DNA of 64,000 nucleotides from Glossina fuscipes (Eukaryota; Arthropoda; Insecta; Diptera; Glossinidae), in the NCBI RefSeq assembly GCF_014805625.2, contig NW_023998416.1:11126976-11190975 (forward strand), given 5' to 3'. The notes under the pieces were generated by a model. That model worked only from the letters and a program-made list of their open reading frames with translations, did no database searches and was not told the DNA's origin. The position numbers were made by a program, and so were the translations under genes. Shown one piece after another: positions 1 to 64,000 of the stretch. Position 1 is the stretch's first letter, and each line of letters starts with the position of its first letter.

Positions 1-3000
1 GATATAAAAAATATTTATGCCTTAAAGTATACATTTTATAAGAGAAAATTTTAAAGTTATAAGTTTTAAGAATTAATGTGTTTTTGTTTCGCGTGATTGA
101 TGATAATTTTTTCAACTTTTAAAAAAGAAAAGATTCTTAAATTTATTTTAAATATTTTTTTTAAATTCTTTAATAGCTTTTTTGGAAGAAGCCTTGTCAG
201 GCGATGCTTTTAAGACAAGGTGGATCTCTCTTAAATTTTTCTGTGTGTTACATAAGCCGGCATTGGCGAAGAGTATAACAACGAAAATAATATTTTAACT
301 ATTTCCAGAATTGCAATAAGCGACTTAAAGTACTGATTGTACTATGATTCGTTATAACGAAAAACAAGTTAAGATTAGCTTTAAAGGTAATCATGAGACT
401 TAAAAAAGACCAAATTAGAATTAGCTAACAGCTTAAAATTAAAATCAACTAAAAATCTACGCAGTGGGAATGTATCTCTGAAATATGTCCATCAAATACA
501 CAACAGTTGTAGTAAATTTTTGATGATAGTACAGAGGATCGTTTTTGATCGTTTTTTTAATTTTTTAATATTTGTTCAATTCGTATAACTCGTTTTATCT
601 ACGATACGACAAAGGCATAAACTCGAGTTTAAATAGTTACCCTTTAGCAAAAGAAAAGCGCTGATTACGATCATTGACCTAACTTCCTGCCAGAGAAAGG
701 CGCTACATTTTGATCATCAGCTTAATTAGATGTGAAATGAAATGAAATTTTTCTTAACAATTGAAAATCTACATCATGTCTTACCAATTTTAACTAACCC
801 CATTTATATATAAACAGAAGTTGAAAATAAAATTTTTTTTTAATGCGTTAAGTGTTAAAAATTGATCAAAGGCAGCATACGCGCCTTAATTGATTCTAAA
901 AATAAATTTTGTTTTTTTTTGTTTTTTTTGTTTTGTTTTTTGTAATTATTAATGTGAAAATTCAATAACCAGAAGTAAATAATATTAAAATAAAATTAGA
1001 TAATCAATCATTTTAAATTCAAAAGGTTGAGCTGGGCAGGCATTGTTTGAATTTGACAAATTTACCGCTGTTATTGTACACACGCCTGTCAAGCTAAGCA
1101 TGTACAATTTATTTTAATGTCATTTATTCAATTCTTGCAAAATGTAATTTGTAGTCATTGTGTTTTAGTGGCAATTAATTTCCCAAACGTATAGAATGTT
1201 CCCTTTTCTCAGACTGCCCGCAAATGTTACTAAGTTGTTGTATTTTTGGTATTTTAACCGATATACCACCAACCAGCCGCCTATCACTGTTACAATTGAA
1301 TGTTCATAGGTATAATGACCTGTTTGGATCAACCCGAATATAAGTATAAATAACAATGGATACCAGTGATGATAGTGATGATGATGATGATGATGATGAT
1401 GATGACAAGGATAACAGTGGTATTACACATTCATGTGGGCAATGAAAATTTCATAACATGAGTACAATCAGTAAGCTATGGAAAACTTCTTTGGTTTGGC
1501 TTGTCTGCAGGAGATTGACTGACTGGCTAGGTCGTTGACGGATAAAAAGTTACGATCTTTTTTTTTTTTAATCTGCTTCTGTAAGCTACAAAACAAACAA
1601 ACGCCCTCATTGTATGTGGGAGGTGTGTTAATCGAACTCATGCAAATTTTATTATTACATAGTAATCTTCACTCAATGCGGCAGATTTAATAGATGTTTT
1701 TTTTTTTTTTTCTCAGTGCTGCTGCTATTGCTGTAGCTGCTTTTAACTCTCCTTGCATATAATAATGAATGAATGAAATTTTTAAATTTGACTTTTGTTG
1801 ATTCATGTATTTACATGGAGCATATACCACATAGCAGGCATTACATCATGCCTTATGATTGATTGCCAACTGTTAATGACAGATGACATACATGCACTTA
1901 TATGCAAACATATACTCAATTATTACAATTATTTTGGGTGGAAATTAAAATACCAAAGATAATTTGCACAGTAAGAGAATATTGATAGCTCAACAAAAAA
2001 ACTCCTTTCATTTCCTTTTCTAAGATTTTTGAAAACTTTTTCTCAATTTCGTGAGTATTTCTTGTTCTTCTGCTTTTAACTTAATTAAAATTGGCTAATT
2101 TTTGCAAAAACATTTTTCTGACATTATTCAATTAATTATAGTTTGTGTTCGGGCAAAATTTCTCATTAAATATTTGCTTTAATGCTTCACTTGTTTATTC
2201 CTTTCTTCCTTCTTAATAAATTATTCGCTATGATATTGTTGTTGCTAGAAAAAACTTGAATTTTTTATCAATTCAGTTATTAACTTGTATATAAAGATTA
2301 AAAAAGTATTTCATATCAAAATTCCATAATAAAAGTTCTTCAAACGATTGAATTTTTTTCCAGGGGGACGAGGCTCGATGTACTTTCGCATCTACAACCC
2401 GAGAAGGAGGGTATGCCGTTACTGTTTTCCAATAGCGATACTCATAAATACGCATCAGGATGTCCGTCTGTCCTTACATCCGTTTGTTTGCCATTCGTTT
2501 CGAAAAAAGACAGCAACCGCAACATCGCTTTGAACTTTCAACATTGGCAAGCTTCAATCGAAACTGTCCAATTCGAAATGTCAGGTTAAAGTTCTTCTAT
2601 GATTAGAAAAACCCATAATAAAAATTCCCATGCGATAACGTTTTCAGCGTTAACACTAGATTTACGAATATCGCGCAACACGGCGGCTGAATTGAAGGAA
2701 TCCTCACAGCCACCAAAATATAGATGCGAATTTTTCGTTTATAACTTTTTATTCCATGAATATATTCATGTAAAAGCCTGGTACGCAAATGTTCCCTAGA
2801 ATCGCCCTGGACCGTGTGGACGTGTTGGTAAACCGATTGGGAGCACTCTTGCACTGAACATGCAAGCGTTTTTAGAGAGCAACTTCGTAAAATTGTCCGT
2901 GTTTTACGAGGTTATCTCAGTTTCTTTTGCATTGTGGGGCGTGCGTGCAAACAACCAAGTATTCTTAATCGACCGAGGAACTTTTGTGCTCAATTTCGTT

Positions 3001-6000
3001 TTTCCTTCTTCATATTTGCGGCTGTAAGGACTCACTAAATTTACCCGTCAAATTGAAGGGGGTCGATAGGAGCGGACACAAAGTCACCTTAGACGTTAGT
3101 GCTTTAAGCTTCGAGCTATTATTAGGAAAAGACGCCATTTCCTTTCAAACGAACAAAGCTAAGAAATAATGATAGATTATGTGAACAGTAACTCAATTTT
3201 AAGGAAAGGCATCTAATTTAGTAGTATTAAGAAACAGTGCAAGAATAGTATTGAAGCGTAAGGAGTAAGTTATTAAAGTCTCTCCTTCAAATCTAGTCTT
3301 CAGTTTTTGTTATTACTTACGAACCTTTGAATTGAGAAACAAAACAACTGGCTTGCAAATCATAGTAAATCCACTCAAACCCCTTACGCTATATCTTATT
3401 GATAAGTCTATCATTAATCAAAGATCTCAACCTTCATATCCTACAAGCCCAACTCTGTGGTTTGAATTTTCTCTAGGTTATTACAAATACACCTACAAAG
3501 TGATTTAGTGAACAAATGCGGCTTAAGCACTAACGTTTGGTATTATGTGCAAACTCAAAATTTCATTAAATATTTAAATTGCTTCAGTTTCAACAAAACG
3601 CTTACGTAAACAACGATTCAATATCGAAAGTAACAATAAAAAAAAAAAAAACTAAAACTAAAACAAAGGGTTTAACTTTAGCTTTAAAGCGAACTTGGAA
3701 TACCCTTCATTTTGAGGAAATCTATGAAAATTTCCAAATTTTTTCCCATCTTCGGAAATGTCAGAACTTATTTACACGTTCCAAAGTAGTAAATGATTTT
3801 TCCAAATTTTAATTCGACAAATACTAAGCGTTTTTTTTATTATTAATGATAAGATTTTGTAATCGTCGATTCTTTATTTTCTACATCGGAAACTTTCGTT
3901 TCGTATATTTTATGTTAATTTTATTTCCTTGAAAAATATTAAAGGTTAGATGTATTTAGTAGAAAAAAAATTGTTCTAACATGGTAGAGAACGAGTGCAT
4001 AGCATTATCCTACGATTTCTGTTGTTGGTGAGAACATCACCGAAATTTTGTAGAAAATCTGTTATTAGTTTGACTCTGTAATAATATATATATATATATA
4101 TATATATAGCAATTTTGTTAGTCAAGTAACATGTACATAACATTTACTATAATATATAGAACTGAAATAGTGTTGCCATGTGTATTCAAAATTATTCCCA
4201 GAATTTATATGAAATGTATATCATATTTACGAACATATGACATATAACTTTTTACATTCGTGATCGTCTATGCGGCGAGATCATGTCCAGTTTCAAGTTG
4301 AATTTGCAGAAATCGAAAGACTTCAGCCTTCATTCTTAATTTTTGAGGGCTTTTGAACGCCAACAGTAAAATATACAAAGAAATGAAATTAAATGGGATG
4401 AAGAGCGCTTTCTTATATTATGAATGTTTTCAGATTTTACAGACGAAATAAAGGAATTTACATATTTTACATTCCGGTGTAGCAAGATAGTAAGTGTAGG
4501 TGAAAATAAGTAAGTGTAAGTGTAGGTAAAAAAAAACCACAGAACCTAACTCGTATGAAATAAACAATTTATTTGCTATATCATGCATGAAAATGTGAGA
4601 CTGTACATCCGAAGTAAGTAAGGAACATAATAGATGAAGTGAATATATATATGTATAAATGGTATAGAAATAAGTTATGAGTGGATTTTTATAAAAAAAA
4701 CCGCTGATTGCCAAAGATTGTTAAAAGGATTTTTATATAAAATCTTTTACATTGACAGTTAATACTTTTGTTTTCGTATAAAATAATATGGAAATGGTCT
4801 TTTCGAGCTACTTACGTGAGCATCGATTTCTTACGTATCGTCCAATGAACGAAAGGGCTTCTCCGACACTATTAACCAGCGAAGTACAAATAACTTACGA
4901 CGCTAGCTAAGGTGAGAGGGCATTTGAACTGAAAACCCTAGTTAAATTTTGTATAATTAGATGGAATTTCTTCTTACGCATATAACATCACATTATGATA
5001 AAGTTAATTCAACTTTACTGACAGACGTAATTCCATCAGTTATTCCTGATCACATTGGTCAGCGATAATTTGGTCTACTGGAGTATTCGACTTTATCATA
5101 GACGTGCATTATTTGCAAACTATTTTCCTCTTTCGACATTGTATCGCATCCATATTCCACCACCCGTCACGTTGCACTTTCCTTCGAGGCTTAAGAGGTA
5201 GCTCAAGTCTCGCTTGTTGCTCTTTTTCGGCGGAAAGGTCTACCTATCCCTAACTATATTATTCACGTTGCTTAAAACTTAAATATAGTAAAGTAAGGAA
5301 ATTGTTCAGAAGAACCAGTAAGGACTTGTTTATATACATTAAATTTATGCACATTGTGTTATCGTTAGCGTTTCCATTACATATAATAAAACAACATAAC
5401 AAAACTATACAAAAGCTGCTTAAGCTGAGAACAACAACAATGATAATAATCTTGGGAACAAAGTTGTTGAGCAGTAGGAAACGCGAGTCGCAAGTATGCA
5501 GCTCTTGCGGATCTGTTTGTGGCTTTCAATGAATTTGCAATCACATGGTATGCCAATGTATTTCGGTTAGCTTTACGTGCATCTATTTAATGTGTAAAAT
5601 ATATTTGAGCAATAAATTGTTTTCATTCTTTTTATTTATGCATTTGTTGTTGTTTTTTTTTTTGTTTTTTTTTTTTGTTTTTCATTTTCTGTTAGAAAAC
5701 AATTTTATTCGCTGTATTTAATGTACAATCATGTTAAGGATTCACGATGTGTTGGATTATAAAAACAAAACCTTTATGCACTACTAACTAAACGAATGCT
5801 AAGTGATTTAAAAAGGTAAACAAACAACACGATAGCTGACGTACTTGAATTTAAGAGAAATACATATCCGAAATTCTCGAAATGCGTACAGTTTGCACAA
5901 GCCAACAACAAGCAAATGCCAACATGTGTGCATTTTAAGCATGACAGATTTCAATTGATTGCTCTACCTGTAACCGAGCAACAATGTGATAGGGTTTGCA

Positions 6001-7230
6001 CTTTGACAGATACGCAATAGCTAAGCCGACGGGAAGGTGGTGAGATGCATTGAACACAACAGCAGCTTAAATTTCCGTTCTTTGTTTTTCGTTTTCTTTC
6101 CCTGCGCTGCTGCCATTCTACACTGTATCGTTCTCGTAGAAAATTAACTGAGTAATCTGCTTCAAAGAATCCTAATACCCGGTATATCATGTTTGCATTA
6201 CGCCTTTACCCTTTTCTTTTCGTTTCGATGTAGTTTCTTCGAAATTTTAATAAGATCTCTACATGTACAGATAATGCTGTTGAATATCAAAACAAAAATG
6301 AAGACATTGTTGGCATGCAATTCTCTTCCTCTGTTGCAAAGTTTGTTTTAAATTAAGTTTAAAAAAATGCAATGTTTTTTCTTTCATTTTCGGTATTTTT
6401 GGTTTGTATTTTGTGATTTTCTCTGCAAACATACTTTAAATCTCATACACACGTTTGCTTTTCATTCACTGCACAAGTTTGTAAGCATCTCGGCTTTCTT
6501 CATAATCTCGGGCTTCTTAAATTAAACGTTTGTGTGTACGTGCAATTGTGACTGGTAGTCCATGTGCATATAAGTGAGGGCATTCCAAACCAATAAAGGC
6601 AACAACAAATTTTAAGGATTATAAATCATTGGGACTAAATACTACAGAAGCTTCGAGATATTGCAGGTGTTTTTTTCTCTTCTGCTTTTTATCTCACATT
6701 AGAATTTCATTTCAGTACCAATGCTCTCCAGGAATCTTCAAGTTATACTCTAACTTAACTCAAAGGCTTAGGCCGCTTTTTTAGTCCCCAGTACATGTGT
6801 AAGTCCATTTTAAATTTTGATGTCTACCTACCACCGGAATATCGAACAACTTTGTATTTGATAGAAACGTGCGTCAGTAAGCGCGTAAAGCATTCTGATT
6901 CTTTAACTGAATTCTCATAAGTAGACTGAAATTTTTAACCAATTTAGGCCTGCGGAACTGTCCCCTCTTCGTACGTAATCAATTTCAAATTCTAATTGGT
7001 TGAAATACCAAGTTAAGGTAGAGGATGTTAGTGCCTATACTATTAACTCATTTTCGGAAATTTCTTTGAAAAATCGGACCATTTAGCCCACATAAGCAAC
7101 TGAAACCACTGAATGACAGAAACAACCCAAGTTATAGGAATAGAAACTTTTAACAGATTTTCAGTAACAATCTCTGCGGAGTATCAATATGAGCTTAACT
7201 TCAATATTGATCAGAATTTCTTCTGAACGC
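1..7230. other. Gene-free AT-rich stretch
   Basis: I see no supportable gene here. All open frames are short, AT-driven and without recognisable domains. The stretch holds a (GAT)n trinucleotide tract at about 1366-1404, a (TA)n tract at about 4084-4108 and many T-runs. A weak exon-like patch occurs near 2364-2410 and is discussed under findings. An imperfect inverted repeat with CCTTGTC/GACAAGG arms lies at 192-220. Distal regulatory DNA or part of a very long intron would look the same. Confidence 0.6.
1366..1404. repeat. (GAT)n microsatellite
   Basis: An almost pure GAT/ATG trinucleotide tract with one interruption near its left end. It is non-coding in context, with no flanking splice signals or long open frame. 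A similar but less regular GAT tract occurs at 37116-37180. Confidence 0.85.
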
Positions 7231-7420
7231 TAGGCATGGGTAGTCGAGTATGTAAAGATCGCGAATACCAAGTCAGCGATCATGCGTTCAAACCTCATTA
7301 CAACAGAGTTTACATTGGCCGTAGCTATAGTGATTGCTCAGCCGGTGAAGGCATAACTCGTATCGGTTGGCCACACATGCGCTAGGCTGCGGCCACCACG
7401 TCCTTATTTTTTTTTCTTTG
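7231..7420 (+). mobile_element. tRNA-derived SINE, copy A
   Basis: A tRNA-like head carries an RNA polymerase III A-box-like sequence (TAGTCGAGTATGTAAAG at 7241-7257) and, about 27 bp further on, a B-box-like sequence (GCGTTCAAACC, 7284-7294). A non-tRNA body follows, beginning GAGTTTACATTGGCCGTAGC, and the element runs into a T-rich tail near 7407-7420. The head-body order matches copies B (8705-8835) and C (28725-28850), which share the GAGTTTT...AA..GCCGATAGC block just after the B box. The class-II-like A box (TCGAGTGG) suggests a Ser/Leu-type tRNA ancestor. Ends are approximate. Confidence 0.55.
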
Positions 7421-8704
7421 TCTTCCCTCACTTCCGTCACACGAATAGGCTACATCCAATGACTGTTTGGTCGTATTAAAGAAAAATAAAAATAGTAATT
7501 TCTCGATACCTAAAAGAAAGGAAAAGGTTTGAGGTGGATATTCCAGCTTTGCTCCGAAATCGTCAACGAAATGTCAGAAGTTGATTCCTCATCGTATTGG
7601 AAATTGAATTCAGCAATGTAAGGTAATCGCACCATAAAAATATGCGAATACAAAAAACATTTTCAACACTAAAGACATTTCATTTCCGGTCTCGGAATAA
7701 ATAACTTTGTCAAAAATATTATTTTTCCTTCTCCTTAATCTTAAAATTCTGGAAACGCCGAAACCTTGTTCTATTATTTTATGCAGTGTCTACATGTATA
7801 TACATGAATATGTAAACATATATATGTAAATATATATATGTATATATATAACTTCTCCGTTTCACTTGTCTATTTTAGCTGAGTTTCCTCTTTATTTTAA
7901 TTTGATTTCTTCCCTTCATCAAATTTCTCATTTTCTTGCTCGTCATCGTCCTCTTCATTGGCATGGCAAACAAGCACACAAAACAGTTTACATAGTCCTT
8001 TTAATTATTTTTTCAACACTATGTAGTTGCCTTATGTTATTTAGCCTGAGGGCAATTTATAACGCGTTGAGCCTCCCTTCGTAAATCCATTACTTCAGTA
8101 ATCGTAAAGTTTTATGCATCCCTAATGGCATAACGCGATCATACACGCACTAAACTTTAAGCAGACTCTGTTATATGTGTATGCGAAAGTTCAGATCGGT
8201 ATTTGCTAATACTTTACAGCTTATATGAAACGTTAGCTTGGAATTTACATGAATACTTGGATATTTTATACTTACCACAGAGATATGGAGTTATATTCAT
8301 TTTCTCATGATGTTTACAACAGTCAAAAGGAAGGTTACAGATCCCGCAAAATATATATATTCGTGATCAAATTCTGAATCTTTTTAACTGTGTCCGTTCT
8401 TTTGTGTGTTGTATGTAATTAGCGGCAAAAATTATGATATCGACATTGAGCTTTGTAGAAACATTGGCAGTTCTTTCAAACAAATTGGTATTGAAAATGA
8501 ACTTCTCTGTAAGCAAGAGTTTGTGTGTTTTTGTTTTCGACTCATAAATTATGAAAGTTCTAATGCTTGAATACACAAAATTTACTTTATGGAGGAGCGT
8601 ATAATTCATATTCAAAAATGGAAAAATCCGGTTATGCCGTTTTCAATTTTTCGACGTCTCCTAGTGATTACCCAAAAGTAATTATTGCTACAATTCATTT
8701 AGCA
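7421..8704. repeat. Gene-free stretch between two SINE copies
   Basis: AT-rich DNA with a compound (TA)n/(TATG)n tract at about 7793-7850. No coding region or RNA gene is recognised. Confidence 0.6.
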
Positions 8705-8835
8705 AAGTCCTAAAACACTAGCATCGAGGCGCTATCGGCTTTATTGAAAACTCTTAGGGCACATGAGATATGAACCCATGACCTATAAGTTGTTAGTGAA
8801 GATACTTTGCCCACTCGATCAGTTGGGGGAAATAC
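8705..8835 (-). mobile_element. tRNA-derived SINE, copy B
   Basis: Read on the minus strand, an A-box-like TGATCGAGTGGGCAAAG (8821-8805) is followed by a B-box-like GGGTTCATATCTC (8777-8765). A body then starts GAGTTTTCAATAAAGCCGATAGC near 8750-8729, broken here only for reading. That block aligns with copy C (GAGTTTTAAGTAAGGCTG, then ATAGC), which makes chance similarity unlikely. The tRNA-like portion cannot be a functional tRNA gene: I cannot fold a closed acceptor stem and the T-arm consensus is imperfect. Boundaries and target-site duplication were not resolved. Confidence 0.6.
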
Positions 8836-11800
8836 TCATCATTTAAATAAGACAGAATCTTGAAAATTATTTTGCACGTTCTTCACATGAGTGCACATTA
8901 TCTTTCTGAAAGTGTATTAATACTAAATTACCAATGGCGAACGCCATAGTCCGAATACGGATCCCTCCTATCAATAGGGTATCACATAAAAGAACTTACG
9001 GATTAGAATGCGATAAGCTATGTGTGCTACCTTTAAATTAAATATGATGGACGCCACAGCGTGGTTGACGCGTTCTTTCCTAACACATCGTCGATACATA
9101 TACAGATTAGATACCGTATAAATCAATATACAAAAAAAAAAAAAAAATTTTAAATCTTAAAGTTGAGGATTTGGAGATTTGGAATGCATGGATTTCTTAC
9201 ACATTAAAATTTTAAGCCTCCAAACTTTTACATTCAATCAAATAAAAATGACTGAAATAAAATTTATCTTCCAGCTTTTCGTTCACTAAAATAAAAGCTT
9301 ATTTTTAATATAATTTATTTCCCTCATTATTCCTAAGTTATATTGCAAGGAGCAAATAAGAAAACTGTAGCCGGCTAAGGCCGACTCTTTTACGCATTCC
9401 ATTTTAATTGTAAGAAGAGTCAAAAGAAACATGAAAACACGAAATATTGAACGCTCTATAAAATTGGTTGGGCATAACCATCTTAAAGCATTACGTAAAA
9501 TTTCTATTATCCCATACAGCGCAGTTGTTGATTATGCAGTGAAGAAAAATGAGAGAAAAGTCCAGAAAGACCGGTTGCTTTGCATTTATGTTGTACTCTA
9601 TGATCCGATCTATTCTTAATATCCCAGCAGATTTCAACTTTGTATTGTTTCTTCCACTTTAATAGTTTTTTTAGAGATTTGTTAATTTAATAAAGAAGAA
9701 GAAGAAAATATTTCAGTTCTTATATTTAGAAATTATATCGTAAATGCTTTCACAATTTTGCATCGATTAGAACTTTAAGCTAATTTCAAGCTAGTGCTTG
9801 AAACATGACCTTGGACCAATTTTTTTCATAATAATTTTTTGTTTTTCTCAATAGATTCTGGTTTTCTTTATTGGTTTAGTTTAGTAGTTTAATTGCCTTA
9901 ATTGATTTTTCAATTAACAGTTCACTTAATCTCTTTAAAATATATAATGATTTTGGATTAACTTAAAAAAAAAAAAAACGCGGGTAGTGGGTACGCAAAA
10001 TTCACATAGCTTTCTTCCTTGTTTAACCTCAATTTATGGATCTTAGATACGCTTATTGCAGTCAACTTTCTCTTCCAATATTTGCGATCGTGAAATTCTT
10101 ATCAACCAAAGACAGACCAGGGGATATATCCAGGGACTAAATGGATTGGAAATCTTCAGCTGATTAGGAAGTCAAAGAGGAAGTTTTAACCTTAATATCT
10201 TTCCCCGGATATTACAATGAAAATAGCGATTTCAAGACACCGGCTATTAGTATTCTTCGCTGCCGGTTATAAAGATTCCTACATATACATGCCCCTGTAT
10301 ATTGTCTTTATTTATAGATAAAACAAATAATCTCTTAAGAATTTGTTAAAAAGAATTCTTCTTTTCTGAAACTGTGAGATTTGTATTTATTTAACAAGGC
10401 AATAATAATAAAAATAATTTACAATCTAAGCTTTTAATATTGGTTGAGTTACTAAGAATAATAAAGTTTCTGATCTTTCTTATTTCTTCTACACAAAGCT
10501 CTTACAAGGACGAAATACGAAACTCCCCTAGTATTTTATATCAGCTCTTTATCAATTTTGACTTGTATAATAAATAAGTATTTATTATCGGTGAATGAAT
10601 TCAAAACAAAGAAATGAAAAGTCCTTTCTCTGTTATTTTTTAAAGCAAGGAGTAACTGCTGATAAGACTTGAGTCTTATAGAGATTTGTTATTTTGGTAT
10701 TCAGTTTGTCTTTGGCTTTATTTATGTATTCATTTTTTTTTTTTTTTTTGCATCTACATGGATATAAATAAAATCCTTGTTTTGTTCATATTGTACGTTA
10801 GCAGACAGCAAGAGTAAAACTGTATCGTAAATGCCATAAATCTTAGTATTGTCAACGTATCTTTTTTTCTATGGAAATGTACTGAAATGAACGATTGCGA
10901 AAAATGGAACTAAAGTAAGTAAAAAACTCATTCAGTTAGTAGCTGTTATTCAATTATTTTTATAGGGCAAAAATAGCAAAACTATTTAAATAACGGTACT
11001 GGCTCATAGTCATATTGGTTCTAATATTCTTTATACGAGAATTTATTTTATTAAATTCTTTCAATATTACATATCATTATCATTGGCATAGCATACTAGA
11101 ATACGTTTAAAATATATAACAAAAAATCCATCAAATGCCAAGATCTAACCGGAATTTCCCTAATAGGAAATTTTAAAATTTTTTACTTTTCATTTACCAT
11201 TAGCATATAAAATATCGCATGCGATTTGAGAATGCGAATTATCGTAATTATTGTATGTAGAAGAATTTCAGCTCGAAAAACTCAATTCAAAAATTTTTCA
11301 GTGGAAGGCCTGACTTACCGACTAAAATAGGAGTAAAACCGAGAAGAGAAAATGTGGGTTTTTTTTTGGTAAACATTGCAAGCATCCATATGGAAAAACA
11401 CTAGAACTGCCGGGTTGGCCAGTTTCCCCAATAAAGTGATTATAAGCGCTGTAAAGTTATAAGATTTAGTAAGGACTTTTGTTTTTCAAAGGAGCCATAT
11501 TATCCATATTTTAGTTCCAGCTTTAATAACAATTCATTCTAACGCATATTAACATGTTCTTCGCCTAATCACAAGTACATTGCAAATACACGTCAATTAA
11601 AATCTTATGATATTAGTAATTTTATCAGAACCTTTTTGGGGCCGAAAATGCAAGTGCTTCTAGGGATTATTTGGGTAAGAGGTTTCCTGATATATTGTCA
11701 AGGAATCGAAACCTATAGATAAAAATATGAAAAAATTAAAGTTGTCCTAGTTTCTAATCTATTGTGGACCTATGCGCGAACAAACCACAACGATATTTTA

Positions 11801-13827
11801 CCGTTGGACTTCCAAACAGTCAAGGAATATTATTAGCAAACTTCATTTTCTTATCTGCATTTTTGGGGCAATGGGGTTTCGACAAAATTTATGGATCAAA
11901 TTCAACTCTTTTTTTTTTAGCATAGGTATCTACAAAACGTCGGTAGCTCTAGCATTAATAAGCTCTTCAAGATTGCTATTTTAGCAACAATCTAGCGTGG
12001 AACACAGTCAGTCAGTCTCAGTTCAACGGCGTGATTAACGATGTGTGGTTTCACTGAATACAAAAATTTCCTTAGAAATCTATATAAGAATTTTCATGAC
12101 CACATGATCATGGTTATGAAAGGATTGCCCAGAGAGCGTTTGTGCCTAAGGACAGGTTTACGTAATTTGTACCTCAAAAACTACAACAGATAGAAAACAT
12201 TTAATGATCCTTCTATACGAAAAAACCCATTAAAAATCTGGAAATAAGACCCCGGCCGCGATCAAGTGTTAATACACTTGACAGCCAAATTGTTTATTTA
12301 ATCCTATGCACAAATCTACTACACTATATCTTACGACCCACATAACGTAGCACCATAAGCATTTACATAGATTATACCATAGAATGTATACATAATATAT
12401 ACAATGACTTACATCTCGCAAAAACTTTATAACGTATCATTTTGTTAGCTTCATGTCAGATGAGTTCTTAGATCTTAGATGCACAACAGAAACGTATATG
12501 CAAAATTTAAATTTCTTCCATTTATAATAACGACATGTTATTACAAGTTTCCCATGACACATGTTGTGATTTCCTCTTAACAATTGTCAAGCGAATTGTC
12601 AAAAGAAAAAATTGCTTCGCATATATATAAAGTATTGTATGTTTAGTGTTTGCGTTGAGATGTCTTTTACCACGTTGCCTGCAAAAATGACAAATATAAG
12701 AAGAAAAAAAACAAAAAAAAAAAAAAAATTCACTAATGGAGACATGTACAGAGCAACTATACCAGCATCGGCCTCTATGCGCCATATTAAAAAATTGTTC
12801 TCTTTATGTTTTTTTTTTTTTAAAGTAACTCTATGGTAACACATGCTATTGTAAATTATTGAAAATTCCATCATATGTGACATTTGTACGTGCGGTTTAT
12901 TAAACTTTTCGTATACAACAATACCGCACTTGAAAATAATCAGAATTAAATATTTAAATTTTATTCGTTTAAAAAAATTGAGTTTTTTCAAATTCACGCT
13001 TTCTCTGTGACAATAGCTGATAAACAAATAAAAGCCGAATCTTATAATCAGCGATAATATTGTGAAACCAATCGTTTTATTATTTTAACAAATCCATATT
13101 CTGCCGCTCATTCGTTAGCTTCTTGATACCAGCGCGATTTTTGTTACCATGTTGCAGCCTTTACTCAGAGCAATATTCACTCTACTATGTTCAGTGGAAA
13201 AGTGTTCTTGAATGTTTATGCCCTACACCACTTGTGGAACATTTGGTGGTCTATGTAATACCCAGAAGGGTGGACACGCGTCCATCTGTCTACGTATTTT
13301 TGTGTTCAAGCTACAAGGTACAATTTTTGAGATTTTTTAATGAAAATTGATAGAAAGACGTACCTTGCCCCAAGCTATTGAAAACAGTTCCACTCCTTAT
13401 AAAACGCCTTATTCTTAAAAATTATTACATGGATAAAGTTCTTAATTAGTGTGAAAATTTTTGACCGGGCTGGTGCAATGTTTTGAATCCCCCCAAATAT
13501 CCATTTTGCGCGAATCTTCATCATAAAATAATAAGAATTCGATTTTTTTTTCATAGGCAAGCATATTTTTGATAACAACGACAAATGGTCCTTTTTTCAT
13601 TATAATTTTCTGCATTCTTTTAAAAGGGCAGAATATCAATTCTCATCGATTTGCGTGAAAAAGTATAAAGAATTGAAATTGTTTTTATTTATAACGGCTC
13701 TTATCAAATAAGATTTTGAATATGAAGTGAAGGCGCAAGAACTCGCTCCTTTTCAACAAGGTTCGTCTTTGAGCTAAAACTTGTCAGTAAAACAATACTG
13801 CGGCCCAAAAGTTGGAGAGAAAGTTGC
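8836..13827. other. Gene-free AT-rich stretch
   Basis: No supportable gene. A 142-residue open frame on the minus strand near 12.6-13.0 kb is rich in Phe/Lys runs produced by T- and A-tracts and has no domain. A decayed segment near 9366-9400 resembles the left end of the dispersed repeat described at 35208-35670 (GGCTAAGGCCGACTC). A sequence near 13260-13300, with CCAGAAGGGTGGACACGCGT followed by CATCTGTCTACG, resembles the inverse orientation of that family. Confidence 0.55.
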
Positions 13828-13960
13828 AAGGACAGACAGATAGACATGCTTAAATCGATTCAGAATACGATTCAAATAATTAGTCTGAGTATACCAAGAG
13901 TTATGTTTACCTGAAATTCTTCTGAATTTTGCAAACATCCTCATAAACTTAATATATTCT
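13828..13960 (+). repeat. Dispersed non-coding repeat, 3' part
   Basis: Contains the family signature: a run of GACAGACAGA units, then GACATGCTTAAATCGATTC, then further on TTCTGAATTTTGCAAACATC and a block like CATAAACTTAATATA. The same ordered blocks occur at 18763-18990, 22068-22420, 35208-35670 and 36338-36951. No open frame is preserved. The copy lacks a clear GGTGTAGGGTATA terminus. Confidence 0.6.
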
Positions 13961-16900
13961 CATTAGAAATAACGCGAAAACATGTCGATATCTTCCAAAG
14001 AAAAAGGAATCGCATGTGTAGCAAAAATATCTTCGGAAGTAATCGTTAATTTGGCCAATTACTAGTTGGAACAATTACTTGCGCGATAGTATAAACGTTA
14101 CACTATTTTCTATGGTTGCAAATTTGCACATTTGACCTAATAAAACGACAACTTGAACGCTTAGCCGATACAAAGGCAAAAACCTTCGCTTCCACAAATA
14201 TAGTCCCCAAGTATCAATCATGAAATGTCGTAATTAGGATATGTGAACTAAAATAAATATTTTAATGTGTAACCATTGCTTATACATGAGCGTTTCTCAA
14301 GTTTGCTTGACGGTGAAATTTTTGCTTCTGACCGACCGACTTTTCCCCAAACTTTTAACCAATTTTTTATACTCCTTTAGATCCATCGTAGATCGTATCG
14401 TATCTCCAGTTAATACCTAACGTTTGTAAGTAACATCGCAAGCAGCAAAATGTAGAAAAATAATTTCATTTTTTTTTTTTTTTTGATTTTAATAAAAATT
14501 GCATATAAAACACTTATTCAACTATATAAAGTTCTGCACTTTTTACCCGATTAAACAATACCTGTCTATATAATAAAAACTCTGTTGCTTGCTGAAGTTT
14601 AATTGAGTTTTAAACCACACTTTCTTCTCCTCTTACAAACATTAAATAAATGAAGCGGAGCAACGTTATCCTTTAAATAGAAAGACATATACACGTAGCA
14701 TTGCAGTTAACGAAGCCGTTAACTTTGTGATTACCATTTATTTTTACAGCCACCGTAAACGAGTGTAATAACTTTTTCATACCGTTTGTAATTGAAACGA
14801 CGGCATGGAATTAAAAGCTGCATCGAAATGCTTGCTAATATTTATTACGTTCAAAATCATACATTATTCAAATGACTAGTTGTAAGTGTGTAATATTACG
14901 ATTCCATTCGATTCGATATCGGTCCTTTAGATTAAGTATTATTATAAACCTGTGATGCAAGCATTTCTTATTTAAAAAGGCGACTTACCGCACGAATATA
15001 TTTTATGATTAATATATATCTGAAAGTTGTCCAAGACTCGATAAAGAGTATTTCAAAATTCATGACATCCTGCCTATTACATATATATATATAGATATAT
15101 ATATATATATCTCCCTCTCTCTCTCTTATGGTGTTTCATTTGTTTTTGTTACAAAAACTTTCTCCAAAACCACTTTCAGTTTTTTACGTGCAATTGTCAC
15201 ACACACCAGCACAGTTACACATAACGCTTTTTCGCGAATCTCGGCTGTTACTGCGACTCTCTAAAGAACAATTGTTACGAAAACTTTTATATTTTAATAT
15301 GTATTGGTTAAGAACACGCATACGTTTTAGCATAAAAACGAACTGCTAAGGGAGAAATTAACGATAAATATTAAATAAAGTTTTTCCCGTTGAACGAAAA
15401 AGAAAAAAAAAAAAAAAAAAAGAAATCACTGTAGCAAACTAAAAGTATCCTCAGGCTAGAGAAGAGAAAAATCCGTGTTATTTACAGCTCTATACACAAA
15501 ATAACATAACTCACACCATTGCGTGTACCATTGAAGGAGAAAAAAGAAAATTGCTGTAATTACTTAAACAAGAATGAAAACATGCAATACAACCCAAGAA
15601 AGGAAAAGAAAAAAGATAAAAACGTATATACCAGAAAACAAAAGCAACGAGAATTTTTGTTATTTACAAAAATTTATCACAACAAAATAAGGGAAATAAA
15701 TAGGTGAGAGCGCTCCATTTATTATAATAATAAGGATGTTTAAGAAATTTATTTTACCTAGAATTAATATATATATTATAGAAATATGTTCATATATATA
15801 TATATATATTTATAGAAATGTGTTTGTATGCAGCGACGAGGGGTGTTAGTATACCCAAGTTGTCACTAAAGGCTGAGATATGTCTTTTCTGGATTTTAAT
15901 TAATATGAAATTACGCGCACTAGGGTATGGATTTCTTTCCGTCTTTGGAACCTGCATTGAATCACAAAATTGCCATTCGCGTCAAGGTTGTTTCCGGTTA
16001 ATACACATTGTGGGGATTAATAATAGTTTTAAAAAATGCTGGCAACCCTGTTAAAATATATTCAAAATGCAAAAAGGTTGGTAGGCTTGCAAAATGTTGC
16101 CTGACCTGAAACTAATTAATAAATATGTGCAGTAAAAATTCGAGTTTCTTACTGAAAACAAATTTGCGCTCAGTTACGTCTGTATTACGGAATAGTTTTA
16201 TTATTCTGAGTGTTTCTTGCGTCACTTTTCTGACAAAGAATGATTTAACGACAGCACCACATCATTGACTAATAACGAAACCGATTGAACTTGGACTTAC
16301 TACTTAAGCGGTACGAAATAGAATCAACATTAGGACTTGTGCAATAAAAATGGAGAAATGAAATGTGGCTTCAGATGATATGCCATGATAAGACTATAAG
16401 TCAAGCAGTCATGGTTATTGCTTTTGCAAGACGCGTGAGAAGCACAGATCTTAGTTTTCTTGATGAAGTATTTTAATTTGATACAAACATAAAAGCGTTG
16501 CGGCATGCTACCAACAACTACATATTCAGTCTAAAGAACGTCGAATACGTTAAAATGGAAAAACCCTTCACTGCGCAAGTGGAAAAAATTCCCTTATTAT
16601 CTGAACATATGCTAATTTTTTTCGCTGCAAAGGCTTCAATTTATATGCTATGATGGCGACGAGTGAACCGTTTGGTCCTGGACTTGATTGCTAGAGATAA
16701 CGCTTTATTCTTATTTCGTTGCTGGTTTCCAATCCCTGAAGAGGTTTGCGCAGGTAGCAAGTGAAGTTTGAAGCGGATGTCGACCTGCTTTGACAATTGG
16801 GGCTCAAGTGTAAGGATTAAATAAACGACAAGAGGGTTGAAAATAAAATTCTGTAGCTTCTAGATTCGTATACTCCAAATAATGCTTTTTTCTTCGTCTA

Positions 16901-18762
16901 ATCGATCAAATTGCCTAATACTTTAGTGTACTATATGTCTTTGCGTCTTATTATTTTATGGCTACGCTTCTGCTTCGAAACTACCACATTTCGCGTTTTA
17001 CTAAGGCACTAAGGGTGTGCCTACCGTCAATTTACGTTTAGATTACGAGGGTTTTAACTCATGTGAACTTAGCATTTGAGAGATCAGCATGGACTCAAAA
17101 CGAATGTGGGCTTTGAATCCACTGTAGCCTATCGCCAGCTGTTTTCTTCTTCTGAAAGACTAGTGATCTTGTTGTGCTCGACATCGAGCAAACCATCAAT
17201 GAGTTCAAAACCTTTTGCTCTCGAATGCAACAAATCGTTCTTTAAGAAGTGTATCGAAGTATTGGAGATGCATTCAAGTGATTGCATCACTCTTGAAGAG
17301 TATTATGTTGATAAACAAAATGGAATTTTGCCTTTTCTTATTTAGACCCGGGGCTTATTAACCAAAGCTTTAGATGTATCCAACCCTTTTTGATCTAATT
17401 AGGCTGAAAAATAAGCTGAAAAGAAAATTTAATGATAAGCTTAGATGAAACAAAGAAATATATTTCCAAATTTCTTAGATAGAATAAAAAGGACACATTT
17501 TTCTCTCCTTCAAGGCGCAAATATTTTCAATATATGCATATTCGCAAAAAAAAAAAAAAAGAAGTGCATTTTATAATTTTATGGTCTAAGGGATTTAATA
17601 TGCAAAGTATATAATATTTATGCGTTCCTTTTGAAAAAGTAATATTTTATTATCATTCATGCTTCCTTCCCTTGACAAACATTAGCTAGCATGCTTGCTT
17701 AAACTTAAAAGAATTTCGTTTTCTTTTATTTGCAACTATTTTCGTATTTCCGACACCGTTTTATTTCTTTCCTTGTTTCTGCCAAGAAGAAACAATAACA
17801 GTATTATTTTATAATCCGCACATCATTTCATGCAGCTAATGCAAGCACAGCAACACCACCACCGCACCGTCTTTATCTATTTCTTTGTGCTTTTTTGTCT
17901 TCCCTAATAAATTGCATTTGAAATTCGCATACATTTCCTTCTTGTCATAATTGTCTCAATATTAAACTAAGGGTATTACTTAAAGTCTAAGCATATAAAA
18001 GCGAGCATATCCTGCGCTCTCCTCCTCAGCAAATTGCCAGATACTATTTTTATGCGCATTTTCCTGTTCGTTGAAATCCTTTAGTCTTCACTGCGAAACG
18101 TGACAAAGCAGCTTTGATCAGCGAAATTATGCGTAAGAAAAATTAAATGAAATTTTTAAATTTGAATTATTTCTTATGCATAAATAACATGTGTTATCAC
18201 CGGTAGATTGCTTCTCGCATTGCTTGCATCATCAAAACAAATATATATTCACTTTAGTGAGCAAGACTAAGATGATAATGAAGTTAATAAAAATTTTAAA
18301 AAGCTTCTTTTATCGATTTCTTCCTCTTATTTTATTAACTGACAATTACTTATCTATGCTTTCGTATACGGTGGAGGAGATATGAAGAAATTTCACGAAA
18401 GTAAAAAAAAGTTATCTTCTAGTACAAGTAATAAATAAAAATATATAAAATGAAATCAGAGGCAGAGGCTATTTTGAGATAGAATCTTGAAAAGGTTCAA
18501 GAAATTCAAACCAATCCAAAAAAGTACTGCTTTGTAAATGATCGATACTGAGTTTTAAGAAATGTTTGCGGATATCAATTGATTGCCAACTTTCTCTCTA
18601 ATTTTTAGCAAAAGAAATCATTTCGACTACCATGAGTTAGTCTTAATACATTTTACTGGGTATTACTCATCGGAAAAAACAACTAATAAAATATAGCAAC
18701 AAGTGAACACATTATACGTGGGCCACGGCCAGCCATCACCCATTGATTGATCATACAAATAC
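13961..18762. other. Gene-free stretch with microsatellites
   Basis: Holds a (TA)n/(CT)n compound tract at about 15080-15126, a (TA)n tract at about 15794-15811 and an A-run near 15402-15421. An 89-codon open frame at 17076-17345 (+) is slightly GC-richer than its surroundings, but I recognise no family, and it has no splice or poly(A) context that would justify calling it a gene. Confidence 0.55.
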
Positions 18763-18990
18763 ATGGACAGACGAACTCAGAAACACTCAAGTTAAGATCG
18801 ACTCCGAGAGTGATTCGGAATTAATGGGTTTACCAAAAGGTGCATCTATCTCAAGCCATATCTGTCATAGGAACGGTTGTATGGAAATGAACCGATTACC
18901 GTTAAAAGGTGAGTCTAACTTAGGTCCTTCTGGATGCTACACACATCCACGCGCTGCTGTACCGCAAATGGTGTGGGATAAAGAAACCCA
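18763..18990 (+). repeat. Dispersed non-coding repeat copy
   Basis: Starts with GGACAGACGAACTCAGAAAC and a CTCAAGTTAAGATCGACTCC block equivalent to the ACTTAAATCGATTC block of other copies. It continues through CTTAGGTCCTTCTGGATGC and ACACACATCCACGCG, and ends with CAAATGGTGTGGGATAAAGA, the degenerate form of GTGGTGTAGGGTATAAAA. The 88-codon open frame across it is incidental. Confidence 0.6.
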
Positions 18991-20899
18991 AAATGGAGCA
19001 AATAACTAATTGACACATTTTCGTCCGGCATATGCGAGCATATTAGATCACATGACTTTTACTCAGCTATGATGAGTAAGAGTGCAGCACATCATAAAAG
19101 TTACTTTTGCCGCTATTAGATCAAGCCTAAGAACCAAGAACCTCATCAAAATGTTCATGCTTCTTATATCTGTTATAGACCACCTGACGAAGGTTTTTCG
19201 TAGAGAAGCTCAAGCGATGTACAGAGACAAGTTTTGTTTTTAAGAAAAGCTTTTTTCTCTGTAGCCGGGGTCTACTCGAAATCGATGGAGAGGAGAAGCC
19301 ATAACTTGAGTTTCGAACATGATGGCAGAGCTTTGGCAAATGGAACCACGCACTGTCTACATCCTTATTACAAGCTTCGTAAAATCAAATCTGACACCAC
19401 ATACATCAAGAGGCCACAGAGACTTGGGAACGACTCTTCAGGAAGTTTCTGTTCCAGCTGTAGTGTTGTATCCGAATTGCCGCACGGGCTCGAAAATGTC
19501 TAACTGAAAAGACAAGGCTTTTAAATATGCCTTGTCTTAAGAAACAAGGATGACTTGATCGTGTCGTGTTATCGATCTGCATCTCATGCCAAATCGCTGC
19601 AAATGCTGCTACTGACTCAGTAATAAATACTTTGCTTGGCGATAATTGTAGTAAAATAGAAATCAAAGAAAATTACTTCTGTATACCCATAATAGAGACG
19701 ATGGCATACCTATTGTACAGACGTACAATGTCAATGAAAATTTCGTACATATTAAATACAATTGAAATAATCATTTATTAAATATCATATAAATGTGAAT
19801 ACTAACGGTTGAGACTAAAGAAAAAAATGTAAGCATTTCAGGCTTCTTTTGTGTTATGTTTAATATAAAATGCGAATAGACACCCAACAGACGGCATATA
19901 TGTTTATCAGGATCATTAATGAAATTATTTAAATAAATCTCACTTGTTATATAAACAACACTTTTTGAAGTATTCAGTGTGCGCACAGCAAGCAAGCTCT
20001 CCCTCCTTCGCAACGCCAGCCGTTAATTATGCAAACATACTCGCATAATTATAAACAATACAAAGAAACACATCAGAAATAAAAACTTATCACTAAATGC
20101 GAGTTTACGCATCAAAAAATTCTTTACCGTAGCGCACACACAAACACAACACAACTGTTCAACTGTTGAAGAAAAACAAAAACCAAAGGGAATGAATCTG
20201 AAAAGAAAACAAATAAACTAAACTGACATTTAGTCTGATGATAATGTTGTCGGTTTCATTGACAATCCGTCTGTCTCCTTGTCTACGGCATCTATCTCTG
20301 ACTCAGACTGTGGCTGCGGTTACGTCGTTTGTTTTATATCTTTTATGGCTTCCCTAGGTGAAATTGTTAGAAGGGTTCAAAAGGATAGACAAATATTTAC
20401 CTTAATTCTTCCATTTAAACAAACTAAAAAATAAAAGGGAAATAACAGAAAAAAAAAGAAAAACGAAAACAAAACGAACAGGAAATCAGATATTTTTTAA
20501 ATATACAAACGTGCAAAAAGCCAGCACTGAAATGAGGTGAATGCAGTTTTATGATGTGACAATTTCAGCACAAGTAGCTCAGTTAGTTTGTTGCGGCTGC
20601 GAAACGGAAGCGGAAACAACGCGACAGAGTCAAGTGCCTGCCAATATATAAACAGTTTGTCTGGGTGTCGCAGTTTATTTTCGTACCAACGATTTCTTAA
20701 TGATATTTGCAAGACCATCTGAGCCTTTATGTCAATATTCGATAGTAATTTATTTATAGCACATAAATTCTTTTTTTTTTTTGCTTCACTCTCATAAAAA
20801 AAATTGTCTGGGCAATCCTTTCCCTTACAATTCAGATAGATATCGTTCGAAGTTACCAAAGGCAAGACAATAGGTAGTGGGGTGTGAATAGGTATCCAG
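18991..20899. other. Gene-free stretch with a perfect small hairpin
   Basis: A 10-bp perfect inverted repeat, AAGACAAGGC (19509-19518) and GCCTTGTCTT (19529-19538), encloses a 10-nt AT loop. Several overlapping open frames on both strands between 19127 and 19780 are too short and domain-free to call. A 122-codon minus-strand frame at 20497-20865 also shows no recognisable domain. Confidence 0.5.
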
Positions 20900-20900
20900 C

Positions 20901-20933
<33 letters not shown>

Positions 20934-20971
20934 GTATATATATATATATGTATACATATATATATAAATAA

Positions 20972-21003
<32 letters not shown>

Positions 21004-21021
21004 ATGCGTGTGTCTGTGTGT
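20900..21021. repeat. Compound (TA)n/(TG)n microsatellite
   Basis: Long alternating TA tract broken by AAATAAATG and TATACA segments, followed by TGTGTGTGTATGCGTGTGTC. Such tracts are length-variable and form cruciform or unwound DNA. The Ile/Tyr-rich minus-strand frame here is an artefact of the repeat. Confidence 0.9.
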
Positions 21022-21117
21022 TGATAAAAATTGGCAAATCCCATTTTATGCCACCGCTCTATACCATAAATCTCTTTTAGGTTCTAACACGCATACCAAT
21101 AATAACGAAATGGTTTA

Positions 21118-21182
21118 TTGTGGTTGTTGTTGTTGTTGCTGCCGCTGCTGCTGTTGCTGTTGCTGCTACTACTGCTGCCGCT
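21118..21182. repeat. Trinucleotide (GTT/GCT/GCC)n tract
   Basis: An irregular opa-like run of TTG, TGC and CGC triplets. It gives a Cys-rich plus-strand frame, but there is no start context, splice site or homologous domain, so I treat it as a simple repeat rather than part of an exon. Confidence 0.75.
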
Positions 21183-22067
21183 CCCCACATACTTCATTTA
21201 GTTAAGCAATGAATAGCATTTTGGCAATTTTTGTATTTTGTTATCCTTTAATATGCAAAAGAAAAATATGTAGAAACTTCAACTCCTTAATTCGTCTATA
21301 TATCTCAACCGTTCTTGATTGGTTTGTTTATTGTGTGTTTTATTGATGCTGTTGTTTGTTTAGAAAGCATGAAACGAGATAAGGGGGTTATGTTTTGTAA
21401 ATAAACCGAAAAAGTGTTAATTAACTCTGCCTATCTAAGGCGTGCAATAAAATACAAAAATAATAAGTTTAACGATTGTTTAAATGTGATTTTCGTATGT
21501 GAGTTTTGTCAGTCCTTTGTAAAGATTGCATTTTGCGTATACTAATATCATTTAAGAAGGATATAAAAGTCTTTATATAAATAAAATATCTATCCATAGG
21601 AGCACATAGCTGAAACAAAGGAAATAAATTAAGTTTACAACTATTTTCGACGCCAAAGGAGATATATGAACATGTTAGGTTAAAGCTGAGAAATTGCTTA
21701 TTGGTAGCGCATTAAATGTGTACAAATAAATATATTTATGCGTATCTGTGTGATAATTTTTATTTTTCAATTGATTTGGAATGTCATCTTGAAATTTCTT
21801 GTTAAGTAGCTGAAATAAGCATAAGTAGCAAAAATAAGAAACGTTGATATTCGAAGCACGCTTTTTTGAAAAGGTTCCCCCATTTTTTGAACATAATAGC
21901 ATAATATATACGCGGACGCCACTGATGGCTATGAGTCCGTTAGAGATGTGTTTGCGATTCATTTTTTTATTTGCTTACACATGAAATTCAACTAATTCAA
22001 AATAAGCTAAGCGTTATGAGTAAACAATTACAAAGCATATGAAAAAAATAAACAACAAATAAAAAAA

Positions 22068-22420
22068 CTATAGTGGGCCATCGCCGACAGTAAAATTCCG
22101 TATATCAAGCTAAAGTTGTTCATACAAAAACTCTTTGAATTAATTCTTTGAGCTAAGTTGTATGGAAAATGGTAGAAAAAAGCCGAGACACATCACTGTA
22201 CTAAACTTTATCAGAAAATTTTAAAAAAGCTATCTATAGATTGAACACAAGAAAACCAGATGGACAGACGAACAGATAAACTTGCTTGGATTCAGAAAAT
22301 GATTCTGATTCAATTGGTAAAATAAAACGCGAATCTACTTCAAGTCCTTTTGCGTAATGCATATATCCGCACAAACTTCATATATCGTTGTATTACATGT
22401 GGTGTAGGTTATAACAATTG
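22068..22420 (+). repeat. Dispersed non-coding repeat, near-complete copy
   Basis: The left module reads TATAGTGGGCCATCGCCGAC, like TATAGTGGGGTAAGGCCGAC at about 46922. The middle carries GGACAGACGAACAGATAAAC and TTGGATTCAGAAAATGATTC. The right module contains TTCAAGTCCTTTTGCGTAAT, CATATATCCGCACAAACTTC and a terminus ATGTGGTGTAGGTTATAA. Order and spacing agree with the copies at 35.2 and 36.3 kb. Non-coding throughout. Confidence 0.65.
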
Positions 22421-22649
22421 AAATGTTTGCTTTAAGAAGGCAAAAATTTTCTCATATATTTTTAGGCTAGAAATTCATTAATTCTTGTCTTCTTCTCTAC
22501 TATGGATGTTTTATTCTCAACACGTAATTCAATGGCAATAATTACTGCTTACACTATTTACCTCTGATCGTTACAGTACACGTAGAGCACAAGATTATAA
22601 AACGGGCATATAGACAGTAAAGTTTAGCAAGCTTAGCTGAGTTCAGCAA

Positions 22650-22722
22650 GATAAAAAGTGGCTCCATATATCCGCACAAATTCAATATAACCTTATGCCG
22701 CAAGTGGTCTAGGGTGCAAAAA
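22650..22722 (+). repeat. Dispersed repeat, 3'-terminal fragment
   Basis: Contains CATATATCCGCACAAATTC, then ATATAACCTTATGCCGCAAG, then TGGTCTAGGGTGCAAAAATG, which is the right-hand module of the family repeated about 230 bp after the preceding copy. It is a partial second insertion or a tandem duplication of the 3' end. Confidence 0.55.
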
Positions 22723-23844
22723 TGAAGAATATAGAAATAAATTAAGTAAAAAAAAATTTTTTTTAAATAAGAGTTTATTTAAGTGAGATAAAAAATGGTA
22801 ATTTCCCCATCACTTTTATGGGACTACACAAGAAAACTTATATCGCTTAGAATTTTACTCATTTTTCTTAACGTACCAACATCCTGTGTGCTTAAAAGTG
22901 ACTTAGACAACATTTATTTTCCATTGTTTAGTTCATTTACATAAAAGTTTATTTTAAAACCAATTTTTTTGTCTAATTTGTTTTGTACTATAGTTTGCGT
23001 CCGAGTCTTTTTGTTTGACACCCATGTCAAGGGGATTGTTAAAGATTATCTGGTACGTCGTGACGGTTAAAGTTCTAAAAAGAGACGATCCATTCTGTAA
23101 TACAGATTGTGCTACGTTGCATTCTATCGGAATTAATGGATGCACGCAATATTGATCAGGCATACGGAAGGGCGTGACACGAAAGCAGAGTAAATGAAAT
23201 CGTGTAAAAATCAAATTATATATAATAAGATCATATGCAGATATATGAAAGCTACATTTTAGAAGTTTAACCAAGAAAAATTGTGCTGAATAAAGTAGAA
23301 AAGAAGTTAACTAAATTCTTCAAATTAAACAAAAAAAAACAAACTGAAAAATATTCGAATTTAAAAGTTATTTATAATCTCAAACTGTGAGTGTGAGAAA
23401 CACATGGTTTAAGACTTAGCTAAACGTTTCGTACAGCTGTTATATTGACATCCAGATGACACCACTCTGCTCATAAGAGATTGAAATCAAATCAATTTAA
23501 ATATAATGTCTAACTAAAGGGTTATAAATTTTGATTTTATCCGAAACAATTACATGACAAAATAGTCCAAGCCACTTGAATTTGTTTAAAATTGAAACGA
23601 GGATATTATTACGCCATTATTATATTTTTGTTAGAAATAATAATAAGAACGCTTCCGCTTTGTAATCATTTCACAGAATTTGACGCCATATTTTAAGAAA
23701 TTATTAACAAAATATTTGTTTGCCCATACAAATAATGAGAATGAAACAGCAAGCAGTCAAATGGCTGGTAATTAACATAACGTCCGTAACAATCTTTTCA
23801 TTTGAATTTTGAAATAAACTTTGAACCATCTTGTGATTTATTAG
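22723..23844. other. Gene-free AT-rich stretch
   Basis: No gene, RNA gene or structured repeat recognised. A 106-codon minus-strand frame at 22954-23274 has no domain and no supporting context. Confidence 0.5.
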
Positions 23845-24133
23845 ATGTGTGCAAAAGTTTTGGCTAGCGGCGAAAATGATAAAAAAAAACGGGAAATAAC
23901 CGTATACATAACGGTTGAATTTTTTTTGGTTTTGATCTTCCTCTACATAAAATAACAAGTATTCCATTTAATAAGCGAAAGCCGACGCTAATCATGGAGT
24001 GCTCAATATACTTCTTCTTCCAAATTCATTACTTTTATGGTTTATTTGAAGGAAGCTGCTGCCGAATCCCACCAAGTACGTTCAGAAGTTTATGGTGATG
24101 CTGTTTCATTATTTATTCACTTCCACTTCATTA
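23845..24133 (-). mobile_element. Decayed Tc1-like fragment, left copy
   Basis: This segment aligns over most of its length with 24134-24440. Shared blocks in order are TGTGCAAAAGTTTTGGCTAG with GTTTGCAAAAATTTCGATCA, then ACGGTTGAA, CTTCCTCTACATA, GCCGACGCTAA, CTTCTTCTTCCAA and CACCAAGTACGTTCAGA. On the minus strand the reading includes LLNVLGGIRQQLPS, parallel to PLNVFGGPRQQISS in the right copy. It is more degenerate than the right copy, with several stops, and ends where the right copy's terminal repeat begins, so the right copy may have inserted into it. Confidence 0.5.
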
Positions 24134-24574
24134 TAGTACTGGGTGTTTGCAAAAATTTCGATCAGCGGCTTTTATAGGTAAAAAATGATAAAGAAATGGG
24201 AAACACCAGTGTACGCAACGGTTGAATGCGATGGCTTCGACATTCCTCTACATACAATAACAGTTTTCCATTTAATATTATTGATTTTTTCAGCGTGCGC
24301 CGACGCTAACCATGAAGCCCTCAAAATTTTTCTTCTTCCAACATCATTATTATGTTCTTTTGAAGAAATCTGTTGCCGAGGCCCACCAAACACGTTCAGA
24401 GGTTTAAGGTCAGGCGGCTGCATTTGAAAGAAATAATCTGCTCCATTATATCTCAATTGTTGGTTTTATGTTCAAGGGTTTAAAAGTGGCGACAAGGATT
24501 CTGTATATATATAGTGTACCAGTTCTGTTTCCAAGTGATAAAGTGATCAACATTTTTGCAAACACTTAATAGTA
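24134..24574 (-). mobile_element. Short Tc1/mariner-like element with terminal inverted repeats
   Basis: The left end (24134-24164) and the reverse complement of the right end (24544-24574) match at about 25 of 31 positions, sharing the core GTGTTTGCAAAAAT and the inner GATCA. The element is only about 440 bp, so it is internally deleted. On the minus strand a 94-codon frame (24172-24456) contains PPDLKPLNVFGGPRQQI and ends MSKPSHSTVAYTGVSHFF. In order this resembles the C-terminus of Tc1-type transposases (PDLNPIEN-W...SM-RR---VI---G--T-F), but the catalytic acidic residues of the earlier domain are absent. It is therefore a non-autonomous relic. The family assignment is inference; the inverted repeats are seen directly. 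Confidence 0.6.
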
Positions 24575-25429
24575 ATCTTCGGTTCTATTTTACTCCATTA
24601 CCGCACTTTAAAAAAGAATTTTGTAAGACACAAAAATCCCATCTGCAACTTTTATATATCACAGCGTAACTTTTTTATATGTATATGTGCTTGCCCTTTG
24701 CAACAAGAAAAATTCACATACATATTGAAAAAGAAATTATTGCAACAAAGATAATAAAATCTATTATTTACAAATTACAAGTGTTAATACAACCCATTTG
24801 AATAATGCTTGAATGTTTATAGCATTTCGTTACAAGATAAACTTAATTGATTTTGTCAATTACTCCGTTTATGAACATATTGAATGAAATGTTTGATTGC
24901 AGCGAAAGAAGAACGAGGAAAGTAAGAAAATGGCAAGAGTGACGAAAAAATGAAATCAGGGCTAAAGCGTATATGTGATTTTTATTTAATTATTTTGCGT
25001 GGCAGTAAATTCAACTAAACTTAGAAGGAATGCGACATACCTACAATATAATGACAATATTTTATTTGAAACTCCATTTCAATGTAGACGATGACATTCA
25101 ATTCCATATCTACAGATATAATATAATTTACCTAAAATAATATTGAGAGCTAAGAGGCGGAGCAATGTGGGAGGAATAATTGGAATCCAAAGTAAACTCA
25201 TATTAACCACAGCACTTTCTATATAAATGTAAAACTTGGTCTAATAAGAGATTTTCAATGGCCCGCCTTCAGATCCCATTTAGATTCCATTAATAAGTAT
25301 AAAATATTGGCAATCTGTTTGCAATTTAAATGCTATGACTGAAGCCATGAGCGTCAAATTTCGTTCTAAGACATCTTGAGCAACTGTCTCAACGACAGAG
25401 TAAATAATGCAAAATTGGGACCAGCGAAG
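24575..25429. other. Gene-free AT-rich stretch
   Basis: No gene or recognisable repeat seen. Confidence 0.5.
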
Positions 25430-25990
25430 GGGGAGAGGGAATTCTTTGAAACCCGTGAAGGATCATTGAAATCTAGCGTACTGAGCAAGAATGGTGATGA
25501 AATACCTCCTTAAATAAGTATCATTAAAAAGATTATTCCAAGGATCAATCGTCTTTGCTCTAGACGATTAGTATCCCATCCCCAGCAAGGCAAATAGAAG
25601 AAATTGTTTTTGAATAGCCTCGGTCATGTCAAGGTAATCATTGCAATTGGCAGAACAAATGATAGAAGCATATTCTAAGGCTAACGGTCTTACCAATATA
25701 TATAAAAAGACTCCTTTCGTTCCATAAGGATCGTCAAAGTCTTTCCTATAAAACCTAATTCCTAAGGCCTCGCCTTGAGCCGAACCAATTTGCCATGAAG
25801 CTTGAACGTTAGTTTAGCATCAAACACTACACCAAAGTCGTTGACCGATGAGACCAATTCCAAAGCGTCTCCATCTAACCTATAGTTAAAATAAAAGTAG
25901 TGGGAGGCACTCTCCCGAAAGACATGACTTTGTATTTTTTTCAATCGTTAGACTTGAAGTCTGTCATTAAATTTTATCGACACGAATTTT
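25430..25990 (-). pseudogene. Non-LTR retrotransposon reverse-transcriptase relic
   Basis: Minus-strand translation in two to three frames gives ordered pieces typical of the C-terminal part of Jockey/I-group reverse transcriptases: KVMSFGRVPPTTF, then DFGVVFDAKLTFKLH, then ELGFIGK, then (after a frameshift) LVRPLALEYASIICSAN and TEAIQKQFLLFALLG. Stops and at least one frameshift interrupt it. The upstream palm catalytic FADD-type motif is not visible, so the copy is truncated at its 5' end. It is dead, and its presence supports a retrotransposon-rich intergenic region. Confidence 0.7.
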
Positions 25991-28724
25991 CTGCATATAA
26001 AGAATGTGATCAGTCTGTTGTGGACACTCCTATAATTAATATAACTTTAAACAATTTGTATGCATTTGCTTGACAAGATATCTATGCTGCTCAGCCAACA
26101 CATATGGCAATCAATTATTCGACAATTATTCCGCTACTATTAGCAATAATGCCTTTGGTATGTTGCTCTACTATCAGTCTATTAGGCAATCAATTATTAA
26201 CTGAACATATTCATTTTCCCGGCTGTTTCTTACCTTCTCGCTTTAAATACTTTGCCTTTTAATTATGTGAAACAGCAGCATCCGTCGTTATGTAATTAGT
26301 TATTTAATTTTTTATATTCTACATAAAGTAACATAAAGAAGAGGAAAATCGTATGTCTTCCCATCTGATATTTCTGATTATTTTACTTGTAGACCAAAAA
26401 GTTTCGGCCTTTAGTTGTTGACAAATGATTTTGTTGACTCCATTTTTTTTTTCCTTCATATGAAGTATTTTTTCTTATTTTTATTTTTTTATATATATAT
26501 ATATTTTTTTTCTTCCCCGACGTCATTTAAGCAATTTTGTTAATTAAGTACGAAAATAGTTTATTTACACATTTTCACTTCCAGAGTGCTGGCAGGAAGT
26601 TTTCAAAAGTTAAAAAACTTTCATTGAGTCAACTTTTCTCTTCTTCTTTCAACGTAAAATTTTGTTTGTTTACATTTTATACTTCTTTTACTTTTTATAA
26701 TCCTAGTTTCCTTCGTTTTTATTTTTTTATTTTTTTTTTTTTTTTTTTTTTGTTTTTTTCTTCTTTAATGCAGAAGCGGGAAAGGGAGACAAAGCACAAA
26801 GACGGTTGTTATCAAACATACAAACGTGCCGTCGTACTCAAGTGTATAATTAATTTAGAAAAACCTCTTAATATGTACATAGACACACAACTGCACTAAC
26901 CAAGACAATAGCACTAATCATAAAGTTATACACGCTTACAAGGACACCAAGCGAAAGACAGTTATTACAGTAAAACGTTATACTTATGGTATGAAATTGA
27001 TAGTTGAGAAGAGGTAATTAAAGAAAGAGACTACAGGCACCTAAGAGGAGACGCATTTAAAGTGATGCAAAATATTTAAATTAATTAAACTCTTTATTTA
27101 TTTATTCATTTACTTACAATAGAAGTTATATTCGGCTTAAATCGTTTTTCTTTACACTCCTTACCAGCTTTGATTAGACATACTGCAAATGTCTTTAATA
27201 AATCATGATTATTATTTGTTCATTCTGTTTCTGAGTGATGTCGTTCTAGAAATAAAACAAAATTACACTAATTTATGACATTTAATATTCTCTTGACATT
27301 TAAGACATTGTTGTTGCTGGGGGAATAGACGGCGACATATTTCGATCGTTGCTTTGTGCGCTATATAGCAAGCGATGCAGAACTACGGACAGACAGACTT
27401 ACTTAGTTGCTATAAAGAGCGCTGTATACGTAATTTTTTCATACATATTTTTGATCAGCATGTCAAATGTCCGTCTGTCTACCTGTCCGTTTATCTGTCT
27501 GTGTCTGTAATTTATAACTGATAGTTATAAAGAATGGAATTCTTATAGGGAATATCATGCATCTCTCAGAAGATTCTCCAACCCGCAGTGCATAGCTTGA
27601 TGTCAAAACCTTTAATAGTTAGAAAGCTCTTTTGACTGAAGCCGTGCGAAGGAAGATGACATCGCTAGGTATAAAGTAAACAAAGATGAGATTCCAATCT
27701 AGTTTTAATATACTCGCGATTGTAGCGGAAGTGTTAAATGATCTAAAGTTGCAGACCCTTTTTTAATTTTCGCCTTTACTACCATTTTTCACGCCGCTTA
27801 TTACGTAAGTGGATAAACTGATAATCAAATGACGAACCGTTTTAAGCAACAGTTAACTGACTATTAAAAAAGTGAAAACTATGAGAAATGATTAGTTAGT
27901 TTGTTTTATTACACTTTTAGTTAACTTACAAAAATAATTAATTTCTTATCTATGAAAACAAACAGAAACGAACGAAAGAAAAGAAAAAACAAATTTTATG
28001 AAGTAACAAAAAGCTATTTTTAAAGAAATTATCGCCAACAGCCCAGCCCGGTCGGTAGACGTGCAATTGCGCCAAAAACAATTTACTTAAAATGGAACAA
28101 GAAAACGATCAAATCATAACGAATATCGCAAATCATTGTTGTTATGTTTGCAAGTGTTGCTAATACGTCACTATCAAAAACAAGTTTCATATCATTAAAC
28201 AAACTAACCATGAGAAAGAGAAGAAAGAGGGGTTTTAAATGCTTCCAAGTCCTCTACATATATGCAATAATCGTATTGATAATTGTCGTTGATGTAGCTG
28301 TCATGGTCATGGAAACTGGATTTCTATAGAAATATAAGAAAACTTCCAGTTAGGTTAAACCTTTTATAATAATTTCATGTATGCGTTCAGATCGGAAACT
28401 TGCAGTAGTCGAATCTTTATGCTTTTCATTCATAGTACATTTCCCATATGTTTTTTAAAATACCTACCCTAGCCTAGTTTGTTATGTTGTTAGTATGCAG
28501 ATCTTTCTAAAGCAAGGCAAAGATATTTTAAAGCAAAAGCTGTACATTTGTGTAGATAAGTGAAATTTCAAGCTTCTCTCCCTATGCTGAATATTTTTTC
28601 AAAGCTTTGTTAAGTTCTTTGCTAAATTGCAGGCTGAGCAGACTTTAGTTTTTGGCAGACATATGTCGACTTTGCGAGGATGCTATCCATTTTCAGACCT
28701 TAAGGATGCCTTTTAACGGAAGTA
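25991..28724. other. Gene-free AT-rich stretch
   Basis: Contains a T-rich tract at about 26715-26757 and an inverted pair of short tandem motifs: GGACAGACAGACTTAC near 27389 and GTCCGTCTGTCTACCTGTCC near 27469. The 120-codon Phe-rich frame at 26537-26899 is an artefact of T-runs. No gene is seen. Confidence 0.5.
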
Positions 28725-28850
28725 GTCTCACCTGAGTAGCCGAACAGGTAAAGAATCTCGACTGGCAAATAAATGATGGTGGGTCCAACTCTCAAGTGCG
28801 GTAGAGTTTTAAGTAAGGCTGATAGCCTTAGACGCTATAAATAATAATAA
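28725..28850 (+). mobile_element. tRNA-derived SINE, copy C
   Basis: A-box-like TAGCCGAACAGGTAAAG (28737-28753) and B-box-like GGGTCCAACTC (28781-28791), followed by the family body GAGTTTTAAGTAAGGCTG then ATAGCC (28804-28827) and an A/T-rich end with ATAATAATAAAA. The body matches copy B closely and copy A more loosely. Spacing of A box to B box (about 27 bp) is the same as in the other two copies. Confidence 0.6.
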
Positions 28851-31800
28851 AATACATTTTCCGCAAATTTTTTTATTCTATTTAGCTGAGGCGGCCTTGC
28901 TACTATTTATTTTTGCATCATGACAATACAACCGTTTTGATGCCAAATTTTATGGCAAATTCATCCGATTCACTGGGCATTGAATTGGGTATTGAGTAAA
29001 CGTGTACCTGGCTTTAGTTGACAGCAATTGTTCATCGACTATTGTGTCTGCGCCAGGTTTAAGACAAGTCTGGCTGTTCTCAATAAATTTCTCCTATACT
29101 TTATTATTTAATGAGTAAATTTGACTCATATCCGCCAAAAAAAGATATGAGACATATGGGCCTTTCCTGCTGAAGGGTAGGGAGGAAAGGCAAATTAGTT
29201 TTTGTATACATTTCTTAACTTTATTGAAAACCACCACAAAATTATCTTAGTGTTTCCAAATAGAGAGCATTAAAATTGTAAATAGATCGAATGGACTCGC
29301 TCCGACAATGTAGTCTTAATAAAATAATTAAAAAATTTTCCCGTTTTATTGTTATTAATTTCATAGGTTTGATCTTATATCCGCTTGAATAATTGGTTTG
29401 AATACATTCTTTCAACATGAACCTTAACAAATTTTTTAAGAGCAATGGCACATACAAACACAGCAATTAAATTAGGTTTCTTTGCTCTTAAGGCCTTTTC
29501 ACATATATCAAGAAACTGTAATCTGGCACACGGCATATTAAGTTTGTGGGAATGTATACAACACCCAGAAGGACTTGAGCCCCATCTTTTGTTAAACTAA
29601 TCGATTGAAAAAATGATACCGATGCGAAGCTGTCTGTTCTTTTTCCCGCCTGACCGCCTGTCCGTCTGAAAACTGCCCATGTATTTTTTGTTGTAATTTT
29701 TAAAATATTTTTACGAAATTTGATGTACTAACGTGTTTTGGTCCAATGAGGAACGCTATTGAACACTTTTCCTCCTCACTTTAACACCTTATTTTAGAAA
29801 GTTCATATATAGGGATTCTTATGAGAGGTAAACATTTATATGACGAAAAGTTAACATAAGAAAAAAAGGTGAAAATCTTCAACAAAATAATTAAGTTTGC
29901 TAGTTTTGGTCAGCTGATGTTTAGGGCACCCTCCAATAACCGGGCTTGCATGAAAAGTATGTCTTTAGATGAGAATAATGTACACGCTTTGTAGTATTAT
30001 CACGAAAACGCATGAGTAACGATATTAGACGTAACGTCGTAAGATGTTTAGTGGTCGGCGTTACCCAAATGTGTTGTTTTTACTTATTGTATTTAGCATA
30101 CCTTGTACACTATAATTTGCACACACTGCAAGCTATATGTAATAACAATACAAATTTTTGCCACCGCACTACGATGATTTTTACTTTGTGGTAAACCATT
30201 TCCATCGACTTATTTTATAATAATTTTGATAATAAACTGCCAAAATTAATTACAAGTGTTTTTATGTTAAATGATTTTTATCCGGATTAGATCATACTTA
30301 TATATATATATATATACAATTCGTCTACCCAAAGATAAGTATATTGGCAGACGCAATTAAGCGCACTTCTTGGTATTATCAGAAGGACAAATTTAATATG
30401 CTTCATTATGGTTCCTTAAATGCATATATATAAGCATATAAGCAAGACAGCAAAGTTGGTTAAGTCAAAGCAAATAGAAACTCTTTATTTGTCTTAAAGC
30501 CAAGTGTAGACATTTACCACCTGAACTTAAAAGATTTTCTAGAATCAATTTATTGAACTTGATTACCTCATAACAGTTTTAACACCCTACAACGACCAAT
30601 AATTTCAGAGTCAAAATGTCTCTCGAAACACTTGATTAGTCAACAATGAGATTCAGTACAGTCTCTGTAATAAAAAAATAAACTAACAATCATAAGAACG
30701 CACTACAACCTCATCCGGTTCATTTCCATACTCTGCGAGACGTGATGATGCGTTAAGTAGAGTCACAAAATTGTAAAACTTTCTTAATAAACAAAAGTTT
30801 CAAAATTTTTCTTTCAGTTATACATCGTAGCAAATGTTCTTCAGAAAATGGCCGCAAATATGTCAATGAGTTATATGAAGTTTGTAGGGGCCAAAGTAAA
30901 TGAATTTTTCTTTTTTTGTCCCATACCTAATGATAAAGTTTCATATGGATACGAAGAGAGGGCAGTATTAGCCATACCGATCATAAAGACAGAGAAGAGA
31001 AGCTTCGATCAAGATTGAAGCGAGTGAAACATGTATCCATAGACAAGACAGACTAGACAGACTTTTTCCTAAATACATTAGTCTGTAATGCTTGCATTAA
31101 GCACGAAAGACAGGTTGACTATAAGAACCTAAGATAAGAAGGTATAAGACAGAATGGTAATAAAGCATAAAAGAAGGAAAACACATAAGTTTAACACTAC
31201 AACACCCGTCAATTTCACTGAACTTTCCATTTTAATCTTAAAAGTTTTCCGTAAGGAAGATATCTTTAGATGTTATATACCGATTTTTAAGATATAGAAT
31301 AGCAAATATATAAATACCTATTCGTTTCTTCTGGGCCATGGGCATTTTGTGGATGCGTAAGCAAACCAATCGGGACCGATCTGCACCGGACGTGCAGGTA
31401 ATTCTTGTGAATATTTCGGTCACATTGCCCCAGTTATCATAGATGTGCAACGTGACTGATGAATTTAGTACGCTTTCATTTTATATAATGATCGATACTC
31501 ATCCTCAGCTACTTCGTATATAAATAAATAATAAATTTTCTATATACAAAAAAAGAAATCTTTTGCTTTCAGGCGCACTGAGCAGAAAAAAGCAAAAGCA
31601 AACGCGACAAAGCAGGAAACGAAAACGAAGCTTCAGTGCCTTACAGAAATTGTCGCAAGCAACAGCGATGATTATAAACAAGAACGGCATTCATCTGTCA
31701 CAACTCTTCAAAGTCGTCATGCGAAGAGAGCGAAACATGTACAAGAATTCGCTACCACTTCGCTAATGTAGGTGAAATGTACAAGATGACAAACGGACGG

Positions 31801-33534
31801 AATAACAAAACCCATATGAGTACATTCAATATCGCTTTGAATACTAATAGTGAACGAAAGGCATGAATGAAATGTATACGATAGCTTGTTAGATATTGAC
31901 TGCACATATTATATATATACTCGGTAGTAAATCTTATCAACGCGTATGTGGTTATCGTGTATTATATATAAGTCCGGTTTTATTATTGCAGGTAACTCAA
32001 GTGCACATAAAAATAAAAAGCAAACATAAAATTATGCTTTATTTTCAATTTAAAAGATTTATTACGTCGAACCGTCGCCGTCGAACATAGAGGAAGTTCA
32101 GCACAAGTTCAAGACTTAAGTGAAAGGGGCGGGAGTAATAGCTTTATGTTATTGGTTTCTTTTCTTTTCTTTTTTTTTTTTTTTCTCTCTTTTATTAAGC
32201 GCACTACAACAGCTTTTTAACACGATATAATGTAAGAAATCATAACAACGCTTGAACACAAAAATGCCCCAAAAAAAAAAAAACAAAAAAAGAAAACCCT
32301 TACCCTAGTAGTAAATGGATGAATAATTTTGTATATACATATGTACTTAGTGATTGCGAAACTTTAACAAGATAACATTTTTTATTATTTTTGTTTAACG
32401 AATTTTTTTTTTTTTGTACTTACTTTTTGTTATATTGCCTTGATAATCATTGCAGCGATGAGAAATTTGAAAAGCGCTTGATAAGCGATTTTAAATGAAA
32501 TCAAGTTTTGCATTGTCTTTAGTTTTGAGGTTACATATACCTCCGTCCAGTTATACTAGCAAGTTTTCCTTGATTTGCAACAGCAAGTAAACGGCTGCAC
32601 CAGCCGGTTATTTTCAAGAATCATCTTCGTCTAGATATCTGTTTATATGCTTTTAGGACATTAGTTCAACAGTTAACATTGTATCGGTTCGCGGACAAGC
32701 CATAAGTAAAAGAACGAAACATTTTCGCTTAAAATGTTTTGTCTTTTAGTAATCATTATTTGCAATATTTCAAAAGGTGATTATTTTTTTAATAAATTCT
32801 AACAAAGTGTACTTATATGCGGTAATAAGTGTTGGGCTTTTTTTTTTTACTCAGCGCAGTTGTTGATCTTAAATAGAGAAGACATTAAATTGCTTATACA
32901 ACGGCATATGAATATTGAACCGCTTTATTGTCAATTTTTGCGAGCTGATTTTTGTCCTCATAAATATTTGGATTTTAGGCTACATACACAGTAAGTCGAC
33001 ATTATTTATAAAACAAGAATATGCGAAAGTTGTTCGTTCACAAGTTATCCTTACTTTCCCCACCTACTTCAGCTAAGAGAAACAGCCGTAAATGCCGAAT
33101 TTCAAATATGCCTCAGCAGTTAACTAATACCACAAAGTCAGGCGAGGTCGGCAATTAATTACTCTGCACTACTTCGTTTGCTGCAATTCGTTATTTATTT
33201 GCTTAAGAAAATACCAAAAATTATTCTTAGATACATCTTCCATGGTAGGCTTTGTATTAAGGAGGGGCCAAAATTAACCTTCACTCAAAGGCCTATTTTC
33301 ATAAGAAGTAAAAAACTAGTTTTTGTTACCATAAAAGACATTTTTATGTACCGCATGCTTGGTATAATTAATTTTTATATCAAATTAATATTATCAACCG
33401 ATTTTCATCAAAAAGGACCGATGCCATGGATTATGCAAAAAAGATTGAACGGACGTGAGACGAAAAAAGTTCGAGACTTGCTTAAATAGATATCAGAAAA
33501 CGCTTTTAAACGGATAAGTATAATAAAAATTGGC
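28851..33534. other. Gene-free stretch with one exon-like patch
   Basis: A (TA)n tract lies at about 30299-30316 and short GACAGAC motifs near 31050-31062. A degenerate CACCCAGAAGGACTTGAGCC block near 29552, followed by CCGCCTGTCCGTCTG, looks like the inverse orientation of the dispersed repeat family. The only coding-like patch is the candidate exon at 31318-31455, listed separately. Confidence 0.5.
31318..31455 (-). other. Candidate orphan exon, unknown product
   Basis: A GC-richer 138-bp block on the minus strand begins right after a TCATCAG acceptor and ends before a GAATAG|GTATTT donor, with one open frame throughout (phase 1 at both ends). The frame includes DNWGNVTEIFTRITCTSGAD and LVCLRIHKMPMAQKKRI. 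I do not recognise the family. No neighbouring exon could be identified on either side, and the plus strand of the same block is also open in part. It could be an exon of a long gene spanning the left half of the window, a transposon fragment or chance. Confidence 0.25.
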
Positions 33535-33612
33535 TCTACCTTAAATCCTTCTGAATATTGCATACATCCACACAAATCAAATATATGCCCGCAGGTGGCA
33601 TAGTGTATAAAA
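33535..33612 (+). repeat. Dispersed repeat, 3'-terminal fragment
   Basis: CTACCTTAAATCCTTCTGAA, ATTGCATACATCCACACAAA and CAGGTGGCATAGTGTATAAA are in the order and spacing of the family's right-hand module. The left part is not recognisable. Confidence 0.6.
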
Positions 33613-35207
33613 ATATGATAACTTTCAGATTAATTTGATATCTCTATTTAAAGAGCAAAGAATGAATTTTAGAAAATCGAAAACTCTAAGCCTAATACCA
33701 CCTTGGCATAGTAGAATACGTCTTACTTTCCTTTTAGAGCCATTTCGCCCCAAAAAAAAAAATGTGTTCCAATATTAGTAATCTGTGCAAAAAAATTGTG
33801 CTCCTAGTTCTCTTTACCTACTCATCTCACTGTCAAATGTCGGTTACTGTATGTATGTGTTGTGTAAAGTCAAAAAAATAATAAGTAATACAAAAATAAA
33901 GTTAATCGTATCAAGTAGTCTTCAAACATTTTCCTCTAGTCATCTCGCTTGTCACTAAGAAGAACAAAAGACTTAAGACACAAACGCGATCTTGTATTAC
34001 AAAAAAGTTTGATAAAAAAATGTTTCAATTATTTATGAGCGCTATTTGTAACAACTACTTATTAACACAATGAGCACAATGAACAATCATTGCATCGTGT
34101 CAAAGTAAATCATTACAACATAATCTACATCTCATGCATACAATTAATAATATCTTACACCCGCGAAAGATGAAGATACACAGGTTTTATCATTTCGTTT
34201 GTAACACCTGCTAATATGAACCTAAAAAATGTGTGTTGGTTTATTCAATATGTGATTCTGAATCGATTTGGCACGATCCATATAATGAACTGTTGCTTGG
34301 GTCGCTCATACTAATACGACAGCAGGACATGAAACTAGGCTAGAACTCAGCGCTTAGGATCAAAGATTACAAACAGGTGCACGGGATTCATAAAAGAAAT
34401 TGAAGAATACATAAAAGACAAAAATTTCAAAATTAACTTATCAGCCGCTTTGATATTCTTAATGATATATCGAATTAAAAATAGATGCTACTTGTCAGAA
34501 ACGTCTGAAAGTTTAGTGCGAAAATAATCATGAGACTTATGATTTTTGCATATTTTCTTGACTTGGCGGATATCGGCGGGGTCTCTCGCCAAGCAAATAT
34601 AAGTTTTTACCAATTTGCACTCACTACTAGAGAATACCAATTTTATCATCTAGCAATACACATAAGCGTAAGATGAGCATTAATTTCTATAACAATTTAT
34701 TCGCTAGAGTCGGTCCCTTCTTTGTGAGCATTCTCCAAATTCCCCAAGAAGAAGAACTGAATTTTGAAAAATGTATGTCCTTTTAATGGCCTTACATAAG
34801 TTACATGATAAACAGCTGATGGAATTCGGAAGTCATAATCAAGTCATGCAGATACTTGTCAGTAAAAGCTAATGCAATCTTACAAAAAACTGAAAATTTC
34901 AAAATGTTTACTCAATATATCTTAAGCTACAATGGATATCGATTGGAAATTTGTTACAATCTCTTACGATATGAAAAAGATCATGATTGACCTACATTTG
35001 TGAAAAAGTCTTTCGATTTTTACCCGTTTGCTTGAGCTAATGGTCACACGCGATATGCTTCAGCATATATGTGTGTGTTTTCTCACTTGTTCACTTGAAT
35101 TAATGCAAGTCAAATAGTTTATGAATATTTGAGTAATAATTTCGTAAACAAGTTATAAAGAAAAATATATAATTCAACTCATGGTTAAAAGAAATAAAAC
35201 AAATGGG
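33613..35207. other. Gene-free AT-rich stretch
   Basis: No gene or clear repeat seen. Local high-AT sequence with only short open frames. Confidence 0.5.
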
Positions 35208-35670
35208 AAAATTATAATCGGATGTGACCAAATCTATTATACCCACCACCTCTAAGACTTAAAAGCCTATAGGAAAAATGGAAAAACTATTAAATTTCTA
35301 CACATTATGATATTGGCTGGCTGGCTGGCCATAGCTGACTTTTTTCAAGCGTTACAAACTAACTAACTGGAATTTGGTCATGTATTTGCGATATTTTAGT
35401 AACAAATAATCCGAAAAGAAGAGTTGTTTGGGGGCATAGACTGTACCATAGGCGTGTCTTTCGACCGATTTGGTCCATTTTCATCACTTAACTTCATTTT
35501 TCCGGCCAACAGAATGTTTATCACAAACTACGCAAACACAGCTAGACGGACGGACGTACTTAAATCGATTCGGAATTGGTGAGGCGTTTGAAGTTTCCTT
35601 TTGTGTGTTTCAAATCTTTGAAAAAAATGAATATACCGCCATCTTTCAGTTGTTGGATATAAAAAAGTTC
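35208..35670 (+). repeat. Dispersed non-coding repeat, near full-length
   Basis: Begins AAAATTATAATCGGATGTGA with TATACCCACCACC at about 35238, and ends TCAGTTGTTGGATATAAAAA. Between them are TTCCGGCCAACAGAATGTTT, AGACGGACGGACGTACTTAA and ATCGATTCGGAATTGG. The left TACCCACCACC and the right terminus (GGTGTAGGGTA in better copies) are imperfect inverted complements, suggesting a foldback-like element. No transposase or reverse-transcriptase frame is present. A 61-bp internal region has the look of a short open frame only because of the repeat. Confidence 0.65.
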
Positions 35671-36337
35671 AGTTAATTAAATCTCATCACATAACAGCAA
35701 AAACTTTTTATATATTCGTATGTGAACACATATGTGAATAAAAAAGTTATAATGGTCTCAAGTAAAAATGAAATGAACGGGCTTCCTAACACGTAATTGT
35801 AATAAAATCCTACATTATATTCATCGTTAACCGGAATAAGTAACACAAAAATAAAGTTTGCGAGCCCAACTCATAATGCAACAGACGCACTCGCTCTGAA
35901 CGAAAAATACCCTAAATTAATTATTTAAAACCTGCGCTTATCGCACACTTAGTCGCTGTAATTTCAGATGATGTGTATATGAAAGCTCTGACCCACTGTA
36001 TCCCACTGTAATACAATAACCATGAGGATAAGCTATAAGTTTTTTTTTTTTAATAACAGGCAGACAAGCACAACTCTTTCTCTCTCTCTTATCTGAATAC
36101 ATTTGCGGGGAATGAAATCACCTTTCAATGAGGCATCTTGATCCAGGCTCAAATCAGGAGAACTTAAGCCTGCGGTCGAGTCTGCACAATAGACAGTAGT
36201 CAAGTGTGAACTACCTTCTTATGCAGCAACCTTAATAGCCAGAGATAAAAAATTTAATAAAATGTTTAATACGTTGCCAAAGCAAACGTTGTTGTCTTTA
36301 TTTATCTAGAAAACGGACTGAAGTCTAAACAAGTAAG

Positions 36338-36951
36338 AAAATTATATTCGATTTTGACCGAATCTTTTACACTCATCTATAATCGGTAGAGAGCTCGGCT
36401 AATTTTTTCTTTTTTTTTAAATAAAAGTTTTTGTCGCACAGGTTTGTGGGCGCTGTAGGCATGTCCTTGGAAGAGTTTAATTCACTTTCAATTTCTTTTG
36501 CAAATTTTGAAGCGAAATCTTAATTTTCGTTAACGGGGAGAATGTTTACCGCAAATGCTATAAAGTCGCGCAGACAGACGGATGGACAGACGGACATACT
36601 TAAGTGCATTCTAAATTTAAAATTTGAAAGAATTTATGTACTTTAGGGTGTTTTTGAAGATTTTTGCTGTGCTTTATGAAGGTATTGAAATGATACACTA
36701 TAACATTGGGTAGGCGTGGTGATTTTTTTCCATTTTTGTATAGGCAGCAGGGCATTTCAATTCGATAACTTGACGTTGGCGGCCAGGAGAATGTTTACAA
36801 CAGATATTACCCGGCCAGAAGGACAGACAGACATGCTTAAATCGATTTAAAGAATATATATGAACATTGTCGAGTCTCTGATGGTTCTTTCTGGGCGTTG
36901 AAAATATTTTGGTAATATAATTATACCCCTCATCGTTCGGTATTGGGTATA
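36338..36951 (+). repeat. Dispersed non-coding repeat with duplicated core
   Basis: Left end AAATTATATTCGATTTTGAC resembles the copy at 35208. The core (GAGAATGTTTACNNCAnATn...GACAGACnGACATnCTTAA) occurs twice, at about 36537-36610 and 36788-36850. The terminus is CGGTATTGGGTATAAAAAAA (36930-36949). Either two insertions are nested or the element carries an internal tandem duplication. Confidence 0.6.
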
Positions 36952-37115
36952 AAAAAAATCAACGGATTTATTTGTTCAAATTCCGATACTTTTTGATTCA
37001 AGTGTACGCATGCGCCTTCTATACAAATGAACAGTTCATTCATGCCAACTGTGTCTGGGCCGATTAGCGGATGTCTTTTTGCAGATGAGTTGAAAAACAA
37101 ATGCAATTGATTCGC

Positions 37116-37180
37116 GATGATGATGATGATGATTATGATCATGATCATGACGATAATGAGGTGATGATGATGATGATGAT
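37116..37180. repeat. (GAT)n-rich tract upstream of the lipase gene
   Basis: Irregular GAT/CAT tract with ATGATCATGATCATGACG in the middle, about 400 bp upstream of the lipase start codon. The Asp-rich plus-strand and Ile-rich minus-strand frames are repeat artefacts. Confidence 0.8.
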
Positions 37181-37569
37181 ATTACCAACAACACTAGTTG
37201 TTATGATTAAAAACAAAAAAAAAAAAGAAGCGCTCTATCTGGAGAGACTGAGAGAAAACAATATAGCAGTGGAGCATTACCAGGAATTCAAGTGTATCGA
37301 GCAAAATTAGCCGCAAGTTGAGTGGCAATCAAATCAACTAAACCGTTGGGAAATAAACACTAAGTAACGGTAACTGAAGGAAAGCACACACAATATGCGA
37401 TTTTAGCGGCAAAATTTCAAAGCGGAAAAAATTTCGAGTAAATACAAAAAAAAAAAAAAAAAAGACGAAAAAAAGAAAATTCGAAACTAAATTACGTGAA
37501 AGTGTTGTTTTTCCACAAATTTTATTAAGGATTATGTTTAGAAAAAAAGTGCAATTTTCCACAATCAAA

Positions 37570-40500
37570 ATGCATTTTTCAACTGCAATATATACCGTCT
37601 TTATATGCATTTGTGCTGAAGCAATCATTTTGAATGATATTGACTTGAAAAATTTTGTTCGCAGCGGTGCTTTAGATGTAAATATTTTACGTTGTTTTCT
37701 TCGTAACCGCAACACCTGCCCAAGTCCTTATATTGAATATCGCTTATATACACCGTAAGTGAAAATTTATTAAAGAAATAATATAAAATATGATAGAAAA
37801 TTACAAAGCAAACGAAGCGTTTATAATGAAAATCATGTGCGAATGAAAAGAAAGAAAGAAAGAAAATTAAAATTAACAAAAACAGAGCAAAACAAAGAAA
37901 AATTTTGGGGAAAAAATATTCTGCCCAAACTGTGTTAAAGTGTAATAACTAAATATGGAAAAATAATTAGCAAATAAATCAACAATTCATTTGAAGCTAC
38001 TTAATTAATTAATTAATTAAAAAGTGTTTCCCTAAACCTGTTTTGTTTAACGCATGTTATTTACGAATTAACTTCAACTTGAAAGTGCAAATTTACCGAT
38101 AAAATAATCAAAAAAAAAAAAAAAAAAAAAAAAAAAGAAAAGACCGGAGATTAAAATAAGTGGCGTCAAGAATTTCTTGCATAAATAACAATTGCGGCTC
38201 TTGCGGGTCCTACATTTTTGGGTTTTTCTTCTTTTATATTTAAATTTTATAATTTTTTGGCGTCTTTTTTTGACAAGGGTCTCATTCATAATCAGTGAAC
38301 AACATGATTTGTAGAAAAATAGTGGTTTACTCCTCATCGCAACCTCACTAGTAATGTTCTAACACTCAAAGTCATTTCCCTTTATAATACTTTCATGCAA
38401 ACGCCATACCCAAATACGTAAGGAAGATTGCGAGTGTTCGCAAGAGTGTGCGAGATGAGTCGATATTATTAGTCAATGAATCTGTAAGCAGTTTACGCTT
38501 TACTTTTACGACAAACTGCAAGTGTCGGATTGAATCGGTTTAAGAAAAATATGTGATAATTGGGCAAGTCCGACCTTTCAATACCCTAAGCAATTTGTCT
38601 AAAGCAATTCTTTATTTATTTCTTCGATAAAATACAAAAAATTCCGCCTTGTTCCCATGTAAAGGCACACTCATCATGGAAGGCGAACGGACATATTTTT
38701 AATCCACTAAAGTTAAGATTTGGTTGCCATGAAAAAACGTAGTTTTCATGAGCTACGTTTCAAGAAATAGATCTACATGGTCAAAATTGCGTCCAGTTAA
38801 TTCTCGTGTCATATTACCCTTATATCAAGAAATTTTTATCACAAAATATTATAAATTAGACATTTTTCAAATACAAAGGCTTCCTTTTTGTAGGCTTATT
38901 GACCTATTCAATCCACTTTGTCTTTGAGGCAAAACAAGTTAAATGCAACAAATTTCATTAAAAAAGCTCAAAACCTGCGAGAAGAGACATCGGACAGAGA
39001 AGCAGAAAAGCCTAAACCAATGCAGATAATGATTCCTAAACGATCAGTGTAGTAAATGATGCGTCTACCTCAAGTAGTTCGAAGTGTCATGTTCAAGAGA
39101 GATATACCCTGCACCACAAGTGCTGAAGAACGTAAAACTTCAGATGTCCAGAACACATCGTTCCTTGTCTGAATAAGTGCCGTAGTCATTATCATTCAGA
39201 TACAGAAAAATAAGTGAAAACATTATAAACCCTCGGTCACTTCACTTAACATAATTAAGTTCAAAATCAATCTAGCAGAGTTACTTAACCCATAAAGTTC
39301 TCATGTTAAATTTGGTCCACGTTCATCTGTATTTGAAATATTTCTCATATAGGCTTTTGTAATTTCATCTGGCTGCCAGATGACAGGTTGGTCTAAATTG
39401 AAAATAGCTTAAGACTAATAGGTTCGTTGATAAAAAATAAATAAATAAATTAATATACAAATTTGGACAAAGACGTCTCAAATTTTTAATTACTTCCTAT
39501 ATACGACCTTTTTAATCGTTTTCTATTTTTTATTAAATTCTTAACTTTGGAAAATAGCGGACCAAGGGATGTAGAATCTTGCTGCCTAACCTTAACCATC
39601 TTTTTTTTCATTTAATTTTTGTAAGACCTATTTGAGACGTTTTTTTTTATAGATCTGGTTCACGGTTAACATTAAAATATATTCTTTTTCACTTAGTAGG
39701 CTTTTTCGTTACTTTTTTTATTCATTATTCATTATTTTTTGCTCAAAATTATTATCAAATTATTCCTGGTCTCACCGATCGTTAATAACCTTAAGAAGAA
39801 CTGGACAGTTACTGCACCTGTTTTCTTTACTCATTGCTATCGTTTGCAAAATTAGTCTTACGTCATGGGAATAACGTTACGTAGGTGAAAATATATTGAA
39901 GCTTTTTTTTTTTTTTTATTTTTTCGATAATTTTGAGTTTTTTTCAAAGTCTTGTAGCTATTGAGGATTGAATAAAATCTATATTTTTCACTTGACTCAA
40001 TTCTTAAATCTCTAGCAGAATTTTCATGCAAAGGCATATGACTATATCGGCAGGGAAAGGGAGGAAAAGGACTGGAACGAAAAAGAATTAAAAAGACTTA
40101 CCACCTAAGCGTATTAACTAAAAGCATAAGAAAAAGACTGCCAAGAAGAAATAGTACTACAAAGGAGCCTTTTTCAAGGTTACCACTTCTATCAAAATTC
40201 CTCGCATCTAAGCTTGTGTAAGGCCCAGACAGTGGAAACTGGGGTCGAAGAATAAGGAAAACAACAAATCAATCGTATGATTCTACTTCTTCAGCTTCCT
40301 TTTACTTTCGCAAGCGTTTCACCTGCACACACACACACACACACACACATGTCGCGCTACGAAAATCATATAAAAATAAATAAAAACCCAAAACATATCA
40401 AATCAAGAGTCGAGAAAATAAAATAAACTAAGAATATAATCGGAACTTGGAAAAGATCACTTCCCGTGAAATGATTACACCATCGTGGCGGGCATTATAA

Positions 40501-43500
40501 AAAGGAAAAAATGTATATAAATGCATATATATACATCTAAAGTCAAGCTGACCGCCAACGTTATTAAGGTTCAAACATAAAACTTTATGTTCACACTGAA
40601 CCATTTTCACTTGACTCAGTAAATCATTTGTTGTTGACTTGGTGACTTGGTGGTAGAAGAAGAAGAAATAACGAGTGAAAAGTTATAATTTTTATTGGAA
40701 GCAATAACCTATTAACGTTAAAGGTTAGATTAGGAATCTACTACAAATGTATTCGAAAAAGTAACTGCCTCCGGAAGGAGGTTTTGCCGCAAATCTCAGG
40801 AAAACATTGCACAAAAATGAAAGACGCATGTAAGATTTCTTTTCCATAAATGATTGTCGAAAATTCAAGTTTACAAAATTTAAAATTCATTTAATTTCTC
40901 AAATATTTTTCCTCCTATCAAATCGGAAACTATGTCAACAAACGCGTTTCGTTTGTGTTAGTAGCGAAAACATTGCTCTTGACCATGCGAAATAAGGATT
41001 TTTTAGTGTATAGACACAAACAACTTCAACAAGTTTTTTTGGCATATAAAAGAAGAAAAAAAAAATTGAAAGTGCAATAACAACAACAACAATAGCAGTT
41101 AGTTTATAATAAGCCGGCTTAAATTGAAAACCAACGACTCAGCCAGCGAGTCACAAAATATTTCATTTCCATTTATGTTGTTTAATGTGCACACTAATCT
41201 CACTTGCAAATGTAAACAAGTGTCTCTTGATACTACTTTTTCTTTTGATCACTGTACTGTTTGAAGACTGTGCTGTTGGGATTTACAGTCGTAAGTAAAT
41301 AAATAAACAAACAAGTTTTTGCTTTCGTTTATCATATAAGAATTTTTATTTGAATTTTTCTTTTAAACCAAAAACTTATCCATAAGAACTGTCTATGCAT
41401 TGCAATCTGTATTAAAGAACTGCATGGTTCGCATGATTATGGACGGACAGTGTTCATGATCAAGGTAGTAGTAGTTTGGTGATGAAATACATTTACAATT
41501 TGGGATCAGTTTTAGAATTTTCACCTTAAACTTGTGGGAACATTGTGAACAGACAATGGAGCGGAGATCTTCGTGTTCAAGCATTATATTATGCCGATCA
41601 AAAGTGTTTATAAAAAATAGTCTTTCATTCAAGCATAGTAATATAGAATGTCTGTAAAGGTTGATATAAGATGAATAGTTAGCATTTTAAACGTTGGCAA
41701 ATCGCGCAAGAATACAACAACAACTCAACATATGCATTAATGTCTTCAATTGATTTAAATACGTCAACGTCGTACAATTGCGTTTCTCTCTATTGCTAGT
41801 ACGTTTACAACAGAAGCTTGAAAGCTAAACCAGAACTAAAACAATGGATTATTGCTCACTAATGCATGAACTTCTCACCCTATACACACTTAAGACAACT
41901 GGTAATGCCGGTAACGCGAGCTCGCGTCGGATGCGGTTCACTTATTAAAATCACTTTCCTGGGACATTGCAAAATTCATTCATATCAGTTCTAAAGTAAT
42001 CAGTTAATCACTTTGTATATATATAGTGAAGAACCCTATCTTGAAATATAAGCAAATCATAAAAAAAGTTTGAGGTGCAAACACAATCACATTAGCAGTT
42101 AAATAGGAATAGTGATATCAAGAATGCGTATGCGGCCTTTTCCAAATATTAGAAATCAAATCAAAATAATCTTGACTTAGGTCATTGACTTTGTCGTTCT
42201 CTTTGTCAGTTAATTTATTCCTTTACCATCTTGCAAGTCGCACTAATTGAAAAGAAATTTTAATCTTAACTCATATATGCTGGGGTATGTGGGTTTCAAT
42301 GTGCTAAGAAGAAGGACGCCCTGTTTCAGATATTGATCCAAAATAATAAATAGTAAAAATTGTTTAATTTTATGAAAGTCCCAGCAAGTCAAACCTTACC
42401 CCGCCAACAAGAATGGAGAGAATTCTTTACAAACTTGAAAACAAATTATAAAAAAATCATTTCATTAAATATCGTTTGATTTCTTAAAAAGAGATTGATT
42501 TGAAAATTTTTACACCCGCAATCAAATCAATAAAATGCATCAATTTTCATATCCCGTTCGTAATACTCAATCGCAATGAAATTTCCGGTTTTCAGCTGGC
42601 GTGAGCGACGCGTTTTGTGAACATAAATATTTAAAATTGTGCCTTTTTGTAACTTGCACGTCTCGTAGCAATAATAACCAGGCATAACATCAAAAATGCA
42701 CAAATACTTTTTTCTAACAACAAACAGGTCAAGTTTTGTGCGCAACAAACCGCTTTGGCGGGGAAAGTAACTATTCCCTCTTTATTCGAAGGACATTGCA
42801 CTGCAACTTTTCCATACTTTCATGATAAACACAACGGATGCATTACGATGTATAAAATGCCAATTATGCAATCTAAACGAACCATTAACATTAACGATAA
42901 AATGAAGTATTCATGGCAGTCGACGGTGGATGGAAAGCAGCGTGTGATGTGCTATGGTTTCTTCCAGCCAAAGAAAACCCTCGCACTACGACCGCAAAAG
43001 ACTGTGAGTTTTTTGTCATGATGAAACTCGCAGAAAATGTTAGCAACGCTAGCCTGGAATCTGCTAACCTCACCATTGTTATCGACAAGCACTACTCCTT
43101 CCATTTAGCTCTGACTACATGCAATGACTCAATGTCTGTTCGAGTAGAACTTTCGTTCTTAAAACGATAACCAAAATAAGTTTCTGATACTGCACGACCC
43201 GAAAACATCCACAAGATGATTATATTCTCCCTAAAAGATAAAAGGAGGCAGCTAATCACAGACGATACTTTTAATAAACCATTCTTTGTAATTCTCTTGA
43301 AATTTTCAATTTTCAACAAAAAAACTGTAACTGTAAACAGAGTAATGAGCCTAATAGGTATTTTTCAGGGAAACAGAAGGAAAACACCTATGAGTTATTA
43401 ATAGTAAATATATCAATAGTCAACTTAATTAACAAAAATGTTACACTCTTCATTTATAAACAGTTCGCGTCAAGATTTGCGTCTCAAGGTTTACACAGCA

Positions 43501-46500
43501 TTCATATTTATCTCCCAATTGCAATTTTTTCGAGTCACTATCTCTTGATTTCTTTATTGATATTTAAAATCAAATGAAATGAATTCGTTTCTACACGAGA
43601 TTACCTCAAATCGGATTGTTTCAGAGTCATTTGAAATCTCAATTACATAATCTTTACTTATCAAGGCATGAGAGATAATAAAAAAATTAAAAGTCATTTC
43701 AACACTTGACTGGCTATAAATGTTTTACTATATTTTTAATGTGAATCTCATTATCTGCTTATTAATCAATGTCAATAACTTTGTTCCTCGTAAAAAAATT
43801 GTTTGATTACATAACTACGTACATATATGTGCCTTTAATAACACAAATTTGCTTAAGGTGTAAAAACCATTGCAACTTTCCTGCATATTTCTCTAGACAT
43901 AGACTAGACTGACTGCTTCTTCCCCTTTTTCAAATTCAAATTTGAGTCAATTACACTGCCTGTCCCAAGGTAGCGTAGTTTAAAGAGACAATGGCCCCGG
44001 TTTTGCCGTTTTTTACTATTTCTCAGAAATAACATTTTTTTTCAAGTACGTAATAACCACCTCGACGAGTATTTTTATTCTATCCAAAAAAAAAAAATTT
44101 CAAAAACTCTTTCTCTACACTCGCACCACTTCCATGGCCAAATTTCAATCAATTGCATCCAATTAAAAATAAAATGAGCTTAAGGCAATTGAATTAGGAT
44201 ATTTATAAGTTATCCCACATTAAGTAAATAAACGAGTTGTGCCGTTTGGTCCAATTGCCCATTATAGCTTATCTAGGCGCAATAAATAACAATATTGATA
44301 TATTAAAATTATTCAATATTCAATAAATTGGAATAGAAATAAACGCAGTTCACTCACTCACCAATTCACTAGTAAGAGAATTACCAATGCCGGACGGATA
44401 AATACCTCCGTCCCACGCTCCTTTTCTTTAGGATCCCCCATATAAAATGGTGATGGAGACCATGGGTAGGGCAAGATATAGACTTGCCTTAGGTATGAGA
44501 CAAAGCCGTCCGGTAAATAAGTTTCGTCCCTCCGTTTGTCCGCGCAAGGGTTTTGTCACGTGAATTTCTTGGATGTAAATGTCTATGGAGTGTCTGTAGG
44601 ATAAGATTTGAAAGCCCCTCAGCTCTCCTAAACTAGCCAGCTTATCAATGATACGCGCATCCATCCGTTGGCAACCTGCGATTCTTTCCGCCCTTAGGAC
44701 TTTTCCGACTTTTTGACCGTTTCTTTTTTCTATTTTACATATATTGTTTTATTCCGTTTACCCATACCACACACAAAAGCGACAAGAGTTTCAGATAAGG
44801 AGGCAATTCTAACTTGCATAAAAGTCCCCCCGAAGTGGGACCCGAAAGAGAGTAAACGTAAAAATTCAAATGATTAGCAGACATGATATGTTACATAAAA
44901 GGGGCCCAAGGGGAAGAAATTCGGTTTTGGAAGTGTCGAACCCTATCGACATCTTGAGTGTACCTGGAGAACAGAATATCAATAAAATATTTAACTTGTA
45001 CTCTACCGGCCAATAGTTTTGATTGCTAATGCTCATCCTACTTTTTTTAACAATAGACTAATGAAGTCCATTTTTTGCCGAAAAGAAAAAATATCGAACA
45101 CTAGCAACATGGGTTATCGGCCCTATTTTAGAAAAGATTGTCATAAATCGACAGTCACAAAACAAGTCCTTCATTGTAAGAATTTGTCCATAATTGCAGA
45201 TTGGAGAGAAAGAGGTCTAATCTGAACACATATATTATTTTTATTAAATTTTTGGATCAATATTTGCCCCTTCTTATGAGCTTGTAATGTCAAATTTTTC
45301 AAATCATTTTTTTTTTTTTTTTGTAAGCTTTTCAGCATAACGGATGTGTATATAGTCGAATTAAAGTCATTTTGAATTTCAAGCTTTCAAGTACAACTCT
45401 ATCTCATGGAGTGGCAATTGCGGTTTTTGTCTCTTGTAATTAGGCTGCCGGACGGTGCTATTTACTATTCTCTTTCTAACGGCAGAAATTTGTCTCTGTA
45501 AAAAATTGCCAGCAACTTACCACAAGCGGTTTAAGCAACTGGAATACACATCCATATATTCAACAAACGCATCTACAACTATTACTATATATATATATAT
45601 ATATATATACTTAAGGTTCGTACTCTACATCAATTTTAACGATCAGGACACGAAGCTAAGTAAAGACTAACATAAGTCTTGCTGGTCATTGGCACATGTG
45701 CATCTTGTAGCCTCGACAGAGTGTTTCTCAAGATTGCAAGCAAAATAGAATATCTGCGTTCTTCCAAGACGATTTGGATTTTACCCTAAAGGGCTTGCAA
45801 CTTTCGGATTTTCTTATTTTTATGTGGGTAAGACTAGATCTTACAAGAAAAAATATATACGGAACTTTTTAATCCCCAATAATGACCCGCATTTCTCTTT
45901 AAATAATAAAATTATTGATGCGTTTAGTATCTCTACCTTGGTGCCATCTATTTACAAATGTACTGAGCCTCGTATATTGATTTCATTCATTCAACATAGT
46001 AATTAACGGTATTTCTATTACAAGCCCCATTATTCTTTTACACGACCTTCTATTTGCATGTAAGTATGTATAAACATTTATTCACTTATTTAGGCGTTTA
46101 GTTAAACATATCATAAAAACAAAACCGAATGTTGTTTATTTTTCACTCTCTCTTTCTTTTCATTTTCAATCAAAGTTTCAATGTCATGTAGCATATAAAT
46201 AAACTTGGTTTCGCTTGTAAACGGAAAACAAAGACAAAGAAAGTCAAAGAAACCAACCGTATTGTTAATAATAATTTCAAATTTCCAATACGTACATAAA
46301 AGCAATTGTTTACATAACAGTTTAACATGCTTGTGTTTATGTACAGATTTTCAGTATTTTGTTATGATTACTTTTATTAATGCAATGATCAATTTTCATT
46401 TCTTTTATATATAAATATGTATGCGCGTACGTGCGCCCGTGTGTAATGTAGGAAATCGTCACGCCACGGTATCAGACTAAATATACACAATCCGTTTACA

Positions 46501-49500
46501 ATGTATCAAGGCGGCTTTAGTAAACATCGCGAAACGGTATTTATAGTGCATGGATTCAACGGTACGTCTATCGATCGTCATCTGCAGTATTTAAGGGACG
46601 GTTAGTGAACGATAAAAAACAGAAATTTGAAAGACTTATTAAATTCTTATTTAATACATTTAAGCTTACATATCAAGGGACTACAATGTAATTACCGTGG
46701 ATTGGATGCCCTTAGCACGTTATCCCTGTTATTTGCATTCTTTAATTAATACGCGATTAACAGCGCAATGTACAGCTCAAGTAAGTATAAAACAAACAAG
46801 TAAGTAATGAAACCATAGCTAGTTCTTTGTACTCATACTACGCATACTACGCTCAAGAAAATAAAAAAATCTATGTAAACAGTAGTAACGTAGCCAATGC
46901 AAATGAAACAAATAAGAATATTATAGTGGGGTAAGGCCGACCTTAGATATCTTACACCACTTCGTCGAGTACAATTATTCGATAGTTTCGGTAATAGTAC
47001 AACAAAAATTACACATCATTTTCAAGCAAAAGTGAGCCCGCCCACAACACATGACATGGTCCAGATTACTTACTAACTTAATAAACTTTTCAAAAATTCT
47101 ATTATTTCTCAGTTTCCTTCAGAAGAAACTAGAAAACAGACTTCCCTTTCACGATAACCCCTCTATATGTTTGAAGTCTAAAAACTAGACTGGATGCGAT
47201 CCAAATTCTCTACCATTACTCTTTTTCGTTAGATTGTTACTATGCACCAATTTTCATCATAAAAAGTAAAACCTTTTTCTAAAAGGCTTACAATTCATGA
47301 GAAATCTTATGATCGGATGGGGTCTAAGAAATTGATCCATGTGTTTCAAATTTAGTCCACTTAACTTTTATGTCAAATTACTGCTATGGACCAGTTTTCA
47401 TCATAGAACATCAACACTTAGGCTTTTTCGCCTCTAAGGGTTTTTATTTCTTGAGAATCCTTATATATGGCAGCACCCAAAAAATGGACCTACTTGGCCC
47501 AACTTAGGTAAGGCTGCTTCCTTTGTCATTTTACTATTATGGGCCAATTTTCACCATGAAACATTGATTTAAAGATCCGTTTTTCGTAAACACGGTTGCA
47601 GGAGAGGGAGTTCAAGAAATAGGATTATTTTTGTTTTTTTCTCAAATCATGTTTAAAAATTAGTTAGTTCATATCATAAGTAAAAATTTTAAAAATAAAC
47701 CGCTAATCTCTTTGATTTGTTTACTTAGTAAGATCTTCGCCTTTGCTTAACTCTATTAGACTGCAACAGAGTTTACCATATTTTGGGTTTGCTTACTAAA
47801 CTAATCTCCTAGGCACTCTCGTACTTCCTTTACATACTGACAAAGAAAATCCGCAAAACAGTTTCTAAAATTTATTTTCTACTCAAATCGAGCAACGCGT
47901 TCAGGCATTCGATATTTTCTTCGCCGTTCATGTAGCTCGAACGCAGTTGAACTATTTTGTATGTACCTATGGATTTACCATGCCGCTTTTTAACACGTCA
48001 CATGTCCCTTTTTCGCAATACATTCCCTTTACGTTTTCCGTTATCTAGGCAGCACTATGAATTATGTAGAACTATTCCAGTATTTTGGCCAGAGTCTCAC
48101 TCATTATTGTTATTAATTGCGTGCGCAAACCGTACGGCGACGTTCAAGATCTATTGTACTCGCCCATGCCCCTAGCCATTTAGTTTTAGGATTTTTGCAA
48201 ATACCGTCAACTTGCTTGGATCGAAGCACCACACAATGTCCGGCGTTGTAAATTGCTCGTCAAACACGTGATGTCTATGTCTGTAGATTACCTCACATTG
48301 CCATGGAATATGACGAGACGGCGCTCTCGTCGCTTGGCAGAATCTGCCTGAATCGATGTCGAACATCCCCTTGTATTTTCAGATGTTGTAACTCCGTGAC
48401 TAAACATAAGTCGCTTATTCTTAATTCCAGTAGTTAATGTGTTATATCGGAAGATTTTATAAATCCTTTGGCGTGCCGTTGCCCTGCATGTCCCATTAAT
48501 ATGGCTCCTTGGTACGCCAAAAAGGTTCAGGATATAACATGGTGTCTCGGGCTTCCCTGTTGGCTAGGCAGTCAGCCCTTTCGTTGCCCTCAACACCCGA
48601 ATGGCCTGGCACCTCTATTAGTTACACATCATTGCGCCAGCCTACCTCATTCAAAGTTTGAATGCACTCCAAAAAAAGCTTAGATGTTATCAGTGGCCCC
48701 TTTAGGCCTTTCAGAACAAAGATATATCTTACTAATGAACTCATTCAAGCAATTCACGTAAATCGAGAAAAATGTTGTTTTTAAATCCTTTCTATGATTT
48801 CTTGTGGAAAATTTTAGATTTATTCGTTTCTTACACATAATGGAGCATTTCGAGAGAAAATGACTTGTGTCGGTCACTCGTTGGGAGCCCACATTTGCGG
48901 CATGGTTAGCAATCATTTAACTATTAAACAATACCGTATAATTGGATTAGATCCGGCCCGACCATTAATTGAACGTAAAAAAAGTAATCATTTTCGTTTG
49001 TCACTAGACGATGCCAAGGTAATACAAGTGATACACACGAACGCCGGTTTTCTTGGACAAGAAGGCAATAGCGGTCATTTAAATTACTGTATTAATGGTG
49101 GACGCGCACAGCCCTACTGCCGAGGAAATCCTATAAGTAAGTACGAATTATTTCTCTTCTTTCTTTAACTTAAACGGACTTTACAATAATAGGACGATCA
49201 CGCTGTTCCCACTTTCTGAGCATTTGTTATTTAGCATCGGCCGTATTTAAACATAAAAAATATCTGGGTGTTCCCTGTCCAGAAGGCTGTGTAGATATCT
49301 CCGGTCCGCAACGTCTGCCCCTTAGCAGGCGAAATCCTTTGGCTTTAATAGCTCAACTAAAAGAATTTTACATAGGCAATGATGCACCAGACGAGTAAGT
49401 ATTACGAGAAACTATTGCTCTATATCTGTCTTGGAGGTGTTTAAATCGGATTTTCTTCTCTTTTCAGTGCTATGGGTTGTTACTGCATAGATGTACCATT

Positions 49501-49534
49501 TGCCAAACATTGTCCATTTAGTGAAGTAACGTAA
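37570..49534 (+). CDS. Secreted neutral lipase / phospholipase A1-like protein (pancreatic lipase family)
   Basis: Six coding exons, join(37570-37754, 46452-46600, 46665-46780, 48818-49136, 49193-49394, 49468-49534), give 345 residues. All junctions are GT-AG and in phase. I chose Met at 37570 over the upstream in-frame Met at 37534: its context (CAAAATG) is better and it starts a signal peptide (MHFSTAIYTVFICICAEA). Visible family features are the oxyanion HGF at 95-97, nucleophile elbow GHSLG with Ser171, Asp195 in GLDPARP, and His263 in CSHF, so the triad is complete. The lid between Cys251 and Cys261 is very short, as in insect phospholipase A1-type members, and there is no C-terminal PLAT domain. 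It probably hydrolyses lipids outside the cell. Intron 1 is 8.7 kb and intron 3 is 2.0 kb with transposon remains. A candidate poly(A) signal lies at 49697-49702. Substrate is not predictable. Confidence 0.9.
38110..38136. repeat. Poly(A) run of 27
   Basis: Uninterrupted A homopolymer within lipase intron 1, followed by GAAAAGACC. On the minus strand it is a T-run. It could be the tail scar of a retrotransposed sequence, but no target-site duplication was found by eye. Confidence 0.9.
39055..39125 (+). repeat. Dispersed repeat, 3'-terminal fragment
   Basis: GTCTACCTCAAGTAGTTCGA, then GATATACCCTGCACCACAAG are degenerate forms of the family's right-hand module. Preceding sequence near 38990 (ATCGGACAGAGAAGCAG) may be the GACAGAC core. 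Confidence 0.45.
40326..40349. repeat. (CA)12 microsatellite
   Basis: Uninterrupted CA dinucleotide tract in lipase intron 1, a candidate length-variable marker. Confidence 0.95.
42500..43170. other. GC-richer island of unknown nature in lipase intron 1
   Basis: Compared with flanking DNA this block is less AT-rich and carries overlapping open frames of 60-88 codons on both strands. The longest plus-strand frames are at 42755-43021 and 42913-43170, and a minus-strand frame lies at 42527-42748. None shows a domain I recognise, and no splice-bounded structure is convincing. It may be an old transposon or transferred fragment. Confidence 0.35.
44389..44700. other. GC-richer island with GCCGGACGG motifs
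   Basis: Begins GCCGGACGGATAAATACC (44389) and contains GCCGTCCGGTAAATA (44505-44519), in which the GCCGGACGG motif is inverted relative to the first. A third related block, GCCGGACGGTGCTATTTA, is at 45447-45464. A 78-codon minus-strand frame spans 44428-44664 without a recognised domain. Composition suggests inserted DNA; origin unknown. Confidence 0.35.
46916..47620. repeat. Decayed repeat with three ~155-bp internal units (lipase intron 3)
   Basis: Starts with TATAGTGGGGTAAGGCCGAC and TATCTTACACCACTTCG, like the left end of the dispersed family. Then come three diverged units, each containing TTACTATGCACCAATTTTCA (47227), TTACTGCTATGGACCAGTTT (47380) or TTTACTATTATGGGCCAATT (47529), followed by TCATCATnnAAnATnnA and a TTTTTC...AAGGnTT...CATGAGAAAT-like block. 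Unit spacing is about 150 bp. Non-coding. Confidence 0.55.
48440..48740 (-). pseudogene. Non-LTR retrotransposon RNase H relic
   Basis: On the minus strand the block at 48551-48615 reads VPGHSGVEGNERADCLANRE, a near-consensus C-terminal part of a retrotransposon RNase H domain (W-PGHSG--GNE-AD-LA). Upstream are LECIQTLNEVGWRNDV and one stop. GC content is higher than the surrounding intron. It lies antisense to the lipase gene, ending about 80 bp before the exon 4 acceptor. The reverse-transcriptase part is not visible, so this is a 5'-truncated or broken copy. The GC-richer sequence from about 47950 to 48440 may belong to the same insertion. Confidence 0.75.
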
Positions 49535-52048
49535 AAATTTTTTATGATAGTTGTAGTTGCAATTTTTAATATAAATTATTATTTATTTTATTAGTTTAAT
49601 TTAGTTTAAAACTTTTCCTCTGAGATCTGAAATTAAAAAAACTTTAAGACCGTTTTTCTATAAATTGTTTAAAACGCAGGAATTCTCTAATCGCATAATA
49701 AATACATATGTTTTAAAAGAAACCTCTCAAATGGTGTGATGATAATTCTTAACAACTCTCCTTCATAATCTCCGGTGGTTTTAGTTACGCACGAGTTTGT
49801 TTTTGAATTTTGATTATATAGACTAGAATCACATAAAGCCTCACAGAAGTATTATGTCGTCTTCAATAAAATGTCCTAATCAAAACGCTATTCGAGGCGA
49901 GACTACAACAGGAGCATGAACTGGTAAAGTGTTCAAGCAGGGCCAAGGAGTGGTTACAAATTTGCCTCATTTTCCTCATTAATCTCATCGATGAAATCAG
50001 TAGACGGGATAGCGGAGACTTTTAATAAGTCTTATAGGTGCAAACGCCCATGTCACAAAGTTTATAAGTTCATAGAAAGCAAATAGAATGAAAATATTTA
50101 AATTTAAATGAAGGAAGGAACTGCCTGTAAAAAGTGATTACAAATGATAAAAATAGATCGAAGGATCAATATAATCAACTTGCTAGAGATTCTTGGTTAA
50201 GAACAATTTTTTTATTGGACGGCTAAGTAGAGAAGAGAAGAGTGCGACGTGGGTGAATGATTCGAAAAACCACCTTAGAATCACCGATGAATATCTGAAA
50301 ACCGATTTTAAAAACCCAATCATTTTCTTGCAGACTGCAGAGCCTTAACTTAGCATCAGTTTAGCTCTCGTGTCTGGGCACTTACCGAATTTTCCGAATT
50401 ATTTCGATTTTCTTCAGTACTTTAGCTAAAAACAAAAAACCCTAAAAAATGTCCCATCATAGTCAACCGAACATTTATTTTTCACATAAATTACGGCATG
50501 TCTACAGCACAAGGTTCATTTATATTTTAACAATTTCACATCTTAACTTTAATTTTTTAAGTTTTGCTTTTAAACGTCTACTTATTTTTTCTCATAAGTG
50601 GATTTAAATGCTTCTCCATGAGATTGTTTTGTTTATACTAAGAAGATATTTTAAAGAAAAAATAATAACATAACAGCCCTGTGCTTCCAACAAAAGCAAA
50701 GCGAATCTTTTCATTGACACTATCCAACAACAAATATAATGTCAACAAAAAAACAAAACCAAAAATATCCTTTTTTTGTAAATTATATTAATAGCCGCAA
50801 AAACGCTTTTAATTGTAAAAGAACTTCTTAAGTAAAAATCGAAGGAATATTTGATACAGTGAATATTTGAAGCATGAAAAACACACTTCACGAGATGAAT
50901 TTGTGCAACTGCACAAAGAATTTATAAAAATCATTAAAATAAAGTTATGGAGATTGGCCACCGCTTTTATGTATACGGATGCAGGGAATTGATTTCATAA
51001 ACTACTTTACTTTACATAAATTTATTCTTTCTTATAAACCCTACGAGCAAAGGTAGAAGGTAAGTCGAGAATTTTATATTTAATTCAAACTTTTTTGTAT
51101 CGAACTTTTTGATTACTTTAAAAATCTTGAAAAATAGTGGAAAAAATTTCATAGAGTACTGAAACATTCGTAAGAATGTGAAAGGAGAAGCGTAGCAAAG
51201 CATGTACATTATAAAAACTTTTATTTAATTGAAATTGAAATAATTGCCTTAGATTGATTCTGAGGAATGAGTAGTAATTGATTATAGTTTAGAATATAGT
51301 TTTAGGCGTTTAGGTTTAAACAATAAATTTTTTTCTTTATTCATAAATCTAACTTACAATCTAAACGTATAATTTGTCCACATTCGATATTTTTTGTGAT
51401 TTTCTTCAAATGTTGCGGATGCGTTATTTTAATTTTTATACTCAGCACAGCAACCAGTCTACTCTAGATATATGATTCCGTGTCTTGCGCCCACACAGTT
51501 TCAGAATAACATATGTTCCCCCCATTCACTTCCTCAGGTCGAAAAAAAAACCATTAGTTAACTTGAGAGTCCAGACATTTATTGACCATTAACAGAGATT
51601 TGGCCTTGATTTTTTAATGTTCAACAAAGATTTACTTACGGTAAAGGGATTACTTGGTAGAAAGAGTAAAAAATTGATGGAAATATGTAAGAAGTAAGAA
51701 GTATTACAGTATTACGTTACAAAATATATATAGGTGTGTATGTACATTTTGGGCATGTTGAGATTTAAGGAACTAAGCCAAAGAGAAGTGTGGCTTATAT
51801 GTCCACGATTATTCCGTGAGATCAATATGTTAGGTTGTAGTAGTTTTCTAACAAAGCAAGTTAGTTCACAAATAATTTTTTGCTTAAAGGAGATCAAAGA
51901 CTGCTACTAAGGCTTTAGAATTCACAAACCACCACAATGTTTACACATTCTCTTGCGAGGTGCACATCCACAATTTGTCTCATGTAGGATAGGAATATCT
52001 TTGTTGAAATCCAATTATGATTTATACATTTTTTTATTCTTTTCACAG
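49535..52048. other. Lipase 3' region and upstream region of the zinc-finger gene
   Basis: The lipase 3' UTR probably ends near 49.7 kb (AATAAA at 49697-49702). A less AT-rich patch at about 49850-50040 with short open frames is unassigned. The zinc-finger gene's 5' exon must lie somewhere upstream, because its first coding exon is preceded by an acceptor, but I could not place it. Confidence 0.5.
49697..49702 (+). terminator. Candidate poly(A) signal, lipase
   Basis: AATAAA 163 bp after the lipase stop codon, the first canonical hexamer downstream that I can see in a plausible position. Confidence 0.4.
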
Positions 52049-52056
52049 CCTACATA

Positions 52057-54270
52057 ATGACCTTAGAAATGAACGCATTTATGAATAACGCAGTAAACGT
52101 TAGTAAAAATTTGAATTATTTGAACCTACCGTTAACCATAATTCCAATCACTGAAGATGCCTTAAACAAAAGAATATTGGAGCAAACAGCAGCTCAACAA
52201 TGCAAACAACCAGATCTAACATTTCATTGTATGTGTTGCGAAGAATATTTTGTAAATCCTTTACTTATGTATGAGCATATGAACACACAGCATGCAGACC
52301 TGCCTGAACCAGAAGAACCCGAAGAAGTTGATTCAAATGATGATAAAGATTATAGTTGGGTATTAGAACCGGTTTGTGAATTAGTCGATTTAGACGAGAA
52401 AGAAAACGGGACACTAGCTGAAGAGGAACCTTCCGATAGTGACACAGATTCAGATGATGATAGTTCTTCGACGTCGTCTTCTTCATCAAGTTCCACTTCA
52501 AGCGATACAACGATACAAACAAATTCGAATAACAATACACGAGACAGCGCTATTATAGATGAAGTCGAAGAAAAACAAATTGTTCTTAATCACACCGGGA
52601 CAGAAAACTCTAATACGAACAATACAAATAACTATAGTATTATACACGGGAACAGTATAGAATTAAAAACAGCCGATCCTCACGAGTCTACATCAATCAT
52701 TTTAATAAATCCGCAGCAAAACTCCACAGTTGCACGAATGCCAGTACCGATGAAGAGAGGACGTGGTAGAAAAAGCGCTGCAGAAACAGCTGCTATGCAG
52801 TTGTCATCACTAAACAGTAAAGAACCAAAATGCTTTCAGTGCGCGCACTGTGAAGCTTCATTTCTAAGTGCAGGGGACTTATCCAAACATGTACGTTGCC
52901 ATATTACCAATAAACCGTTCCAATGTTCCATTTGTGAGAAGACTTTTACACATATTGGTAGCTTGAACACACATATACGTATACACAGCGGTGAGAAACC
53001 GTATAAATGTGAATTGTGCTCCAAAGCGTTTACCCAATCGAGTAGTTTGATGGTTCATGTCAGGTCCCATGCTGTCAAAAAACCACATCAATGTCATTTA
53101 TGTGATAAAGGTTTTGTGAATTCCAGTTCTTTAGTTATGCATTTGAAATCTCATGAGGAGGGTGAACGATTTTCCTGCCAAGAATGTGACAGAACTTTTA
53201 AGCACGAAGCCCAACTGGAGGAGCACGTAAGGACGCATACTCAAGTTTTGTTGTATCAATGCTCAATATGCCGCTCGGCCTTCGCTAACTCCTCTCAGCT
53301 AGTGCAGCACATGAAATGCCACATGGGCGAGAAGCCCTTTACTTGCTCTATCTGTGATCGTTCTTTTACTCAATCTGGCAGTTTGAACATCCATATGCGT
53401 ATCCATACGGGGGAAAAACCGTTTCAGTGCAAGCTATGCGAAAAGTCCTTCACACAGGCTTCCAGTTTAAGTGTTCACATGAAGATACATTCAGGCGAAA
53501 AGCCTTTTCCCTGCCATATATGTGGGAAATCATATAGCCAAGCGGCTTATCTCAACAAGCACATACAAAATCATTTCGAAACTCAGAAACAGGAACTGCT
53601 GCGGGCCAGGGGAAAGGAAACTTTACTGTGTATAGTATGCGGTGCTTTGCATCCAGATGCCGACTCCTTAGCATTGCATGTCACCCAACAGCATGCGACT
53701 TTATTGAACAATTTGCCCGAAAGGCCAAAGCCTTTGGAAAATTCGAATGCCTTAGAAGATGAACGTTTCCAGCAGCAGCAGTATATGCAACAAGTGGAGC
53801 TCTTAATGCAGATGCAACAACAAATGATGGAAGAAGTTAGTAGAAATGGTAGAAGCTTTGAAATGCAAAGATCAAAGGAGGCCCAACACATGCAGCAATC
53901 ATTGCCAACAACGTACGGCGAAGATGAAGAAATTGAAAATAATAATAATGAAGATGAAGAGGAAATGGATGAGGACGAAATAGATGATGAAAGAAACGAA
54001 GAGGAAGAAGAATTGGATGAAGATTTAGAAGAAATGCCTGAGGCTATTGACGAATTAAACGATGAAGAAGACTTAAATACCGAGGACGAGGAAATCACCG
54101 CACAAGTCGACCTTGAAAGCACGCTACAAATGGAGCAAACAGAGGAAAATCCTGAAGCTGCCGATACTGCTACGCTAAGCGAAATGCAAGATTACCCTTT
54201 CACCGAGGAGGCGGAATTCGATGATTACGATGACTATGCAGCTGAAGAAGAAGTCGAGACGGCCGTTTAG
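52057..54270 (+). CDS. C2H2 zinc-finger protein with acidic C-terminus
   Basis: A single open frame of 737 codons. An isolated finger (CMCCEEYF...H...H) lies near residues 57-79. An acidic/Ser-rich linker follows, then a basic AT-hook-like patch (KRGRGRKS, about 233-240). Nine tandem fingers (about 260-507) follow, mostly joined by TGEKPF-type or related linkers, e.g. HSGEKPYKCELC and HTGEKPFQCKLC. A degenerate finger (CIVCGALHPDADSLALH) and a Gln-rich segment (about 570-595) come next, then a long Asp/Glu-rich tail. Such arrays bind specific DNA sequences, so a nuclear transcription regulator is likely. The sequence just before ATG is CTTTTCACAG|CCTACATAATG, an intron acceptor, so an upstream 5' exon exists and coding could in principle begin there. 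Ends 191 bp from the RTF2 stop, tail to tail. The exact orthologue is not claimed. Confidence 0.92.
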   Translation: MTLEMNAFMNNAVNVSKNLNYLNLPLTIIPITEDALNKRILEQTAAQQCKQPDLTFHCMCCEEYFVNPLLMYEHMNTQHADLPEPEEPEEVDSNDDKDYSWVLEPVCELVDLDEKENGTLAEEEPSDSDTDSDDDSSSTSSSSSSSTSSDTTIQTNSNNNTRDSAIIDEVEEKQIVLNHTGTENSNTNNTNNYSIIHGNSIELKTADPHESTSIILINPQQNSTVARMPVPMKRGRGRKSAAETAAMQLSSLNSKEPKCFQCAHCEASFLSAGDLSKHVRCHITNKPFQCSICEKTFTHIGSLNTHIRIHSGEKPYKCELCSKAFTQSSSLMVHVRSHAVKKPHQCHLCDKGFVNSSSLVMHLKSHEEGERFSCQECDRTFKHEAQLEEHVRTHTQVLLYQCSICRSAFANSSQLVQHMKCHMGEKPFTCSICDRSFTQSGSLNIHMRIHTGEKPFQCKLCEKSFTQASSLSVHMKIHSGEKPFPCHICGKSYSQAAYLNKHIQNHFETQKQELLRARGKETLLCIVCGALHPDADSLALHVTQQHATLLNNLPERPKPLENSNALEDERFQQQQYMQQVELLMQMQQQMMEEVSRNGRSFEMQRSKEAQHMQQSLPTTYGEDEEIENNNNEDEEEMDEDEIDDERNEEEEELDEDLEEMPEAIDELNDEEDLNTEDEEITAQVDLESTLQMEQTEENPEAADTATLSEMQDYPFTEEAEFDDYDDYAAEEEVETAV

Positions 54271-54286
54271 CATACGGATAGAATAT

Positions 54287-54292
54287 TTTATT
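54287..54292 (-). terminator. Candidate poly(A) signal, RTF2
   Basis: AATAAA on the minus strand, about 170 nt after the RTF2 stop. Cleavage downstream of it would bring the RTF2 3' UTR to the last codons of the zinc-finger gene. Confidence 0.45.
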
Positions 54293-54373
54293 AATTTTAG
54301 TTTCCCCGAGACATTCTTTGCTCGTAGATTGCGTCAAAAATTGTTTCATATTTCATATTAGTATACATCATTT

Positions 54374-54379
54374 AATAAA
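54374..54379 (+). terminator. Candidate poly(A) signal, zinc-finger gene
   Basis: AATAAA about 105 nt after the zinc-finger stop codon, lying inside the predicted 3' UTR of the opposite-strand RTF2 gene. Confidence 0.5.
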
Positions 54380-54461
54380 CTCACTGCACTTTTACAAATT
54401 TGTAACTATTTTCACATTGATTGTATATAACGTTCCGAATACTTCTAGTCTATCTCTACTA

Positions 54462-55457
54462 TTAATTATAAAATGGGTTGTAAGTAATCCAATGAGCACG
54501 TTCTTGATCTTTAGCACTGCTATGAGTAGTGAAGAGAGATTTGTACACATCAGTAGCTTTAGGGTCCTTAGCTACGCTGTATTCAGTTTTTAAACGCTTC
54601 ATTTCAGGGTCTTCTAAGACATCTGAACCCGAACCCAAACGTTTAAGATTAGCCACAACTTTTAACTTGGCAAGATTACCCATTTTTTTGGCAGTTGCTG
54701 TTAAATCTTTGCTAGTCGATGGTTCGTCCGTAGATTGTTCATCTTCTTTGTTGTCTGTTTTTTCACTAGGCTTTTCGATTACACTTTCTGTTTTAGGATA
54801 ACTATCTTTCTTGCATTTTTTATTTGCCTTCCGCTTCGTATTGCGCATTTCCATTTTCAAATGCATCATTTCCAAATCTTCGTCCACGGGATTGAGTACA
54901 ATTACATCCTCAACATTAAAAGGTTGTTGGCAAAGCGGACATAGACTGCCGACACCTTTTGAACAACCTTTAATTTCTTTTATAGCTCTTTCAGACACAA
55001 CACAACCACAGCTCCATAATGCTATAAAACGGAACTTCCCTGACATTTCCAAGCCAATAAGTTTACAGATATACGGTGCATGCCGTACCTCCGTTTTATC
55101 AGCTTCTGTAAACGCTGGATTGGGCGTCAACTTTAATTGTTTAATATCCTTCATACTTTTAATGTGTTTAATGGTGTCGGGCATTTTGTCTTTTTCTAGT
55201 AATTGCTCTATAACATTTTGCTTTGAATATAAACGGCCCAAACCACACATAACAATGGGCTCTTGCAAACGCTGTTGCGTGAGAGCACAATGTAGCCATC
55301 GAAATTCACGTTCAGCATCTTTATCTTTCTATGAAAATAATGTATTGAATGCACATTTTTTAAGAAAATTACTATCATAAATCACTACCTGTTCTGGTTT
55401 CTTTTTAACACGTACTAGTTCATCCCGTCTTGGTATTGTGCCTCCATCACATCCCAT
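54462..55457 (-). CDS. RTF2: Replication termination factor 2 homologue
   Basis: Two exons, complement(join(54462-55328, 55389-55457)), with a 60-bp GT-AG intron, give 311 residues; human RTF2 is of similar size (about 306). The start MGCDGGTIPRRDELVR is the family's hallmark N-terminus. Two RING-like, partly zinc-binding halves follow: QEPIVMCGLGRLYSK near residue 48, and APYICKLIGLEMSGKFRF with SCGCVVSERAIKEIKG and CPLCQQPF near 115-170. The C-terminal third is Lys/Glu/Ser-rich and low complexity, as in other RTF2 proteins. RTF2 acts at replication forks and is removed through proteasome shuttle proteins in animals; that role is from family knowledge. Converges on the zinc-finger gene and diverges from SMG8, with 1.35 kb between start codons. 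Confidence 0.95.
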
Positions 55458-56803
55458 GTCTATTAGAAAAAGCTCTTAGTATCAAATTGTAATTAATTAT
55501 TGTTTTCGTCGAATTTATAGCCTTTTTTGTCAGAAATGTTCTTATTTCGTTTCTAAATCGTTTGACCAGACAATACAGCTGGCTTTTTCATGTTCTAGCA
55601 ACTAAGTTTTGTTTGCATGATATAAAAAAAAAGAATAAAGGCCTTTCGTCTTAGCAAAGGGTTGAAGCTGTACATGTTTTAATTATCATATTGTTCGTCT
55701 CTTACAGATACGCATCGAAAATTGATATTTGTATTCAGTATTGTTTTTGTCAAAACAGCTTAGAAATATACACAATTGCACAAAGTATAAGCACTTAAAA
55801 TTCATTGCAAAATTAACGAATTAATTTTGACTACGTTTCGTGCACTACATGAAATTTATTGTCAACATAATCGAACTGTTGTGCCTACTATTCATGATAT
55901 AACTGAAAAATTCGTGTTCATTCGTAGCCTTTGCAATGTTAAAAACATAAGCTTATCGCTGAAACCATCGATGATGTGATCCAAAGTGTTGACAAAAATC
56001 GAAAAGATCAGATAGTTACTCTGAATGAAAAACGCTACAACATCATGATCACCTATTTTTTATAGCATGCAGTTGGCACTTGGACGACGTGGTTTCAAGC
56101 ACACTCAACATCCCACACGCCTCGTTACACAATCAATTTAATGAGATCTTATTTGATCACTTTATTTAGTTGTTATTTTTATTTAATTTGGCGCGTGTGT
56201 CTTTTTTTGTTTATACGAGTGTGAAATTTCTATTTCCTTTTTTTATAAGTCATTTTACAGGCTTTTCGATATGTTTAATATTAAAATAATGTTCACCTTT
56301 TTTTTGTTCTGAAATTCTAGAGGTGTTTATAATCGATCCATGTCTAATTCGAATATATAACATATGTGCACAATTACAAAGCTGTTTTATATTTTTTCTT
56401 TATTACTGAATGAATTATTAAGTTTTCTTACACAAAAACAAATGTCACGAATAAAGCTTGGGGAGGGAAATAAATTTGTAAATAAATTTTAATTTTCAAT
56501 AATTAAATAAATTATGCTAATTTAACAATTATTAACTTTCCTAAGCGATAAGCGTAGCAATTGTGAAAACAAAAAAAAAAAGAAATTAATTTCTTTTTCA
56601 TTTTCTGGCAATTAGCTTTTGCTTTTATTATTAGTCCAGAATTATGGATTACATGCAATGATCTCTTTACAATTTTTGATTTTAAAAAGCAGAAATACTA
56701 CGGTTTGATTTGTGAAAGTTAAAAGATTTTCAAAACGTAAACAATTTACTTGTTAAGTATATAATTTAACCGAGAATAGTTGGTAGCGTAAAATAATATA
56801 AAA
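55458..56803. promoter_or_regulatory. Divergent upstream region between RTF2 and SMG8
   Basis: Both genes start outward from this 1.35-kb region, so it should contain both promoters. I see no TATA box or initiator that I would assert. A transposase relic occupies about 55832-56060, and a run of A lies near 56571-56581. Confidence 0.5.
55832..56060 (+). pseudogene. Transposase helix-turn-helix relic (Tc/mariner-related)
   Basis: Plus-strand reading TTFRALHEIYCQHNRTVV and TIHDITEKFVFIRSLCNVKN resembles the N-terminal helix-turn-helix of a DDE transposase group common in insects (FRALR--Y--HNRP----I--I---F--TGSL-D-K). After a frameshift, ETIDDVIQSVDKNRK fits the following E-I--V--SV-E-P block. 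Stops follow and no catalytic domain is visible. It is a truncated dead fragment sitting in the RTF2-SMG8 intergenic region. Family assignment is from memory of the motif pattern. Confidence 0.5.
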
Positions 56804-59800
56804 ATGACAACATATCTATCGTGGGAATATCCGGAAATGCCGGAGAACGTTAAGTATATTTGCTTTCAAGTTTCTTGACCCACGAACAGAAAAGAAAAAT
56901 ATTTAAAAAATTTTCTTTTTAGCAAATTATTGCTGCAAAATGATAAAAAATTGGTGATCATAGGAGTTATAGGTAAATCTGCATTTCCTGATTGCAATAA
57001 AATGGTAGCTCTTAATATATTAGACCGGCATCCCGCTTTACTAGACCACGAAGCAAAAGAGGTGAGTACATTTAGAGAAAAGAAAATCCTCTGCGATCCA
57101 TCTCCCTAGTATCTACATATGTACGTCAAAGTAAAATTTATATATATTTTTATTTAGGGTCAAATTCAATTTTATTATAATCCTGCAGAGTCCATATTGT
57201 GGTTGCATTTTGAGACCACTTTGGATGCGTTTTGCATGCAAAAATTGCTTTTGGAAGAGCTGCAGAACGAAACCTTTGATCAATTTTTAACTTTTCACCA
57301 GCGTATGCGTAGTCGTTTTGCACGCATGTTCCTCTTTGCTACTCACGTGTGCCACCTGATAGTATTTGTTGAGCTTAGTGTTACTTTTGATGCTTCATTG
57401 TTAGGCATGTTTAAAGCCTTGAAGATTATCCGGTAAATCAGAAATTATCGTAAAAATTGCCTTTTTACTAAGCAACAGTGTCATTTAAGAGATCGTCACG
57501 TTCTACGTTTTTTGCCCAAATTTATTAAAAATTCCAGAACTGGATTTATGTTCGGTAAAACTGCTCGCTTATGTTCGCCAAGAGTTCTGTTCCTTTTTGA
57601 AAACTTGCCAAAAGGCTATGGTAAGTTGGTTATGGTTAGTTGGAGTTGTCTTCTTTTTTAAATTCGAATTATTTCTTTGGATTCTAATTGCAGAGAAGTC
57701 TTACGAATCAATTTCCAAAATGGAGTTCGAAGTGGAAGATAATATCTATAAAATGTTACGTAATGAGTATATAGTGGTCAATAATAATGCATCTTCGCTA
57801 TTCTCTATACCGGTTAACCAGCGTTTCGTTTATTATAATTTAAATGACAAGCACCGAGAAGATCCCGTATTAAGTTCGGTAAATTTTTTGCATGAATTAC
57901 TGAAGAAACCAAGCTTATTGCAAACTGACGAAGAAATAGAGGAGTTGCTGCCGTATAAGGTAAAGAGATGAAAATAATTTTAAATGCAACTATAAGAATT
58001 TTGAAATTTTGATTAGGATTTTGGTAGACCTTTTTCGGACCTCAGTGACAGTGACCAAAAACCGCCCGAAGAAGAACAGTTTTTTGCCCACAATCGTAAA
58101 TTTATGGATCTACTAAAAGAACATATCGATCAGGCTTTAGATACTGGCTTCAATGACAATTTGTCCAAGTATAAGGGCAAAAGTCATTTTGTTGTGTTGT
58201 CCGCCAAACCTTGGTTTGAAGCTTTTAAGTTATTACATAAGATTTTCATAGAAAATCCCGATAATGAACAATTTGAGGCAAACGATGCAGATTATGTAAG
58301 TGCTATACATTTGACAAATAACCGTTGATGGTAAAAGTCCTTTAAATTTCAGAAAGCTTACTTAGAAAACTTTGATAAAATTGTAAATTACGACAGCGAG
58401 TAAGTGTCTGGATTTTCAATACCAATAAAACTTAATTAGTTAGTGTATTTTCAGATTTTTTAAGGCTTGCTGCGATATCGGATTACAAAAAGCCTTTTCT
58501 ATGTATAATAATCCTACACTTACATACTATAGTGCCGTGATCCATAAGAAAATGGTAAGTATTTCTAAGGCGGAAGCCATTGACTAAGTTCAGCTTATTT
58601 TCGTAGACAGAAGAAGCCGTTACACTTTATCGAAAATATGCCAGGGGTCCAGATAAATCTGTTAATGAATTAACTTTAAGAGAAATGTGCGAAACGTGTT
58701 GGAAATCGGGTAAACAACAATGCGAATATCCTAGTTTGCGTGGCAGTCCTTGTGCTCTTCCTAAACATATTGTTAAAGAAGCAACTGAACATTCTAGTGG
58801 CGTTGTGTACATATCCGCTTGCAACTGTGGAAAGACGCAAGGACGTCGGGAGGACCCTTACAGCATACGTCATGCCAATTATGAGTTCTATGAATATATG
58901 GCCAATAATTGTACATTGTGCGCAAAAGTCAAGCACATACGTTTCGCAATATTTGAACCTTCCATTAACGATTATAGGCAAGTCATTCTCAGCTTCATAA
59001 AAAATCCCTGTATTAAGTAATATTTTATTTTGAATGTCGTAATTTTAGGGCTGCTGAATATGACCGCGCGTTTTGTAAAACCTCTCTTAGCCTGAATAAA
59101 GAAGATGAGATTTATTCAATGAATGCCCATTCCGATGAAGATAATTATGAAGATGAAAACATGTCGCAACGATTAATGGCTTCTCAAAATTCTCACACCA
59201 ATCTTAGTCTTTCAGTTTCTTTAGATAATTTGAATAAAATTGATGAGCGTGACAATGTTATGAACAGTTCGGACGAGTCTGTAAATGAACTGATTTTAAA
59301 AGTAAAAGACAAAGAGGTTCAAGACGAAGATAAAGAACGTTCCGTATTACGACAGCCTTCCACCACTGAATACCTTCCGGGTATGGTTCACACTGAAAGC
59401 CCAGTGGGCTTATTGCCGCAATTTCCTAGTTGGTCTTTATGTTGCGTGGGCGCAAGCTCGGTTTATAGTCACAATACTGGTTTAATGGAACATTTCCAAA
59501 GTGGATTTTTGACAGGCTCCAATTTTCTTTTACCTTGGGATGTGCACGTTCGCTTGGAACATTCAGCATCTTGGGCGGCTGCTTACGAAAAAACCCGCTA
59601 TCGCAAAATGGGTGAAGTATTCGTGCTGAAAATATTTGTCGGTTTTGAATATGAATGTCCACGAGGCCACCGATTTATGATGTCCGCACCTGATAAAGTG
59701 CTAAGAGGAGGATCAGGTTTGTTATGATATTTTATATATTATTATCAAAAAAAAAAAAAGGTAATTATTTGAAGGAATTCTACGTGACAGTGGAAGTAAG

Positions 59801-61210
59801 GTTGTTTACAATAATATGCCGTTGTATTTTCCCTGCCCATGTCGCACGAAGAAATTTGATGTAGCCCAACTAATGAGAATACATGTGGTTACACCGAAAG
59901 CTCCCGTGAACGTTATATTGGATCCTAAGGTGCGTAAATCTTCTATTAAAAATTGAATACATATGTTGACAAATCCTTTAAAATGTATATTGCTTATGCA
60001 ACAGTAGAATTTATGTGCTCTGGTATGACCATTGTTCAACAAGACTTTTTGAGAAAATTCAAAGTGCTTGACAAGTTTCATCCAATTTTTGTTGAGCTTA
60101 CAGCAATCGTAAGGTAACTCTCTCTATAGGCCTTCTCTCCAAATAATCGCAATAAATTGCTAACATCTTTAGAAGCATTAAATTATTGTCCGCAACGAAA
60201 CTGCATCTTATTTGGGTACCAAGTCATTACTGTCTTTCGCTCAATGAAAAAAAGGTGATGGTCTAACAAAGGAAGCAGTCCAATGATAAACGCTGAATCA
60301 TGAATATCGCAGATTTTCAACTCATGTGAAAATAAATTGCTAAATCGCCTTCTAACAGGACACACATATGACAAAGCCTAGCTTCATATGATTGGGTCTG
60401 CACCTAGTGATCTTCGTGGCACATGCAGCTTAAGCATCAGTACCAGAAATTATGTTAGCTTTTTCTCATTCTTTTCGGATTTAAAAAGTATCTTTTTAGC
60501 AAGCGATGAATAGTTACTCAAAGAGCTGACTTCCTTTATTAAACTAACGGGTATTGAACTTTGATATACCATTCAATATAAACATTATCTGTTTATCGTC
60601 AATTACTCTTTGGTCTTTATTACAGTCGCTAAAAAAAATTTTATTTACAGGAAAAATTTTTAGAAAATTTTACAACTTTCTTTGTCCACATGTAAGAGGT
60701 TTAAAAGTCATGAAAGGATAAATTTTGTAAAAGAGACCGTCTCCATTTGATTTTCCTATATCCCAATATTTGTATTTCTAATCTTGCATGATTTTGTTTC
60801 AAATTAGACGGAAGGTGTCTTTGGGGAGATATTTGGTTGAGAGAATTTCTTCATAAGATCAGCTTCACAGCTATACCTTGATATTGATTTTCTGGACTAA
60901 ACCCCAGAATGGACATTACTGAATGGACCATTACAACTTGAACCACAACTAATCAAAATTCAATTATCAACAAATCATTATTAAACATCAGGTGCGTACA
61001 GGCGAGCAGGGCTACATTTTCATATTGGGCTTACCTGATCCCCCCAAGCTGAGCCAAAGCGCGTATTGGATGTTGAGATTACCATACATCTATCAAGGCG
61101 ACGAAGAACCCATATCACCGCCTACTGATATAACAGCTTCGAATGCTTTAAGTTATGGTTGTCTTATGGCCGGCATGTTCGGCGTTAGCGAAATGGAAGT
61201 GGATGATTAA
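56804..61210 (+). CDS. SMG8: Nonsense-mediated mRNA decay factor SMG8
   Basis: Twelve exons, join(56804-56853, 56923-57061, 57158-57432, 57490-57620, 57694-57959, 58017-58295, 58353-58399, 58455-58554, 58607-58977, 59049-59716, 59775-59929, 60992-61210), give 899 residues in one continuous frame; human SMG8 is 991. The N-terminus carries the GTPase-like fold start ([15 protein letters not shown], about 26-40). A Cys cluster spans about 457-535 ([31 protein letters not shown]). The C-terminal half matches SMG8 through [35 protein letters not shown] and [14 protein letters not shown]8 with SMG9 binds and restrains the SMG1 kinase that phosphorylates UPF1. Intron 9 uses a GC donor. Intron 11 is about 1.06 kb and contains a retrotransposon relic; the other introns are about 55-120 bp. 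Ends 224 bp from the Dpy-30 stop, tail to tail. Confidence 0.95.
58978..59048 (+). other. GC-AG intron 9 of SMG8
   Basis: The only in-frame way to join the two homologous exons is TATAG|GCAAGT to TTTTAG|GGCTGC, which yields [12 protein letters not shown]. The nearest GT (GGCAA|GTCATT) leads to a stop at once. The AG|GCAAGT donor matches the strong consensus expected of functional GC donors. Confidence 0.8.
59930..60991 (+). mobile_element. SMG8 intron 11 = 5'-truncated non-LTR retrotransposon relic
   Basis: Sense-strand frames read, in RNase H order, [33 protein letters not shown] (about 60049-60108), [15 protein letters not shown] (about 60213-60250; consensus WVPGHSG--GNE), [11 protein letters not shown] (about 60335-60365), [15 protein letters not shown] and finally [14 protein letters not shown] (about 60510-60553), the usual end of I/Jockey-type ORF2. 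Stops and frameshifts show it is long dead. No reverse transcriptase precedes it, as expected of 5' truncation. The 9-bp sequence AGGTGCGTA flanks the whole intron (59928-59936 and 60990-60998) and both splice junctions lie in it. The acceptor lacks a pyrimidine tract (TTAAACATCAG). Confidence 0.75.
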
Positions 61211-61236
61211 TAAAACTATTTTATGTAAAAATTAAA
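61209..61236 (+). terminator. Candidate poly(A) signals, SMG8
   Basis: AATAAA overlaps the stop codon (61209-61214) and ATTAAA lies at 61231-61236. The second is the more usable one. Either implies a very short 3' UTR that does not reach the Dpy-30 transcript. Confidence 0.35.
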
Positions 61237-61383
61237 CAACTACGTTTATTTTTTATACACCAAATGAGAGAAACCTTACGTGAACTAAACTAAAAGTAAA
61301 TTGTTCGAAAAATTAATTATAGGACCAGCTTATTTCAATGTAATATTTGGCAGATATCATAATATATTCTTACTGAAAATTTG

Positions 61384-61389
61384 TTTATT
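61384..61389 (-). terminator. Candidate poly(A) signal, Dpy-30 gene
   Basis: AATAAA on the minus strand about 45 nt after the stop codon. Confidence 0.5.
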
Positions 61390-61434
61390 GAAGAACTTGT
61401 AAGAGAAGTTTAACTGTCCAAGCACACTACACAT

Positions 61435-61734
61435 TTACACATTTTCCGGTATAGCCTCCTCACAGCGATTCTTATTTTTCAATAGATAAGCAGCTAAAAA
61501 ATTGATAGGATCTGCTGGACGCTCCCGTGCCAGAGTTTGTAATGCATGCAGCAAAATAGGTGCCACAGTTTGATCCAAGTATTGGCGCGTTGGTAATGCA
61601 TTTAAATCGCTGCGATTCTTTTTACATTGCGATGCGGCGGTAGGATTACTGGCGTTACTGTTCGCAGATGGTATTGGCTGAGTTGATTCAGCTGTAGGCA
61701 AGTTTCCTTGTGAATTTGTATCAACTTTTTCCAT
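61435..61734 (-). CDS. Dpy-30L1: Dpy-30 family protein
   Basis: Intronless 99-codon gene. The N-terminal half is Ser/Asn/Thr/Ala-rich and unstructured. The Dpy-30 motif occupies about residues 48-89: [20 protein letters not shown], then [20 protein letters not shown]. This is the two-helix dimer that docks on ASH2L in COMPASS/MLL H3K4 methyltransferases (family knowledge). The R-Y-D--V-P-L-L and RP-DPI-FLA-YLL signatures are intact, so function is likely kept. Flies have more than one Dpy-30-like gene; the somatic, broadly used L1 type is my guess because of its position among housekeeping genes, and the symbol should be read in that light. Convergent with SMG8; divergent from EMC3, with 718 bp between start codons. 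Confidence 0.92.
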
Positions 61735-62452
61735 TACCCTGGTAACGGTAAAACATTTTTTTCAATTACCCCTTGAAAATTATTCACTCCTCACCTGTAT
61801 GGTTGTTTTAATTATAGATTGTAAAAAAATATAATTTATGAAGTATTTCTGAAGAAATCGTTCAATATTTTATTAAAACACCGCTTTTGCTCTTTATTGC
61901 AACAATCCAAGGAAAAATTATAGATTAATTGAAAAATTTTACAGTGTTGCCAAAACAAACATGTCATACAATATTTCAAATACTGAAAAATATTTCATTG
62001 CTTTTGATATGTTGGAATTTAAATTGCCAATGATTCTTTCTAAAAACTGAAATCCATTGCTTTCGACTTATTGCAGAGTGTCATTCAATATCGAAAAGTA
62101 AGCCGAACTAACGGTATCCTTTAAAAATGTAAAGGAACACATGTAGTAATCGATCAGATTACGATAAAAACTCTTCAAATACTTAGAAAAATGATGCCGT
62201 AGGTTATCTCATATCAACAAGCATCCATTCCTATAGTTTAATTTTAATAACTGAACAAATAAAATAATAATTTTAACTGAGAAATAAAAATAAGAAAGTT
62301 ACTACTTAGTGTAAGTCATCGTGCAGTGATACATTTTTCATCAGCTGTTATTCATCAATTTGTATCGATTCTGTATAAACTCTGCTAATTCGTCTACACC
62401 TCCCGATATTTGCAAATTTGTTTTTAAAGCGTTTAATAAAAAGAAATAAAAA
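61735..62452. promoter_or_regulatory. Divergent upstream region between Dpy-30 and EMC3
   Basis: 718 bp between two outward-facing start codons, so both promoters should be here. No specific core-promoter element is asserted. No gene or clear repeat is seen. Confidence 0.5.
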
Positions 62453-63265
62453 ATGACCGAACTTTTAATTGATCCTAATATAAGAGTTTGGGTGTTTTTA
62501 CCTATTGTGTTGATCGCTTTTTTCATAGGCATTTTAAGGCATTATGTTTCGACTTTGATATCTTCCCAGAAAAAAGCCGAAATGCTGCAAGTCCAAGACA
62601 GGTAAAAAAACCAAATATAAGTGTATTACGCCAACAATGAACTATATATGTATTTTAGTCAAGTTATGATACGATCCCGATTATTACGTGAGAATGGTTG
62701 GTATTTGACGGCTCACTCGTTTGCAATGCGCAAAAATTTCTTCAATAATGAGGAAAATGGCTATTTTAAGACTCAGAGAAGACCGCCAGTATCACAAAAT
62801 TCCACGGCAGTTCTAACGGACATGGTTAAAGGCAATTTCATTAATGTTTTACCTATGGTTATAATAGGCGGTTGGATAAATTGGATGTTTAGTGGTTTTG
62901 TAACCACAAAAGTGCCTTTTCCATTGACGTTACGCTTTAAACCTATGTTACAACGGGGTGTTGAATTAGCGGCTTTAGATGCTGCTTGGGTTTCTTCAGC
63001 TTCTTGGTATTTTCTGAATGTGTTTGGCTTACGGTCCATATACACCGTAGTTTTGGGTGAAAATAATCAGGCTGACCAAACGCAGGCCCAAGCGGATGCA
63101 ATGACAATGTCTGCAATGTCAATGTCTCAAGACCCCAAAGCTTCTTTCAAAGCCGAGTGGGAGGCGCTAGAAATAACGGAATACCGCAACGCTTTGCACA
63201 ACGTTGAAAATGATTTACTGCATTTGGCGAACGAGAACTACAATTTAGTTGCTGAAGATAATTAG
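62453..63265 (+). CDS. EMC3: ER membrane protein complex subunit 3
   Basis: Two exons, join(62453-62601, 62659-63265), with a 57-bp GT-AG intron, give 251 residues; human EMC3 is 261. The start [20 protein letters not shown] opens a first membrane helix. The conserved cytosolic stretch [17 protein letters not shown] follows. Two further membrane helices lie in [19 protein letters not shown] (about 118-137) and the [20 protein letters not shown] region (about 170-190), with [19 protein letters not shown] between them. EMC3 is the YidC/Oxa1-related core of the complex that inserts tail-anchored and multipass proteins into the ER membrane. All expected segments are present, so the gene should be functional. 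Ends 145 bp from the CFAP20-type stop codon, tail to tail. Confidence 0.96.
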
Positions 63266-63316
63266 AAAATTTATTTAATATGTCAGTCAAGATTTAAAAC
63301 GCAAAGAAGTTAACCG

Positions 63317-63322
63317 TTTATT
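63317..63322 (-). terminator. Candidate poly(A) signal, CFAP20-family gene
   Basis: AATAAA on the minus strand about 90 nt after the stop codon. It lies upstream of the EMC3 signal on the opposite strand, so the two 3' UTRs should overlap by some tens of bases. Confidence 0.45.
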
Positions 63323-63328
63323 TGTTGC

Positions 63329-63334
63329 AATAAA
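63329..63334 (+). terminator. Candidate poly(A) signal, EMC3
   Basis: AATAAA about 64 nt after the EMC3 stop codon, the first canonical hexamer on this strand. Confidence 0.6.
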
Positions 63335-63410
63335 ATTTGGAAAGTTTTTTTACAAATTATAAACATTTAATAGCAAAAAATACAAGATGGATAATGGGGA
63401 AAAAAAGCTT

Positions 63411-64000
63411 TTACTCGATTTTCTCCTCTTGCGGTGGTTGTGGTGGTGGTTGTAGTTGTGCTTCCTCAATTAGTTCCTCCTTTTTAACTTCAGGTGCTGG
63501 AGTTGTTGTTTTTGCGCTTCTGGCAGTAGCCCCGCGAATAGTTTGCGGTGATGGAGGTCGGGCAGCCGGAACGCGCCAACTTATTGGCTTCTTAGTCTTC
63601 GGTTGGCCAATTAAACGGTACTCATTTGGCAATTCGCTCTCTTGATATAGACGATCTGTGAAATAGATGCGTCGTATACGCACGTTGGCGTGAATTTGTA
63701 AGCGTACAGTTTCCATGTAGTTAGTACCATAAGCACGTCTTGTGAAATCAGCCAAATTGAAATGTATTTGATTCCAGCCGGGGGACATGCCCATGGGCAT
63801 AGAGGTGCAAAATGGCTTAACTGAAGTTTTACTTTGGAAATTTGATACACGAAAACGGCGCATAAAACGCTGATCATCAACAATCTATAGAGAAAAAGAG
63901 AATTTTCATATTTCTTAACCTTTAAACGGAACAAGATGGGAAGTCGCTCTCACTTTAACTTCGAACGTAAAATATTTATGCATATTTTTAATTAATAACA
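63411..64000 (-). CDS. CFAP20: CFAP20-family ciliary/centriolar protein (5' end beyond window)
   Basis: Two exon pieces are visible, complement(join(63411-63884, 63954-64000+)), split by a 69-bp GT-AG intron; the gene continues past the right edge. The spliced reading [22 protein letters not shown] continues into [37 protein letters not shown] and [18 protein letters not shown], a clear CFAP20 (Bug22/GTL3) C-terminal half. CFAP20 is an axonemal inner-junction protein needed for cilia and sperm tails (family knowledge). After the conserved ELPNEYRL, where CFAP20 normally ends within about 15 residues, this protein adds about 65 residues that are Pro/Lys/Glu-rich (e.g. [31 protein letters not shown]). 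That tail, plus changes in the core, suggests a divergent paralogue rather than the canonical gene. Confidence 0.93.

Follow-up and report, generated by a model that had tools for sequence, protein, structure and literature searches.

A possible de novo intron in the tsetse SMG8 gene, perhaps templated by dead repeats during repair of a staggered exon break

How introns originate is an old open question, and several described cases of intron gain involve short direct repeats at the exon ends. In Daphnia pulex, new introns ascribed to staggered double-strand breaks have the exon ends repeated directly, over 4-12 bp, at opposite ends of the intron, according to the part of the report consulted (PMC4202315). 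Among Drosophila introns, the corresponding portion of a second study describes six novel ones whose splice sites are covered by direct repeats of 8 bp or more, and notes that in novel introns splice sites are weaker and premature stops more frequent (PMC2809761). A third study, as far as its excerpted text goes, lists 187 gained Drosophila introns without a definitive mechanism, finds direct repeats of 5 bp or longer at 26 of 100 conserved and at 19 of 77 gained introns, derives intron 3 of Dsec GM26034 from Doc1053 (99% coverage, 98.4%, five residues added) and proposes mitochondrial-like filler from double-strand break repair for other introns (PMC3296678). In the excerpts of two further sources, a survey of Introners required families of at least four similar introns (PMC9860276), and a review counts 35 transposon events and five break-repair events as unambiguous intron gains (PMC3443670).

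Here we describe intron 11 of the SMG8 gene of the tsetse Glossina fuscipes, for which a single genome still shows the target, the duplication, a source-like locus and a branch site. With both the birthplace and the likely source still readable, this is an unusually testable case of intron birth which, if true, would tie templated-insertion repair directly to the birth of an intron. The SMG8 protein itself belongs to the nonsense-mediated decay pathway, which has been proposed to shelter new introns. In the titles and abstract openings of the open-licence literature we found nothing joining SMG8 and Glossina, and the works retrieved for SMG8 and intron gain concern other matters; none of the titles listed for intron gain (target-site duplication, break repair, template switching, microhomology, Glossina) is on SMG8.

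The window, that is, the whole stretch of 64,000 nucleotides that was analyzed, is part of contig C234 (35,522,298 bases). SMG8 comprises 12 exons in this window, and its spliced coding sequence yields an intact protein of 899 amino acids. The relation to known SMG8 proteins is evident from 67 protein matches, for which PF10220 is listed and the best of which are to Glossina fuscipes SMG8, from 59-75% identity to dipteran SMG8 proteins (P0003-P0007, P0011 and P0012) over 99-100% of the query, and from a structure match to PDB chain 6l54_B, 'Protein SMG8' (residues 110-875, E 1.1e-87). On the plus strand, to which all feature coordinates refer, the spliced reading frame places exon 11 at 59775-59929 and exon 12 with the stop codon at 60992-61210. 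Between them lies intron 11 at 59930-60991, the putative de novo intron, in phase 0 between K827 and V828. Its length of 1062 nt is in line with the approximately 1.06 kb given in the first-pass annotation of this DNA, whereas the other ten introns, for which 55-120 bp had been given, measure 52-96 nt. Intron 9 (window 58978-59048) is a GC-AG intron (TAG|GCAAGT), at which one of the protein models discussed below, P0002, lacks 20 residues in addition to its loss at intron 11.

A perfect 9-bp direct repeat, AGGTGCGTA, lies exactly where the first-pass annotation had placed it, with copy 1 at 59928-59936 carrying the donor AG|GTGCGT and copy 2 at 60990-60998 carrying the acceptor AG|GTG. One AG|GT splice site is contained in each copy, as had been claimed, and the predicted splicing restores DPK|VRTG with the frame intact. 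In-register identity across the splice junctions extends over 9 nt at intron 11 and over 0-4 nt at the other ten SMG8 introns. In a control set of 110 mismatched SMG8 donor/acceptor pairs it ranged from 0 to 7 nt, and 7 nt, reached by 1 of the 110 pairs, was the longest match to set against the 9-nt repeat of the exon end that flanks intron 11. The repeat also has the form of the target-site duplication of a Doc1053-type LINE intron, a feature that is not specific to LINEs. When 200,000 random pairs were drawn from the 128 plus-strand AGGT sites of the window, 1.1% showed an identity of at least 9 nt, which bears out the earlier caution that the repeat taken alone could be a coincidence. By itself, the 9-bp repeat is suggestive, not decisive.

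The insert contributes a branch-point-like site, CTAAT, at 60949-60953. The A of this motif is 40 nt from the acceptor, no AG occurs before 60990, and the next AG downstream is the acceptor itself; given CTAAT and the lack of an intervening AG, the candidate acceptor appears workable. It was correctly described before as having no pyrimidine tract and, judged by eye, both the donor AAG|GTGCGT and the tractless acceptor look weak to moderate. In unspliced RNA, a stop follows after eight intron codons. The protein had also been said to be collinear at the junction, and 64 of the 67 homologues reach the site, 63 of them being collinear at K|V and P0002 being the exception; this collinearity has no bearing on the presence of the intron in other flies. 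A second G. f. fuscipes record, P0001, has DPKVRTG at this place, in agreement with the junction. P0002 (GQX74_001370), a model on this assembly, departs after DPKVR and resumes at DEEP with a loss of 34 residues, which fits a donor at 59934 and an acceptor at 61097 (59934-61097; worked out by hand). We regard this splice model as a modelling error; it points to a competing donor supplied by the insert, GTAAAT, which begins with the GTA at 59934-59936.

A search of the genome with the complete insert gave at least 51 matches, the insert itself included, and 40 of the 52 first candidates were scored. Among the matches listed, C23:486449-487817 is the sole one that extends from edge to edge of the insert, the others being partial. 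It aligns in two blocks, window 59934-60611 and 60685-60988, which are 96% identical within the blocks and show a K2P of 0.045 (623 columns) and 0.041 (304 columns), respectively. The homology to C23 stops inside the first AGGTGCGTA copy and one base short of the second, and the only intron bases beyond it are GTGC (4 nt) at the 5' end and CAG (3 nt) at the 3' end. Because just these 4 and 3 nt fall outside the edges of the C23 match, there is no room for an older intron, which argues, independently of any calculation of chance, that the intron was created by insertion. The earlier proposal that a proto-splice site in an uninterrupted exon received the insertion thus gains support from the fact that all but 4 + 3 nt lie inside the edges of one ectopic copy, and birth of the intron by such an insertion is the most likely origin.

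Both repeats represented in the insert continue past its edges at C23. In reverse-strand (rc) coordinates of this locus (L009), LINE homology at rc 2787-3882 crosses the 5' edge of the intron (rc 3184), and the relative L016 aligns across the same edge over rc 3148-3238 at 70%. Similarly, the dispersed repeat termed A/B, at rc 4108-4739, crosses the 3' edge of the intron (rc 4552), and L013, L014, L026 and L027 align across rc 4552. Since both repeats run past the insert edges, we take the source to be C23-like and the ends to be arbitrary, and the best reading of the insert is an arbitrary slice that has neither element ends nor a tail. One observation counts against the arbitrary-slice reading: the 3' edge lies near a weak spot of the A/B repeat, the local A/B match of L018, L019, L038 and L039 ending at rc 4549, three bases before the edge. 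C23 lacks about 40 bp that are present in the intron and kept, at least in part, in L016, and it also lacks, close to the end of the LINE, a few bases that are retained in relatives; C23 is therefore either a further-decayed form of the source or a sister of the source. The reverse strand of L009 has two copies of AACATATAC with a spacing of 20 bp at about rc 4547-4580, immediately outside the shared slice; this doubling is perhaps a small local duplication at C23. Relative to L009, the halves of the A/B repeat are in inverted order in L013, L014 and L034.

The composition of the insert is that of a mosaic. A fossil LINE-like slice at 59934-60632, internal at its 5' edge, is followed by an A/T-rich satellite-like patch of 45 bp at 60631-60675, which resembles tandem arrays at C285 and whose counterpart at C23 is about 400 bp of other sequence, and by a slice of the different dispersed repeat (A/B) at 60685-60988, internal at its 3' edge. 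Of the earlier view that a LINE fills the intron, the presence of LINE fragments stands and the filling of the whole intron does not, LINE sequence covering only about 59934-60632. The LINE-like fragments are found in two frames, at 60207-60251 in frame 0 and at 60331-60363 and 60514-60555 in frame 1; from their motifs we take them to be RNase H of a non-LTR element, and a YADD motif lies upstream in L016. Summed over three frames, 38 stop codons are common to the intron and the C23 copy, and the LINE motifs change frame identically in both. The LINE of the template was therefore dead before it was copied. A spliced RNA template was considered as the explanation for the shorter middle of the intron: the satellite-like patch is located there and no clean GT-AG removal is seen, and the shorter middle is therefore no evidence for RNA.

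No poly(A) or simple-repeat tail was found at the 3' end of the insert (60988). Doc is a LINE, and the LINE 3' end with a tail that marks an intron of the Doc1053 type is missing here, the insert ending inside the A/B repeat. A comparison of the 40-nt ends by eye revealed no clear terminal inverted repeats, such as many Introner families have. A weak inverted pair (22 nt, 73%) links 59937-59958 with 60958-60979 and is one of 53 listed in a 3-kb stretch; it starts at the 5' edge, and its other arm stops 10 nt inside the 3' edge. There is likewise no multi-copy family of the Introner kind, with one other edge-to-edge copy among the at least 51 matches.

At the 5' junction, the target ..AGGTGCGTA and the source ..CCAGTAAATC have GTA in common (59934-59936), a 3-nt microhomology situated where the target copy ends. 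The 3' junction in the intron reads AAACATCAGGTGCG, and the 10-mer at 60985-60994, ACATCAGGTG, is found again in C23 within the following 60 bp, where it comes 22 bases after AAACAT. The microhomology with the source proposed for this junction is CAGGTG (60989-60994), of which AGGTG probably represents the match to the source at the point where the second target copy begins. Matches of at least 10 nt were seen in 2 of 29,369 random 60-mers from 34 loci (C23 and SMG8 loci excluded), and ACATCAGGTG was absent from those 34 control loci. If real, the 3' microhomology requires a small deletion between ACAT repeats, of at least 6 bp if the C23 duplication is later; it is not required if the C23 match ends at AAACAT. 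If copying was primed from the two 3' ends of a 9-nt stagger, microhomology would be expected at both of them. The geometry of the junctions is equal for target-primed reverse transcription and so does not by itself distinguish a DNA from an RNA template.

Three slices of the SMG8 region are themselves present elsewhere in the genome. The longest, L024 (C234:20136511-20136945), is a 435-bp copy of window 61107-61541, reaching from exon 12 into downstream DNA; the copied slice begins about 115 bp from the intron insert, and its K2P to the window of 0.052 over 422 columns is similar to that of the intron insert. A 130-bp slice of exon 6 (window 58135-58264) has an ectopic copy on C264 (89%) and a 70-bp slice of exon 9 (window 58775-58844) one on C248 (87%). 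These ectopic slices of 435, 130 and 70 bp show that copying of arbitrary DNA occurs in this genome. None of the three is flanked by a 9-bp repeat, the longest repeat within 25 bp of the edges being 6-7 nt, an absence that speaks against one uniform process. A search of the same genome for an empty-site copy, made with both exon flanks, gave no second copy of the junction; the upstream exon flank is present once, and the downstream flank has just one other match, which begins 108 bases in. Farther downstream, window 62541-63108 has a second copy, 80% identical, at C234:2691073-2691625, which is possibly a paralogue of a neighbouring gene.

We consider it probable that repair of a staggered break in the exon, with copying of C23-like DNA, gave rise to a de novo intron. 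The fuller reading, a de novo animal intron whose source is still in the genome and which arose when a dead repeat patch was copied, with priming by microhomology, into the staggered break, is put forward more tentatively. Break repair is favored because the ends are arbitrary, the template was dead, no tail is present, and other slices of this gene region occur ectopically. Likewise, the 9-bp repeat is better read as the signature of a staggered break than as a transposon target-site duplication, since the insert is a mosaic of internal slices with no tail and a dead LINE. A continuous SMG8 exon (..GAT CCT AAG GTG CGT ACA GGC..) would have been broken with a 9-nt stagger over AGGTGCGTA, and the 3' ends would have been extended on an unrelated template of fossil LINE and other repeats, like C23 and presumably DNA rather than RNA, with priming probably by short homologies, GTA on the left and AGGTG on the right. 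Such repair would leave about 1.05 kb of filler flanked by two copies of AGGTGCGTA. The two copies of the proto-splice site would then furnish the donor AG|GTGCGT and the acceptor AG|GTG; the first-pass annotation had already named the duplicated AGGTGCGTA as the supplier of both splice sites, which is supported and most likely. With the filler contributing the CTAAT branch site and no AG before the acceptor, splicing would restore DPK|VRTG. A filler of 1 kb is long for end joining, which counts against break repair. The K2P of about 0.043 between the intron and C23 would correspond to a recent origin, on the order of 1 My, given general values for fly mutation rates and tsetse generation times.

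Self-insertion of a non-LTR element, as originally proposed for this intron, is not supported, given ends that are internal at C23, the lack of a LINE 3' end or tail, the mosaic composition, and a LINE that was already dead. In the main rival explanation a LINE could have acted differently, its machinery capturing in trans a read-through RNA of the dead LINE and flanking repeats where the exon had been nicked; the 9-bp repeat would then be a true target-site duplication and the 5' truncation a normal one. A duplication of 9 bp falls within the usual range for LINEs, and target-primed reverse transcription has the same 3'-end priming geometry. The insert is indeed 5'-truncated within the LINE and in sense orientation to it, and LINEs are a major class in Glossina in the part of the source consulted (PMC6721284). 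However, 60988 carries neither a poly(A) nor a simple-repeat tail, the 3' end falls in a different repeat instead of at the LINE 3' end, and the template LINE has many stops, so that we regard capture by a LINE as unlikely. Less probable still is a short ancestral intron into which the repeat slice was inserted, with a coincidental 9-bp repeat aided by the splice consensus. This explanation would need the old intron to be deleted almost exactly up to both splice sites, only 4 + 3 nt lying outside the source homology as compared with 52 nt for the shortest SMG8 intron, and a coincidental repeat in an old intron was rejected for want of space for the latter, even though many introns should have AG|GT at both of their ends and identity of at least 9 nt occurs in 1.1% of random AGGT pairs. 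In the excerpted text of the Drosophila survey, direct repeats of 5 bp or longer are also common at conserved fly introns, and their equal frequency at conserved and gained introns counts against a break-repair reading (PMC3296678).

Copying in the reverse direction, from the SMG8 intron to C23, might be entertained given that SMG8-region slices have been copied elsewhere in the genome. It was rejected, and is highly improbable, as both repeats continue past the slice at C23, collinear with relatives elsewhere, and the C23 slice is not bordered by SMG8 exon sequence. Equally hard to sustain is the insertion of an autonomous or non-autonomous DNA transposon, or of an Introner, with its own ends. 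Some DNA transposons produce a 9-bp duplication, and the weak 22-nt, 73% inverted pair (59937-59958/60958-60979) might be taken for such ends, but its 3' arm stops 10 nt before the edge, and no complementarity between the ends is apparent by eye. Introners may draw both splice sites from the target, in the part of the survey consulted (PMC9860276); here, one other edge-to-edge copy is present among the matches listed and the ends are internal to longer C23 repeats, and an autonomous transposon or Introner was rejected for having neither ends nor a family.

Set beside the described systems, SMG8 intron 11 resembles the Daphnia pulex introns in its exon-end repeats (9 bp in SMG8) and in its mosaic filler, which has been proposed there as well; in the portion of that work considered, most sources are unknown, whereas SMG8 has an edge-to-edge nuclear source-like locus and an insert of about 1 kb (PMC4202315). 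With the novel Drosophila introns it seems to share weak splice sites and premature stops, while a parental origin was found for none of those in the part of the study consulted, in contrast to the source-like locus available for SMG8 (PMC2809761). The Doc1053 and mitochondrial-like cases are, in the text excerpted, comparable examples of fly intron gain from LINE sequence with a target-site duplication or from filler, but the SMG8 insert differs from the Doc1053 intron in being a mosaic slice of dead repeats that adds no residue (PMC3296678). Some Introner families likewise draw both splice sites from the insertion site, according to the excerpted survey, whereas SMG8 presents one intron with one relative at C23 (PMC9860276). 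New introns flanked by repeats are thus already known, and a traceable nuclear source is rare among them; SMG8 intron 11 would be a further member of the break-repair type, with unusually complete evidence for both source and target.
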